This document shows, one piece after another, positions 1-45,692 of a stretch of DNA of 45,692 nucleotides. Source of the stretch: Actinomycetota bacterium (lineage in GTDB: Bacteria; Actinomycetota; Acidimicrobiia; Acidimicrobiales; AC-14); the NCBI GenBank assembly GCA_040754375.1, contig JBFMCT010000028.1, positions 1-45,692 on the forward strand, in the 5' to 3' direction. A program made the translations under genes and the position numbers. Every line of letters starts with the position of its first letter. Within the stretch, counting starts at the first letter, position 1. The notes beneath the pieces are model-generated. The model saw only the letters and a program-made list of their open reading frames with translations, was not told the DNA's origin and did no database searches.

Positions 1-2389
1 CCGGGGCGGTGGCCGGGGCCGGGGCGGGCGGGGCCGGAGGGATGGGGGGCCCGAGGGGGACCCGTGCCTGCACGGCGGTGCCGCCCTCGGGCAGGCGCTC
101 GATGGTGAAGGTCCCGCCGAGCTCGGCGGCCCGGCGGCGCATCGACGCCAGCCCCACCCCCGGGGCGTAGACCGCCGGCAGGCCGCACCCGTCGTCGGCC
201 ACCCCCAAGTCGAGACCGGCCTCGGCGGCCACCGCCAGCGTCACGTGGCAGCGCGATGCCCGGCCGTGGCGGCAGGCGTTGCTCAGGGCCTCCATCACGA
301 TGTGGAAGGCGGCCACCTCAGCGGCCGCGCTGAGCTGGCCCAGGTCGCCGTCCACGGCCACAGACACAGTGCACGCCGCCCCCTGGCCCGGCCCGGCTGG
401 CACCGTGAAGGCGGCCGCCTGGCGGCGGATGGCACCCTCCAGGCCCAGCTCGTCGAGGGTGGCCGGCCGCAGCCCGTCGACCAGGCGACGCACGTCGGCC
501 ACCGCCCCCCGCAGCATGTCCCCCACGCGGTCGATGTCGTCGGCCGCCCGTTCGGGGTCGGCCGCCACCCGGGCGCTGGCCGCGGCCAGGGTCATGGCCC
601 CTCCCACCAGGGTGGGGCACAGCCCGTCGTGCAGGTCGCGGTGAAGGGCCCGGCGCTCCTCCTCCCGGGCCGTGACCACGTCTTCGAGGGTGCGCTGGAG
701 CCGGGCCCGCAACACCACGACGTGGGCGTTGACGGCCACCGTGCGGCACACCTCGTCGAGAAGGCGCCGGTCGGCCGGCCCGAAGGGTTCGGTGCCGGGA
801 CCGACGGCCAAGGCCAGCCGCCCCACCCGCTCACCCCGGTGCTCCAGGACCAGCACGGTGGGCTGGCCGATGGGCTGGCCGTAGCGGGCCGACGCCCCCA
901 CCACCCCTTCGGTGCTGTCCAGCTCGATGGCCACGTAGGGCAGGCGCAGGGCGTGGGCGAGGGTCTCGGCGACGGCCGGCAACACCTCGTCGGCCGCTCC
1001 GGTGGCCTCCAGGCGTTCTCCCAGCCGCGACACGACCTCGTAGGGGTCGTCGCGGGCGCCGTAGACGAGCCTGGTGACCCGGCGGCCCAGGGCATCGCGC
1101 ACCAAGGAGACGAAGACGGCCACCAGCCCGCTGGCCACCAGGGCCGAGGTGGCCACCGGCCCCGTCACCTGGCGGCTGGCGGTCAGGAGCACCAGGAAGT
1201 ACACGCCGAAGATGCCCACCGTCAGCACGGTGTAGATCAACGACCGCTTGAGCGCGACCTCGACGTCGAACAGGCGGTAGCGCAGTATTGCGCCCCCGAC
1301 CACTATCGGGAACGGCAGGTAGACCATGGCCAGCCAGCGCTCGGGGATGAAGGGCCGGCCCACCACCACCGACGGGACCTGCCCAGCCGCCATGTACACG
1401 AAGGTGCAGGCCACGAACGTCACCGCCACCCACCGCATCCGGGCACGGTGTACCCCGCTGCGGGCCCGGCGGAACGACAGCACGACCACCAGGGCCAGGG
1501 CCACCGGGAAGACCCGGCTGGCCGTGTAGGACACCGACACCAGCCGTCCCAGGCGGGCCAGGTCACCCTCGGCGGCCGGCAGCAGGGCGAGCAGGTAAAG
1601 GCCGTAGAGGGCGAAAGGGCCGATGTAGGCGGCGGCCACAGCCCGGCGGTGCGCCCGGGGCGAGAGCCAGCGTGACGGGAACACGAGCAGGAAGTGGCAG
1701 ATGGCCCCCCACATGACGGCCACCACGATGCGTTCGGCCAGGAAGGGGGCCAGGCCCCGGGGCCGCAGCAGGTCGGCTACCTGCACGTAGGACGCGGCCC
1801 CCGCCCCGAAGGCGATCAAGGCGGACACGCCCAGCAGCACCCGAGCGGCGTGGTCTCGTGGGCGCATCACGAACACGAACCCGGCGATGGCCATGATGAC
1901 CAGCACCAGCGGGACGCTGGGTGGGTTGCCGGCGATGGCCTCCCACAGCGAGTAGTCCCGCACCACCACCTCGACGTCGACCGTCTGGCCGGCGCGCTCC
2001 ACCGTGTAGGTGAGCCGGTCGCCGGGCTGGGGCCAGTCCCGGCTGCGGGGGTGGTCGCCGCCGGCCCACCGTTCGAGGGCCACGCCGTCGACGGCCGTCA
2101 CGATGTCGCCCTCGCGCAGCCCGCTACCGGCGCCCTCCACCCGGGCCAGCATCACGCCCGCCTCGGTCCACGCCGGCGAGTTGGGAGCGGTCAGGGCGCC
2201 GTCGGAGGGGTCGCCCACCCGGGCCACGGCCCGCATGACGACCGGCACGGCCAGCGTGGCCAGCACGACCACGACGGCCACCACCCGCGTCCACCCCACC
2301 GCCGACCGCGGTTCGGGCGGCCCCGTCGCGACCTCGACGGGCGCGTCGTGTGGGGGGCTGGTCGCCAGTCCCCGCCGTCCCCGGGCCAT
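1..2389 (-). CDS. PDZ-domain membrane sensor histidine kinase (HisKA_3 / NarL type), C-terminus cut by the window edge
   Basis: Predicted membrane two-component sensor. Reading the minus strand gives, in order: one hydrophobic segment (about residues 33-52), a PDZ-like domain with GLREGDIVTAVDG, a block of hydrophobic segments (about 150-320), a GAF-like stretch, a HisKA_3 dimerisation helix with EEERRALHRDLHDGL and phospho-acceptor His near residue 587, then an HATPase domain with EALSNACRHG (N box), DDGCGLP (G1) and GVGLASMRRRA (G2). The frame is open through position 1, so only a short Pro/Ala-rich tail is missing. I chose ATG at 2389 because a GGAGGGG ribosome site lies 9 nt upstream; GTG at 2395 is possible, and ATG at 2423 is out of frame. 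A NarL/LuxR-type response regulator would be expected just beyond the left edge. PDZ plus HisKA_3 kinases are seen in actinobacteria; the signal is unknown. Confidence 0.85.
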   Translation of the reverse strand, partial: MARGRRGLATSPPHDAPVEVATGPPEPRSAVGWTRVVAVVVVLATLAVPVVMRAVARVGDPSDGALTAPNSPAWTEAGVMLARVEGAGSGLREGDIVTAVDGVALERWAGGDHPRSRDWPQPGDRLTYTVERAGQTVDVEVVVRDYSLWEAIAGNPPSVPLVLVIMAIAGFVFVMRPRDHAARVLLGVSALIAFGAGAASYVQVADLLRPRGLAPFLAERIVVAVMWGAICHFLLVFPSRWLSPRAHRRAVAAAYIGPFALYGLYLLALLPAAEGDLARLGRLVSVSYTASRVFPVALALVVVLSFRRARSGVHRARMRWVAVTFVACTFVYMAAGQVPSVVVGRPFIPERWLAMVYLPFPIVVGGAILRYRLFDVEVALKRSLIYTVLTVGIFGVYFLVLLTASRQVTGPVATSALVASGLVAVFVSLVRDALGRRVTRLVYGARDDPYEVVSRLGERLEATGAADEVLPAVAETLAHALRLPYVAIELDSTEGVVGASARYGQPIGQPTVLVLEHRGERVGRLALAVGPGTEPFGPADRRLLDEVCRTVAVNAHVVVLRARLQRTLEDVVTAREEERRALHRDLHDGLCPTLVGGAMTLAAASARVAADPERAADDIDRVGDMLRGAVADVRRLVDGLRPATLDELGLEGAIRRQAAAFTVPAGPGQGAACTVSVAVDGDLGQLSAAAEVAAFHIVMEALSNACRHGRASRCHVTLAVAAEAGLDLGVADDGCGLPAVYAPGVGLASMRRRAAELGGTFTIERLPEGGTAVQARVPLGPPIPPAPPAPAPATAP

Positions 2390-2430
2390 CGCCACTGGCC
2401 CTCCCCGCTGCCCCCCCGCCATGGCCAGGA

Positions 2431-2436
2431 TCGTAA
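2431..2436 (-). promoter_or_regulatory. -10-like box for the sensor kinase
   Basis: TACGAT on the minus strand. Transcription starting about 7 nt downstream would give a leader of about 34 nt carrying the GGAGGGG ribosome site of the kinase. No convincing -35. Confidence 0.35.
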
Positions 2437-2471
2437 TTCAACGCCGGTCGGTGGAGCCGGCGTGGCTTTCG

Positions 2472-2526
2472 CGAAACCCGCGCGGGAATCGGGGGCGTTT
2501 CGCCCACGATCCCCGCGCGGGTTTCG
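2472..2526. repeat. Intergenic palindromic repeat, copy A
   Basis: Inverted repeat with 26-nt arms (2472-2497 and 2501-2526), two mismatches and a TTT loop. Each arm contains CGAAACCCGCGCGGG and then a CGTGGGCG-type end. It lies between the divergent sensor kinase and murT. Copy B is at 19310-19390 and a half copy is at 6178-6200. Confidence 0.85.
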
Positions 2527-2549
2527 TGGGGTCGGGCCGGTCCGCGACA

Positions 2550-3800
2550 ATGGGCGTCCTCGTGGAGCTGCCGCTGAGAACCCGGCTGGCCGCCTTGTCA
2601 GGACGGCTCGCGTCCGAGCTGTCCCGGCGGGTGGGGACGGGCGCGGGGTCCAACATCGGGGGACGGGTCACCTTGGCCATCGACCCCCACGCCCTGGAAC
2701 TGATGGCTGCCGGCCGGGAGGTGGCCCTGGTCTCGGGCACCAACGGCAAGACGACTACCACCCGGCTGCTGGTGGCTGCCCTCACCGGCCACGGGTCGGT
2801 GACGACCAACTCGTCGGGGTCCAACCTGCTCTCGGGCCTGGTGGCCTCCCTGGCCGGGGGCAGCCAGACCAAGTTCGCCGCCCTGGAGGTGGACGAGGGG
2901 CTGCTGGCCCGGGCCGTATCGGCCGTGGAGCCGGCCGTCGTCGTGCTGCTCAACCTCAGCCGCGACCAGCTCGACCGCGTCGGAGAGGTACGCCTGCACG
3001 CCGAGGCCTGGCGGCGGGCCATCGACGGCGTGCCCGCCACCCGGGTGGTGGCCAATGCCGACGACCCCCTGGTGGCCTGGGCCGCCCAGGCCGCCCGCAT
3101 GGTCACCTGGGTCGGGACCGGCCACCGGTGGCGGGCCGACGCCGGGACGTGCCCGGCGTGCGGCAACCGGGTGAGCTGGGACGGCGAGGGCGACCACTGG
3201 GCGTGCGTGGCCTGCGGGTTCTCCCGCTGCCCGCCCGAACTGTGGCTCGACGGCGACGACCTGGTGACGGCCTCCGGCGAACGCCACCGGCTCCACCTGG
3301 AACTGCCCGGCTGGTGCAACCGGGCCAACGCCGCCATGGCCGCGGCTGCGGCCCTGGGCCTGGGCGTCCGCCTCGACCGGGCCCTGCCCGCCATGACGGC
3401 CGTGCAGACCATCGCCGGCCGCTACGAGACGGTTGCCCTCGACGATGCCAAGGTCCGCCTGCTGCTGGCCAAGAACCCGGCGGGCTGGGCCGAGACCCTC
3501 GACATGATCCGCCCGTCCCCGGTACCCGTGGTCGTGGGGATCAACGCCCGGGTGGCCGACGGCCACGACCCGTCGTGGCTGTGGGACGTCCCCTTCGAGC
3601 GGCTCCGGGGCCGCCTGGTCGTGGCCACCGGCGAGCGCGCCCTCGACCTGGCCGTCCGCCTGCGCTACGCCGAGGTCGAGCACACGGTGGTCATGGGCTA
3701 CCGGCGGGCCGTGAAGGCGGCCAACGGCTCGCCCGACGTCGACCTCGTGGCCAACTACACGTCGTTCCAGGACGCCCGTGCGGAGCTGCGGGCGGCGTGA
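2550..3800 (+). CDS. murT: Lipid II isoglutaminyl synthase, Mur-ligase-like subunit MurT
   Basis: ATP-using subunit of the MurT/GatD enzyme, which amidates the D-glutamate of lipid II to D-isoglutamine at the cytoplasmic face of the membrane. The 416-residue product has the Mur ligase P-loop SGTNGKTTTTRLL, the LEVDEG and LNLSRDQLDR segments, a Cys4 zinc ribbon (CPACGN...CVACGF) inserted in the middle domain as in known MurT, and a C-terminal DUF1727-type domain (KNPAGWAETLDM, VGINARVADGHDPSWLWDV). gatD follows after 29 nt. ATG 2550 is the longest sensible start; GTG 2562 would give VELPLRTRLAAL and fits family N-termini equally well. It is divergent from the sensor kinase, with repeat copy A between them. 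Confidence 0.93.
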   Translation: MGVLVELPLRTRLAALSGRLASELSRRVGTGAGSNIGGRVTLAIDPHALELMAAGREVALVSGTNGKTTTTRLLVAALTGHGSVTTNSSGSNLLSGLVASLAGGSQTKFAALEVDEGLLARAVSAVEPAVVVLLNLSRDQLDRVGEVRLHAEAWRRAIDGVPATRVVANADDPLVAWAAQAARMVTWVGTGHRWRADAGTCPACGNRVSWDGEGDHWACVACGFSRCPPELWLDGDDLVTASGERHRLHLELPGWCNRANAAMAAAAALGLGVRLDRALPAMTAVQTIAGRYETVALDDAKVRLLLAKNPAGWAETLDMIRPSPVPVVVGINARVADGHDPSWLWDVPFERLRGRLVVATGERALDLAVRLRYAEVEHTVVMGYRRAVKAANGSPDVDLVANYTSFQDARAELRAA

Positions 3801-3817
3801 GACGCCGGGGCCCCGGG

Positions 3818-3823
3818 TAGCGT
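3818..3823 (+). promoter_or_regulatory. -10 box for leaderless gatD transcript
   Basis: TAGCGT ends 6 nt before the ATG of gatD, so the transcript would begin at the start codon. gatD may therefore have its own promoter as well as read-through from murT. Confidence 0.45.
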
Positions 3824-3829
3824 CCTGCT

Positions 3830-4579
3830 ATGACGGCACAGGCGGTGTCGATCGCTCTGCTCTACCCCGAGCTGCTCGGCACCTACGGGGACGGCGGCAA
3901 CGCGGTGGTGCTGGCCCAGCGGCTGCGGTGGCGGGCCATCGAGGCCGAGGTGGTCGACGTGACCGCCGGCGAACCCGTGCCGACATCCTGTGACATCTAC
4001 CTCATGGGGGGCGGGGAGGACGGGCCCCAAGCCCTGGCCGTGCGCGAGCTCAGGGCTGGGCGGGCGCTGGCCCGGGCCGTCGAGGGGGGCGCCGCCGTGC
4101 TGGCCGTGTGCGCCGGCTACCAGCTGCTGGGCCGCCAGTTCATCGGCCCCGACGGGCGGCCCCACACTGGCCTCGGCCTGCTGGACTGCTCGACCGACCG
4201 GGGGCCCGGGGCCCGGCGGGTGGGCGAACTGGTCGTCGAACCGGCCGCCGATCTCGGCCTGCCCACGCTCACGGGGTACGAGAACCACGCGGGAGTGACC
4301 CGCCTGGGCCCCGGCGTCCAGCCCCTGGGCCACGTGGTCGTCGGCCGGGGCAACGACCACGGCGACGGCAGCGAGGGTGCCATCGCCGGCCGGGTGGTCG
4401 GCACGTACCTCCACGGGCCGGTGCTGGCCCGCAACCCGGCGTTCGCCGACCTGCTCCTGTCATGGGTGGCCGGGCCCCTCGACCCCCTCGACGAGCCCGA
4501 GGTCGACGCCCTCCGCGACGAACGCATCACCACCGCCCGCCGCAGCCACCCGATCGCCGCCCGCCGCGCCCGCGTGTAG
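3830..4579 (+). CDS. gatD: Lipid II isoglutaminyl synthase, glutamine amidotransferase subunit GatD
   Basis: Glutaminase subunit that supplies ammonia to MurT. Class I (CobB/CobQ-like) amidotransferase of 249 residues. The N-terminus LLYPELLGTYGDGGNAVVL is typical of the family, the nucleophile elbow is AVCAGYQLLG with Cys94, GYENHAG follows, and the catalytic His195 lies in TYLHGPVLARNP. Cys94 has the same number as in characterised GatD. There is no separate synthetase domain, consistent with the partner MurT directly upstream. ATG is preceded by a TAGCGT box rather than a ribosome site. Confidence 0.94.
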   Translation: MTAQAVSIALLYPELLGTYGDGGNAVVLAQRLRWRAIEAEVVDVTAGEPVPTSCDIYLMGGGEDGPQALAVRELRAGRALARAVEGGAAVLAVCAGYQLLGRQFIGPDGRPHTGLGLLDCSTDRGPGARRVGELVVEPAADLGLPTLTGYENHAGVTRLGPGVQPLGHVVVGRGNDHGDGSEGAIAGRVVGTYLHGPVLARNPAFADLLLSWVAGPLDPLDEPEVDALRDERITTARRSHPIAARRARV

Positions 4580-4713
4580 TGCCTCCACGGTCAAGGTTGG
4601 GCTCGTTCCTCGCCCCGGGTTCGGTTGGCCCGGGCCCACTGGCCAGGGTTGCGGGCGCCAGGCAACGGGCGGCACGGGGCGGGCACGGAGCCGACGGGGG
4701 CGGGCCGATCGCG

Positions 4714-4754
4714 CCGTTCTATAGCGGCTGCAAGGGTCGGCCGCTATAGAACGG
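4714..4754. terminator. Stem-loop between convergent genes
   Basis: Perfect 15-bp inverted repeat CCGTTCTATAGCGGC (4714-4728) and its complement (4740-4754), with an 11-nt loop. It lies between the 3' ends of gatD (plus) and the gene ending at 4789 (minus), where a bidirectional terminator is expected. There is no U-tract; an AT-containing stem is unusual in this GC-rich DNA. Confidence 0.55.
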
Positions 4755-4788
4755 AGTGCCGGGTACGTATGACGCCAGCCTCTCAGTC

Positions 4789-6174
4789 TCAGGCGGTCGC
4801 CGTCCTGCGGGCCATCCGGTAGTCGAGAACCAGGAACGGCAGCCCGAACAGCGAGAAGGCGTGCTCGGCCCGCAGCCCGCCGTCGCGGCCTACGAACACG
4901 TCAAGCCGCTCGGCGAAGCCTTGCACCGCCAGCGCCGTCAGTTCGCCGGGGCCGGGGCCGGGCCCTGGGCCTGGGCTGGTCGCCGTCAGGTAGTGGCCGG
5001 GATGGTCGAGGGAGCTGCGGCTCGACAGCACCAGCCCGCCCCCGCGCCGGGCCGAAGGCACCAACGTGGCCGTGAAGGCGGCATGGGGCAGTGGGAAGCC
5101 CACGCTCACGTAGCCCCGGCCCTCGTGGCGGTAGGTCGTGTAGATGCCGACGTAGATGGGCTCGCCAGTCCCTGCGTACGAGCGCACCCAGCCTCGTACG
5201 TCGGGCACGCCGTCGCCGTCGGTGTCGATGGTGTCGATACGGCTGTGGACCCCCCGCTGGGCCTCCCGCTGGTTCATCGGTACGTTGGCCTGACCCAGCG
5301 GCCGGGCGACCAGCGTTCGGTAGAGCAGGTAGCCGGGCCGGGCCCACGCTCTCCAACGGGGGACCACGTCGAGGGTGAACCGGGTGGTGTGCTCGTAGAA
5401 CTCCCGCACTCTCGGGTCGACCTCCGTTGGGTCGAACCCGGGCCCGGCCAGGTCGTCGAGGGAAGCCACGATCCCCACGTCTTCGACGTCCCGGCGGTAA
5501 TCGCCGCCGAGGACCGCTGCCAGGTCCCGCACGTAGTCGGTGCCGACGAAACCCGACCGCGCTTCGAGGGGCACGACGAAGGGCAAGTCGGTCGGACTGA
5601 CCTTCTCGGCCAGCAGGGCGACCTGGGCGTCGCGGAACATGGCCGCCGACAGCGCCCGGTAGGCGACCACCGTGACGGCCGCCGCCACCGGAGGCGGGCT
5701 GTCGGGCAACGCCCGGCCCATGGCCCACCCGAACAGCGGCCCAAGCACGACCTTCTGAGGACGCAGGCCCGCGGCCCCGGCCACCGCCCCCGCCCCGATG
5801 GCCACGGCCCGGGCCCCGGCGCCGGCCCGGCCCGCGAGCCAGCCCACGGGCGCGGCCAGGGCCCCGCTGTACGCAATGCGGTGCCACAAGGCAGGGATCT
5901 CGCCGGGCCGCTGGCGCCGCCGGGCGGCCACCTCGGAGGCCGACAGCAGGGCGGCACCGACCGCCGCCCCGACGAGGCCCGCCCCCCGGCCCCGGTGGCC
6001 GGCCAGGCAGGCCCCGGCTGCCCCGCCCACGGCCGCTGCGAAACCCAGCCCCGCGCCGTCTACCGATCGCCCCCGGCCCCGGTCGCCTTCCCGGCCCCGG
6101 CCCCGGCCCCGGTCGCCGTACCCGGCCCCGTCCCGGTCGCCATGGGCCCTCGCCGGTGGCCCGGAGGACCTCAT
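4789..6174 (-). CDS. Conserved actinobacterial protein of unknown function
   Basis: I do not recognise a function. The 461-residue product starts with a Gly/Arg/Asp low-complexity stretch (residues 5-40), followed by Ala/Gly-rich hydrophobic segments (about 42-80 and 100-165) that may be membrane-associated. The soluble C-terminal half contains [19 protein letters not shown], a DTDGDGVPD segment, [18 protein letters not shown] and [16 protein letters not shown]. From memory, a similar C-terminal pattern occurs in uncharacterised Streptomyces proteins. A longer reading from 6210 would translate half-repeat copy C, so ATG 6174 is preferred. It lies downstream of the lipoate-ligase-like gene on the same strand. 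Confidence 0.75.
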
Positions 6175-6177
6175 GAC

Positions 6178-6200
6178 CAAACCCGCGCGGGAGTCGGGGG
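6178..6200. repeat. Half copy of the intergenic palindromic repeat, copy C
   Basis: CAAACCCGCGCGGGAGTCGG and following Gs match the left arm of copy A (2472-2497); the right arm is absent. It sits in the 37-nt gap between the gene ending at 6212 and the start at 6174. Confidence 0.6.
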
Positions 6201-6211
6201 GCCGGGGCACC

Positions 6212-6931
6212 TCACCTCGTCGAGAGGGCGTCGAGGAAGGCGGTCTCCAGGGCGGGGCCGACAGGGCCCAGGCCGCGGGCGACGTCGGCCAGGGCTTCGG
6301 GCGGGACCCCCACGGCGTCGGCCGTAGCGAGCGCGTCCCAGTGGAGCAGGGCGGCGCACTGGAACAGGGCGCCGGAGCGGGCGCGCCGTTGGCTGATGCC
6401 GACCACCTTGCGGCCGCCGGCCGTCACCTCGCCGGGGCCGAGACCCGCGAAGCACACGGCCGCCGACCACGGGGTACGCACCAGGGGGCCGGTGTGAACC
6501 GCCACCTCCCCGACCCCCAGCGCCCCCAGGGCGCCGGCCCACACGTGGCCCAGCCAACCGAAGGCCCGGCCCACGTCGCGGTCCCACCGCACGTCCCCGG
6601 CGGGCACGAACACGTCGGCCCACACCACCGCGCCGGGACGGAGCAGCACGGCCCCTCCCCCGCTGCGGCGCCGCACGACGTCCAGGTCCCCCGAGCACGA
6701 GCCCGGCCCCGCGGGCACGGCCTGGGTGCTGCCCAGCACCAGGGCGGACTGCGTCACCTCGAGGAACCACACGGCTGGTCCGGTACCGGCCGGGGGCCAC
6801 GGTCGGTGGAGCAGCTCGTGGGCCGTCCCCCCCAGCCGCCGGACGGCCCACCGACCGGCCCGACCCGCCAACCAGGAGTAGCCGACCGGCGAGGGCCGCC
6901 CCCCTGGGCCCTCGCCCGGCCGAACTACCAA
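6212..6931 (-). CDS. Lipoate-protein ligase A-like protein (BPL/LplA/LipB fold)
   Basis: Probable lipoyl or octanoyl transferase/ligase, or a related biotinyl-type ligase. In the 239-residue product, [21 protein letters not shown] (the RRxSGGG substrate loop), [25 protein letters not shown] and [21 protein letters not shown] (with the conserved catalytic Lys) follow the order of the LplA family. Length is close to the catalytic domain alone; no C-terminal accessory domain is visible. The TTG start at 6931 lies inside a stem-loop and is uncertain; homology begins around [12 protein letters not shown], so a start further in is possible. No lipoyl-domain protein is encoded nearby, so the acceptor cannot be named. 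Confidence 0.75.
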
Positions 6932-6941
6932 AGAGTTCGGC
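6919..6941 (-). terminator. Stem-loop after the HNH gene, overlapping the next start
   Basis: Perfect 8-bp arms GCCGAACT / AGTTCGGC with a 7-nt loop, 31 nt past the HNH stop. It covers the TTG assigned to the lipoate-ligase-like gene, so it could be an attenuator or hide that start. Confidence 0.4.
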
Positions 6942-6971
6942 GGGGCCGGGCCGAACTCCTCCCCGGTCGGC

Positions 6972-7481
6972 TCACGCCGACAGGGCGTCGGCCCCTTGGA
7001 GGTACGGCTCCCAGTGGGGGTGGACGGTCCCGACGGCCACGATGATCCACGTCAGCTCCTTGGGCGCGGTCGGCCGCCGCCGCAGGGCGAACCCGACCTC
7101 GTGGAGGTAGCGGTCCTCCTTGCGGGTGTTGCACGGCCGGCAGGCGGCGACCACGTTCTCCCACACGTGCTGGCCGCCCCGGCTGCGGGGGATGACGTGG
7201 TCGATGTTCTCGGCCGGCACCCCGCAGTACTGGCAGCGGCCCCCGTCGCGGGCGAACACGGCCCGGCGGTTGAGGGCAGCCCGGGCCCGGAACGGCACCT
7301 TGACGAAGTACGTCAGGCGGATGACCGAGGGCACCGCGAACTCCTGGCGCTCGGAGTGGAGCACCCGGTCAGCCGTGTGCAGCACCTCGGCCTTCTCCTT
7401 CAGGACCAGCACGACCGCCCGCCGGACGGACACCACGCAGAGGGGCTCGTAGGAGGCGTTGAGCACCAGTGCCTTGGACAC
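6972..7481 (-). CDS. HNH endonuclease family protein
   Basis: Protein of 169 residues with a C-terminal HNH nuclease fold. Zinc ligands are Cys83 and Cys86 (CQYCG) and Cys114 and Cys117 (CRPCN); the catalytic core is IDHVIPRSRGG (His95) and WENVVAAC (Asn109). The N-terminal part VLNASYEPLCVVSVRRAVVL is the signature of a widespread actinobacterial HNH family of unknown physiological role, usually chromosomal and not tied to a mobile element. GTG at 7481 is preceded by GGGAGAAG. No restriction or phage genes are nearby. Confidence 0.88.
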   Translation of the reverse strand: MSKALVLNASYEPLCVVSVRRAVVLVLKEKAEVLHTADRVLHSERQEFAVPSVIRLTYFVKVPFRARAALNRRAVFARDGGRCQYCGVPAENIDHVIPRSRGGQHVWENVVAACRPCNTRKEDRYLHEVGFALRRRPTAPKELTWIIVAVGTVHPHWEPYLQGADALSA

Positions 7482-7516
7482 CTTCTCCCGCCCTCAGGCC
7501 CCTGCTGGTGGAACGT

Positions 7517-7825
7517 TCATCGAGCCCGAGGGTAGCGCAGGAGGTCCTGTTCGCGGCACCATTGCAGCCACCCGACCACGTCGGACGCCGTGGGGACGGC
7601 CCCCCCGTCGCCATAGGCCGTCTTCATCCGGAACTGCAGCCATTCTGGCCCGGGCCTCGGCACCGGAGGCCACCGCCGCCACCACCCGGGAGGGGCCAGC
7701 CGGCCCACTTGCACGGCAGCCGTAGGCCACAGCCGGGGCCGCACGGCCACGGCCACCACCACCCGGGCCCAGGCCCCCCACGGCTCCCGCCCGCCCTTCG
7801 GAGCAACCGGCCTCGGGCCGGTCAC
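7517..7825 (-). CDS. Small conserved actinobacterial protein of unknown function
   Basis: Product of 102 residues. The reading is supported by coupling: its GTG (7825) overlaps the TGA of the ROK kinase in a GTGA. Visible segments are WARVVVAVAVRPRLWPTA, LAPPGWWRRWPPVP, WLQFRMKTAYG and VVGWLQWCREQ; this pattern is common in actinobacterial genomes from memory, with no assigned function. It is rich in Trp, Arg and Pro and basic, with no signal peptide or clear membrane segment. The tight overlap suggests co-expression with the sugar kinase. Confidence 0.72.
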   Translation of the reverse strand: MTGPRPVAPKGGREPWGAWARVVVAVAVRPRLWPTAAVQVGRLAPPGWWRRWPPVPRPGPEWLQFRMKTAYGDGGAVPTASDVVGWLQWCREQDLLRYPRAR

Positions 7826-8679
7826 AGCCGGCCCAGTCCTCGCCAGCCGACGGCTCCGGCCCCGACCAGGGGGCCGTCGGAGCCGAGGCCCACGGGGACG
7901 ATGCGGGTGTGGCGGGAGAAATCCAGTCGGGACCGTTGCTCCAACTCCCGCTGGGCGGCCACGAAGAAGGGGCCGCCGAAGCCGAGGGCCACCGACCCAC
8001 CCACGACAGCCAGTTGCAGGTCGAGCAGGTTGGCCACCGAGGCCACGGCCCGGCCCACCAGGCGGCCGGTGCGGGCCACCACGTCGGGGCCGGCGTCCTC
8101 GGGCGGGCGCCCGGTGGACGCCGCGATCGACGGGCCCGAAGCCTCGGCCTCCAGGCACCCGCGGCCCCCGCAGGCGCACGGGCGCCCGTCGGGTTCGACG
8201 ACCACATGGCCGATGTGGCCGGCGTTGCCCGCCCGGCCGTCGAGCAGCCGCCCGTCGAGGACCACCCCGCCGCCTACCCCCGTGGAGACCACCATGGCGA
8301 TGAAGTTGCGGTGGCCAGCGGCCGCCCCCCGCCACCCCTCCCCCAAGGCCAGCGCCTTGGCGTCGTTGTCGACGAACGTGGGCAGCCCGGTGGCCTCGGC
8401 CAGCCGTCGGCGCAGTGGGAACCCGCGCCACGCGGCGATGTTGAGCGGTGAGACCTCTTCGCCCCCCGGGCCCATCGGCCCGCCGCAGCCCACGCCGCAC
8501 ACGACGACCTCGCCGTCGCCCCCCACGGCCTCCACCACGGCCATGAGGACCGAGAACAGGCGCTCGGGGCTGTCCCCGCCCGAGGCAGTGGGCGCCGTCG
8601 CCCTGGCGACCAGTTCCCCCTCGGCGGTCACCAGGCCGGCGGCCAGCTTGGTGCCTCCCACGTCGATCGCCAGGGCCAC
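7822..8679 (-). CDS. ROK-family sugar kinase (glucokinase-like)
   Basis: Cytoplasmic ATP-dependent hexose kinase of 285 residues. The N-terminal phosphate loop is LAIDVGGTKLAAGLV; VDNDAKALALGEGW carries the catalytic Asp; STGVGGGVVLDGRLLDG is the second phosphate region; GHIGHVVVEPDGRPCACGGRGCLE is the ROK signature with a His and three Cys for structural zinc. There is no N-terminal HTH, so it is an enzyme rather than a ROK repressor. Glucose is the likeliest substrate, but N-acetylmannosamine, fructose or allose kinases share these motifs. It is divergent from the MoxR gene. A second ROK kinase lies at 38161-39153. Confidence 0.88.
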   Translation of the reverse strand: MALAIDVGGTKLAAGLVTAEGELVARATAPTASGGDSPERLFSVLMAVVEAVGGDGEVVVCGVGCGGPMGPGGEEVSPLNIAAWRGFPLRRRLAEATGLPTFVDNDAKALALGEGWRGAAAGHRNFIAMVVSTGVGGGVVLDGRLLDGRAGNAGHIGHVVVEPDGRPCACGGRGCLEAEASGPSIAASTGRPPEDAGPDVVARTGRLVGRAVASVANLLDLQLAVVGGSVALGFGGPFFVAAQRELEQRSRLDFSRHTRIVPVGLGSDGPLVGAGAVGWRGLGRL

Positions 8680-8692
8680 GTCTATGGCTGTG

Positions 8693-8698
8693 ACCCTA
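8693..8698 (-). promoter_or_regulatory. -10 box for the ROK kinase
   Basis: TAGGGT on the minus strand. A start 7 nt downstream leaves only a 6-nt leader before the GTG at 8679. Confidence 0.4.
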
Positions 8699-8716
8699 AC
8701 GGGGGGACGCGATCGC

Positions 8717-8722
8717 TACCCT
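8717..8722 (+). promoter_or_regulatory. -10 box for the MoxR operon
   Basis: TACCCT followed by 7 nt and an in-frame ATC at 8730. This is the spacing seen at the leaderless genes here, although no ATG, GTG or TTG is at that point. Confidence 0.4.
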
Positions 8723-8807
8723 TGCGGGCATCACCGCGCCTCGCCCCCGCTCCGCCGCACCCCCCGTCGAGTCGTTCGCTGACGGGTTCGAGGCCATCGC
8801 CCGCAAC

Positions 8808-9713
8808 GTGGCCACGGTCATCCAGGGCAAGGACGAGCCCATCCGCCTCGCCCTGGTGTGCCTGCTGGCCGAAGGACATCTGCTGATCGAGGACGTCCCC
8901 GGCGTGGGCAAGACGAGCCTGGCCAAGGCGCTGGCCGCCAGCCTGGGGTGCTCGTGGGGACGGGTGCAGTTCACGCCCGACCTGCTCCCCTCGGACGTGA
9001 CGGGGGTGACGGTCTACAACCGCCACTCGGGAACGTTCGAGTTCCGCCCGGGGGGCATCTTCGCCAACATCGTGCTGGGCGACGAGATCAACCGGGCCTC
9101 CCCCAAGACCCAGTCGGCGCTGCTGGAGGCCATGGAGGAACGCCAGGTCACAGTCGACCGCACGACCTACCCGCTGGCCTCGCCGTTCATGGTCATCGCC
9201 ACCCAGAACCCCGTGGAGCACGAGGGCACCTACCCCCTGCCCGAGAGCCAGCTCGACCGGTTCCTCATGCGCATCGCCATGGGTTACCCCGGGCGGGCCG
9301 CGGAGATCGCCATCCTCGACACCCATGCGGGCGGCTCTACCGCCGTCCACACCCCGCCGCCGGTGGCCAACGAGGCCGACGTCCAGGCCATGATCGCCAC
9401 CGCCCAGGCCGTGCACGTGGCCCCCAGCCTCAAGGGCTACATCGTCGACGTGGCCGAGGCCACCCGGCGCCGCAGCGAGCTGGCCCTCGGGGTCTCGCCC
9501 CGGGCCGCCCTGGGGCTTCTGCGGGCCGCCCGGGCCCGGGCCGCGGCCCTGGGCCGGGAGTATGTCGTCCCCGACGACATCAAGGCCCTGGCCGGGCCCG
9601 TCCTCGAGCACCGCCTGGCCCTGACACCCGAGGCCCACCTGCGGGGGGCGGGACGCGAGGAAGTCCTGGCCGAGGTGCTGGCCACCGTCGCCGTCCCCAC
9701 CCGATCGGCCTGA
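8808..9713 (+). CDS. MoxR-type AAA+ ATPase
   Basis: AAA+ chaperone of the MoxR group, usually acting with a DUF58/VWA protein. Walker A is EDVPGVGKTSLAKAL, Walker B VLGDEINRASPKTQSALLEAME, sensor 1 VIATQNPVEHEGTYPLPE, and sensor 2 lies near LALGVSPRAALGLLRAARA. The coordinates use the only canonical start (GTG 8808), but this cuts the first helix: the frame stays open upstream to a TAA at about 8698 and encodes VESFADGFEAIARN directly before the family's VATVIQGKDE. The promoter pattern points to ATC at 8730 as the true start, adding 26 residues. It heads a MoxR/DUF58/transglutaminase operon. Confidence 0.92.
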   Translation: MATVIQGKDEPIRLALVCLLAEGHLLIEDVPGVGKTSLAKALAASLGCSWGRVQFTPDLLPSDVTGVTVYNRHSGTFEFRPGGIFANIVLGDEINRASPKTQSALLEAMEERQVTVDRTTYPLASPFMVIATQNPVEHEGTYPLPESQLDRFLMRIAMGYPGRAAEIAILDTHAGGSTAVHTPPPVANEADVQAMIATAQAVHVAPSLKGYIVDVAEATRRRSELALGVSPRAALGLLRAARARAAALGREYVVPDDIKALAGPVLEHRLALTPEAHLRGAGREEVLAEVLATVAVPTRSA

Positions 9714-9726
9714 CCAGGCGGCTGGT

Positions 9727-10947
9727 TTGCTGACCCGCCGGGGCTGGGCGCTGGTCACGGGCTCGGTGGCCCTGGCCGCCGCCGGCCGGACGCTGGGCGT
9801 GCTGGAACTGTTCGTGCTGGCCGCCGGCGGCATCGGCCTGTTGGTGGTGGCCGTGGTCTCGGTGCTCCTGCAAGGCCGGGTCTCCCTCGACGGGGCCCGC
9901 CGCCTCGTCCCCGCCCGGGCGCACGCCGGCGGGGAGGCCAGGGTCGAGCTCGAGGTCCGCAACGAGGGGGGCCGGCCGACACCGGTCGTGACCCTGCGCG
10001 ACCAGGTCGTCCCCGAGCGGGGCGGCGGGACGGCCCCCGCCCGCCAGGCCCGCTTCCACGTCGCGCCCCTGGCCCCCGGGGAGAGCAACCGGGCGGCCTA
10101 CCGGCTGGGCGCCGAACGCCGGGGGGTCTTCCTCGTGGGGCCCCTGGAGGCGGTGGTCAGCGACCCCTTCGGGCTGGTCTCGGTACGTTCGCAAGCGGCG
10201 CCCACGACCGAGCTCACGGTTTACCCGCGCGTGGAGGTGGTGCCGCCCCCGCCCCGGACCACGGGCCACGACCCCCGATCCGGGGGCGGGCACGCCAGCC
10301 ACCTGGGGTCGGGCGACGAGTTCTACGGCCTGCGGGCCTACGAGGTGGGCGACGACCTGCGCCAGGTGCACTGGCCCTCGACGGCCCGCCAGGACGACCT
10401 GATGATCCGCCAGCAGGAACTTCCCTGGCAGGGACGTTCCACCATCCTGCTCGACGTACGGGCGGGGGCCCACACCCCGGAGTCGTTCGAGACGGCCGTG
10501 TCGGTCGCCGCCAGCGTGCTCACGGCCTGCTGGCAGCGCGACAGCCAGGTCCGCCTGCTCACCACCGACGGCCTCGACTCGGGCTTCGGCGCCGGGCCCC
10601 ACCACCTCCAGGCGGCCATGGAGCACCTGGCCGTCGTCGGGCCCGGCCCCGACCAGCTCGGGTCGCTGGTGGCGGCCATGCGCCGGCGGCCTACTGGGGC
10701 CCTGGTGGCGGTGACGACCTCGGCCCCGGCCGCGGCCGCCGTCGAGAGGCTGACCGCCACCCCCGGTTTCGGGTGGCGCGCCCTGGTCGTCATCGCCCGC
10801 GCCCCGGGCGAACGCCGGCCCCCGCCCCCCGGGGCCGTGGCCGTACGGGTCGACCCCGGCCGGTCGTTCGCGGACGCCTGGTCACGGGCCGTGGCCATCC
10901 CCTCGGCCGCCGCCGCCGGCCCAGGCCCAGGAGGGCCGGGCCGGTGA
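9727..10947 (+). CDS. DUF58 domain protein (MoxR partner)
   Basis: Membrane-anchored protein of 406 residues. Two hydrophobic segments (about 10-50) precede a beta-rich region and the DUF58 signature GSGDEFYGLRAYEVGDDLRQVHWPSTARQDDLMIRQQE, split here over the core; a VWA-like fold follows (STILLDVRAGA). DUF58 proteins are nearly always next to MoxR ATPases and are thought to be the scaffold or substrate; the exact role is unknown. TTG at 9727 is used because it gives the expected N-terminus LLTRRGWALV 13 nt after the moxR-like stop. Its TGA overlaps the next GTG. Confidence 0.88.
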   Translation: MLTRRGWALVTGSVALAAAGRTLGVLELFVLAAGGIGLLVVAVVSVLLQGRVSLDGARRLVPARAHAGGEARVELEVRNEGGRPTPVVTLRDQVVPERGGGTAPARQARFHVAPLAPGESNRAAYRLGAERRGVFLVGPLEAVVSDPFGLVSVRSQAAPTTELTVYPRVEVVPPPPRTTGHDPRSGGGHASHLGSGDEFYGLRAYEVGDDLRQVHWPSTARQDDLMIRQQELPWQGRSTILLDVRAGAHTPESFETAVSVAASVLTACWQRDSQVRLLTTDGLDSGFGAGPHHLQAAMEHLAVVGPGPDQLGSLVAAMRRRPTGALVAVTTSAPAAAAVERLTATPGFGWRALVVIARAPGERRPPPPGAVAVRVDPGRSFADAWSRAVAIPSAAAAGPGPGGPGR

Positions 10948-13367
10948 CGGCCACCCGGAGGCCGTCGTGGGGCGACACGGCCGCGGTTGCCCGCCCGCCT
11001 GCGGCCGAGGCCGAGGACTACCCCCTCCCCGACCGGGCCCGCCCCCCGGGCCCAACCCCCGGCGGCGGCAGCGGCCGGCCGGGTGCTCCCCCGGCGGGCC
11101 CGGTGGGCACATCTCTGGCCGCGGAGATCGCCCTGGTGTGCGTGACCGCGGCGGCCGCCCTGGGCCTGGCCCGGCTGTTCGCCGGGTGGTCGTTCGCCGG
11201 GCCGGTGCTGGTGGCGGTGGTGGGCAGCCATGCCGTGGCCTGGATGTGCCGGCGCCAGGGGCTGGGCCTGCTGGCCTCGGCCGGAGCTTCGCTGGCCGGC
11301 CTCGTGCTGGCCGTCACGTGGCTGGTCGAGCCCCAGACGACCCGCTGGCTGCTGCCCACGTGGGAGACGTGGAGAGCCGCCCTCGACGACTTGTCGATCG
11401 CCTGGGAACGGTTCGGGGAGGTGAAGGCGCCCACCCAGGCCCTGCCCGGGTTCGTGCTGGCGGCGGTAGCCGGGGCGTGGGCCGCCGCCGCCACCAGCGA
11501 CTTCTTCGCCTTCCGTATGCGGGCCCGGTTCGAGGCCATGGCCCCCGCCTTCACGCTGTTCGTGTTCGGTTCCATCTTGGGGGCTGGCGGGTGGCGGGTC
11601 CCGGCCACGGGCGCCTACCTGGCCGCCCTGCTGGCGTTCGTCCTGCTCAGCGAGACCAGCCGCCAGTCCCGGGCGGCGGCGTGGTTCGCAGGCCGCAGCC
11701 GGGAGGGGGACCGGGCCCTGCTGCGGCGGGGAGCGGTACTGGGGACGATGGCCGTGGCCGTGGGCGTGCTGGTCGGGCCCCACCTGCCGGGTGTGGGCAG
11801 CGCGGGGCTCGTCAACCTGGGTGACGGCGGCGACGGGGGGGCGCGGTCGCGCACCACCGTGAGCCCCCTGGTCGACATCCGGGGACGGCTCGTCGACCAG
11901 CGGGACGACGAGATGTTCACGGTCGCCGCCGCCAGCGCGCACTACTGGCGGCTCACGTCGCTGGAGCGCTTCGACGGCACGATCTGGTCGTCGCTCGGCA
12001 CGTACCAGCCGGCCCGCGGCAGCCTTCCTGGGGCCGGCCCCGGCCGCAGCGTCACCCAGCAGTACACGATCGCCTCCCTGGGGACCATCTGGCTGCCGGC
12101 CGCCTACCGCCCGGCCCGGGTGACGGGGGTGGCGGGGCCTCGGTTCGACCGGGACTCGGGCAGCCTGCTGGCCGACGGCGCGGCGGCCGACAACGCCGTC
12201 TACGAGGTCATCTCCACCGTCCCCGACCTGACGGCCGCCCAACTGGCGGGGGCGTCGTCGGACATCCCGTCGTCGGTGCGCGACGACTACCTCGGCCTGC
12301 CCGACAACTTCCCGCCCAGCGTCGCCCGGGAGGCCGAACGGGTCACCGGGGGCACGGCCAACCCCTACGAGAAGGCCAGGCGCCTGCAGGACTTCTTCCG
12401 GGAGACGGGCGGGTTCACGTACAGCCTCGACGTCGAGCCGGGCCACGGCGCCCAGGCCATCGAACGCTTCCTGTTCGACACCCGCAGCGGCTACTGCGAA
12501 CAGTTCGCGGGGACGTTCGCAGCCATGGCCCGGGCCGTGGGGCTGCCCGCCCGGGTGGCGGTCGGCTTCGTGCCTGGCACCCGCCTGCCCGACGGCAGCT
12601 TCCTGGTGGCCGGGCGCGATGCCCACGCCTGGCCCGAGGTGTACCTGGGCGGGTTCGGCTGGGTGGCCTTCGAGCCCACCCCCGGCCCGGGACGCAACGC
12701 CCCCGGCACCGAGGCTTACACGGGCATCGGCGAGACCCCCGCCGGTCCTCAGGAGAGCGGGACGGCCACGACCACGACCACCCCGACCACCGTTGCCGGC
12801 GGGCCGGCTGACGTGCCCGAGGACGAACAGGAGGTCGACGCCGAGTCGGGAGCAGCGCCCGAGGGCAACGAGGGGACCAGCGGGCTGCGGCGCCTGGCCC
12901 TGGCCTTGGCCTTGGCCCTGGCCCTGGCCGCCTACGCCGTGGGCATCCCCGCCGCTCGGCGGGCCGTGCGGGCCGGCCGCCGGCGGCGGGCCTCGGGGCC
13001 CAGCGAGCAGGTCATGGCCGCATGGCAGGAGGCCGAGGAGTCCCTCGCCTTGGCCGGCCATCCCCGGAGGGCGAGCGAGACGCCGCCCGAGTTCGCCCGC
13101 CGCTCGGCCCCCGTCGTACGCGATGCCGGCGCCCGGCTGGCCCGCCTGGCCGAGGAGACGACGGTCGCCGGGTTCTCGGTCCGGGGCCCCGACGAGGGCT
13201 CGGTGAGCGAGGCACGGGCGGCGGCCGTGGCCGTGAGCACCGAACTGCGGTCCCAGGCGGGCATCCTGCGCCGGGCTCGCTGGGAGCTCGACCCCCGGCC
13301 CCTGGTCAAGGCCCTACGGAAGACAATCAAAGACCGCCAGAGCCCACACCGGCACGTAGGGGTCTAA
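10944..13367 (+). CDS. TgpA-type membrane transglutaminase
   Basis: Large (807 residues) membrane protein. After a Pro/Gly-rich N-terminus come about six hydrophobic segments (55-275), an extracytoplasmic region and a transglutaminase core: Cys518 in RSGYCEQFAGTFAAMARAVG, His561 in GRDAHAWPEVYL, and FEPTPG with Glu at the usual third triad position. An acidic, Thr-rich linker follows, then a Leu/Ala membrane helix (about 650-670) and a cytoplasmic DUF4129-like tail. The MoxR-DUF58-TgpA order is widely conserved in actinobacteria; a role in envelope protein crosslinking or hydrolysis is inferred. The GTG start overlaps the DUF58 stop (GTGA), implying translational coupling. Confidence 0.9.
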   Translation: MTATRRPSWGDTAAVARPPAAEAEDYPLPDRARPPGPTPGGGSGRPGAPPAGPVGTSLAAEIALVCVTAAAALGLARLFAGWSFAGPVLVAVVGSHAVAWMCRRQGLGLLASAGASLAGLVLAVTWLVEPQTTRWLLPTWETWRAALDDLSIAWERFGEVKAPTQALPGFVLAAVAGAWAAAATSDFFAFRMRARFEAMAPAFTLFVFGSILGAGGWRVPATGAYLAALLAFVLLSETSRQSRAAAWFAGRSREGDRALLRRGAVLGTMAVAVGVLVGPHLPGVGSAGLVNLGDGGDGGARSRTTVSPLVDIRGRLVDQRDDEMFTVAAASAHYWRLTSLERFDGTIWSSLGTYQPARGSLPGAGPGRSVTQQYTIASLGTIWLPAAYRPARVTGVAGPRFDRDSGSLLADGAAADNAVYEVISTVPDLTAAQLAGASSDIPSSVRDDYLGLPDNFPPSVAREAERVTGGTANPYEKARRLQDFFRETGGFTYSLDVEPGHGAQAIERFLFDTRSGYCEQFAGTFAAMARAVGLPARVAVGFVPGTRLPDGSFLVAGRDAHAWPEVYLGGFGWVAFEPTPGPGRNAPGTEAYTGIGETPAGPQESGTATTTTTPTTVAGGPADVPEDEQEVDAESGAAPEGNEGTSGLRRLALALALALALAAYAVGIPAARRAVRAGRRRRASGPSEQVMAAWQEAEESLALAGHPRRASETPPEFARRSAPVVRDAGARLARLAEETTVAGFSVRGPDEGSVSEARAAAVAVSTELRSQAGILRRARWELDPRPLVKALRKTIKDRQSPHRHVGV

Positions 13368-13401
13368 CCCGCTCACCCCTACCACCCGAGGTTGTGGGCG
13401 G

Positions 13402-13776
13402 CTAATCCTCTTTCTTGAACCGCTTGCGCAGCTTGTTGCCGGTGTCGCCCAGCGTGTCGCGGAAGTTGGAGGCCTTCACGCTCTCGGACACCTGCTTCCA
13501 GCCTGCTTTGCCCATGCGGCGCAGGTTGCGCTCGAAGACGAAGGCACAGCCCAGCATGACCAGGAACCCGGCGAACCCGAGGAGCAGGTTGTAGGCGAAC
13601 GAGCTGATGAGCAGGGCGAACCCGGCTATGAAGCCCAGGGCAGCCCACTTGAGGTTGCGCCCGGCGTGGCGGTAGACGGTGGTCTTCGCTACCTCGCGTG
13701 CGAAAGCGGGGTCGCTCTCGTAGAACGACTGCTCGATTTCGTGGAGGATCCGCTGCTCGTCCTCGGAAAGCGGCAC
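13402..13776 (-). CDS. DUF3040 family membrane protein
   Basis: Small protein (124 residues). PLSEDEQRILHEIEQSFYESDP at the N-terminus is the DUF3040 signature; two hydrophobic helices (about 45-65 and 68-84) follow, then a basic tail ending KLRKRFKKED. Function is unknown; the family is essentially actinobacterial. GTG 13776 is preceded by AGGGG. The ribosome site lies inside a tiny reading frame (ATG AGG GGC TAG, 13790-13779) that stops 2 nt before the start. Confidence 0.9.
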   Translation of the reverse strand: MPLSEDEQRILHEIEQSFYESDPAFAREVAKTTVYRHAGRNLKWAALGFIAGFALLISSFAYNLLLGFAGFLVMLGCAFVFERNLRRMGKAGWKQVSESVKASNFRDTLGDTGNKLRKRFKKED

Positions 13777-13913
13777 TTCTAGCCCCTCATGGTCCTGCTC
13801 GCTGGCTCGGCTCCAGACTCTCTAGGGCAATCTTCGCACAGCACGCAAGGGTCAACAACGCGCGGGGCCAATACTTCCCGGCGGGCGGCCGTGGGCCGGG
13901 CTCCGAGCGGGTC

Positions 13914-15206
13914 TCATCCCGGTCCCCACTGCTGGTCACCGAGGCGCCGCAGGCGCAGTTCGGAGCCGTCGAGCAGGGCGGCCGGGCCCACGGCCGCCTC
14001 CCCGAAGCGCTTCCTCACCTCGTCGACCGCCCGGCCCACTCCCTCCCAGGTAGTGGCGCCTTCGCCGGGCACCGGGGCCAGGTCAAGCTGGACGGCCGGC
14101 CGCGGCTCCAAGTTGGAGGCGCTCACCCCGAGCAGGCGCACGCCCGGCGAAGGGTCGACCCCGCCCAGCAGCCCCCGGGCCAGGGCGGCCAGTTCCTGGC
14201 CGGTGGCCACGGCCTGGGGAACGGTCTTGGACCGGGTGATGGTCCGAAAGTCGGCGAACCGCACCTTCAGCGTCACCGTCCGCCCGGCCACGCCCCCAGC
14301 CCGCAGCCGGGCCGCGACCGCGTCGCTCAGGCGCACGAGCTCCCGCTCGAGGGGCGGGCGGTCGTGGTGGTCGGTGGCGTAGGTCTCCTCGTGGCCGACC
14401 GACTTGGCCTCCCGGCCGGGCACCACCGGCCGTGGGTCACGGGCCCAGGCCAGGTCGTGGAGATGACGGCCGTGGGCCTGGCCCAGGGCCCCCACCACCG
14501 TCTCGAGGGGCAGGGCGGCCAGGTCGCCCACCGTCTCGACGCCGAACCGAGCCAGCCGGCGCAGTGTGGCCGGGCCCACGCCCCACAGGGACCTCACCGG
14601 GAGGGGGTGCAGGAAGCCCAACTCCTCGCCCCGGGCCACGACCACCACCCCCGGTCCCGCACGGGTGCCCCGCCGGTCGGCGACCGGCTTGGCCGCCTCC
14701 GAAGCCAACTTGGCCAACATCTTGACCGGGGCAACCCCCACCGACGCCCACAGCCCGAGCTCGTCGTGCACCCGGCGGCGCAGGTCACGGGCAATCTCCT
14801 CGGGCTCGCCCAGCAGGCGGCGGGCGCCCGAGACGTCGAGGAAGGCCTCGTCGAGGGCTATCCCCTCCACCAGCGGTGTCACCGACTGGAAGATCTCGTG
14901 GAGACGCCTGCTGTAGTCGGCGTAGAGGGCGTAGCGGCCGGCCACGAACACGGCGTGGGGGCACAGGCGCCGGGCCTGGGCCGACGGCATGGCCGAGCTG
15001 ACGCCGTAGGCCCGGGCCTCGTAGGAGGCGGCCGCCACCACGCCTCGGGGCCCGGCCCCGCCCACGATCAGCGGGCGGCCGGCCAAGGCGGGGTCGACCA
15101 GCACCTCCACGGCCGCGTAGAAGGCGTCGAGGTCGACATGGAGGATGCCGGCAGGGCCCAACCCCGGAGCCACGGCCCCCAGTGTGCCAGCCCAGTGTGC
15201 CAGCAT
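13914..15206 (-). CDS. dinB: DNA polymerase IV (Y-family, DinB)
   Basis: Translesion DNA polymerase of 430 residues. Catalytic acids lie in ILHVDLDAFYAAVE (Asp25) and IALDEAFLDVSGARRL (Asp119-Glu120). GVVAAASYEARAYGVSSAMP is the finger region; a helix-hairpin-helix (LWGVGPATLRRLARFGVETVGDLAALP) and a little-finger domain (VGHEETYATD, TVTLKVRFADFRTITRSKT) follow. No beta-clamp motif is obvious at the C-terminus. The start is uncertain: ATG 15206 lies upstream of a 13-bp tandem duplication, and GTG 15173 after it would give a 419-residue protein closer to the conserved region. Divergent from the YbaK-type gene. Confidence 0.9.
   Translation of the reverse strand: MLAHWAGTLGAVAPGLGPAGILHVDLDAFYAAVEVLVDPALAGRPLIVGGAGPRGVVAAASYEARAYGVSSAMPSAQARRLCPHAVFVAGRYALYADYSRRLHEIFQSVTPLVEGIALDEAFLDVSGARRLLGEPEEIARDLRRRVHDELGLWASVGVAPVKMLAKLASEAAKPVADRRGTRAGPGVVVVARGEELGFLHPLPVRSLWGVGPATLRRLARFGVETVGDLAALPLETVVGALGQAHGRHLHDLAWARDPRPVVPGREAKSVGHEETYATDHHDRPPLERELVRLSDAVAARLRAGGVAGRTVTLKVRFADFRTITRSKTVPQAVATGQELAALARGLLGGVDPSPGVRLLGVSASNLEPRPAVQLDLAPVPGEGATTWEGVGRAVDEVRKRFGEAAVGPAALLDGSELRLRRLGDQQWGPG
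15178..15203. repeat. 13-bp tandem duplication at the dinB 5' end
   Basis: Two perfect copies of CCCAGTGTGCCAG, back to back. If ATG 15206 is the dinB start this shifts the reading frame between copies (13 is not a multiple of 3). Confidence 0.8.
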
Positions 15207-15236
15207 GGCGGGGGGCGGCGTAGAGGGTCGGGGGAC

Positions 15237-15734
15237 ATGCACCGGAACGTGCGGCAGGTCGTCGAAGCAGGCAAGGCGCTGGGCGTGGACGTGCACGCGC
15301 GCGAGTTCTCGTCCACCACCAGGACGGCGTCGGACGCGGCCGAGGCCATCGGCGTCGAACTGGGCCAGATCATCAAGTCGCTGGTCTTCGGCGTCGGGAG
15401 CGGGGCGGGCGACATCGGAGGAGCCGACGAGATCGTCGTAGCCCTGGTCAGCGGCGAGAACCTGCTCGACGAGCACAAGCTGGCGGCCGCGGCGGGGGCC
15501 GACGAGGCATGGCGCGAGGACGCTGACACCGTGCGGGAGACGACCGGTTACCCGGTCGGCGGCGTACCCCCGTTCGGCCACCGTGAGCCATTGCGCGTGT
15601 TCGTCGACCAGGATCTGCTGGACTATGACGAACTGTGGGCTGCCGCAGGCACGCCCCACGTCAACTTCCCGATAACCCCCAACGCCCTGTTGAGGGCTAC
15701 CGGGGGGACCATCTGCGATCTGGCCAGGAGGTAA
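15237..15734 (+). CDS. YbaK/ProX-type aminoacyl-tRNA deacylase
   Basis: Trans-editing domain protein of 165 residues, predicted to hydrolyse mischarged tRNA (Cys-tRNA(Pro) in YbaK). Segments that match: RTASDAAEAIGVELGQIIKSLVF with the conserved Lys, VALVSGENLLDEHKLAAAAG, ETTGYPVGGVPPFGH (the GxxxGGVPPFG signature) and VNFPITPNALLRATG. It is a free-standing domain. The next gene starts 4 nt after the stop with an AGGTAAGGA ribosome site, so the two are likely co-transcribed. Confidence 0.88.
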   Translation: MHRNVRQVVEAGKALGVDVHAREFSSTTRTASDAAEAIGVELGQIIKSLVFGVGSGAGDIGGADEIVVALVSGENLLDEHKLAAAAGADEAWREDADTVRETTGYPVGGVPPFGHREPLRVFVDQDLLDYDELWAAAGTPHVNFPITPNALLRATGGTICDLARR

Positions 15735-15738
15735 GGAA

Positions 15739-16515
15739 ATGGGCACTCTTCCGGAGTGGTGGACTCTCCCCTACCCCGAGGTGACCTCTACCGAGGCAGC
15801 CGCGGGCTACATCGACACCATCGGTGGCGCGCTATCGCGCCGCCAGGAGAACGGCGAGTGGGTGCTCTCGACGGGGCCCCAGGAGATGATCCGGGCCGCC
15901 ACTGAGGCCGAGCTCGACACCTTCGTGCTCGGTTTCGCGCTGGCCCACCTCATCTGCGAGCGCCATGGCCCCATCGCCCGCACCCAGCCGACCGCCCAGC
16001 CCGAAGCCGCACAGGCGGCGGCGGCCGCCGCGACGGCCGCCGCCGGGGCCACCGCCATGGCTGAGGACCCCGGGACCGGGGACGCCGGGGACGGGCCATC
16101 CGCGGCTCTCACCCTCGTCCCGCCGGCCGGCGACGAAGAAGCCGGCGAGGACGAGGCCGGCGTGGAGGAGGCCGGCGTGGAGGAGGCCGGCGAGCTAACC
16201 GCGGTGGGCGAGGACCTCGCACCCGCGGAGGATGTCGCAGCTTCCGAGACCGCGTCGGACGAAGACGCCGCCGCGGCCGAGAGCGCCGCCTTATGGGGAT
16301 CGCGCGACGACGAGGCCCGGTGGGGGGACAGCACCGACGACGGAGCAGGCCCGATGGCCGCCCAGGCCGGCGAGACCGAGAACGCGGGCCCCGACTACGA
16401 CCTTCCCGACCGCGACGAGGCCGAAGACCGCGACGACGAACCGGGCCCGGCCCAGGCCCGGGCCGCGGCCGTCACCGCCCCCCAGAGCTCGCGGCGACGC
16501 CGGCGCCGGCGCTGA
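15739..16515 (+). CDS. Acidic low-complexity protein with poly-arginine C-terminus
   Basis: Not recognised. The 258-residue product has a folded-looking N-terminal part (about 1-75: EWWTLPYPEVTSTEAAAGYIDTIGGALSRR, given as two pieces in the frame, then AELDTFVLGFALAHLICE), an Ala-rich linker, a very acidic stretch (about 120-240) with three GVEEA-like repeats, and an abrupt [10 protein letters not shown]-type end. Third positions are strongly G/C, supporting coding. No signal peptide. The charge layout suggests nucleic-acid or protein binding with self-masking of the basic tail; this is inference. Probably co-transcribed with the YbaK-type deacylase. Confidence 0.72.
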   Translation: MGTLPEWWTLPYPEVTSTEAAAGYIDTIGGALSRRQENGEWVLSTGPQEMIRAATEAELDTFVLGFALAHLICERHGPIARTQPTAQPEAAQAAAAAATAAAGATAMAEDPGTGDAGDGPSAALTLVPPAGDEEAGEDEAGVEEAGVEEAGELTAVGEDLAPAEDVAASETASDEDAAAAESAALWGSRDDEARWGDSTDDGAGPMAAQAGETENAGPDYDLPDRDEAEDRDDEPGPAQARAAAVTAPQSSRRRRRRR

Positions 16516-16530
16516 TGAGGGAGGCCGCAG

Positions 16531-17256
16531 TTAGCGCGGGCGGCGGCGCGACACCCGGTCTCGCAGGCCCCACCACGTCACGAGCGTGAGGGCCTCGCCG
16601 ATGATGCGGCTCGACATCTTCGAGTTCCCGCGCTCCCGGTCGCGGAACTCGATGGGGCGCTCGGCGATGGTGCCCCCCAGGCGGGCCACGCGGTAGGCCA
16701 TCTCGATCTGGAAGCCGTAGCCGTCCGCCCTGACCTGGTCGAGGTCGACGCGCCGCAGCAGGTCGGCCCGGTAGGCCCGGAACCCCGACGTCGAGTCCTT
16801 GACCCGTAGCTTGAGGGCCCAGGCGGCGTAGCGGTTGCCCCAGCGCGACAGCGAGCGCCGGTGGATGGGCCAGTGGGGGATGGAGCCGCCGGGGACGTAA
16901 CGCGACCCGATGGCCAGGTCGGCACCGTCCTCCACGGCCTGGAGGAGCGACGGGAGGGCCGAGGGGTCGTGGGAAAGGTCGGAGTCCATCTCCACCAGCA
17001 CCTCGTAGCCCAGCTCGAGGCCCTCACGGAACCCATCCCGGTAGGCGCTGCCCAGGCCCGACTTGGCGGGACGGATGCGCACGTCCACGCTCCCCAGCTC
17101 GTGGGCCGCGGCCTTGGCGATGTCGGCCGTGCCGTCGGGGCTCGAATCGTCCACCACCAACACGTCGGCGTCGGGTACGGCGGCCCGTAGGCGGCGCAGC
17201 ACCTCGGCGATGTTGTCCGCCTCTTGGTAGGTCGGCAGCACCACCAGCGTTCGCAC
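16531..17256 (-). CDS. GT2 glycosyltransferase, polyprenol-phosphate mannose synthase type
   Basis: Predicted to transfer mannose (or a similar sugar) from a nucleotide sugar to polyprenyl phosphate at the inner membrane face. LVVLPTYQEADNIAEVL, VLVVDDSSPDGT, GLGSAYRDGFREGLELG, VEMDSDLSHDP (DxD-type metal site), GSRYVPGGSIPHWP, DSTSGFRAYR and IEFRDRERGNSKMS follow the DPM1/Ppm1 order. At 241 residues it is the catalytic domain alone, with no membrane domain or fused acyltransferase. GTG 17256 is preferred over GTG 17262 because a TAGGCT box ends exactly 6 nt before it, giving a leaderless start and the N-terminus VRTLVVLPTYQE. Confidence 0.88.
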   Translation of the reverse strand: MRTLVVLPTYQEADNIAEVLRRLRAAVPDADVLVVDDSSPDGTADIAKAAAHELGSVDVRIRPAKSGLGSAYRDGFREGLELGYEVLVEMDSDLSHDPSALPSLLQAVEDGADLAIGSRYVPGGSIPHWPIHRRSLSRWGNRYAAWALKLRVKDSTSGFRAYRADLLRRVDLDQVRADGYGFQIEMAYRVARLGGTIAERPIEFRDRERGNSKMSSRIIGEALTLVTWWGLRDRVSRRRPR

Positions 17257-17262
17257 TCTCAC

Positions 17263-17268
17263 AGCCTA
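17263..17268 (-). promoter_or_regulatory. -10 box for the GT2 gene, overlapping its divergent partner
   Basis: TAGGCT on the minus strand, 6 nt before GTG 17256. Its TA is base-paired to the TA of the plus-strand box at 17267-17272. Confidence 0.55.
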
Positions 17269-17272
17269 CGAT
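17267..17272 (+). promoter_or_regulatory. -10 box for the small membrane protein gene
   Basis: TACGAT, 6 nt before GTG 17279, so the transcript would be leaderless. The first two bases are shared with the opposite-strand -10. Confidence 0.55.
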
Positions 17273-17278
17273 CTCCTC

Positions 17279-17557
17279 GTGGTCGATGACCCGAACCCGC
17301 CGCCTCCGGGCCCCTCCGCCCTGCCCTCGGTCAAGGCGCGGGCGGTGGCGTTCGTGGCCATCCTGGTAGCCGGCCTGTGCGGCCTGCTCATCGGGAAGGC
17401 CCTGGTCGACGTGCAGTGCACCGGTGACTGCACGGTGGCCGCCGGCCTCGGCGCCCTGGTCGGGGGCGTCATGGCCGCCGGCGGGGTGGCCATCGTGGCC
17501 GTGCTGGTCCTGCGAGCCATGGGTGAATGGAAGGCCAAGGGCGCCACCCGCTCCTGA
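17279..17557 (+). CDS. Small membrane protein
   Basis: Not assigned to a family. The 92-residue product has a short Pro-rich N-terminus, then two hydrophobic helices (about 21-42 and 52-80) separated by VDVQCTGDCTVAAG, whose two Cys (CTGDC) would lie on one side of the membrane. The C-terminus is short and basic. Start supported by the TACGAT box 6 nt upstream. Confidence 0.75.
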   Translation: MVDDPNPPPPGPSALPSVKARAVAFVAILVAGLCGLLIGKALVDVQCTGDCTVAAGLGALVGGVMAAGGVAIVAVLVLRAMGEWKAKGATRS

Positions 17558-17575
17558 CATCCCCAACAACTGGTG

Positions 17576-17589
17576 TTAGGCTTTCCCAA
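17576..17589 (+). promoter_or_regulatory. -10 box overlapping a DtxR/IdeR-like half site
   Basis: TTAGGCTTTCCCAA matches 11 of 14 positions of the right part of the IdeR/DtxR box as I remember it (TTAGGTTAGGCTAACCTAA). The -10 box TAGGCT (17577-17582) is inside it and ends 7 nt before GTG 17590. The genes downstream are iron-storage genes. Confidence 0.4.
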
Positions 17590-17811
17590 GTGGGGAGCTA
17601 TGGGGTTCCTATCTCCGAGATGACCCGGGTGTGCTGGGTGAGGGTCGAGGTCGGTGACGGCGGGCCCGTGTGCCACGTCGTGGGCACGCACCGGCGCCGG
17701 GTGGCCACCTGCCCCGTCCCCCTCGCGGTGGCCACGGCCCTCATGGCTCGGGGTGTGCCGTCGGTCGTACGTCATCGCCCTCTACATCGGCGCCAACTGG
17801 CCGAGACCTGA
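17590..17811 (+). CDS. Small cysteine-containing protein, first gene of the iron operon
   Basis: Unrecognised 73-residue product. GTG 17590 is chosen because TAGGCT ends 7 nt upstream; a longer reading from 17527 would overlap the preceding gene. It has three Cys (VCWVRV, PVCHVV, ATCPVP), is basic and ends RHRPLHRRQLAET. The bfd gene starts 9 nt after the stop, so it probably belongs with Bfd and bacterioferritin; a regulatory or metal-related role is inference from position. Confidence 0.62.
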   Translation: MGSYGVPISEMTRVCWVRVEVGDGGPVCHVVGTHRRRVATCPVPLAVATALMARGVPSVVRHRPLHRRQLAET

Positions 17812-17820
17812 GCGCGATCG

Positions 17821-18036
17821 ATGTTCGTTTGCCACTGCCGGGCGGTCACCGACCGGACCGTCCGCCGGACGATCGAGAGGGGGGCCGGCACTCTCGGTGA
17901 CCTGGCTTCAGAGTGCGGGGCTGGCTCGCGCTGCGGCGGTTGCCATATCGTCCTCGCCCGTATGCTCGCCGACGCCGGTCTCTCGCCCCACACGATGCTC
18001 GACCACCAAGCCTCCGACGACGCCTGCGCCGCCTGA
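17821..18036 (+). CDS. bfd: Bacterioferritin-associated ferredoxin-like [2Fe-2S] protein
   Basis: Electron donor that reduces ferric iron in bacterioferritin so it can be released. In the 71-residue protein, [13 protein letters not shown] gives the CxC pair and [11 protein letters not shown] the CxxC pair of the BFD [2Fe-2S] fold, at normal family length. Its TGA overlaps the ATG of the bacterioferritin gene (TGATG), which fixes the pairing. Confidence 0.9.
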
Positions 18037-18515
18037 TGCAGAGCGACCCCGCCATCATCGAGTTGCTCAACGACGTCCTCACCGCCGAGCTGACAGCCGT
18101 CAACCAGTACTTCGCGGACCACAAGATGTGCGAGAACTGGGGTTACGGGCGCCTGGCCGCCAAGTTCCGCGAGGACTCGATCGACGAGATGAAGGACGCC
18201 GAGATGCTGATCGGCCGCATCCTCTACCTCGAGGGCGTACCCAACCTCCAGCGCCTGGGCCCCGTGCGGGTAGGCGAGACCGTCCCCGAGAAGCTGGCGC
18301 TGGCCCTCGACGTCGAGAAGGCGGCCGTCGCCCGCCTCAACGCCGGGGTCGCCCTCTGCGTCGAGAAGGGCGACAACGGCACCCGGCAACTGCTGGAGTC
18401 GATCCTGACCGGCGAGGAGGAGCACGCCGACTGGCTGGAGACCCAGCTCGGGCTGGTGACCAGCCTGGGCGAGGCCCTCTACCTCTCCCAGCAGCTCGCC
18501 GGCGACGAGGGCTAG
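18036..18515 (+). CDS. bfr: Bacterioferritin with a substituted ferroxidase ligand
   Basis: Iron-storage protein that forms a 24-subunit haem-containing shell. The 159 residues align without gaps to the usual Bfr numbering: Glu18, Tyr25, Glu51, Met52 (haem ligand), Glu94, Glu127 and His130 are all present. Position 54 is Asp ([16 protein letters not shown]) where His54 is the usual iron ligand. The rest ([28 protein letters not shown]) is typical. ATG 18036 is preferred over the longer reading from 17913, which would translate bfd sequence in another frame. The stop overlaps by 3-4 nt the stop of the convergent deacetylase gene. Confidence 0.92.
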
Positions 18516-19258
18516 GCCAGCAGCAGGCGGCGGAAGCCTTCGGCGTGGAGGGTGCCGGCCAGACGGCCGCTGTCCTCGGCCCGCTGGCGCAGCAGCGAAG
18601 CCAGCCACTCCGCGGTACCGCCCTCGTGGCCGAAGGCGGCTGCTTGGAGCTGGCTCTCGTGGCACAGCAGGGCCTTGATCTTGGTCTCCAGGGTCCGGCT
18701 CACGTCGACCCAGGCGTTGGGTTCCAAGGTCCCCGACAACAGCACCTGGCCGACGGCATGGGCGGGCCCGGCCTCGGGGAAGTAGTGGGGGCTGCCGGCT
18801 GCCGGTGAGACGGCGTCGAGCGTGGCCCACCCCGCCTCCCGGTGGTCACGGTGGTTGAAGTATGTCTCGCCGAAGAACACGGCCGTCGGGTCGGGGCACA
18901 CGACCACGTCAGGACGGGCCCGGCGCACCGCGGCCACGATCTCGGCCCGCAGCTCGGCCGTGTTCGACAGTTCACCGTCGCCGTGGTCGAGCCGCGTCCA
19001 ACCGGCCAGGCCCAGCACGGCGGCCGCCGCCTCGACCTCGGCCGCCCGCCTCAGGGCCAGCTCGTCGGGGTCGGCGGCCGGGTCGGCCGAGCCCTTCTCC
19101 CCCCTCGCCAGCAGCAGCAGGTGGACCTCGGCGCCCTCGGCCGCCCACCGGGCGAGGGTGCCTCCGCAGGAGATCTCGGGGTCGTCGGGATGGGCGTACA
19201 CGGCCAGTGCCCGCCCGGGCACCTTGTCGAGCAACATGGCGAGCGGACGGTCGGCCAC
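18512..19258 (-). CDS. LmbE/PIG-L family deacetylase (MshB-like)
   Basis: Zinc-dependent N-acetylglucosaminyl deacetylase family (248 residues). [20 protein letters not shown] supplies the AHPDD metal and base residues (22-26); [12 protein letters not shown] and [10 protein letters not shown] give the second metal His region. Relatives deacetylate the mycothiol precursor (MshB), its conjugates (Mca) or other GlcNAc substrates; the sequence alone does not separate these. GTG 19258 is the assigned start; ATG 19237 is an alternative. Confidence 0.86.
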
Positions 19259-19309
19259 CGCTGGTGCTTACCAGCCCCCGGCGCCCCTGGCCAACGCCCC
19301 GAACACCGA

Positions 19310-19390
19310 CCCGCGCAAACCTGCGCAAACCCCGCGCAAACCTGCGCGGGAATCGTGGGCGAAACGCCCACGATTCCCGCGCGGGTTTCG
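19310..19390. repeat. Intergenic palindromic repeat, copy B, with extra direct repeats
   Basis: A perfect 18-bp inverted repeat GCGCGGGAATCGTGGGCG (19344-19361) and its complement (19365-19382) with an AAA loop, continuing to GCGGGTTTCG. It is preceded at 19310-19343 by about three 10-11-nt direct repeats of the type CGCGCAAACC/TGCGCAAACC. It lies between the divergent deacetylase and inositol monophosphatase genes. Confidence 0.88.
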
Positions 19391-19428
19391 TCGGTGGGGC
19401 CCGGTGTGGGCCGGTGGTGGCGGGTTAG

Positions 19429-19434
19429 TAGGGT
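19429..19434 (+). promoter_or_regulatory. -10 box for leaderless inositol monophosphatase transcript
   Basis: TAGGGT, 7 nt before GTG 19442. Confidence 0.5.
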
Positions 19435-19441
19435 CCCGGGC

Positions 19442-20236
19442 GTGCCTGTGGACCCGTGCGCCCTGCTCGAACTGGCCGAGACGGCCGCCCGGGAGGCCGG
19501 TGACCTGCTGTTGGGCCGGCTCCGCCACGCGCGGCGGTCGGTCACGACCAAGTCGACCTCGACCGACATGGTCTCGGAGATGGACCGGGCGGCCGAGGCC
19601 CTGATCCTCGACCGGTTGCTGGGGGCCCGGCCCGAGGACTCGGTCCTGGCCGAGGAAGGTGGCGCCCGCACGGGGACGAGCGAGGTCCGCTGGGTGATCG
19701 ACCCCCTCGACGGCACGACCAACTACCTCTACGGCCATCCCCGCTGGTCGGTCTCGATCGCGGCCGAGGTGGGGGGCGAGGTGGTGGCCGGGGTGGTGGC
19801 CGACCCCTCCCTCGACGAGGTCTTCACCGCCGTGCGGGGAGGCGGCGCCCACCTCAACGGCCAGCCCATAGCCTGTTCGGACAAGAACGACCTGGCCACC
19901 GCCCTGCTGGCCACGGGGTTCTCCTACCAGCCCGAGCGCCGCGCCCGCCAGGCCGAGGTCCTGGTGCACGTGGTCCCCCGGGCCCGGGACATCCGCCGCC
20001 ACGGCGTGGCCTCCCTCGACCTGTGCTGGGTGGCCAACGGGCGCCTGGACGGCTACTACGAGACCGGCCTGCAGCCCTGGGACGTGGCCGCCGGCGCCCT
20101 CATCGCCACCGAGGCCGGGGCCACCATCAGCAGCCTCGACGGCGGCCCCCCGGCCAGCTCGTCCCTGCTGGCGGCCGCGCCCGGCGTGGCCCCCGCCCTC
20201 GTCCACCTCCTAAGGGAAGCCATCTCCTCCCGCTGA
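19442..20236 (+). CDS. Inositol monophosphatase family protein
   Basis: Mg-dependent, Li-sensitive phosphatase family (264 residues). Metal-binding motifs in order: STDMVSEMDRAAE, VLAEEGG, WVIDPLDGTTNYLYGHP (DPxDGTxN) and LQPWDVAAGALIATEAG (WDxAAG). Substrates in the family include myo-inositol-1-phosphate, histidinol phosphate and others; in actinobacteria inositol supply for mycothiol and phosphatidylinositol is likely, and the neighbouring LmbE deacetylase would fit that pathway (inference). GTG start supported by the TAGGGT box. Confidence 0.9.
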   Translation: MPVDPCALLELAETAAREAGDLLLGRLRHARRSVTTKSTSTDMVSEMDRAAEALILDRLLGARPEDSVLAEEGGARTGTSEVRWVIDPLDGTTNYLYGHPRWSVSIAAEVGGEVVAGVVADPSLDEVFTAVRGGGAHLNGQPIACSDKNDLATALLATGFSYQPERRARQAEVLVHVVPRARDIRRHGVASLDLCWVANGRLDGYYETGLQPWDVAAGALIATEAGATISSLDGGPPASSSLLAAAPGVAPALVHLLREAISSR

Positions 20237-20300
20237 CGGCCAGCCAGGCCGGGCCCCGACGTTTAGGGAGCCCCCAGCCGGCAATGAGGGCAACCCCGGG

Positions 20301-20329
20301 TTCAACCGGGACAAGCCCGTTCTTACGAT
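20301..20329 (+). promoter_or_regulatory. Promoter of the seven-gene hydroxylase/GH3/two-component operon
   Basis: TTCAAC (20301-20306), 17-nt spacer, TACGAT (20324-20329), then 6 nt to ATG 20336. One of few places in the window with both a -35-like and a -10 box; the transcript would be leaderless. Confidence 0.5.
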
Positions 20330-20335
20330 CACGCC

Positions 20336-21712
20336 ATGTCGTCACAGGTCGAGATCGTCAGCGAGCGGGCCCCGGTCGTCGAGCCCTCAGGTCGGACCGG
20401 GGGCCGGCCCCCCCACGTCGGGCTGCTGGGACTTCTGGCCGCTCTGTTCGTCGGTCGGGTGGTTGCCCAGCTCGTCCAGTACGTCCACCCTGTCGGCTTC
20501 CTGCCCCCCTTCGAGGACTGGCAGAGCGGCGCCCTCCCCTACGCCGCCCTGGTCGGCGCGCAACTGGCCATCATCGCCGGCCAGCTCCGAGTGATCCGCG
20601 CCGTCGGCCGGGGCCATCGCCTGCTGGGCCGCCCGTGGCGAACGGCGGTCCACACCTTCGCGCTCGCCTACGGCGTGGTGATGGCCCTGCGGCTGGTGGC
20701 TGGGCTCACGTTCGCGGCCGGCGGCGGGTGGCTTGACGCTCGCCTGCCCACGCTCTTCCACCTTGGGTTGGCCGCCTTCCTGCTGATCTGGACCGACCAC
20801 GAAGCCGGGGCCGAGCGGGCCGATGTCCCCTCTGGCCGGCCGGTGGTCACGCCGTGGGCCATGCGGGCGCTCTTCTACCCGGTGGTCGTAGTCGGCGCCT
20901 GCGTCTGCTTCTACGTGCTGGACAGCAGCGGCGCCCCCACCACGGTGGCCGCCTACGCCCCCATTCTGGTGGCCGCCGTGCTGATCACCGCGGCCGAGGT
21001 GCGCTTCCCCTACCGCTCCGCCTGGTCGCCCGACCGCCAGACGGTGAGGACCGACCTGGCCTTCATGGCCGTCGTGCAGATGGTGGTCCCGGCCTTCGCG
21101 GCGATCGCCTTCGCGCTGTCCGCCAGTGCGGTCGTCGGGTCGGGGCTGGCCGCCGACCGCCTGTGGCCCGACCACCTCCCCGGGGTCGCCCAGGTCGCGC
21201 TGATGCTGTTCGTGGCCGACTTCCTGCGGTACTGGCAGCACCGGGCCATGCACCGCAGCCCGGCGCTGTGGCGGCTCCACGCCGTCCACCACTCCCCGGA
21301 CCGGCTGTACTGGTTCAACGTCGGCCGCTTCCACCCGCTGGAGGAGATCGTCCAGTCGCTGGTCGAGACGCTCCCCTTCGTCATCCTGGGCGTCGACGGG
21401 CGGGTGATGGCCGGCTACTACGTCTTCTACGCCGTCAACGGCTTCTTCCAGCACTCGAACTGCGACGTGCGGCTCGGCCCCGTCAACCTGCTGATCGCCG
21501 GGCCCGAACTGCACCGCTGGCACCACGCGGCGGACGTGGGCGAGTCCAACCACAACTACGGGAACAAGCTCATCATCTGGGACACCCTCTTCGGCACCCG
21601 GTTCCTGCCCGCGGACCGCGAGGTGGGCGAGCTCGGCAACGGGGAGCCGTCCTACCCGAAGACCTTCGCCGGCCAGGTGGCGGCGCCGTTCCGTCGTACG
21701 GCCGGTGCGTGA
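20336..21712 (+). CDS. Fatty acid hydroxylase / sterol desaturase superfamily membrane protein
   Basis: Integral membrane di-iron oxygenase of 458 residues. The N-terminal half has about six hydrophobic helices not needed for the catalytic domain. The C-terminal half has the His clusters of the superfamily: QHRAMHR (His302, His306), LHAVHHSP (about 314-319), FQHSNCD and LHRWHHAADVGESNHNYG. It would hydroxylate or desaturate a lipid, fatty acid or isoprenoid; the substrate cannot be read from sequence. It is first in the operon and its TGA overlaps the ATG of the GH3 gene (TGATG). Confidence 0.88.
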   Translation: MSSQVEIVSERAPVVEPSGRTGGRPPHVGLLGLLAALFVGRVVAQLVQYVHPVGFLPPFEDWQSGALPYAALVGAQLAIIAGQLRVIRAVGRGHRLLGRPWRTAVHTFALAYGVVMALRLVAGLTFAAGGGWLDARLPTLFHLGLAAFLLIWTDHEAGAERADVPSGRPVVTPWAMRALFYPVVVVGACVCFYVLDSSGAPTTVAAYAPILVAAVLITAAEVRFPYRSAWSPDRQTVRTDLAFMAVVQMVVPAFAAIAFALSASAVVGSGLAADRLWPDHLPGVAQVALMLFVADFLRYWQHRAMHRSPALWRLHAVHHSPDRLYWFNVGRFHPLEEIVQSLVETLPFVILGVDGRVMAGYYVFYAVNGFFQHSNCDVRLGPVNLLIAGPELHRWHHAADVGESNHNYGNKLIIWDTLFGTRFLPADREVGELGNGEPSYPKTFAGQVAAPFRRTAGA

Positions 21713-23415
21713 TGGCCGGCCTGCTGAACGGGCTGACGGGGGCCGTCGGGGGGAAGGCGCTGGACGTGGGGCTGGGCCGGCGACGGCGGCGGTTGTGGGG
21801 CGAACTGAGGGCGCAAGCGGCCGACCCGGCCCAGGCCCAGGCCGAGACCCTGGCCGAGATCCTGGCCCTCAACGCGGGCACCACGTTCGGGCGTGAGCAC
21901 GGCTTGGGCTCGGTCCGGTCGCCGGCCGACTTCGCCAAGGCCGTGCCCGTGAACGACTACGAGTCGTTGCGGCCCTACGTCGAACGCCAGGAGTCCACCG
22001 GCGAGCCCGCCCTCACGGCCGAGCGGCCGCTGCTCTACGCCACGACCAGCGGCACCACGGGTACACCCAAGTTCCTGCCCGTGACCCCGACCGGGCTTCG
22101 CCGCCAGGCCAAGGCGCAGGGCCTGTTCTCTTCCATGCTCCACGCCTCCACCGGGGCGCTGTCGGGCCGCATCCTCGGCCTTGCCGGGCCTGCGGTCGAG
22201 GGCTACCGCCCGGGGGGAACGCCCTACGGCTCGGCCAGCGGCCTGATCCTCGAGAGCCTGCCGGCCCTCATCCGCCGCCGCTACGTGATCCCGCCCGCGG
22301 TACTGCACATCGCCGACCACGCCGCGCGCTACTACGTCACCGCCGCCCTAGCCCTCGCCGAAGGCGACCTCACCGTGATGGCCACCGCCAACCCGTCGAC
22401 TCTGCTGCGGGTGCGCCAGGTGATCGTCGAGCGCTGGTCCGACCTCCTCGACGACCTCGGCGCGGGCCGGCTGCGGGGTGCCGGGGACATCGGGCCGCAA
22501 TGGCCCCGGGAGGTCACGGCCGCCCTCCGCCCCGGGAGCCGGCGGGCCGCCCAGCTCCGTGCTCTTGGCGCCCCGGCGGACCTCACCTTCGGCGAGCTCT
22601 GGCCCCGGTTGGCAGCCGTCACCACTTGGACGGGCGGCAGTTGCGGGCTGGCCGTGGCCGGGTTGCGGGACCTGCTGGCCCCCACCACAGCCGTGGTCGA
22701 GCTGGGCTACCTGGCGACCGAGGTGCGGGGGACGGTGGCGGTGGACACGACCAGCGGGAACTGCGTGCCGACCCTGGGCGACAACTTCTTCGAGTTCGTC
22801 GACCGGGGGGCCCGCGACGGCGAGGGCGAGGGCGGCCACGTCGGCCACGGCCCGTTCCTCACCCTCGCCGAGCTGGAACAGGGCCGCCAGTACTACGTGT
22901 ACGTCACCACCTTCGACGGGTTGTACCGCTACGACATGAACGACGTCGTCGAAGTCACTGGTTGGTTCGGCCGGGCGCCGTGCCTGGCCTTCGTCCAGAA
23001 GGGCAAGGGCTTCACCAACATCACCGGCGAGAAGCTCCACGAGAGCCAAGTCATCGAGGCCGTGGTAGCCGCCGGCCAGGGCCGGGCCCCGGGTGGAGGC
23101 TTCTTCCTCATGCTGGCCGACACAGCCACGGCCACCTACCGGCTGTACGTGGAGGGACCGGTCCACGGCCACGACCTCGACGGCGTCGCCCGGGCCGTCG
23201 ACGAGGCGCTGGCCCGGCTCAACGTCGAGTACCGCTCCAAGCGGGCCAGCGGCCGGCTCCAACCGGTCGTCGCCCGGGAGCTGCGAACCGGGACGGGCGA
23301 GGCCTACCGGTCCCACTGCGTGGCCAACGGGCAACGCGACGCCCAGTTCAAGGTAATGCCCCTGCAGCGGTCCGAGGACTTCACCTTCGACCTCGCCCCC
23401 GCGGTCGTGGCCTGA
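21712..23415 (+). CDS. GH3 family acyl-acid amido synthetase-like protein
   Basis: ANL-superfamily enzyme of 567 residues. Plant GH3 enzymes adenylate a carboxylic acid (auxin, jasmonate, benzoate) and couple it to an amino acid. Motif I is YATTSGTTGTPKFLPV (about 109-124), motif II ELGYLATEVRG, motif III LYRYDMNDVVEVTG; LGDNFFEFV, GKGFTNITGEKLHESQV and a C-terminal QFKVMPL Lys follow. Bacterial members exist but few have known substrates. Its place between a hydroxylase and an enolase-superfamily enzyme suggests an acyl-amino-acid product (inference). The next gene starts 3 nt after the stop. Confidence 0.88.
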   Translation: MAGLLNGLTGAVGGKALDVGLGRRRRRLWGELRAQAADPAQAQAETLAEILALNAGTTFGREHGLGSVRSPADFAKAVPVNDYESLRPYVERQESTGEPALTAERPLLYATTSGTTGTPKFLPVTPTGLRRQAKAQGLFSSMLHASTGALSGRILGLAGPAVEGYRPGGTPYGSASGLILESLPALIRRRYVIPPAVLHIADHAARYYVTAALALAEGDLTVMATANPSTLLRVRQVIVERWSDLLDDLGAGRLRGAGDIGPQWPREVTAALRPGSRRAAQLRALGAPADLTFGELWPRLAAVTTWTGGSCGLAVAGLRDLLAPTTAVVELGYLATEVRGTVAVDTTSGNCVPTLGDNFFEFVDRGARDGEGEGGHVGHGPFLTLAELEQGRQYYVYVTTFDGLYRYDMNDVVEVTGWFGRAPCLAFVQKGKGFTNITGEKLHESQVIEAVVAAGQGRAPGGGFFLMLADTATATYRLYVEGPVHGHDLDGVARAVDEALARLNVEYRSKRASGRLQPVVARELRTGTGEAYRSHCVANGQRDAQFKVMPLQRSEDFTFDLAPAVVA

Positions 23416-23418
23416 ACG

Positions 23419-24609
23419 ATGACCGGGACGCGCATCGACCGGGTCGAGCTGTCGAGCTTCCCGGCCCGCTTCCGGGTCACCGTGCGGCACGCGTCCGCCG
23501 TCCGGGCGGCCACCGAGAACGTCATCGTCCAGGTCCGCACGGCGAGCGGCGCGACGGGCGTCGGAGAGGGCTGCCCCCGCCGCTATGTCACCGGTGAGAC
23601 CGTGCAGTCCGCCCGCGCCTTTCTGGGGGACGTGGCCCCAGGAGCGGCCGCCGCGGCCACGACAGTGGACGGCCTGCGCTCATGGATGGCGGACCACCGC
23701 GAGAGCATCGACGCCAATCCCGCCGCCTTCTGCGCCCTCGAGCTGGCCCTGCTCGACGCGCTGGGCCATGACCAGGGTGTGCCCGTGGAAGACCTCCTCG
23801 GCCTGCCCGAACTGGAGGGGGTGGCACGCTACACGGCCGTCATCGGCGACAGCGGCCGCTGGGTGTTCGCCGTGCTGCTCCAGCGCTACCTGGCCATGGG
23901 GTTGTCGGACTTCAAGCTCAAGCTGTCGGGCTCGCTGGCCCGGGACCGGCGGAAGCTGGCTCGGCTCCGGCGCCGGGGCCCGGTTGTGCGCGTGAGGGTC
24001 GACGCCAACAACCTGTGGGGCGACGCCCGCGAGTGCATCGAACACTTGCAGCGCCTCGACTTTCCCTTCACCGCCATCGAGGAGCCCCTGGCGGCCAACG
24101 ACCTCGCCGGGTTCGCGGCCGTGGCCGCCGCCCTCGGGGCCCCGGTGGTGATCGACGAGAGCGCCTTGCGGGGTGACCAGCTCGCCCGCCTACCCGGGCC
24201 CGCCGGGAGCTGGGCGCTCAACTGCCGCGTCTCCAAGATGGGGGGCCTGCTGCGTTCACTGGCCGCCGTGGAAGCGGCCCGTGCGATCGGCATGGGTGTC
24301 ATCGTGGGTGCCCACGTGGGCGAGACGAGCATCCTCAGCCGGGCCGCCCTGACCGTCGCCGCCCACGCCGGTGACGGCCTGGTCGGCCAGGAGGGAGCGT
24401 TCGGCACGAAGCTGCTGCACCGCGACCTCGTATCCCCGGTCGTGATGTTCGGCCGCCGGGGGGAGCTGCACGTAGGCGCCGCCCCGTACCGCCGGGCGCC
24501 GGGCCTGGGCCTCACGGTCGACCAGTCCGCCCTCGTGGGGCGCGAAGTCCTCGTCGGACGCGCCGGGCTCACCGACGGTGGTCCCCGGCCGGCACAGCCG
24601 CCCGCGTGA
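23419..24609 (+). CDS. Enolase-superfamily enzyme (muconate lactonising / dipeptide epimerase type)
   Basis: Metal-dependent TIM-barrel enzyme of 396 residues. Catalytic Lys166-x-Lys168 are in DFKLKLSG; the metal ligands are Asp195 (RVDANNLW), Glu221 (IEEPLA) and Asp246 (IDESAL); Lys273 is in CRVSKMGGLL. This KxK...D/E/D...K layout is that of the MLE subgroup, which includes dipeptide epimerases, N-succinylamino acid racemases and OSBS. Next to a GH3 amide synthetase, epimerisation of an amino-acid conjugate is the most attractive role (inference). Its TGA overlaps the GTG of the next gene. Confidence 0.87.
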   Translation: MTGTRIDRVELSSFPARFRVTVRHASAVRAATENVIVQVRTASGATGVGEGCPRRYVTGETVQSARAFLGDVAPGAAAAATTVDGLRSWMADHRESIDANPAAFCALELALLDALGHDQGVPVEDLLGLPELEGVARYTAVIGDSGRWVFAVLLQRYLAMGLSDFKLKLSGSLARDRRKLARLRRRGPVVRVRVDANNLWGDARECIEHLQRLDFPFTAIEEPLAANDLAGFAAVAAALGAPVVIDESALRGDQLARLPGPAGSWALNCRVSKMGGLLRSLAAVEAARAIGMGVIVGAHVGETSILSRAALTVAAHAGDGLVGQEGAFGTKLLHRDLVSPVVMFGRRGELHVGAAPYRRAPGLGLTVDQSALVGREVLVGRAGLTDGGPRPAQPPA

Positions 24610-25814
24610 ACGCGCGGCAGCTTGCCGGCCGATTGGGCCTGGGTGAACCCGCCTCCGACCACTACCTTCTGCCGGTGGCTCTAACCCGCGAAACAGTGGC
24701 GCCCGCCGGCGGCGACGCGTTGCTCGACAGTTGGCGGAGCCGCAACTGCAGCGCGTCGGCCTCAGCCTGGCTCTACCACCTCGGTCTTGATGCCTTCTCC
24801 GCCATCGAGCACTTCCGTAGAGACCCGAGGTCCGCAGGCCCGTTCGGCTGCCTGCTCCTCCGCGACGTCGTGGCCTTCGCATCGGTCTACTGCGACAAGG
24901 GCGGCTCTCAGGCGGTCACCAAGGCGCTCATCTCAATGGCGGCGGCCACCGACCTGGTGGCCGCACACGCCCTTCGCCAGCACATCCCGGCGACTGCATT
25001 CGAGGCTGACCGAGCCATGAGCCAGTTCGGGCTGAGCTTCGGGTGGGCCGTCCAACTGGGTTCCTCCCGGGGCCCAGGTGAGCGCCTGGCCGCCTACGCC
25101 GCCCCGGTGGCCATGCAGGTCGCCCTCTCGTCGTTGTGGGGCCTGCGGGGACGAAGGCGGGCGGCTTACGTCCTCCGCGAGGCGGCGTGGTCGGTCATCG
25201 CCCTCTCGTGCATCGCCCAGCTGAGCGCCCTGATGCGCCAGGCGGTCGACGACGGCTACGCCGCAGCTGTGAAGCTCAACGCCCTGGCGGCCGCCGAGAA
25301 CCAGGCCCGGGCGACCCTGCAGGCCCGCCAGGACACGCATGACCACCTGGTCAACCGGGCCCTGGTGGACTTCGCGGGCTGGGCCGAGACCATGGCGATG
25401 AAAGCCGGGCTGGCCCCCCTGGTCGCCGACCTGGCCCGAGCCGAGGCCGACGGGTGGCGTCACTGCCCAGAAGCCGGTGCGGTGACCGTCAACTGCCTCC
25501 GGCTACGGATCGTCTGTGCCCCCCAACCGGGCCCGGGCACCGTGGCCCAGTCCGCCAACCTCGACCCGGCTGACGGCCTGCTCTTCACCCGCGGGGCTGA
25601 CCACGCCACCGTCTCGTGGCTCACGGCCGCGGCCAGGTCAGCGGGGAGCCCTCTGTCCGTCGAGTTGTCGGTCAGCCAGGGCAGCCTCGACTTGAACCTC
25701 GCCGCCACCTCGTTCTCCGACCTGACCGGCCGGCCGCCGGCTGTGGCATGTTCGGCCGAAGCTGGCCGAACCGTCCTGGCGGCGCGCCTTGCGCTTCAGG
25801 CGGGCGTGCGGTGA
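24606..25814 (+). CDS. Membrane protein with histidine-kinase-like dimerisation helix (possible phospho-acceptor half of a split kinase)
   Basis: No family recognised. The 402-residue product has a helical, partly hydrophobic N-terminal part (about 80-210), then a coiled-coil-like stretch AAAENQARATLQARQDTHDH with His245 and His247, resembling the DHp helix of HisKA_3-type kinases, then a mixed alpha/beta C-terminal region (about 270-400). I see no N, G1 or G2 box, so it should not bind ATP itself. The next gene encodes a kinase ATPase domain without an obvious acceptor His, and the two reading frames overlap by GTGA at both ends. A heteromeric kinase is inferred. Confidence 0.6.
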   Translation: MNARQLAGRLGLGEPASDHYLLPVALTRETVAPAGGDALLDSWRSRNCSASASAWLYHLGLDAFSAIEHFRRDPRSAGPFGCLLLRDVVAFASVYCDKGGSQAVTKALISMAAATDLVAAHALRQHIPATAFEADRAMSQFGLSFGWAVQLGSSRGPGERLAAYAAPVAMQVALSSLWGLRGRRRAAYVLREAAWSVIALSCIAQLSALMRQAVDDGYAAAVKLNALAAAENQARATLQARQDTHDHLVNRALVDFAGWAETMAMKAGLAPLVADLARAEADGWRHCPEAGAVTVNCLRLRIVCAPQPGPGTVAQSANLDPADGLLFTRGADHATVSWLTAAARSAGSPLSVELSVSQGSLDLNLAATSFSDLTGRPPAVACSAEAGRTVLAARLALQAGVR

Positions 25815-27004
25815 AGGCCAACGGCCCTAGGAGCAGGGCACCGCTCGGCATCTACCACCAGGCCGTTCAGAGCCCGATGCTCATGATGGCCCTCGAACCT
25901 TGGGCGTGGTCGGTCGTCGGGCTGGTGGCCCGGCCCAACCATCGCAAGCGCCAACTGCTCGCCACCGCGGCGCTCCACTCCGCCCACTCGGGCTGGGTCT
26001 ACTGGCGGCTACGGCGACGGCCCGAGCTCGCCGCCGACCGGTCCTGGTTGGCCCGCCATGGCGTGCTGACCGCCGCTCGCTACCTGGTGTACCCGGCCAT
26101 CGCTGACCGCCGGACCTACTGGCGGTCGAATGCCGACGATTCCGCCTTCTTCATGCAGGCGTGGGCCCCGGTGGTGCTGCTGGGGGCCGCGGGCAGCCCG
26201 GCCGTGGCCACGGCACCGCGAGCAATGGCCTCCGGCTTCGCGGTGGGTGCCACCCTCTACCTGGCCGGGGCACGCCTCAACGGGGAGCGGCTCACCCGGC
26301 TCGGTGTGGTCGCCGGCCAGAGGGTCCTCAACTACTCGGTGTCCTCGGCCATGGTCGGGCTCGTCGTCCACATCATCGTGCGGCTTCTCAACGACGCCTC
26401 TGAGACGATCGAGAAGGAGAAGGAGGAGTTCGGGCGGGTCTACCAGGACGAGGAGTACCGCAGGATGGTCCGGTCCGGGCGCGAGGAGGACACCGCGTTG
26501 CTCGACTCGCTGGCGGCGGTCGCCAGCCGGCACTTCGCAGGCTCACCTGAACTAGCGAGTGGGGTCCGGCGCCTGGTGGACGCCAAGGCCGAGACCCTGG
26601 CCGCCGAGGTCCCACCCCTGCGGGCCGTGGGCCTAGCCGACCTGGCCGCGGCCACCGCCGAGCCGTTCCCGCTAGCGGTGCGGGTCACGAGCCCGCAGGA
26701 GGCGTCCCTGGCGGCCCACGAGGCGGTCGCCGTGCCCATCTTCCTGAAGAACGCTTTCGACAACGCCGTTCGGCGAGGCCATGCGACCGAGGCCCAGGTG
26801 ACGTACACGTGTGCCGGCAACGTGGCCCGGCTAACGGTCTCGGACAACGGCAGAGGCTTCATCGGCGAGCCCGGGCTGGTCAACGGTCATGGCCTGGCCA
26901 TAGCTCAGGCGATGTTCCGGAGCATGGGCGGCGATGTCAGCGTCGGGAACGCCCCAACTGGAGGAGCAGAGGTGAGCGGTTGGTGGACCAGGCAGCCCGA
27001 GTGA
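25811..27004 (+). CDS. Membrane sensor histidine kinase, ATPase-bearing subunit
   Basis: In this 397-residue protein, hydrophobic segments (about 25-60, 85-100, 115-190) are followed by a charged coiled coil (ETIEKEKEEFGRVYQDEE), a helical region and a C-terminal HATPase domain: N box FLKNAFDNAVRRG (311-323), G1 SDNGRGF (344-350), G2 NGHGLAIAQAMF (358-369), then GGAEVSGWW. A canonical acceptor His with the usual flanking acids is not clear; the only His in the right area is His241 (ASRHFAG). The GTG start overlaps the previous TGA, and its own TGA overlaps the GTG of the response regulator. Confidence 0.78.
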   Translation: MKANGPRSRAPLGIYHQAVQSPMLMMALEPWAWSVVGLVARPNHRKRQLLATAALHSAHSGWVYWRLRRRPELAADRSWLARHGVLTAARYLVYPAIADRRTYWRSNADDSAFFMQAWAPVVLLGAAGSPAVATAPRAMASGFAVGATLYLAGARLNGERLTRLGVVAGQRVLNYSVSSAMVGLVVHIIVRLLNDASETIEKEKEEFGRVYQDEEYRRMVRSGREEDTALLDSLAAVASRHFAGSPELASGVRRLVDAKAETLAAEVPPLRAVGLADLAAATAEPFPLAVRVTSPQEASLAAHEAVAVPIFLKNAFDNAVRRGHATEAQVTYTCAGNVARLTVSDNGRGFIGEPGLVNGHGLAIAQAMFRSMGGDVSVGNAPTGGAEVSGWWTRQPE

Positions 27005-27846
27005 GCGCCGACCGGATCGGCCTGCTCGTCGTGGAGGACCAGAAGACGACTCGCGAGATGGTCGTGGATCACCTCGAGGCCTATACCGACGGCAACGGTC
27101 GCCACCGGTACACGGTCGTTGCCCAGGCTGAGACTGCCGAGGAGGCGACTTCACTGATCGTCAACCACGATGTCGACTTCTCGGTGGCCGTGCTCGATCT
27201 CGCCCTCAGCCATCCCGACCACTACCCCCACGGGTTCGAGCTGGCCGAGTTGGTCCATAACCAGCGCCCCGATGTCCGGATCGTGCTCTGGAGCGCGTGG
27301 ATGAGCGTCGAGGGCGACCTGCTGCGACGGGCCTCCCAGCCCTTCGGTGACCGCTTCCTGGTCGACGCCATCGTTTCGAAAGAACACTCCCTGCTCGACC
27401 TCATGGAGGCCATCAACACGGTATGCACGATGCCAAGCGTCTACCTCTGGGTCGACCCCCGTCTCCGCCCACCGCGGAGTTACTCGGCCGTCCTCGACCT
27501 GACCCAAGCCGAGGACGAGTGGCTGCGCGACTTCGCCCAGAACCCGGGGGGCAGGCCCAGGGACGCCATGGACCGGCTGGGGATCAAGTCGGGGGCCTAC
27601 TACGAGCGACGTGACAAGACCAAGCTGAAGGTCGTCAAGGAGCTGACGACGCGCCGGAGCCCGCTATTGCGGTCGACGCCTGTGGCCGGGGCGAAGAGCG
27701 ACAACCTGCTCCCCGACAGCGTTCTGTGGGAGTGGGCCCACCAGCGCTACCTCGACTGGCCCCTGACCCGCAGGGAGAAGGTCGCCCGGGCGGAGGCCCG
27801 CAACCCCAACGAGGGTGGGGCCCTGGGGGGCTCCTCTGGGGGCTGA
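27001..27846 (+). CDS. Atypical response regulator with LuxR-like C-terminal region
   Basis: Receiver domain (about 1-140) with acidic pair Glu12-Asp13 (VVEDQ), phospho-acceptor Asp66 (VAVLDLALS), Ser98 and Lys127 (IVSKEHS). The helical C-terminal part starts with LTQAEDEWLRDFA and continues RLGIKSGAYYERRDKTKLKV, which follows the LuxR/GerE helix-turn-helix pattern loosely, then a long basic tail (about 210-281) of unknown role. At 281 residues it is longer than typical NarL-type regulators (about 210). It is the obvious partner of the two kinase-like proteins upstream. The alpha/beta hydrolase gene starts inside its 3' end. Confidence 0.8.
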   Translation: MSADRIGLLVVEDQKTTREMVVDHLEAYTDGNGRHRYTVVAQAETAEEATSLIVNHDVDFSVAVLDLALSHPDHYPHGFELAELVHNQRPDVRIVLWSAWMSVEGDLLRRASQPFGDRFLVDAIVSKEHSLLDLMEAINTVCTMPSVYLWVDPRLRPPRSYSAVLDLTQAEDEWLRDFAQNPGGRPRDAMDRLGIKSGAYYERRDKTKLKVVKELTTRRSPLLRSTPVAGAKSDNLLPDSVLWEWAHQRYLDWPLTRREKVARAEARNPNEGGALGGSSGG

Positions 27847-28771
27847 CGGCTACGGCACGGGGCTGGCTGAGGCGTGGCGGGAGGGTCGCGACGCCCTGGC
27901 CCCGACGGAGCTCGTTCTCGACGGGCGGCGAATCACCTATGTCGAATGCGGCACGGGGGAACCAGCGTGCATCCTGCTCCACGGGATCGCCAACACGTGG
28001 CGGTTCTGGACAGCGGTGGCCCCGGCCCTGGCCGCGGGGCGCCGGGTGGTCGCGCTCGACCTGCCGGGTTTCGGCGGCTCCGACCCCCTCGACGGGGACC
28101 TGACCGCCCCCGCCGCGGCCAGCGCCGTGATCGAGGCTTGCGACGCCCTCGGCATCGGGCACCTGTCGGTCGTCGGCCACTCGATGGGGGCCCTCGTCGC
28201 CTTGGCAATGGCGACGGCCCGGCCAGAGCGCGTCGTGCGGGTGGTCGTCGTCGGAGGGGCGTTGCTCGGAGTCCTCGACCTCTACGCCAGCGCCCGCCAC
28301 GTCGTACGCCATCCATTGAGGGCCCTCCGACTGGTGTCGGTCGTGGTGCAGGGAGCGTTCCCGGCACCGGGCTGGCTGCTCGACGAGGTGGCCCGCTGGA
28401 GAGCCCTCCGCTACCTCACGCTCCGGCCGTACCTGCGCTGGCCGGGGCGCTTGGCGTCCGAACCTCTGCGGGACTGCCTGGAGGGTGTCGGCCGCCCGGC
28501 GGTCCTCGCCGCCGCCAGGAACGCGGGCCGCTTCGACCTCGCGGGAGCGGCCCACCAGGTGGCCGGCCCCGTACTGGTGATCAACGGCGACGGCGACCGC
28601 TTGTCGCCCCCCTCCGATGCCCTGCGGCTCTCCGGCCTGTTCGATGACGGCCGGCTCGAGCTCGTCGCCGGGGCAGCCCACTGGCCGATGATCGAGCGCC
28701 ACCAGCAGGTGGCCAGGCTGATCGCGGACTTCCTGGGCCCAGAGGATCACGCGGTGAGAACCGGGCAGTAG
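27815..28771 (+). CDS. Alpha/beta hydrolase
   Basis: Serine hydrolase of 318 residues. The oxyanion-hole segment is LLHGIANTWRFW, the nucleophile Ser123 is in VVGHSMGALVALAMA, the acid Asp is in VINGDGDRLSPP, and the catalytic His in AGAAHWPMIERH. A cap region (about 150-230) is rich in Arg and Leu and may sit at the membrane. The substrate is unknown; as last gene of the operon it could hydrolyse the amide or ester made by the GH3 enzyme (inference). GTG 27815 overlaps the response regulator by 32 nt; there is no better start before LVLDGRRITYVECG. Confidence 0.86.
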   Translation: MGPWGAPLGADGYGTGLAEAWREGRDALAPTELVLDGRRITYVECGTGEPACILLHGIANTWRFWTAVAPALAAGRRVVALDLPGFGGSDPLDGDLTAPAAASAVIEACDALGIGHLSVVGHSMGALVALAMATARPERVVRVVVVGGALLGVLDLYASARHVVRHPLRALRLVSVVVQGAFPAPGWLLDEVARWRALRYLTLRPYLRWPGRLASEPLRDCLEGVGRPAVLAAARNAGRFDLAGAAHQVAGPVLVINGDGDRLSPPSDALRLSGLFDDGRLELVAGAAHWPMIERHQQVARLIADFLGPEDHAVRTGQ

Positions 28772-29132
28772 CCCTACCGGGCACCCGGCAAGTCTCGGCT
28801 GGCCACGCGGGACAGCGCGTTGGGGCCCGCGTTAGCCGCCTGCCGCCCCCGCGAACGAACTCCGCCGAAGCCGGGCATCGGCCCGTACCGACGCACCAAA
28901 GACCTCGGCGGTAAGCCGCGGGTACTCCCCTGGGCCGCGCCTTGGCCGTCCGTCAGCATCTGGGGTGCCGGCTAGGCGCGTGTGGCTCACCTGGAAGTGG
29001 TCCACACGCCCGTACCGGCACTTGACAACCGGTACGTGAGGAAGACCCACGGCGCGTGGGCTCCCGGATTCGCACTCCTGAGCCTATCGCGCGCCCTGGC
29101 CCTGCTTCCTCGCCCAGCGAAAGCGAGCGCCC
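28772..29132. other. Non-coding stretch between the operon and the small peptide ORF
   Basis: About 360 nt without a convincing gene. It contains the inverted repeat at 29011-29036 and several shorter GC-rich stems, for example around the CGGCGGTAAGCCGCGGGTAC at 28911. No tRNA or known riboswitch was recognised. Confidence 0.5.
29011..29036. promoter_or_regulatory. Inverted repeat enclosing a TTGACA box
   Basis: Perfect 8-bp arms CGTACCGG (29011-29018) and CCGGTACG (29029-29036) with a 10-nt spacer that contains a consensus -35 TTGACA (29022-29027). The -10 at the expected distance is poor. The layout is that of an operator over a promoter upstream of the small ORF at 29133. Confidence 0.4.
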
Positions 29133-29306
29133 ATGAACCAGAGCGTGTTGGTCGAGCCGCGGCACGACAGCCCCACGGAGATCCCCGAGAGGGGAATGGC
29201 ACAGCCCGGCCGGAGCCGGAAGTTCCTCACCGGCTTCATCGTCTCGGTCCTGGCCCCGGTGGTGGTCACCGGTGTGGCCTGGGCAGAAGGGTGTGCCTGT
29301 GGTTGA
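29133..29306 (+). CDS. Small ORF encoding a secreted-peptide-like product
   Basis: Product of 57 residues: a polar N-terminus of 24 residues, a basic RSRK, a hydrophobic helix FLTGFIVSVLAPVVVTGVAW (31-50) and the end AEGCACG. The AWA at 49-51 fits a signal peptidase I site, which would release the hexapeptide EGCACG. There is no match to a known pheromone or lasso peptide family. Only a weak ribosome site (GAAAGCGAG) precedes ATG 29133. It follows the two-component operon on the same strand. It could also be a chance ORF. Confidence 0.4.
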   Translation: MNQSVLVEPRHDSPTEIPERGMAQPGRSRKFLTGFIVSVLAPVVVTGVAWAEGCACG

Positions 29307-29332
29307 TAGCCCCTAGGGGTATCCCTTAGGGA
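29305..29332. promoter_or_regulatory. Tandem palindromes, CsoR-operator-like
   Basis: GATAGCCCCTAGGGGTATC (29305-29323) is a near-perfect palindrome resembling CsoR/RcnR-type operators, followed by TCCCTTAGGGA (29322-29332). It lies between the small ORF and the convergent regulator gene, so a terminator is the main alternative. Confidence 0.35.
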
Positions 29333-29361
29333 AGGACGAGCGGATGGTGCGGGCCGCGGGG

Positions 29362-31779
29362 CTATGCCTCGCCGCCCGCACCTTCTCGCCTGACCAGGTC
29401 GATGGCGTCGGTGAGGTCCATCGCCCGGCCGGCGTTCAACGAACGGCTGGCTTCCCCCGGGGTCACATGCCGGCCGCAGCCGCTCAGCACGTCGGACCGC
29501 ATGGCGTCCTGGTCAGGACGGGGAGACGCCCTCATCTCCTCCCACAGCCCGTCGGCTGTGCCGACGAGCTTCAGCGCAGTCCGCCACCTCTTCTCCCGAG
29601 TGAAGGCCGCGGCCAGGATCACCAGGGTCGCGGCGGACCACGGGCGGTCACCGAGTTGCTGGAAGGCAACCAGCGCGTCCAGGGCGAGGACCTCGGCCGA
29701 CTCGGTGGCCCCTCGCTTGTAGGCCAGGCGGGCAAGCATGGTCGTCGTCGTCGCCAGGCCCCGGGCGTCGCCGAGGGCGATCTGGGCCCGCCTGCAACCC
29801 GCCAGCCACTCCTGGGCCTCCTCGTACTGGCCTTCCTTCTCGGCGGCCCACGCCAGGTTGCTGAGCGCGAGGGTCTGGTTGAACCGGTCGCCGACATCGC
29901 GCAGGAGCCGCGCCGCGTCCGTCCAGTGGAGGCACGCCTGGTCGACCTCGCCGCGATGGCGGCTGATCATGCCGCGGCCGATGAGGGCCTGCGCCCGGCC
30001 CCGGTCGTCCCCGATCGAGTGGTACAGCGCCACGGCCGCGGCGAAGCAGCGGTCGGCCTCGTCGAGCAGCGAGCGTTGCTCGGCCAGCGCCCCCTGGTTG
30101 AGCAGGGCCAAGGCCACGACATCGGGGAGCCCGAGGCGTTCGGCCATCGCGGCCGCAGCCGCCAGCACCTGTTCGGCCTCGTCGTAGTGGCCCGTCACCC
30201 AGGCGAGGGCCCCGGCTGCGGCCAACGCCACCGCTCTGGCCCGGCTTGGCCCCGTTGAGCCCGCAAGGGCCTTGGCCAGCCATTGCCGGCCAGTGGGGAT
30301 GTCCCGCATGAGCATGAAGCGCCAGGTGCTGGCCGCGATGTCGAGTGCCATCGCCGGGTCGTGCTCGATCGCCCAGTCGAACGCCGTCCGGATGTTGGCC
30401 ACCTCGAGGGCCAGCTCCGCGACGCAGTCGGATTGCTTGACACCCGTAAGCCCGGCCCCGCACCGGCCCGCCAACGCCGCGAAGTAGCGGGCATGGGCGC
30501 CGCGGACCACCTGTTCATCGCCCGCGATCGCCAGGCGGTTGGCGGCATAGGAGCGGATGCTGGCCAGCATGTCGAAGCGGGGCAGGTCACGATCGTCAGG
30601 CCAGTGCTCGATCAGGCTCTTGCCGGCAAGCGATGCCAGAAGCCCGAGGGTGCGGACGCCGTCCCCGCCCCCGACGGCCGACGCGCCCTCGGCATCGAAG
30701 CCACCGGCAAAGACGGACAGGCGGTCCAGCAGCCGGGCCTCGTCCTCGTCGAGGAGGGCCCAGCTGGCCGCGATCGCACTGGCCAGGGACTGGTGGTGGT
30801 CGGGCAAGTCCGCGGGCGCACCCTCGCCCAGCCTCAGCGGGGAGGCAGCCTGGTGGGCAAGGGTGGCCGCTCCGTGGAACGGAGCTCGTCCCGCGGCCAG
30901 GACGATGGCGAGCGGTAGCCCGTCGACGAGCGTGCACATCTGGGCGACGGCTAGGCAGTTCCGTTCGTTCAGGTCGAACCGAGGGTCGGCCATCTTCGCC
31001 CGGGAGACGAACAACTCCACCGCCGTAGAGGTGGCGATCTCAGCCAGGGACCGATGGGTGCTCAGGTCGGGCACCGTGAGAAGCGGAACAGGGAAGACGT
31101 GCTCGTTCACGAGGCCGAGTGCCTCCCTGCTGGTGACCAGCACCCGAAGGCCGGGGGCGGTGGCGCACAACCGGCTGACCAGCGAGCGGGCCTCGATCAC
31201 GTGCTCGAAGTTGTCGAGCACGAGGAGCGACTGCTGGCCTCGGAGCCGCTGGACCAGAGCATCCTCCTGGTCCGAACCGCCAGTGGCGGACACGGCCAGC
31301 TCCCGACAAACCCGGCCGACGACACCGCCCGCCTCGCCAACGTCGAGCAGCGAGACCCACCAGGCCCCGTTGACGAGTGCGGGATCGAGACGGTTCGCGA
31401 CCTCCGACGCCAGCCGGGTCTTGCCGATCCCGGGCGGACCGACGAGTGTGACCAGCCGGGCGGCGCCCTCCATCGCCGAGACCAGGGAGCCGAGCTCGGC
31501 CCCCCGCCCGACGAGGGTGTCGGGCGGGACGGGAAGGGGCGGCCGGGCGACGTCGCTGCTGGTGGCGTGCAGCAGGGCATCGGCAGGCTTACCGGCGACC
31601 TGCGCGAGCCGGGCAACGAACTGCCGGGTCGGTGGGCGGCTACCGCCCTCGATCTTGGCTATGTAGTTGGCGTCATAGCCGAGGGCCTCGCCGAGGGCCG
31701 CCTGCGACAGGCGGTTCGTGTGCCGCCACTGCTTGAGCCACTTCCTGAGATCTGCACCCGGCTGGTCGTCCGCCCCCAT
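29362..31779 (-). CDS. XRE-HTH / STAND ATPase / TPR regulator
   Basis: Multi-domain regulator of 805 residues. An N-terminal Cro/CI-type helix-turn-helix (about 10-65: LSQAALGEALGYDANYIAKI) precedes an NB-ARC-like STAND ATPase with P-loop VGPPGIGKTR (113-122), Walker B LLVLDNFEHV, VTSREALGL and GLPLAIVLAAGR; then a winged-helix-like region and a long helical-repeat part (about 430-780) with TPR-like units (HYDEAEQVLAAAAAMAERLG, and QYEEAQEWLAGCRRAQIALG). Such proteins switch between ADP- and ATP-bound states when the repeats bind a signal. A GGAGG site precedes ATG 31779. It converges on the two-component operon and is an independent transcription unit. Confidence 0.88.
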   Translation of the reverse strand: MGADDQPGADLRKWLKQWRHTNRLSQAALGEALGYDANYIAKIEGGSRPPTRQFVARLAQVAGKPADALLHATSSDVARPPLPVPPDTLVGRGAELGSLVSAMEGAARLVTLVGPPGIGKTRLASEVANRLDPALVNGAWWVSLLDVGEAGGVVGRVCRELAVSATGGSDQEDALVQRLRGQQSLLVLDNFEHVIEARSLVSRLCATAPGLRVLVTSREALGLVNEHVFPVPLLTVPDLSTHRSLAEIATSTAVELFVSRAKMADPRFDLNERNCLAVAQMCTLVDGLPLAIVLAAGRAPFHGAATLAHQAASPLRLGEGAPADLPDHHQSLASAIAASWALLDEDEARLLDRLSVFAGGFDAEGASAVGGGDGVRTLGLLASLAGKSLIEHWPDDRDLPRFDMLASIRSYAANRLAIAGDEQVVRGAHARYFAALAGRCGAGLTGVKQSDCVAELALEVANIRTAFDWAIEHDPAMALDIAASTWRFMLMRDIPTGRQWLAKALAGSTGPSRARAVALAAAGALAWVTGHYDEAEQVLAAAAAMAERLGLPDVVALALLNQGALAEQRSLLDEADRCFAAAVALYHSIGDDRGRAQALIGRGMISRHRGEVDQACLHWTDAARLLRDVGDRFNQTLALSNLAWAAEKEGQYEEAQEWLAGCRRAQIALGDARGLATTTTMLARLAYKRGATESAEVLALDALVAFQQLGDRPWSAATLVILAAAFTREKRWRTALKLVGTADGLWEEMRASPRPDQDAMRSDVLSGCGRHVTPGEASRSLNAGRAMDLTDAIDLVRREGAGGEA

Positions 31780-31842
31780 GCTCGCCCTCCTACGCTCCCC
31801 CTCCCGCCGGTCGGCCGTCCGTACGTTCGCCCCGTCTGACCT

Positions 31843-32643
31843 TCAGCCCGAGGGGGCCCCACCGGCCCAGGAGAGGGTGACGACTTCGCGCTCGGGAGGG
31901 GGGCCCATCTGGGCCACGAACTGCTCGACCTCGCCTTGGCGGTCGGGGGGCAGGCACAGGCGCCGGGTCAGGAAAGCGGCCCGTTCGGGCGACTCGGCCA
32001 TCTGCCAACCGGGGCGGCGGTCGCGCTGGACCACAGGGTGCAGGCCGGCCTCCTCCAGCACGGCCACGGCGTCCTCGGCCGTCGGGCCCTCGGGCCGGTC
32101 CACACCCCAGAAGTGCTTCCACAGCGGGTTGGTGCCGGCCACCGGGTGGAGGGCCGAGATCTCGACGACGACCGTGCGGCGGGCGTGGCTGGTCAGAGCG
32201 ATGACGAAGGGGGCCAGGTCGGGCACGTTGTAGAGGACGTGGTTGGACACGACCACGTCGGCCACCGGTACGGCCCGGGCCACGTCGGGCCACCGCCCCG
32301 GGTACAGCCGGTAGCGGGCCCCCCGCTCCTTGGCCTGGGCGGCGAACGCCTCCAGCATGTCCTCGCCCTCGTCCACCCCGGTGACCGACGTGGCCGGGGG
32401 GACGAGGTGGAGGCTGGCCCCACCGCTGCCGCAGCCAACGTCGAGCACGGTGCCGCCCTCGCCCAGGGCCTCCAGGGCCAGGCGGCGGGCGGGCGTGTCA
32501 GGTGGCGCCTCCCCGGCGGGCGCCGGCCCCGACAGCACGCGAGGCGTCAGCTTCCACGGGTCGGATGTCGCCTGGGCACGGATCTCGGCGGGGATCTCCC
32601 ACTCGGCCAGTTGCTCGGCCCACCTCTTGTCGGCTTCACCCAC
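31843..32643 (-). CDS. Class I SAM-dependent methyltransferase
   Basis: Methyltransferase of 266 residues. Motif I is GGTVLDVGCGSGGASLHL, with GVDEGEDMLEAFAAQAKERG as the acidic ribose-binding loop, DVVVSNHVLYNVPDL as motif II/IV and TVVVEISALHP later. The substrate is not identifiable; the C-terminal part (LCLPPDRQGEVEQFVAQMG) is charged. GTG 32643 follows an AGGAGGAG ribosome site. It is downstream of the RDD gene and may be its own unit, with a TAAGTT box at about 32675. Confidence 0.85.
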   Translation of the reverse strand: MGEADKRWAEQLAEWEIPAEIRAQATSDPWKLTPRVLSGPAPAGEAPPDTPARRLALEALGEGGTVLDVGCGSGGASLHLVPPATSVTGVDEGEDMLEAFAAQAKERGARYRLYPGRWPDVARAVPVADVVVSNHVLYNVPDLAPFVIALTSHARRTVVVEISALHPVAGTNPLWKHFWGVDRPEGPTAEDAVAVLEEAGLHPVVQRDRRPGWQMAESPERAAFLTRRLCLPPDRQGEVEQFVAQMGPPPEREVVTLSWAGGAPSG

Positions 32644-32676
32644 GCTCGGCTCCTCCTGTCCAGCCCGGCAGAGAAC

Positions 32677-33228
32677 TTACCGATCCTCGGCCGGGACCTT
32701 GACCACCAAGGTGCCCGCCAGGTGGTCGTGTGCCCCCCGGTGCAAAGGGTCGAGGGCCAGGTAGGCCCGAAGGCCGAAGGCGACGACCCAGCCCACCACG
32801 CTCAACTGGAAGGCGATGGCCGGCAGGGCCCAGCGCAGCACCGCCGCCAGCCACCCCGGCGGCCCCCCGTCGGCGGCCCGCACGATCTTGGTGCCGACGA
32901 TGGCCTTGCCGGGGGTCCGGCCCCACAGGGCCACGGGCACGACCTCGTAGACGGCCAGGAACAGGAAGCCGGCGATGGCGAACACCCGGCCCGGGCCCGG
33001 GCCGATGTCCCCGGGACGCAACGTCCCCGCCAGCAGCATGCCCGGGGTGACCAGGACGGTCCCGGCCAGGGCGACATCGGCGGCGAACCCCACCACCCGC
33101 TGGCCTACGGTGGCCAGCAGGTCAGGGTCTCCCCCGCCCCCGGGGCGGCGACCGTCCCGCGGTCGCCCCCCGCCTCCACGCGCCGGGTGTCCCCAGTTCT
33201 CGTCGGGCCCCTCCGGGCCACCGGTCAC
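32677..33228 (-). CDS. RDD family membrane protein
   Basis: Small membrane protein (183 residues). After a Gly/Arg/Pro-rich N-terminus come helices starting LLATVGQRVVGFAADVALAG (the R and D of RDD), VFAIAGFLFLAVYEVV, then ALWGRTPGKAIVGTKIVRA, the conserved GxTxGK signature, and a last helix ending AYLALDPLHRGAHDHLAGT (second D). Function of most RDD proteins is unknown; some affect ion transport. GTG 33228 overlaps the phosphofructokinase TGA (GTGA). Confidence 0.87.
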   Translation of the reverse strand: MTGGPEGPDENWGHPARGGGGRPRDGRRPGGGGDPDLLATVGQRVVGFAADVALAGTVLVTPGMLLAGTLRPGDIGPGPGRVFAIAGFLFLAVYEVVPVALWGRTPGKAIVGTKIVRAADGGPPGWLAAVLRWALPAIAFQLSVVGWVVAFGLRAYLALDPLHRGAHDHLAGTLVVKVPAEDR

Positions 33229-34295
33229 CCGGAGAACACCCTGGCCACCCCGTGATAGAGGCCGGCGTCGACCGTCTTGATGGTGCCGACGGCCTCGGCC
33301 AGCGGCACCCGCACGATCTGGCCGGCCTGCAGGGCCACCATCTGGCCGAACGCCCCCTCGTGGGCGGCGTCTATGGCGGCGATCCCGAACCGGGTGGCCA
33401 GGATGCGGTCGAAGGCCGTGGGGGTGCCGCCCCGCTGGATGTGGCCCAGCACGGTCACCCTGGTCTCGAACCCGGTGCGCTCCTCGATGCCGGCGGCCAC
33501 GTGGTAGGCGATGCCGCCCAGGCGCACGTGGCCGAACTGGTCGACCCCAGGCTCGACGGTGGCCAGCCCGGCGGCCTGGCCATTGGCCCCGTCGGCCCCG
33601 TCGGCCGTGGCGGCCCGGGGTGAGGCGCCCTCGGCCACCACCACGATCGACGCGTACCGGCCCCGGTCGTGGCGTTGCCGGAGGCGGGCGGCGATCTCGT
33701 CCAGGTCGAAGGGCTCCTCGGGCACCAGGACCTCGGCGGCCCCGCCGGCCACGCCCGCGTGGGTGGCGATCCACCCGGCGTGGCGGCCCATGACCTCGAC
33801 GACCATGACCCGGTCGTGGGACTCGGCCGTCGTGTGCAGGCGGTCGATGGCGTCCGACGCGATCTGCACGGCGGTATCGAACCCGAAGGTGACCTCGGTG
33901 GCGGAGAGGTCGTTGTCGATGGTCTTCGGTACCCCGACCACGCTCACACCCTCGCCCGCCAGCTTGTCGGCCACCCCCAGGGTGTCCTCGCCGCCGATGG
34001 CGATGAGGGCGTCGATGCGTTCGGACCGCAGCGTCTTGAGGGCTCGCTCCACCGCACCGTCGATCTTGTAGGGGTTGGTCCGCGACGTGCCCAAGATGGT
34101 CCCCCCCTTGGGCAGGATCCCCCGGCAGCGTTCCACGTCCAACCCCATGGTGTGGCCCTCGACGACGCCCTTCCAGCCGTCGAGGAACCCGACAAGGTCA
34201 TCGCCGTAATGGCGCTCCCCCTTGCGTACGGCCGCCCGGATCACGGCGTTGAGCCCCGGGCAGTCCCCTCCCCCGGTCAGCATCCCGACTCTCAT
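33225..34295 (-). CDS. Phosphofructokinase, pyrophosphate-dependent type
   Basis: Phosphorylates fructose 6-phosphate in glycolysis. GGGDCPGLNAVIR is the phosphate-donor loop, PKTIDNDL the catalytic segment, MGRHAGWIA and GHIQRGGTPTAFDR the sugar-phosphate region. Starting at ATG 34295, the family-diagnostic positions are Asp104 (GGEDTLG) and Lys124 (VPKTIDND); ATP-dependent enzymes have Gly at both, so pyrophosphate is the likely donor. This makes the step reversible and saves ATP. ATG 34295 is favoured over GTG 34304 because a TACGGT box ends 7 nt before it and the residue numbers then match the family exactly. 356 residues. Confidence 0.9.
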   Translation of the reverse strand: MRVGMLTGGGDCPGLNAVIRAAVRKGERHYGDDLVGFLDGWKGVVEGHTMGLDVERCRGILPKGGTILGTSRTNPYKIDGAVERALKTLRSERIDALIAIGGEDTLGVADKLAGEGVSVVGVPKTIDNDLSATEVTFGFDTAVQIASDAIDRLHTTAESHDRVMVVEVMGRHAGWIATHAGVAGGAAEVLVPEEPFDLDEIAARLRQRHDRGRYASIVVVAEGASPRAATADGADGANGQAAGLATVEPGVDQFGHVRLGGIAYHVAAGIEERTGFETRVTVLGHIQRGGTPTAFDRILATRFGIAAIDAAHEGAFGQMVALQAGQIVRVPLAEAVGTIKTVDAGLYHGVARVFSG

Positions 34296-34302
34296 GGGTG
34301 CC

Positions 34303-34308
34303 ACCGTA
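34303..34308 (-). promoter_or_regulatory. -10 box for leaderless phosphofructokinase transcript
   Basis: TACGGT on the minus strand, 7 nt before ATG 34295; it decides the start. Confidence 0.5.
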
Positions 34309-34347
34309 GCCAGCCGTGTGCCGCCCGCAGACCGTGGGGCCGGGTGC

Positions 34348-35010
34348 TCAGGCGGGTGCCGCCAGCCGCAGGCCCTCCATCTCGCGCGCCCGCAGGCCGG
34401 CGATGCGGGCCAGGGCGTTGACCTGGCGCCGCTCCCGGGCCCGGAAGGGACGGCCTTTGCGTCCCAGCACCAGGGCGTAGGGCGTGCCGTCGAGCTGGGC
34501 CCATGCGGCGTCGTCGGGGCCGCAGTCCCCGGCCACCACGGGGGCCGACGACCGGCTGCCGGCCACGAAGGCGGCCAGCCAGGCGGGGGGCGGGGGGGAC
34601 CCCTCGGCGGCCATCAGCAGCCGGTCATCGACGTTCACGGCGGCCGCCCACTCGGTCTCGAAGACCCTGCAGGCCCGGGCCACCAGTTCGTGGACGAGAC
34701 CGGTCGTGGTCGTGGCCTCGACCAGCACGGCGGCCGCGTCGAGGGCGTCGAGGCGGGCGTCGAGACGGTCTGGGGCAGGCCGCACGTGCTCCACGTCGAC
34801 GCCGTCGACCTCACCGATCTCGGCCACCAGCAACCCCACGACCGAGGCATCGGGCAGCTGGACGACGAGCTCGTCGATGGCCGTGCCCGCGCCCCGTTCG
34901 AGGATGTCGATGCCCACCACGTCGCCGCGCACCGCTCCGATGCGGCTGGCCACCGCCCCCAGGGCCCCGGGCCGGTCGGGCAACCACAACCGCACGATGA
35001 ACGTCTCCAC
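34348..35010 (-). CDS. ACT-domain protein
   Basis: Protein of 220 residues with an N-terminal ACT-type regulatory domain (ETFIVRLWLPDRPGALGAVASRIGAVRGDVVGIDIL, here as two adjoining parts; about 1-75), followed by a helical/GAF-like region (LVEATTTTGLVHELVARACR and LDGTPYALVLGRKGRPF) ending RLAAPA. ACT domains bind amino acids. No catalytic domain is attached, so a sensor or regulatory role is likely. TAGCCT ends 7 nt before GTG 35010, indicating a leaderless transcript. Confidence 0.78.
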   Translation of the reverse strand: METFIVRLWLPDRPGALGAVASRIGAVRGDVVGIDILERGAGTAIDELVVQLPDASVVGLLVAEIGEVDGVDVEHVRPAPDRLDARLDALDAAAVLVEATTTTGLVHELVARACRVFETEWAAAVNVDDRLLMAAEGSPPPPAWLAAFVAGSRSSAPVVAGDCGPDDAAWAQLDGTPYALVLGRKGRPFRARERRQVNALARIAGLRAREMEGLRLAAPA

Positions 35011-35017
35011 GGGCCTG

Positions 35018-35023
35018 AGGCTA
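35018..35023 (-). promoter_or_regulatory. -10 box for leaderless ACT-protein transcript
   Basis: TAGCCT on the minus strand, 7 nt before GTG 35010. Confidence 0.5.
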
Positions 35024-35069
35024 CGGCCCGGCCATGAACGGCGGGTTTCGGGCGGGGGAAAGAGGCGTT

Positions 35070-35483
35070 TCAGGCCCGGGGCCGCCGGGCGGCGGCGTCC
35101 TCGGCGAACAGCAGGAACTCGCCGACGTCGGCCACCTGGGCCAGCTCCCAGCCCCAGCGGGCCATCTCGGGGTCGTTCTCGGGCACGGTCTGGGGGCAGA
35201 ACGGGGTCAGGTAGGGCAGCTTGGGATGGCCGCCGAACAGGGCGGTGAAGGCATAGGACGACCCCAGTGCCCGGCTCTCGACCATCACGTCGGGCGAGCA
35301 GGCGCAGTAGTGGACGAACCCCACGAACCCGGTGGCCGCCCCGTCCCGTCGCTCGACCTCGGCGCATACCAGCAGTTCGAGCTGGAGGGGCCGGCTGCAG
35401 GCACCGCACCGGAACTCACCGAGCTGGGCCAGCAGCGGGTCGGTGCCGCCGTCGTCGTCCTTGCGCTTGCGTCTGACGCCCAT
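35070..35483 (-). CDS. Cysteine-rich protein of unknown function
   Basis: Product of 137 residues, not recognised. A basic start (GVRRKRKDDD) is followed by CGACSRPLQLELLVC, then HYCACSPDVMVE and FCPQTVPENDPEMARWGWEL; the CxxC and CxC pairs could bind zinc. It is soluble, with no signal peptide. It is encoded 27 nt downstream of the next upstream gene on the minus strand, probably in the aminotransferase unit. Confidence 0.68.
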   Translation of the reverse strand: MGVRRKRKDDDGGTDPLLAQLGEFRCGACSRPLQLELLVCAEVERRDGAATGFVGFVHYCACSPDVMVESRALGSSYAFTALFGGHPKLPYLTPFCPQTVPENDPEMARWGWELAQVADVGEFLLFAEDAAARRPRA

Positions 35484-35510
35484 GGAAAGGTTGTCGGCCG
35501 CCGGTGCCCC

Positions 35511-36140
35511 TCAGTTGAGGGGTTTCTGGGCGACTGACGGGTGGACGGCGGCCGCCACCACGTCGGCCCACAGCACGGTGACCCCGCCCCGGCCTCGGGT
35601 CCGGCGGCGAGTGGCCACCGGTACTCCCGAGAACTCGCAGTGCTCGATCAGCTCGTGCACGAGGCCTCCGGCCTCCTCGTGGCGGACGACCAGGTCGTCG
35701 CCGTCGAGATGGAGCACGTGGGGCCCGGGCGGGGCCGGCCACTGGGCGGGCACGGTGACCTCCAGGCGCCGGTGGCCGGCGGCCCGCACACTCACCTCGG
35801 GGCGGGCGAGCACGAGGGGTAGGGCGACCCACGCCCAGAGCTGGCGGGCGGCGAAGGCCGCCAGGTCGAGGTCATCCCAGCGCCCGCCCCGAGCGGCCGC
35901 GGCCAGCGGCCTGGCGTCCCCGAGGCCGATGCGGACCTGGCCCCCTTCGACTGTGCCCCTGTGGCCCTTCTCCGGGAAGGGGTCGAGCACGACCTGGGGT
36001 TCGCCTTGGAGGGGGACGAACGCGGGCTGGCAGCGCACGGCCCGGGGCCGGACGTGGCCCGCCATGTGCACCCCGCCCAGCGAGAAGATGACCATGAGCG
36101 TCTGGCCCTGGGGCTCCTGCGCTGCGTCGGGCCCGTCCAC
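35511..36140 (-). CDS. Protein of unknown function downstream of the aminotransferase
   Basis: Product of 209 residues, not recognised. Readable segments are VIFSLGGVHMAGHVRPRAVR, FVPLQGEPQVVLDPFPEKGH, AARQLWAWVALPLVLARPEV and GGLVHELIEHCEFSGVPVAT. It is soluble with no clear membrane segment. GTG 36140 lies 5 nt after the aminotransferase stop; ATG 36095 is an alternative. Co-transcription with the aminotransferase is likely. Confidence 0.62.
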   Translation of the reverse strand: MDGPDAAQEPQGQTLMVIFSLGGVHMAGHVRPRAVRCQPAFVPLQGEPQVVLDPFPEKGHRGTVEGGQVRIGLGDARPLAAAARGGRWDDLDLAAFAARQLWAWVALPLVLARPEVSVRAAGHRRLEVTVPAQWPAPPGPHVLHLDGDDLVVRHEEAGGLVHELIEHCEFSGVPVATRRRTRGRGGVTVLWADVVAAAVHPSVAQKPLN

Positions 36141-36144
36141 GCCC

Positions 36145-37335
36145 CTACAGCTTGTCGAGCGCCCGGCGCAGGTTGCGGACCGCCTGGCCGATGCGCATCT
36201 CGTTCTCGATGAGGGCGAAACGCACGAAGCCGTCGCCACTCGGGCCGAAGCCGACACCGGGGGCGACGGCCACCTTGGCCTCTTTGACCAGGAACGACGC
36301 GAACTCGATGGACCCCATGGCCCGGTAGGGCTCGGGGATGGGCGCCCAGGCGAACATGGTCGCCTTGGGCCGCTCGATGTGCCAGCCGATGCGCTCCAGG
36401 CCGTCGCACAGGGCGTCGCGCCGGCTCCAGTAGATCTCGTTGACCTCCTTGGGGTAGTCGGAGGCCTCGTTCATGGCCACGATGGCCGCGATCTGGATGG
36501 GCTGGAACGTGCCGTAGTCGAGGTAGGACTTCAACTTGGCCAGGGCGGCCACGATCTGGGGGTTGCCCACCAGAAAGCCCACCCGCCAGCCCGCCATCGA
36601 GAACGACTTGGTCAGGGTGTACAGCTCGACGGCCACGTCCTTGGCCCCCGGGACCTGGAGGATCGAAGGCGGCGAGTAGCCGTCGAAGGCCGTGTCGGAG
36701 TAGGCGAAGTCGTGCACCAGCACGACCGAGCGCTCCCGGGCGAACTCCACGATCCGGGCCAGCCAGTCGAGGTCGACGCACGTCGTGGTGGGGTTGTGGG
36801 GGAACGACAGCACGATGACCCGGGGCCGGGGCCAGGCGTTCTCCCACGCCTCGGTGATGCGGTCGAGGAAGTCGCCGTCGTCGCCGTTGCCGTCGCCGTC
36901 GCCCAGGCGCACCTGGCGCACGTCAGCCCCCGCGAACAGGGGCGCGTAGAGGTGGATGGGGTAGGACGGCGTGGGCACCAGGGCGGTGTCGCCCGAGTCG
37001 AGCAGCACCCACATCAGGTGGGACAGGCCCTCTTTGGCCCCGATGACGTTGAGCACCTCGGTCTCAGGGTCGAGGTGCACCCCGAAGCGCCGCTCGTAGA
37101 GCGATGCGGCCGCGGCCCGCAGCTTGGGGATGCCCCGGCTGGACGAGTAGCGGTGGTTGCGGGCGTTACGGGCCGCCTCGGCCAGCTTGTCGACGGCCAC
37201 GTCGGGCGAGGGGATGTCGGGGTTGCCGAACCCGAGGTCGATCACGTCTTCGCCGGCTCGCCGAGCCTGGACCTTCAACGAGTCGATGATCGTGAAGACA
37301 TAAGGCGGCAGGGCGTTGATCCGGCGGAACTCCAT
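36145..37335 (-). CDS. PLP-dependent class I/II aminotransferase, alanine-transaminase (AlaC) type
   Basis: Cytoplasmic fold-type I transaminase of 396 residues. The N-terminus [19 protein letters not shown] is characteristic of the AlaC group. [14 protein letters not shown] binds the cofactor phosphate, [15 protein letters not shown] holds the Asn, [10 protein letters not shown] the Asp/Tyr, and [15 protein letters not shown] the Schiff-base Lys; [13 protein letters not shown] holds the substrate Arg. Pyruvate/glutamate-alanine exchange is most likely; LL-diaminopimelate aminotransferase is a near relative. TAGCCT ends 6 nt before ATG 37335, so the transcript looks leaderless. Two unknown genes follow. 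Confidence 0.88.
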
Positions 37336-37341
37336 GGCGTC

Positions 37342-37347
37342 AGGCTA
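37342..37347 (-). promoter_or_regulatory. -10 box for leaderless aminotransferase transcript
   Basis: TAGCCT on the minus strand, 6 nt before ATG 37335. Confidence 0.5.
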
Positions 37348-38142
37348 CCGGCCCTGGGACAGCTCCAGAGCCTGCGCTACCAGGTCGGGAGCGGCCTCGT
37401 CGGCCCCGACGTCGAGGGGTGCGCACACCGCCCACGTGGCCCCGGCGGCGGCCAGCGCGGCCAAGTGGTCGGCCAGGTCCGAGGGCGTCCCCCACACCAG
37501 GCCGGGACGGTCGCCGAGGCGCTCCCGCTTGGCCTCGGCTTCGGCCCGGTCCCTCCCCACCAGCACCTGGCCGGCCCACGTGGCCTCGACGCCGGCCGGC
37601 AGCCCCCGGGCCAGCGCCGTGAACCTGTCGAGGCCGATGCCCCACCCGTTCCAAGCGTCGGCCTCCCGGGCGGCCACCTCTACCAGCGCCGATGACAGGC
37701 CGCCGGCCCACGTGGTCACCCCCTGGTCGCGCAGCGCTCGCAGGCACCAGGCCAGCGACGCCAGCCTCTCGGCCGCCGGCGCGAAGGGCACGCCGTAGGC
37801 CAGGTTCTCCTCGCGGTTGGCCCGGTCCCCGGTGCCCAGCCCGGCGATGAACCGCCCCGGGCCGGCCACGCTGGCCGTCGTGGCCAGGGACTTGACCAGC
37901 ACGGCGTCGGGTATGAGCCCTACCCGGGCCACCAGCGTCCCGACGACGACCCGGCTGGTGGCGGCGGCCAAGGCGGCGGCCAGCGTGGGCCCGTGCAGGG
38001 CCGGGCGCTCGGGCTGGCCCAGGGGCCACATGTGGTCGAAGACGAACACGCCGTCGAGCCCGGCCTGCTCGGCCTGCCGGGCCACGGCCAGCGCCGGCCC
38101 GGCCTCGTGGCGAAACTGAGGAAGGGTAAGCCCGAGCCGCAC
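37345..38142 (-). CDS. LLM-class (F420-type) oxidoreductase
   Basis: Luciferase-like TIM-barrel flavin/F420 enzyme of 265 residues. RLGLTLPQFRHEAGPALAVA, GLDGVFVFDHMWP, VVVGTLVARVGLIPDAVLVK, GRFIAGLGTGDRANREEN and YGVPFAPAAERLASL follow the F420-dependent LLM family order. The substrate is unknown. It is shorter than many members (about 300-340), lacking part of the C-terminal region but with a plausible end. GTG 38142 has a GGGGAGG site; it is 18 nt downstream of the ROK gene stop, so the two are probably co-transcribed. Confidence 0.84.
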   Translation of the reverse strand: MRLGLTLPQFRHEAGPALAVARQAEQAGLDGVFVFDHMWPLGQPERPALHGPTLAAALAAATSRVVVGTLVARVGLIPDAVLVKSLATTASVAGPGRFIAGLGTGDRANREENLAYGVPFAPAAERLASLAWCLRALRDQGVTTWAGGLSSALVEVAAREADAWNGWGIGLDRFTALARGLPAGVEATWAGQVLVGRDRAEAEAKRERLGDRPGLVWGTPSDLADHLAALAAAGATWAVCAPLDVGADEAAPDLVAQALELSQGR

Positions 38143-38160
38143 GGCGAGCCGCCCTCCCCT

Positions 38161-39153
38161 TCAGCCCCGGCCGCTGCCGGTGGCCAGGCAGGCGGCCCCG
38201 ATGGCCCCGGCCCGCTCGCCCAAAGTGGCGGCAACGATGTCGATCTCGGGCCGCACGCCGGCCGCCTCCACCTCGGCAGCGAACGCCTTGCGCACCGGCC
38301 CCAGCAGGGCCTCGCCCGAACCGACCAGCCCGCCGCCGATCACGAACGCCTGGGGGTCGAGCAGGTTGGCCAGGTTGCCCAGCCCGACGGCCACCCACCG
38401 GGCGAAGGCACCCATGACCTCGGCGGCTTCGGCGTCGTCCTCGGCCAGGGCGGCCGACACGTGCTCGCCCCGCACGTCGTCGGGGCTGCCCCCGGCCAGC
38501 TCGACGATGCGGGTGGCCACCCCGGCCTCGGCCGCCTCCCGGGCCAGCCGGCCCAGGCCCGAGCCCGAGGCCAGCCGCTCCCAGCAGCCCCGGCGGCCGC
38601 ACGGGCACGCCGGCCCGGCCGGGTCGACGACCATGTGGCCGACCTCGCCCGCGAACCCGTTGGCCCCCCGCCACAGCCGCCCGCCGGTCACGATCCCCCC
38701 GCCGATCCCGGTGCCCAGCGTCACGACCACCACCTCGTCGAGCCCCCGGGCCGCCCCCAGCTCGTGCTCCCCCCACGCCGCGCAGGTGGCGTCGTTGTCG
38801 ACCTCGACGGCCACCGCGGTCCGCGCCGCCAGCCCTTCGGCCACAGCCAGCCCGCTCGCCCCTCGCAGGTTGGGGGCGAAGCGCAGCACCCCGCGACGGT
38901 CGACGAGGCCGGGCACTCCTACCCCCACGGCCCCCACCGGGCCCCGCCCGGCGGCCGCTCGGCCCAGCGAGCCCACGAGGGAAACCAGCGCGTCGAGCAG
39001 GTCGTCGCCCCGCGCCGGCGTCGCCACCCGCTCCTCGGCCACCACCTCGCCCCCGGCCATGGCCACGCCCAGCACCTTGGTGCCCCCCACGTCGAGCCCG
39101 ACGGTGACCGACCGCGTACCGGTGCCAGCCTCCTCGGCGGCATAGGCGGCCAC
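38161..39153 (-). CDS. ROK-family sugar kinase (glucokinase-like), second copy
   Basis: In this 330-residue protein, TVGLDVGGTKVLGVAMAGG is the phosphate loop; VEVDNDATCAAWGEHELG has the catalytic Asp; TLGTGIGGGIVTGGRLWRGA is phosphate 2; and EVGHMVVDPAGPACPCGRRG is the ROK zinc signature (His and Cys). It is closer to actinobacterial glucokinase GlkA than the kinase at 7822-8679, judging by WRGANGFAGEVGHM. GTG 39153 lies 12 nt after the upstream stop; a start nearer TVGLDVGG is possible. Confidence 0.88.
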   Translation of the reverse strand: MAAYAAEEAGTGTRSVTVGLDVGGTKVLGVAMAGGEVVAEERVATPARGDDLLDALVSLVGSLGRAAAGRGPVGAVGVGVPGLVDRRGVLRFAPNLRGASGLAVAEGLAARTAVAVEVDNDATCAAWGEHELGAARGLDEVVVVTLGTGIGGGIVTGGRLWRGANGFAGEVGHMVVDPAGPACPCGRRGCWERLASGSGLGRLAREAAEAGVATRIVELAGGSPDDVRGEHVSAALAEDDAEAAEVMGAFARWVAVGLGNLANLLDPQAFVIGGGLVGSGEALLGPVRKAFAAEVEAAGVRPEIDIVAATLGERAGAIGAACLATGSGRG

Positions 39154-39164
39154 TCCCGAACCGC

Positions 39165-40301
39165 CTAGTAGCGGAGAAGGGCGCCGATGCCGCCCAGCAC
39201 GTCGAGGTCGGCATTGGCCGTGCAGACGACGACCCGGCAGGACTGGGCCAGCGCGTCCTCGACTGCCTCCTCGACCACGTCCTCGACCTTGTCCATGGTG
39301 GACTCGCACACCGGGCACTTCGGGCCCCGGCCGGCCAGGAACGAGCACGAACGGCACCTCCAGCCCGGGGCCTCGAAGGTGTCCGATACGAGCAGGGTGT
39401 CGACCCGGCGGGCCACGACGGCCTCCAGCACGCCCTCGATGCCCGCGGCCCCGCTCCGGCCGCGGCCCACGGCGTCGCGCAAGCGGGCCACGAGGGCGGC
39501 TTCGCGGCCCCGCTCGACATCGGCTTCCACCGCCAACGCAGCGTCGCAGATCTCCTCGTCGGACGCGCCCACGGCGATCGACAGCCGGGCCGCGATCCGC
39601 TCTTGCAGGTAGGGGTGCAGCTCGCGCTCGAGGGCGTTGGCGATCTCGTCGGGCGCGCCGATCACCATGTGGTCGAACCCCTGGCTGCGGAAGACGGAGA
39701 AGGCCACTCCCGCGGCCCGGCGCAGATGGCGGTGGGCGGCGGCCGCTGCCTGCCCGGCCAGCTGGTCGCGGGTCAGCTCGCCGCCGTCGTCGTCGTGGCG
39801 GGGCAGCGGGTCTTCCATCTCCGTCTTCTCGACCAAGGCGCCCAGCTCGAACAGGAAGAGGCGGGCCCGCTGGCGGTCGGCCAGGAGCACGGCGAACCGC
39901 TGGCCCCGGGCCAACGCCCCTTCCAGCTCCCGCACGTAGGGCGTGTGGTTGACCACCACCCGGTTGCGGACCGGGTTGGGCAGCTCGAACACCTTCCAGA
40001 GGCCCTCGGCCGTGCACGAGAACAGGGCCAGCCCCCGGGTGTGGGACCGGCGCAGCCCACCCCTGACGTGCTCGGCCATGCGGGCCAGGTCGGCCTCGAC
40101 CGACTGCTGGGCGGCACGCGACAGGCCGTTGTCGCCCGCCTTGGCCTTGGCCGCCCGGACGAGGGCGTCGAGGTGGGGCAAGAGGTCCTGGGACCGGACG
40201 AACCGCCGGCCGTCGACATCGAGGTACAGGGACGTTACGGGAGCCGCGCCGGCGGTGAACCCCGCCAGCTCGCGGACCGAGCCTTCGCTGATCGTGGTCA
40301 C
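39165..40301 (-). CDS. Bacterial eRF1/Vms1-like protein (Rv2629-type)
   Basis: Protein of 378 residues. The N-terminal VRELAGFTAGAAPVTSLYLDVDGRR, middle FAVLLADRQRARLFLFELG and C-terminal VVVCTANADLDVLGGIGALLRY match bacterial archaeo-eukaryotic release-factor-like proteins; the GALLRY end is also in M. tuberculosis Rv2629 as I remember it. A Cys4 zinc knuckle (CRSC...CPVC) lies in the L7Ae-like domain. Relatives act on stalled or hibernating ribosomes; which applies here is not determinable. GTG 40301 is preceded by TACGAT with 8 nt spacing. Confidence 0.83.
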   Translation of the reverse strand: MTTISEGSVRELAGFTAGAAPVTSLYLDVDGRRFVRSQDLLPHLDALVRAAKAKAGDNGLSRAAQQSVEADLARMAEHVRGGLRRSHTRGLALFSCTAEGLWKVFELPNPVRNRVVVNHTPYVRELEGALARGQRFAVLLADRQRARLFLFELGALVEKTEMEDPLPRHDDDGGELTRDQLAGQAAAAAHRHLRRAAGVAFSVFRSQGFDHMVIGAPDEIANALERELHPYLQERIAARLSIAVGASDEEICDAALAVEADVERGREAALVARLRDAVGRGRSGAAGIEGVLEAVVARRVDTLLVSDTFEAPGWRCRSCSFLAGRGPKCPVCESTMDKVEDVVEEAVEDALAQSCRVVVCTANADLDVLGGIGALLRY

Positions 40302-40309
40302 TCGTCCCG

Positions 40310-40315
40310 ATCGTA
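40310..40315 (-). promoter_or_regulatory. -10 box for the eRF1-like gene
   Basis: TACGAT on the minus strand, 8 nt before GTG 40301, so at most a 1-2 nt leader. Confidence 0.45.
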
Positions 40316-40321
40316 CATAGC

Positions 40322-42217
40322 TCAGTGGGTCGCCACGCGGGCCGGGGTGAAGCGGGCCTCGCGCTGCTCGTCGGTGGAGATCACGTGCATCACGGCATTG
40401 ATGAGGGCCAGGTGGGTGAAGGCCTGCGGAAAGTTGCCCCAGTGGCGCCCCGTGCGGGGGTCGAGCTCCTCGGCGTAGAGCTGCAGGTCGCTGGCGTAGC
40501 CCAGCAGGCGCTCGCACAACGCTCGTGCCCGGGCGTGCTCGCCGATCTCGGAGAGGGCCGAGACGAGCCAGAACGAGCAGATCGTGAACGTGTACTCCTC
40601 GCCCCGCAGGCCGTCGTCGGTCTGGTCGACACGGTAACGAAGCACGAGGCCGTCGTCGGTCAGCTCGTCGGCGATGGCCAGGACCGTGGCCCGTAGGCGG
40701 GCGTCGTCGGGAGGCAGGAACCTCACCAGCGGCATCAGCAACAACGAGGCGTCGAGGGCCGTGGTCTCGTAGTGCTGGGTGAAGACCCCACGCTCGTCCA
40801 GGCCCCGGGCACAGATGTCGGCGTGGATCTCGTCGGCTGCCTTGGCCCACTCCGCCGCCAGTTCGGGGTCGCTGTGGAGGCGGGCCAGCCGGGCCCCCCG
40901 GTCACAGGCCACCCAGCACATCAGCTTCGACGAGGTGAAGTGCTTGGGCTCGCCCCGTACCTCCCAGATACCCCGGTCCCGCTCGGGCCAGTGGGCGATG
41001 GCCTTGGCCACATATCGTTCGACCAGGGGCCACACCCGCTCGGGCAGGTGGTCGCGCGACCGGGTGTGCAGGTACACCGAGTCCAAGAAGGCGCCCCAGA
41101 TGTCGTGCTGGTCCTGGTCGTACGCCCCGTTGCCGGTGCGCACCGGCCGGGCCCCCTCGTAGCCGGTGAGGTGGTCAAGCTCTGCTTCGGTGAGGTCGCG
41201 CTCGCCGCCGACGCCGTAGAGCACCTGGAGCTCGGCGCCCTCGCACACGTCGGCCACGAAAGCGAAGAAGTCGTCGGCCTCGGACTCGAACCCCAGGGTG
41301 TACAGGCCCCACAGGGCGAAGGCCGAGTCGCGGACCCAGGAGTAGCGGTAGTCCCAGTTGCGCTCGCCTCCGGGCGTCTCGGGCAACGACGTGGTGGCCG
41401 CCGCCGTCAGGGCGCCGGTGGGCTGGTAGCTGAGGCCCTTAAGGGTCAGGGCGCTGCGCTGGAGGTGGGCGCGCCACGGGTGGTCGGGGAAGGCGCCATG
41501 GCTGAGCCATTGGCGCCAGCGCTCCCCCGTCCCCCACATCCACTGGTTGGCCTCCTCCCACGTGGACGGCGGGTCGATGTCCGACCACGACAGGGCGACG
41601 AACACTTCGTCCCCCTCGACCAGCCGGCTCCGGGCCTGGGCCTCCCTGCCCTCGAAACCGATGCGCAGGTTCGTGTCGAGGCGCATCGAAGGGTCGCCGC
41701 CCTCAGGTGCCACCCGGGCCTGGCCGTATCCCGGCCCCGTGTACTCCCACCGTCCTTCGCTCCGGCCGTAGTCGAACACCGGCCCGCACCGCAATTGCAC
41801 CTCGACCGAGCCGCTCACACACCGGACGGTGCGCAGCAGGCAACGGCGGGGCTCGGTGTCGTCCGGCGACCGCCGGTGGGTCTCCGACCGCCGGTCGACG
41901 TGGTACCACTCGCCGATGCACAGCGCGTCGCGCACGATCAGCCACCCCGTGCTCGTCTGCCAGGTCGTCTCCAGCACCAGGGTGCCGGGCACGTAGCGCC
42001 GGGCCACCGGCACCGTGACCTCCGTGGGCCCCAGCCGGAACGATCCCGCCCCTCGGTCGAGCACCGCCCCGAAGACACTGGGGCTGTCAGGCCGGGGCAG
42101 GCACAGCCACTCGACGTTGCCCGCGGGCGACACCAAGGCGAAGACCTCGCAGTCGGACAGGAACGCGTAGTCGGCGATCGGCGGGAACGGGCTGCGGACC
42201 GCGTAGCCGTCGACCAT
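40322..42217 (-). CDS. GH15 family glycosidase (glucoamylase/trehalase type)
   Basis: Protein of 631 residues: an N-terminal beta-sandwich (about 1-240: PIADYAFLSDCEVFALVSP, GNVEWLCLPRPDSPSVF) and an (alpha/alpha)6 barrel (about 250-610). RNWDYRYSWVRDSAFALWGL is the GH15 signature; GIWEVRGEPKHFTSSKLMCW carries the proposed general acid Glu and EEYTFTICSFWLVSAL the base region. Mycobacterial relatives are trehalases; glucoamylase or isomaltase activity is also possible. No signal peptide, so cytoplasmic. A TACCAT box lies 9 nt before ATG 42217. Confidence 0.9.
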   Translation of the reverse strand: MVDGYAVRSPFPPIADYAFLSDCEVFALVSPAGNVEWLCLPRPDSPSVFGAVLDRGAGSFRLGPTEVTVPVARRYVPGTLVLETTWQTSTGWLIVRDALCIGEWYHVDRRSETHRRSPDDTEPRRCLLRTVRCVSGSVEVQLRCGPVFDYGRSEGRWEYTGPGYGQARVAPEGGDPSMRLDTNLRIGFEGREAQARSRLVEGDEVFVALSWSDIDPPSTWEEANQWMWGTGERWRQWLSHGAFPDHPWRAHLQRSALTLKGLSYQPTGALTAAATTSLPETPGGERNWDYRYSWVRDSAFALWGLYTLGFESEADDFFAFVADVCEGAELQVLYGVGGERDLTEAELDHLTGYEGARPVRTGNGAYDQDQHDIWGAFLDSVYLHTRSRDHLPERVWPLVERYVAKAIAHWPERDRGIWEVRGEPKHFTSSKLMCWVACDRGARLARLHSDPELAAEWAKAADEIHADICARGLDERGVFTQHYETTALDASLLLMPLVRFLPPDDARLRATVLAIADELTDDGLVLRYRVDQTDDGLRGEEYTFTICSFWLVSALSEIGEHARARALCERLLGYASDLQLYAEELDPRTGRHWGNFPQAFTHLALINAVMHVISTDEQREARFTPARVATH

Positions 42218-42315
42218 TGGTAGTCGATGGTAGCCAGCACCCCCACCTCCTCGGTACCGCGTGGGTGATCGGGGACCACGGCCGGCGGCCGACCAGCTAA
42301 CGCTGGTGCAGGAAC

Positions 42316-42321
42316 TAGTCT
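42316..42321 (+). promoter_or_regulatory. -10 box for a leaderless transcript
   Basis: TAGTCT, 6 nt before GTG 42328. Confidence 0.5.
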
Positions 42322-42327
42322 GAGGCC

Positions 42328-42708
42328 GTGCCCGAGGAAGACCCTGAAGACCCGACGCTCTCGGCCGTGGTGACGATCCTGCCCAAGGACCAGCGCACGA
42401 CCGACACCCCCGAGAGCGGGATACCCCTGTCCGAGGACCTGAGGGCCATCGGCCTGGCCAAGTCCCGCCTGACCACGGCCGGCTTCGAGGTCCACGCCCC
42501 GTTCACCGGCCAGTTCTCGATCGGGGCCAAGAAGTCGGTCTTCGAGGAGTTCTTCGGCGAGAAGATCCTCATCGACGACAACAGCCTCATCCGTTCGGTC
42601 ACGAACTCGGCGGGCGGCTACGAGTTGCCCCTCGATGCCCTCCCCGACGAGCTCAAGGGTCTCGTGGGGTCGGTGGCGTTCCCGCCCCCGCCCGACTGGG
42701 CCCGCTAA
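42328..42708 (+). CDS. Small protein resembling a free-standing S53/S8-type protease propeptide
   Basis: Product of 126 residues, no family firmly recognised. After an acidic N-terminus: LSAVVTILPKDQRT, LAKSRLTTAGFEVHAPFTGQ, FSIGAKKSVFEEFFGEKILI and YELPLDALPDELKGLVGSVA. This beta-alpha-beta-beta-alpha-beta order, with a 'VFEEFFG' and a 'PLDALPDEL' motif, recalls the prodomain of sedolisin (S53) proteases. No protease follows, so it could be an intramolecular-chaperone relative used as an inhibitor, or unrelated. No signal peptide. GTG supported by TAGTCT 6 nt upstream. Confidence 0.65.
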   Translation: MPEEDPEDPTLSAVVTILPKDQRTTDTPESGIPLSEDLRAIGLAKSRLTTAGFEVHAPFTGQFSIGAKKSVFEEFFGEKILIDDNSLIRSVTNSAGGYELPLDALPDELKGLVGSVAFPPPPDWAR

Positions 42709-42745
42709 GCCAGCCCGCTCACCCCGTCACCGGCCGGGCGGCCGC

Positions 42746-43219
42746 CTATGGACCGCTTTGGCGCGGCCCCGGTCTGCGGGGCGGGCCAGCCCGGGGCGGG
42801 AACGTCCCGTAGCGAGCGGCCCACATCCCGCACAGGCCCAGCCCGAACATGGGCGCCAACGTGCCTGCGGCCAAGCTGCTGTAAGGACGCATGGCGGCGG
42901 CTGCGATGGCCACCACCACCTGGACGGTCAGGGCACCCAGGAGATGACGACGGACCGGCCCGGGAGCCACGCCGGCGGTGAGGAGGTATACCTGGGCCAC
43001 GCCGATCAGCTCGGTGCGGCTGCGGCTCAACACCCGGCTGTAGGCCAGGGCGAAGGCTACGCAACCGGCGCCGAACATCACCACCGCCACCCCGAACGCA
43101 ACGGCATCGACCCCGTCCGCCGGGGCCAGGGCGGCGGTCGCCGAGGTGGCCGAGAAGACGGCCGTTCCCGTCCACGACGCCCTGATGAGGCCCCACCCCT
43201 TCGTGGCCGCGGCCGTCAC
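42746..43219 (-). CDS. Integral membrane protein
   Basis: Protein of 157 residues with four predicted helices (about 18-37, 40-62, 75-92 in part, 100-117 and 125-140) and a Pro/Arg-rich tail. The pattern AFGVAVVMFGAGCVAFALAY and LGLCGMWAARYGTFPPRAG is typical of an uncharacterised actinobacterial membrane family. The GTG overlaps the TGA of the glycosyltransferase (GTGA), so they are translationally coupled; it may be an accessory of a membrane glycolipid step (inference). Confidence 0.75.
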   Translation of the reverse strand: MTAAATKGWGLIRASWTGTAVFSATSATAALAPADGVDAVAFGVAVVMFGAGCVAFALAYSRVLSRSRTELIGVAQVYLLTAGVAPGPVRRHLLGALTVQVVVAIAAAAMRPYSSLAAGTLAPMFGLGLCGMWAARYGTFPPRAGPPRRPGPRQSGP

Positions 43220-44337
43220 CGGACGGCCTGCAGGGCGTCGTCGAGGCGGGTGGCCAGCCGGTCATAGGAGAACTGCTCGACGGCCCGGCGACGTGAGGCC
43301 TGCGCCATCGTCGCCCGTAGGCTCTCCGACGCCACCAGCGCGTCCAGGGCGCCGGCCACCCCCACGGGGTCGCTCGGCTGGCGCACCACGTACCCCGTCA
43401 CGCCGTGGGCCACGGCCTCGCCCGCTCCTCCGCTGGCCCCCGCCACCTGAGGGACGCCGCAGGCGGCCGCCTCGACGAACACGATGCCGAAGCCCTCCTG
43501 CTCCAGTCCCGCCCAGCGGTTCCGGCAGGGCATGGCGAACACGTCGCCACAACCGACCAGGCGAGGCAGGTCGGCGTCGCTCACCCGGCCCAGGAGGCGC
43601 ACGGGGGCGTTCGTTGAGGCCACCAACCGGTGGAGGCGGTCGCGGTCCCGCCCGCCCCCGCCCACGGCCACCGTAAGGTCGGGTAACGAGGGGGCCAGCA
43701 GGGAGGCGGCCGCCACCAGGACGTCGATGCCCTTGCGGGGCACCAGGCGGGTGACGGCCACGACCAGCGGGCCTGACGGCGGCAGTCCGAAGGCGTGCCG
43801 GGCCTCGGCCCGCTCGGCAGTGCCTAGGGGCCGGAACCGCTCGACGTCGACCCCGGGCGGCACGACCACCGCCGGGAGGTCACGGCCGGCCGCCCTCACC
43901 GCCTCGGCCAGGACGAACTCACCGGCGGCGATCACCAGGCTCGCCCCCCGCAGGACGTGTGCCAATGCGGCCCGCCCCCCCGGCAGGCGCCCCGGGACCG
44001 AGATCTCGGCCCCGTGGACCACGACCGCGTACGGCAGCCCGAGCCGGGGGCCGATCAAGCCCAGGGGCAGGGCGGGGTCGAGGACGACGAAGTCGGCCCC
44101 GGCCTCTCGGGCCGCCCGCCGGACCGTTCGCAGCAACTCGGGCACCGGGAGCAGTACGGGCGTGCGGGACCGTTCCACTGCGAAGGGCTGGCCCCGGTCG
44201 AACTCGGCGTCCCCGGCGTAAGGCGTGGTGAGGACCGCGGCCCGGCCCGCGGGGAGCCGGCGCCACAGCTCCCACAGATAGGACTGGATCCCGCCCACCT
44301 TGGGGGGGAAGTCGTTGGTGACGAGAAGGTGGGCCAG
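43216..44337 (-). CDS. GT4 glycosyltransferase (PimB/PimC-like), probable CTG start
   Basis: Glycosyltransferase of the GT-B fold (373 residues), likely mannosyl or glucosyl transfer to a membrane lipid. LLVTNDFPPKVGGIQSYLWE is the family N-terminus with the Gly-rich loop; VVVHGAEISVPG, VVPPGVDVERF, AVTRLVPRKGIDVLVAA and the EQEGFGIVFVEAAACGVPQV donor motif (EX7E) follow. No ATG, GTG or TTG lies near the expected start: the frame reads ...GRGT-A-LAHLLVTNDF, so CTG at 44337 gives the family-like LAHLLV. An upstream start (44664) would add over 100 residues of unlike sequence. Coupled to the downstream membrane protein. Confidence 0.84.
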   Translation of the reverse strand: MAHLLVTNDFPPKVGGIQSYLWELWRRLPAGRAAVLTTPYAGDAEFDRGQPFAVERSRTPVLLPVPELLRTVRRAAREAGADFVVLDPALPLGLIGPRLGLPYAVVVHGAEISVPGRLPGGRAALAHVLRGASLVIAAGEFVLAEAVRAAGRDLPAVVVPPGVDVERFRPLGTAERAEARHAFGLPPSGPLVVAVTRLVPRKGIDVLVAAASLLAPSLPDLTVAVGGGGRDRDRLHRLVASTNAPVRLLGRVSDADLPRLVGCGDVFAMPCRNRWAGLEQEGFGIVFVEAAACGVPQVAGASGGAGEAVAHGVTGYVVRQPSDPVGVAGALDALVASESLRATMAQASRRRAVEQFSYDRLATRLDDALQAVR

Positions 44338-44482
44338 GGCCGTCCCCCGCCCGCTAGGCAGTGGGGCCCGGCACCAGTGGCGCGGTGCCCCCCGACGCCA
44401 GCCGCGCCCGCCGGAGCCGCTCTCCGGAGGTCCGCGCCACCTGTCCGGTCGGGCGACGTCGGGGGCCGAGGGTACCGGCCAA

Positions 44483-45692
44483 CTACGGACCGGCCGGGGA
44501 CACGGGCGGCAATGACGGGCCCGACCCGAACAGCGGCCGGAACCGGGCGGGACGGTCGGCACCATCGGCCAGTTCTGACGCCTGACGGGCCGATATGCGG
44601 GGCCGGATGACGAAGGCGTCCCCTTCGGTCGCCGGTCGGTCATCGGACACGTCCACCGGGCCAAAGGGCGGCTCTACGTGTACCGGCGGACGGTCGTCCC
44701 AGTCGTCGTCAGGGGGCTCGTCCCACCGGGGGGGCGGGCCGCCCGGTGCCTCGACGTCCGCGGCCTGCGAACGGGCCCCGCGCCCGCCCGCCAACCGGTC
44801 GGCGATCAGCCCGAAGCGGCGCCCCCCGCCCACCTTGGGCGCGGCGTCGGGCTCGGCCGCCGCCCGCGGCGCGCGCTCGGGCTCGAACTCGGGCTCGGGC
44901 TCGGGCTCGGGCGGCCGGGCTGACCTGGCCTGGGGAGGCTCGATATCCGGCTCTACACCGAATACCCGGTCGGCCGCCGACAGCTCTTCCACCGCCGGCG
45001 GTTGCGGGCGGGCGGGCCGGCTGACGGGCCGGGGAGTCTGGCGCCGGGGCACGCCGGACGCCGACGAGGTTCGGGATGGCCCGTGGTCAGGACCGAGGGC
45101 GATCGGGGGCCTTTCGGGGGAAGGCTCAGGACGGTCGGCCCCGGACCGCGCTGGCGAGGGTGCGGGGCGAGGGGGCGCTGGACGGGAGGCCGGGGGGGCC
45201 GGACGGGCGGGAGCACCACGGGGTGCGACCGGCGGCCGGGGCCCGCTCTGGCCCGGTGCCCGGCGCCCGGGGGCCTGCACCCCGGGCCCACCCGTGGATG
45301 GCGGCGGCCGGCGCGGGCCAGACGTGGGCGTCGCCCCCGAGGACGCGGGAGAAGGACGGCGGGCCGGCGGGGTGGGCCGGCTGAAACCAGAACGGACGGT
45401 AGAGGCCAACTTCGTACCATCGGTCCCGATCTTGCGGGTAGACGAGGCCGCGGTGCTGGCCGGCTGCGAGCTTGCCCCCCGGGGGCCCGACGGCGCCGGC
45501 GTGGCCGCCGCGGCTAGCCGGACGGCGGCCGGCGCGCTCGACCACGTAGGCCGCCCGGCGGTGATGACCGGGCCCCTCCGTCCCCCTGTGTCGCCGGTCG
45601 CGCTGGCCCTCGCTCGCGAGCCCGCTCCCGTGGCCTTGCCGGCACGCCCAGCCCGACCCGGCCCAGCCGCGCCGGTGCCCTTGGCCGTGCTT
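44483..45692 (-). CDS. Pro/Ala/Arg-rich low-complexity protein, 5' end beyond the window
   Basis: Open frame from the right edge to a TGA at 44483 (about 402 codons) with about 85% G/C in third positions. Composition is Pro, Ala, Arg and Ser rich, with an EPEPEPEFEPE stretch and a more ordered C-terminal part (GDAFVIRPRISARQASELAD and FGLIADRLAG). No domain is recognised. It may be the disordered tail of an envelope or cytoskeletal protein; the start is not in the window or is at TTG 45409. Confidence 0.55.
   Translation of the reverse strand, partial: STAKGTGAAGPGRAGRAGKATGAGSRARASATGDTGGRRGPVITAGRPTWSSAPAAVRLAAAATPAPSGPRGASSQPASTAASSTRKIGTDGTKLASTVRSGFSRPTPPARRPSPASSGATPTSGPRRPPPSTGGPGVQAPGRRAPGQSGPRPPVAPRGAPARPAPPASRPAPPRPAPSPARSGADRPEPSPERPPIALGPDHGPSRTSSASGVPRRQTPRPVSRPARPQPPAVEELSAADRVFGVEPDIEPPQARSARPPEPEPEPEFEPERAPRAAAEPDAAPKVGGGRRFGLIADRLAGGRGARSQAADVEAPGGPPPRWDEPPDDDWDDRPPVHVEPPFGPVDVSDDRPATEGDAFVIRPRISARQASELADGADRPARFRPLFGSGPSLPPVSPAGP

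Follow-up and report, generated by a model that had tools for sequence, protein, structure and literature searches.

Do the seven closely packed genes on an acidimicrobial contig constitute a single functional system and, if not, which of them belong together? The genes lie in a stretch of 45,692 nucleotides from contig JBFMCT010000028.1 (assembly GCA_040754375.1; Actinomycetota, order Acidimicrobiales), hereinafter the window. The initial annotation treated them as one operon that makes, senses and hydrolyzes an acyl-amino-acid conjugate, analogously to plant hormone signaling. We find that genes 1 to 3, which encode a membrane hydroxylase, a GH3 protein and an enolase-superfamily protein, are a conserved cassette common to distantly related bacteria of two phyla and apparently undescribed so far, whereas genes 4 to 7 look like a local add-on.

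Organization of the seven genes

All seven genes are on the plus strand. Gene 1 (20336..21712) encodes a four-helix membrane protein (profile match 20411-20821) fused to an OlsE-like membrane hydroxylase (profile match 20861-21703; Pfam FA_hydroxylase, 108.5 bits). It shares one base, in a TGATG junction, with gene 2 (21712..23415), which encodes a predicted GH3-type ATP-dependent acyl amide synthetase (Pfam GH3, GH3_M and GH3_C). After a 3-nt gap follows gene 3 (23419..24609), for an enzyme of the enolase superfamily resembling the muconate-lactonizing subgroup (Pfam MR_MLE, N- and C-terminal domains). GTGA overlaps connect genes 3, 4 (24606..25814), 5 (25811..27004) and 6 (27001..27846), and gene 7 (27815..28771) overlaps gene 6 by 32 nt. 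The sequence thus bears out the arrangement originally described, and the proposed families are recovered by Pfam except that gene 4 has none and the receiver match of gene 6 is below the cut-off.

By rough gene calls, four of the six pairs in the set are spaced by -5 to +4 nt, compared with 3 of the 22 other same-strand pairs in the window, and 4 of the 7 tight pairs in the window belong to the set itself. Because this spacing is tighter than the background, joint transcription of the seven genes appears plausible. The promoter that had been placed at 20301-20329 was not recovered: a scan of positions 20100-29500, which covers sigma-70-like promoters only, yielded no site, and no terminator was detected in the same region.

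Conservation of genes 1 to 3

The conserved cassette consists of four modules: a four-helix membrane protein of about 150 aa, an iron oxygenase, a GH3 amide synthetase and an enolase-superfamily enzyme. Within the order, the GH3 gene is adjoined by an enolase gene in 16 of the 17 fetched loci, and 15 of these 16 also encode the oxygenase and the membrane protein; the remaining one, L048, ends inside the GH3 gene. Of the 19 other genomes matching GH3, two were left out, namely G394, where the match is a 90-residue fragment at the end of a contig, and G217, with 26% identity; loci L003 and L004, on contigs equal in length to those of L036 and L043, were counted once together with the latter. In the phylum Rokubacteria, the GH3 profile matched 13 of 95 genomes; in the best loci of the five strong genomes, which were the ones fetched, the oxygenase, enolase and GH3 genes occur together in all five and the membrane protein in four. 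A further genome search gave eight matching genomes, of which the weak G641, G647, G673 and G721 were left out. The expectation that the hydroxylase, GH3 and enolase genes belong together is therefore upheld by their conserved neighborhood in two phyla.

The distribution of the GH3 gene is patchy (20 of 397 genomes). Strong cassette-type enolases (460-615 bits) were found in 17 of 372 genomes, every one of them among the 20 with GH3; the next-best genome, G146 (187 bits), is outside that set. In G768, the oxygenase and enolase genes are on one contig and a GH3 gene related to the HDO-linked clade is on another. Incomplete arrangements occur as well: L070 combines GH3 with an enolase of the arginine type described below, with neither oxygenase nor membrane protein in the 12 of 31 kb read; and 9 of the 11 loci L005-L015, some on short contigs, contain GH3 but no adjoining enolase. 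In the GH3 tree, which omits L043 (where GH3 reads as two open frames), L071, L072 and L083, the hydroxylase-linked and HDO-linked clades are not sisters, so that the cassette may have been assembled twice. There is no clear signal of transfer from the nearest relative, G167, with 72% identity for phosphofructokinase and 66-77% for the cassette. In the titles and opening parts of abstracts covered by our literature search, no paper on such a cassette was found.

Genes 4 to 7

The remaining genes behave differently. Among 36 GH3 or cassette loci (28 plus eight more, with 5 kb available on both sides of GH3 in only 17 of the 28), none contains a match to gene 4, 5 or 6; gene 7 has two weak, non-adjacent matches among the 28 loci compared, and no relative adjoining the cassettes in the 36. 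Of 298 genomes, only that of the window yielded gene 4, the 297 others giving no match; neither Pfam nor NCBIfam assigns it a family at E <= 0.1, and its fold model is unusable (pLDDT 39.6). Gene 4 is perhaps the partner of the kinase-like gene 5, with which it shows no meaningful alignment. The gene 5 product combines a hydrophobic segment with an ATPase domain of the histidine-kinase type (HATPase_c, 36.2 bits against a cut-off of 26.4; DosT ATPase domain, E 0.0007). Gene 6 encodes a response-regulator-like protein with a receiver match of 24.8 bits (Pfam cut-off 30.2) and matches to three response-regulator chains in the PDB (E 0.003-0.006); as read from the alignment, the phosphoacceptor Asp66 and Lys127 seem to be kept. 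Weak matches to gene 6 are present in 6 of 295 other genomes, and in a PHROGs search of genes 4 to 6 only gene 6 gave hits, to two families that have no assigned function (E 7.6e-07 and 0.008). Gene 7 encodes an alpha/beta hydrolase with a GHSMG nucleophile motif (Abhydrolase_1, 101.4 bits). This fits the hydrolase originally proposed, but the protein could equally be an acyltransferase, as OlsI is (PMC12493201), even though it scores 34.8 bits with the OlsI model (cut-off 385) and higher with 19 other models.

Of the seven families expected to co-occur in relatives, then, genes 1 to 3 do so as a unit and genes 4 to 7 are not part of it. A system in which all seven genes make, sense and hydrolyze an acyl-amino-acid signal would account for the close or overlapping gene ends throughout the set, exceeding those elsewhere in the window, and L070 carries an S33-type hydrolase beside its enolase and GH3 genes. 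However, that hydrolase is not a match to gene 7 at E 0.001, and given that genes 4 to 6 matched in none of the 36 loci, that no relative of gene 7 adjoins the cassettes there and that gene 4 is confined to its own genome among the 298, we reject the seven-gene unit and consider such a signaling system highly improbable. Genes 4 to 7 form a tail known to date from this lineage alone and may share a transcript with the cassette.

The GH3 protein and the two oxygenases

The GH3 domain of gene 2 scores 183.1 bits, far above the curated cut-off of 23.6, and the ATP-binding motifs I (T112-SGT..PK) and III (G403-LYRYD..D411) are invariant in all 14 aligned sequences, supporting the prediction of an amide synthetase. 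Among solved structures, the gene 2 protein is closest to amido synthetases of plants (7dk8, E 8.4e-30). Together with the patchy distribution, this would suit a cassette that degrades or detoxifies an external carboxylic acid, which GH3 conjugates as the plant enzymes do, rather than one for lipid synthesis. We regard this as very unlikely: a cassette with a membrane hydroxylase and its own membrane protein would rather be expected to act on a lipid, and clustering of gene calls, where most neighbors have no functional annotation, revealed no further neighbor common beyond close relatives, the most widespread occurring in five loci of one genus.

The four-helix protein is fused to the hydroxylase in the window and in L043 and is encoded by a separate gene in the other loci that have both; a fold search with its model (pLDDT 86.1) gave a best E of 0.83 and no match at 0.001. 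The oxygenase is either of the fatty-acid-hydroxylase type or of an unrelated heme-oxygenase-like type, and no locus has both. Members of the fatty acid hydroxylase family (PF04116) are characterized by the histidine motifs HxxxH, HxxHH and a second HxxHH. These are invariant in the 11 aligned proteins (without L039 and L045) as H132xxxH136, H145xxHH149 and H223xxHH227 in A4 numbering. The alternative oxygenase is a member of PF14518 (64.1 bits for L050), with a weak match to CADD (E 0.0007). Two unrelated oxygenases exchanged around the same GH3 and enolase proteins point to one chemical step solved twice by evolution.

A further reading would equate the window's genes with the ornithine-lipid pathway OlsH/OlsI, making gene 1 its OlsE hydroxylase and gene 7 its O-acyltransferase. 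In its favor, OlsH is the one NCBIfam model that the 14 aligned cassette GH3 proteins match at E <= 0.001, and all of them do so (best E 3.5e-34), the sole NCBIfam match of gene 1 is OlsE, as it is for the hydroxylase of L047 (177 bits), and no protein of PF13444, which we take to be the OlsB family, was found in the genome. Yet the scores are far under the cut-offs, namely 74.4 bits against 620 for OlsH (NF052613), 177.5 against 475 for OlsE (NF052566; likewise not reached by L047) and the above value for OlsI. With that score and no relative of gene 7 adjoining the cassettes, the window does not present olsH and olsI in one operon. Moreover, neither enolase nor racemase is named in the main text of the OlsH paper (PMC12493201). 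Identity with this pathway is accordingly quite unlikely.

The active site of the enolase-superfamily protein

The KxK motif and the three metal ligands (K166, K168, D195, E221 and D246) are invariant in 18 of 18 sequences, and among solved structures the highest profile scores go to a dipeptide epimerase (3jva, 203.6 bits) and to 2p88 (203.3 bits), an N-succinyl-arginine racemase. These similarities favor the epimerase originally proposed. Such an enzyme, with Arg270 serving as second base, would invert the alpha-carbon of the GH3 product and thereby yield an N-acyl amino acid of D configuration. However, YkfB relies on a pair of lysines, K162 and K268 (PMC5808125), and K268 aligns with Arg270, so that the second catalytic lysine is missing here. 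Arginine occupies this position in 24 of 24 cassette-type enzymes and in 0 of 8 controls (L075, L078, L081 and L076, being the same genes as L083, L084, L086 and L085, were counted once), and all 24 share the motif NxRxSKxGG followed by VGE(T/S). Lys273 was considered as the second catalytic lysine and rejected, given that the YkfB alignment puts Arg270 in that place.

Enolases with one lysine may favor elimination. With arginine in place of the second catalytic lysine, epimerization by two bases appears doubtful; a mechanism with a single base would fit better, for example the dehydration of a hydroxylated product. Epimerization is thus weakened as a prediction, and we consider it unlikely. 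In a superfamily that has been studied so well, an arginine-type enolase would represent either a novel reaction or a novel active-site solution.

Proposed function of the cassette

Taken together, the protein families suggest that the cassette most likely makes a modified N-acyl amino acid. Tentatively, and with a chance that we would put a little short of even, genes 1 to 3 are a lipoamino-acid cassette, with conjugation by GH3, hydroxylation by the oxygenase and reshaping by the enolase. The substrates, the order of the steps and the product, as we infer them, would be as follows. Using ATP, GH3 would adenylate a free fatty acid, or a similar acid, and link it with an amino acid to form an N-acyl amino acid whose carboxylate stays free. 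This conjugate would be hydroxylated, on the head group or the chain, by the membrane oxygenase to which the four-helix module is fused or alongside which it is encoded. A lysine of the enolase KxK motif would then remove the proton next to the free carboxylate, Arg270 stabilizing the intermediate; our first guess is that the new hydroxyl would be eliminated by dehydration and the next is epimerization, with the arginine as the second base. The dipeptide epimerases among the nearest solved relatives act on an amide-held amino acid, the very bond that GH3 makes. The cassette includes no O-acyltransferase and hence does not imply an aminolipid with two chains.

It is possible, if on the unlikely side, that the cassette defines a new class of bacterial lipids or lipid signals, N-acyl amino acids whose amino-acid part is oxidized and then dehydrated (or inverted) by a new arginine-for-lysine enolase subfamily, produced by a four-part cassette with interchangeable, unrelated iron oxygenases. 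The cassette gives one set of GH3 proteins fixed partners, so that the product can be tested with few genes in a cell-free system.

Comparison with known systems

The plant GH3 amido synthetases (GH3.8, GH3.15, JAR1 and GH3.12) belong to the same family and share the ATP-binding motifs, but the neighbors of the cassette GH3 are an oxygenase and an enolase, and nothing in support of plant-hormone-like signaling was found here. Gene 1 belongs to the same hydroxylase family as OlsE, the enzyme that adds a hydroxyl to the ornithine moiety of ornithine lipids (PMC3972451); unlike OlsE, the cassette hydroxylase is fused to, or encoded near, the four-helix protein and in other cassettes gives way to a heme-oxygenase-like protein. 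The latter, from the same family as the iron oxygenases of PF14518 (CADD/4-aminobenzoate synthase), occupies the place of the membrane hydroxylase. The dipeptide epimerases and N-succinyl amino acid racemases of the muconate-lactonizing subgroup have the family, metal ligands and KxK lysines in common with the cassette enolase, and their known substrates are carboxylates of amide-linked amino acids, but they possess a second acid/base lysine where the cassette enzymes have arginine.

The closest known system is the OlsH/OlsI ornithine-lipid pathway described in 2025 in Singulisphaera acidiphila, where one operon encodes OlsH, the N-methyltransferase OlsG and the O-acyltransferase OlsI (PMC12493201). 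OlsH is a GH3 relative that makes N-acyl ornithine from free fatty acids and ATP (PMC12493201), and the motif-I serine that it requires is kept in the cassette GH3. The statement that no such bacterial system had been described is therefore too broad, in that OlsH/OlsI is a GH3-dependent bacterial lipid pathway. It resembles the cassette in combining a bacterial GH3 protein, with common ATP-binding motifs, and lipid-modifying genes in an operon and, as predicted for the cassette, in using ATP to link a fatty acid and an amino acid, but was described without an enolase, which the cassette possesses.

Conserved core of the seven-gene set

Conservation divides the seven plus-strand genes at 20336-28771 in two. 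When the GH3 protein (gene 2) was used as the query, matches were detected in 20 of the 397 genomes of the order Acidimicrobiales, the window's own included, and in none of the nine other genomes searched from the window's family. Of the 17 loci fetched from the other 19 matching ones of the order, 16 have an enolase-superfamily gene (the counterpart of gene 3) next to GH3; the exception, L052, carries a distant GH3 (28-30% identity). Genes 4, 5 and 6 have no match in any of the 36 loci compared (28 + 8) and gene 7 has weak, non-adjacent matches in two (L007 and L049), with 5 kb on either side of GH3 present in just 17 of the first 28 loci, such that distant copies could be missed. Gene 4 is also without a match among 297 other genomes of the order, and for gene 6 the 295 other genomes searched from the phylum Actinomycetota yield nothing beyond weak matches, in six. 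The neighbourhood of seven families proposed in the initial annotation is retained in relatives for genes 1-3 but not for genes 4-7. Third-position GC (0.91-0.94 in genes 1-3 vs 0.86-0.89 in genes 4-7) gives a weak hint that the two groups might differ in origin. Gene 7 is placed outside the core because it does not adjoin the cassettes of relatives; it keeps the nucleophile motif GHSMG and could be a hydrolase or an acyltransferase.

Within the window, all seven open frames were borne out by the sequence, junctions included, and a Pfam search assigned families to genes 1, 2, 3, 5 and 7; none was found for gene 4, and the sole match of gene 6 is a receiver domain below the cut-off. By rough gene calls, spacings of -5 to +4 nt occur at four of the six junctions compared with 3 of the 22 remaining pairs of same-strand neighbours. 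The promoter placed at 20301-20329 was not recovered: a scan for sigma-70-like sites, that promoter type alone, found no promoter-like site within 20100-29500. A 57-aa small frame with one hydrophobic stretch lies at 29133-29306 (plus strand), its stop being the end coordinate of the initial annotation, and pointing towards the operon end is a large regulator (29362-31779, minus strand) that contains a helix-turn-helix, an NB-ARC-type ATPase and TPR repeats. The genome holding the window is a draft of 105 contigs.

A search of 372 genomes of the order with an enolase profile retrieved 18 genomes at E <= 1e-50. Seventeen, at 460-615 bits, comprise the genome of the window plus the 16 with linked GH3, and no other genome among the 372 reaches this range; high scores are expected for the 16 of these 17 enolases that were built into the profile, and that of G079, outside the profile, scored 460.6 bits. 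The eighteenth genome, G146 (187 bits), is absent from the GH3-matching genomes. GH3 matches without such an enolase come from G211 and G217 (both distant) and from G394 (fragment), three genomes that may or may not be among the 372.

Modules and layouts of the cassette

The real unit is four modules: a membrane protein, an iron oxygenase, GH3 and the enolase. Gene 1 is a fusion of the membrane protein (the first ~150 residues) with a hydroxylase (the second part); the ~150-residue part is a separate gene in all relatives having it except L043. The model of this part, of good confidence (pLDDT 86.1), is a bundle of four helices; a fold search with it gave no significant match, and the L047 and L109 proteins, when searched, had no Pfam match. 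The order membrane protein-hydroxylase-GH3-enolase is found in the window, L036, L043 and L047, and hydroxylase-GH3-enolase-membrane protein in L037-L042 and L044-L046. Elsewhere the oxygenase is HDO, a heme-oxygenase-like iron protein (PF14518, 64.1 bits for the L050 protein) unrelated to the membrane hydroxylase, arranged as membrane protein-HDO-enolase-GH3 in L049-L051 (with the L049 membrane protein split over two frames) and as HDO-enolase-GH3-membrane protein in L007, L109, L110 and L111 of the phylum Rokubacteria. Hydroxylase and HDO occur together in no locus of this comparison. Two loci stop within GH3, namely L011 (Rokubacteria, grouped with the last of these layouts) and L048, the far side of which is out of view.

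Two gene structures stand apart. In L043, the nearest relative, the GH3 gene consists of two adjacent frames of 362 and 246 aa (L043:9041-10866, minus strand), which could be a genuine split or come from an error in assembly. The L111 membrane protein is 416 aa as called (L111:8842-10092, plus strand), with a C-terminal part without a Pfam family; it may be truly extended, or the gene call may be too long.

Distribution and history

In Rokubacteria, the GH3 profile matched 13 of 95 genomes; loci were fetched from the five strong ones (>500 bits), leaving out eight weaker ones, and cassette genes are present at the best locus of all five. One of these genomes, G763, also encodes a second, distant GH3 without partners (L112:5296-6657, minus strand). 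GH3 matches in the window's phylum come from 8 of the 396 genomes searched, the window's own included, and three loci were fetched: L070, where GH3 is accompanied by an Arg-type enolase and an S33 hydrolase, with no oxygenase in the part read (12 of 31 kb); L071, a GH3 fragment alone at a contig end; and L072, a weak match. The S33-type alpha/beta hydrolase of L070 (L070:4482-5390, minus strand), from another family of the phylum, adjoins the enolase and GH3, a loose parallel to gene 7 though no match of it. GH3 lacks an enolase in 9 of the 11 loci L005-L015, which come from the named collection.

In the GH3 tree (33 rows), HDO-linked proteins form one clade (8 rows, 98/96); a second (13 rows, 100/100) comprises the hydroxylase-linked proteins together with L048; unlinked GH3 proteins fall between them with moderate support (86/87, 87/82). 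Sister to the HDO-linked clade (100/99) is the GH3 of the proteobacterial genome G768, which has the oxygenase and enolase on one contig and GH3 on another. The history may be either a common origin with losses or assembly on two occasions, and the membrane protein, being shared, speaks for the common origin.

Active sites and proposed mechanism

All 14 GH3 proteins compared carry motifs I (T112-SGT..PK) and III (G403-LYRYD..D411) unchanged; equally invariant are the hydroxylase histidine motifs in the 11 aligned and enolase residues K166, K168, D195, E221 and D246 in all 18. The dipeptide epimerase YkfB is described, in the accessible text of PMC5808125, as having two working lysines, K162 and K268, which by position count in the alignment are enolase K168 and R270. 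Position 270 is Arg, within the motif NxRxSKxGG, in all 24 cassette-type enolases, including those of L070 and L083; eight distinct control enolases from the searched genomes have Lys (6) or Asp (2) and never Arg. The Arg270 signature is the mark of a subfamily and speaks against racemisation of the ordinary two-base kind. Elimination by enolases with one lysine is known, as in o-succinylbenzoate synthase, and a dehydratase would suit a hydroxylase as partner.

The best reading is GH3 synthesis, membrane oxidation and a one-base enolase step on an N-acyl amino acid: GH3 would produce the N-acyl amino acid, the iron oxygenase would oxidise it at the membrane, and the enolase would act through one base at the carbon adjoining the free carboxylate.

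Comparison with known pathways

Searches of the open-access literature (most subscription papers and preprints fall outside it) turned up a single paper describing a bacterial lipid pathway that depends on GH3, and none on Acidimicrobiia and ornithine lipid; as judged by titles and abstract starts, none brings GH3 and an enolase-superfamily enzyme together in a pathway of bacteria. GH3-dependent lipoamino-acid synthesis is known; what appears new is the set of partners and the enolase with its unusual predicted active site. PF13444 has no match in the window's genome. OlsE, in the portion of PMC3972451 available, acts on ornithine lipids, hydroxylating their ornithine moiety. The closest characterised system to the cassette is the GH3-dependent ornithine-lipid pathway OlsH/OlsI: according to the accessible text of PMC12493201, OlsH needs the motif-I Ser, which the cassette GH3 proteins keep; it works on free fatty acids with ATP, its preferred substrates being ornithine and acids without a hydroxyl group, and its homologues outside planctomycetes are expected by the authors to use other amino acids.
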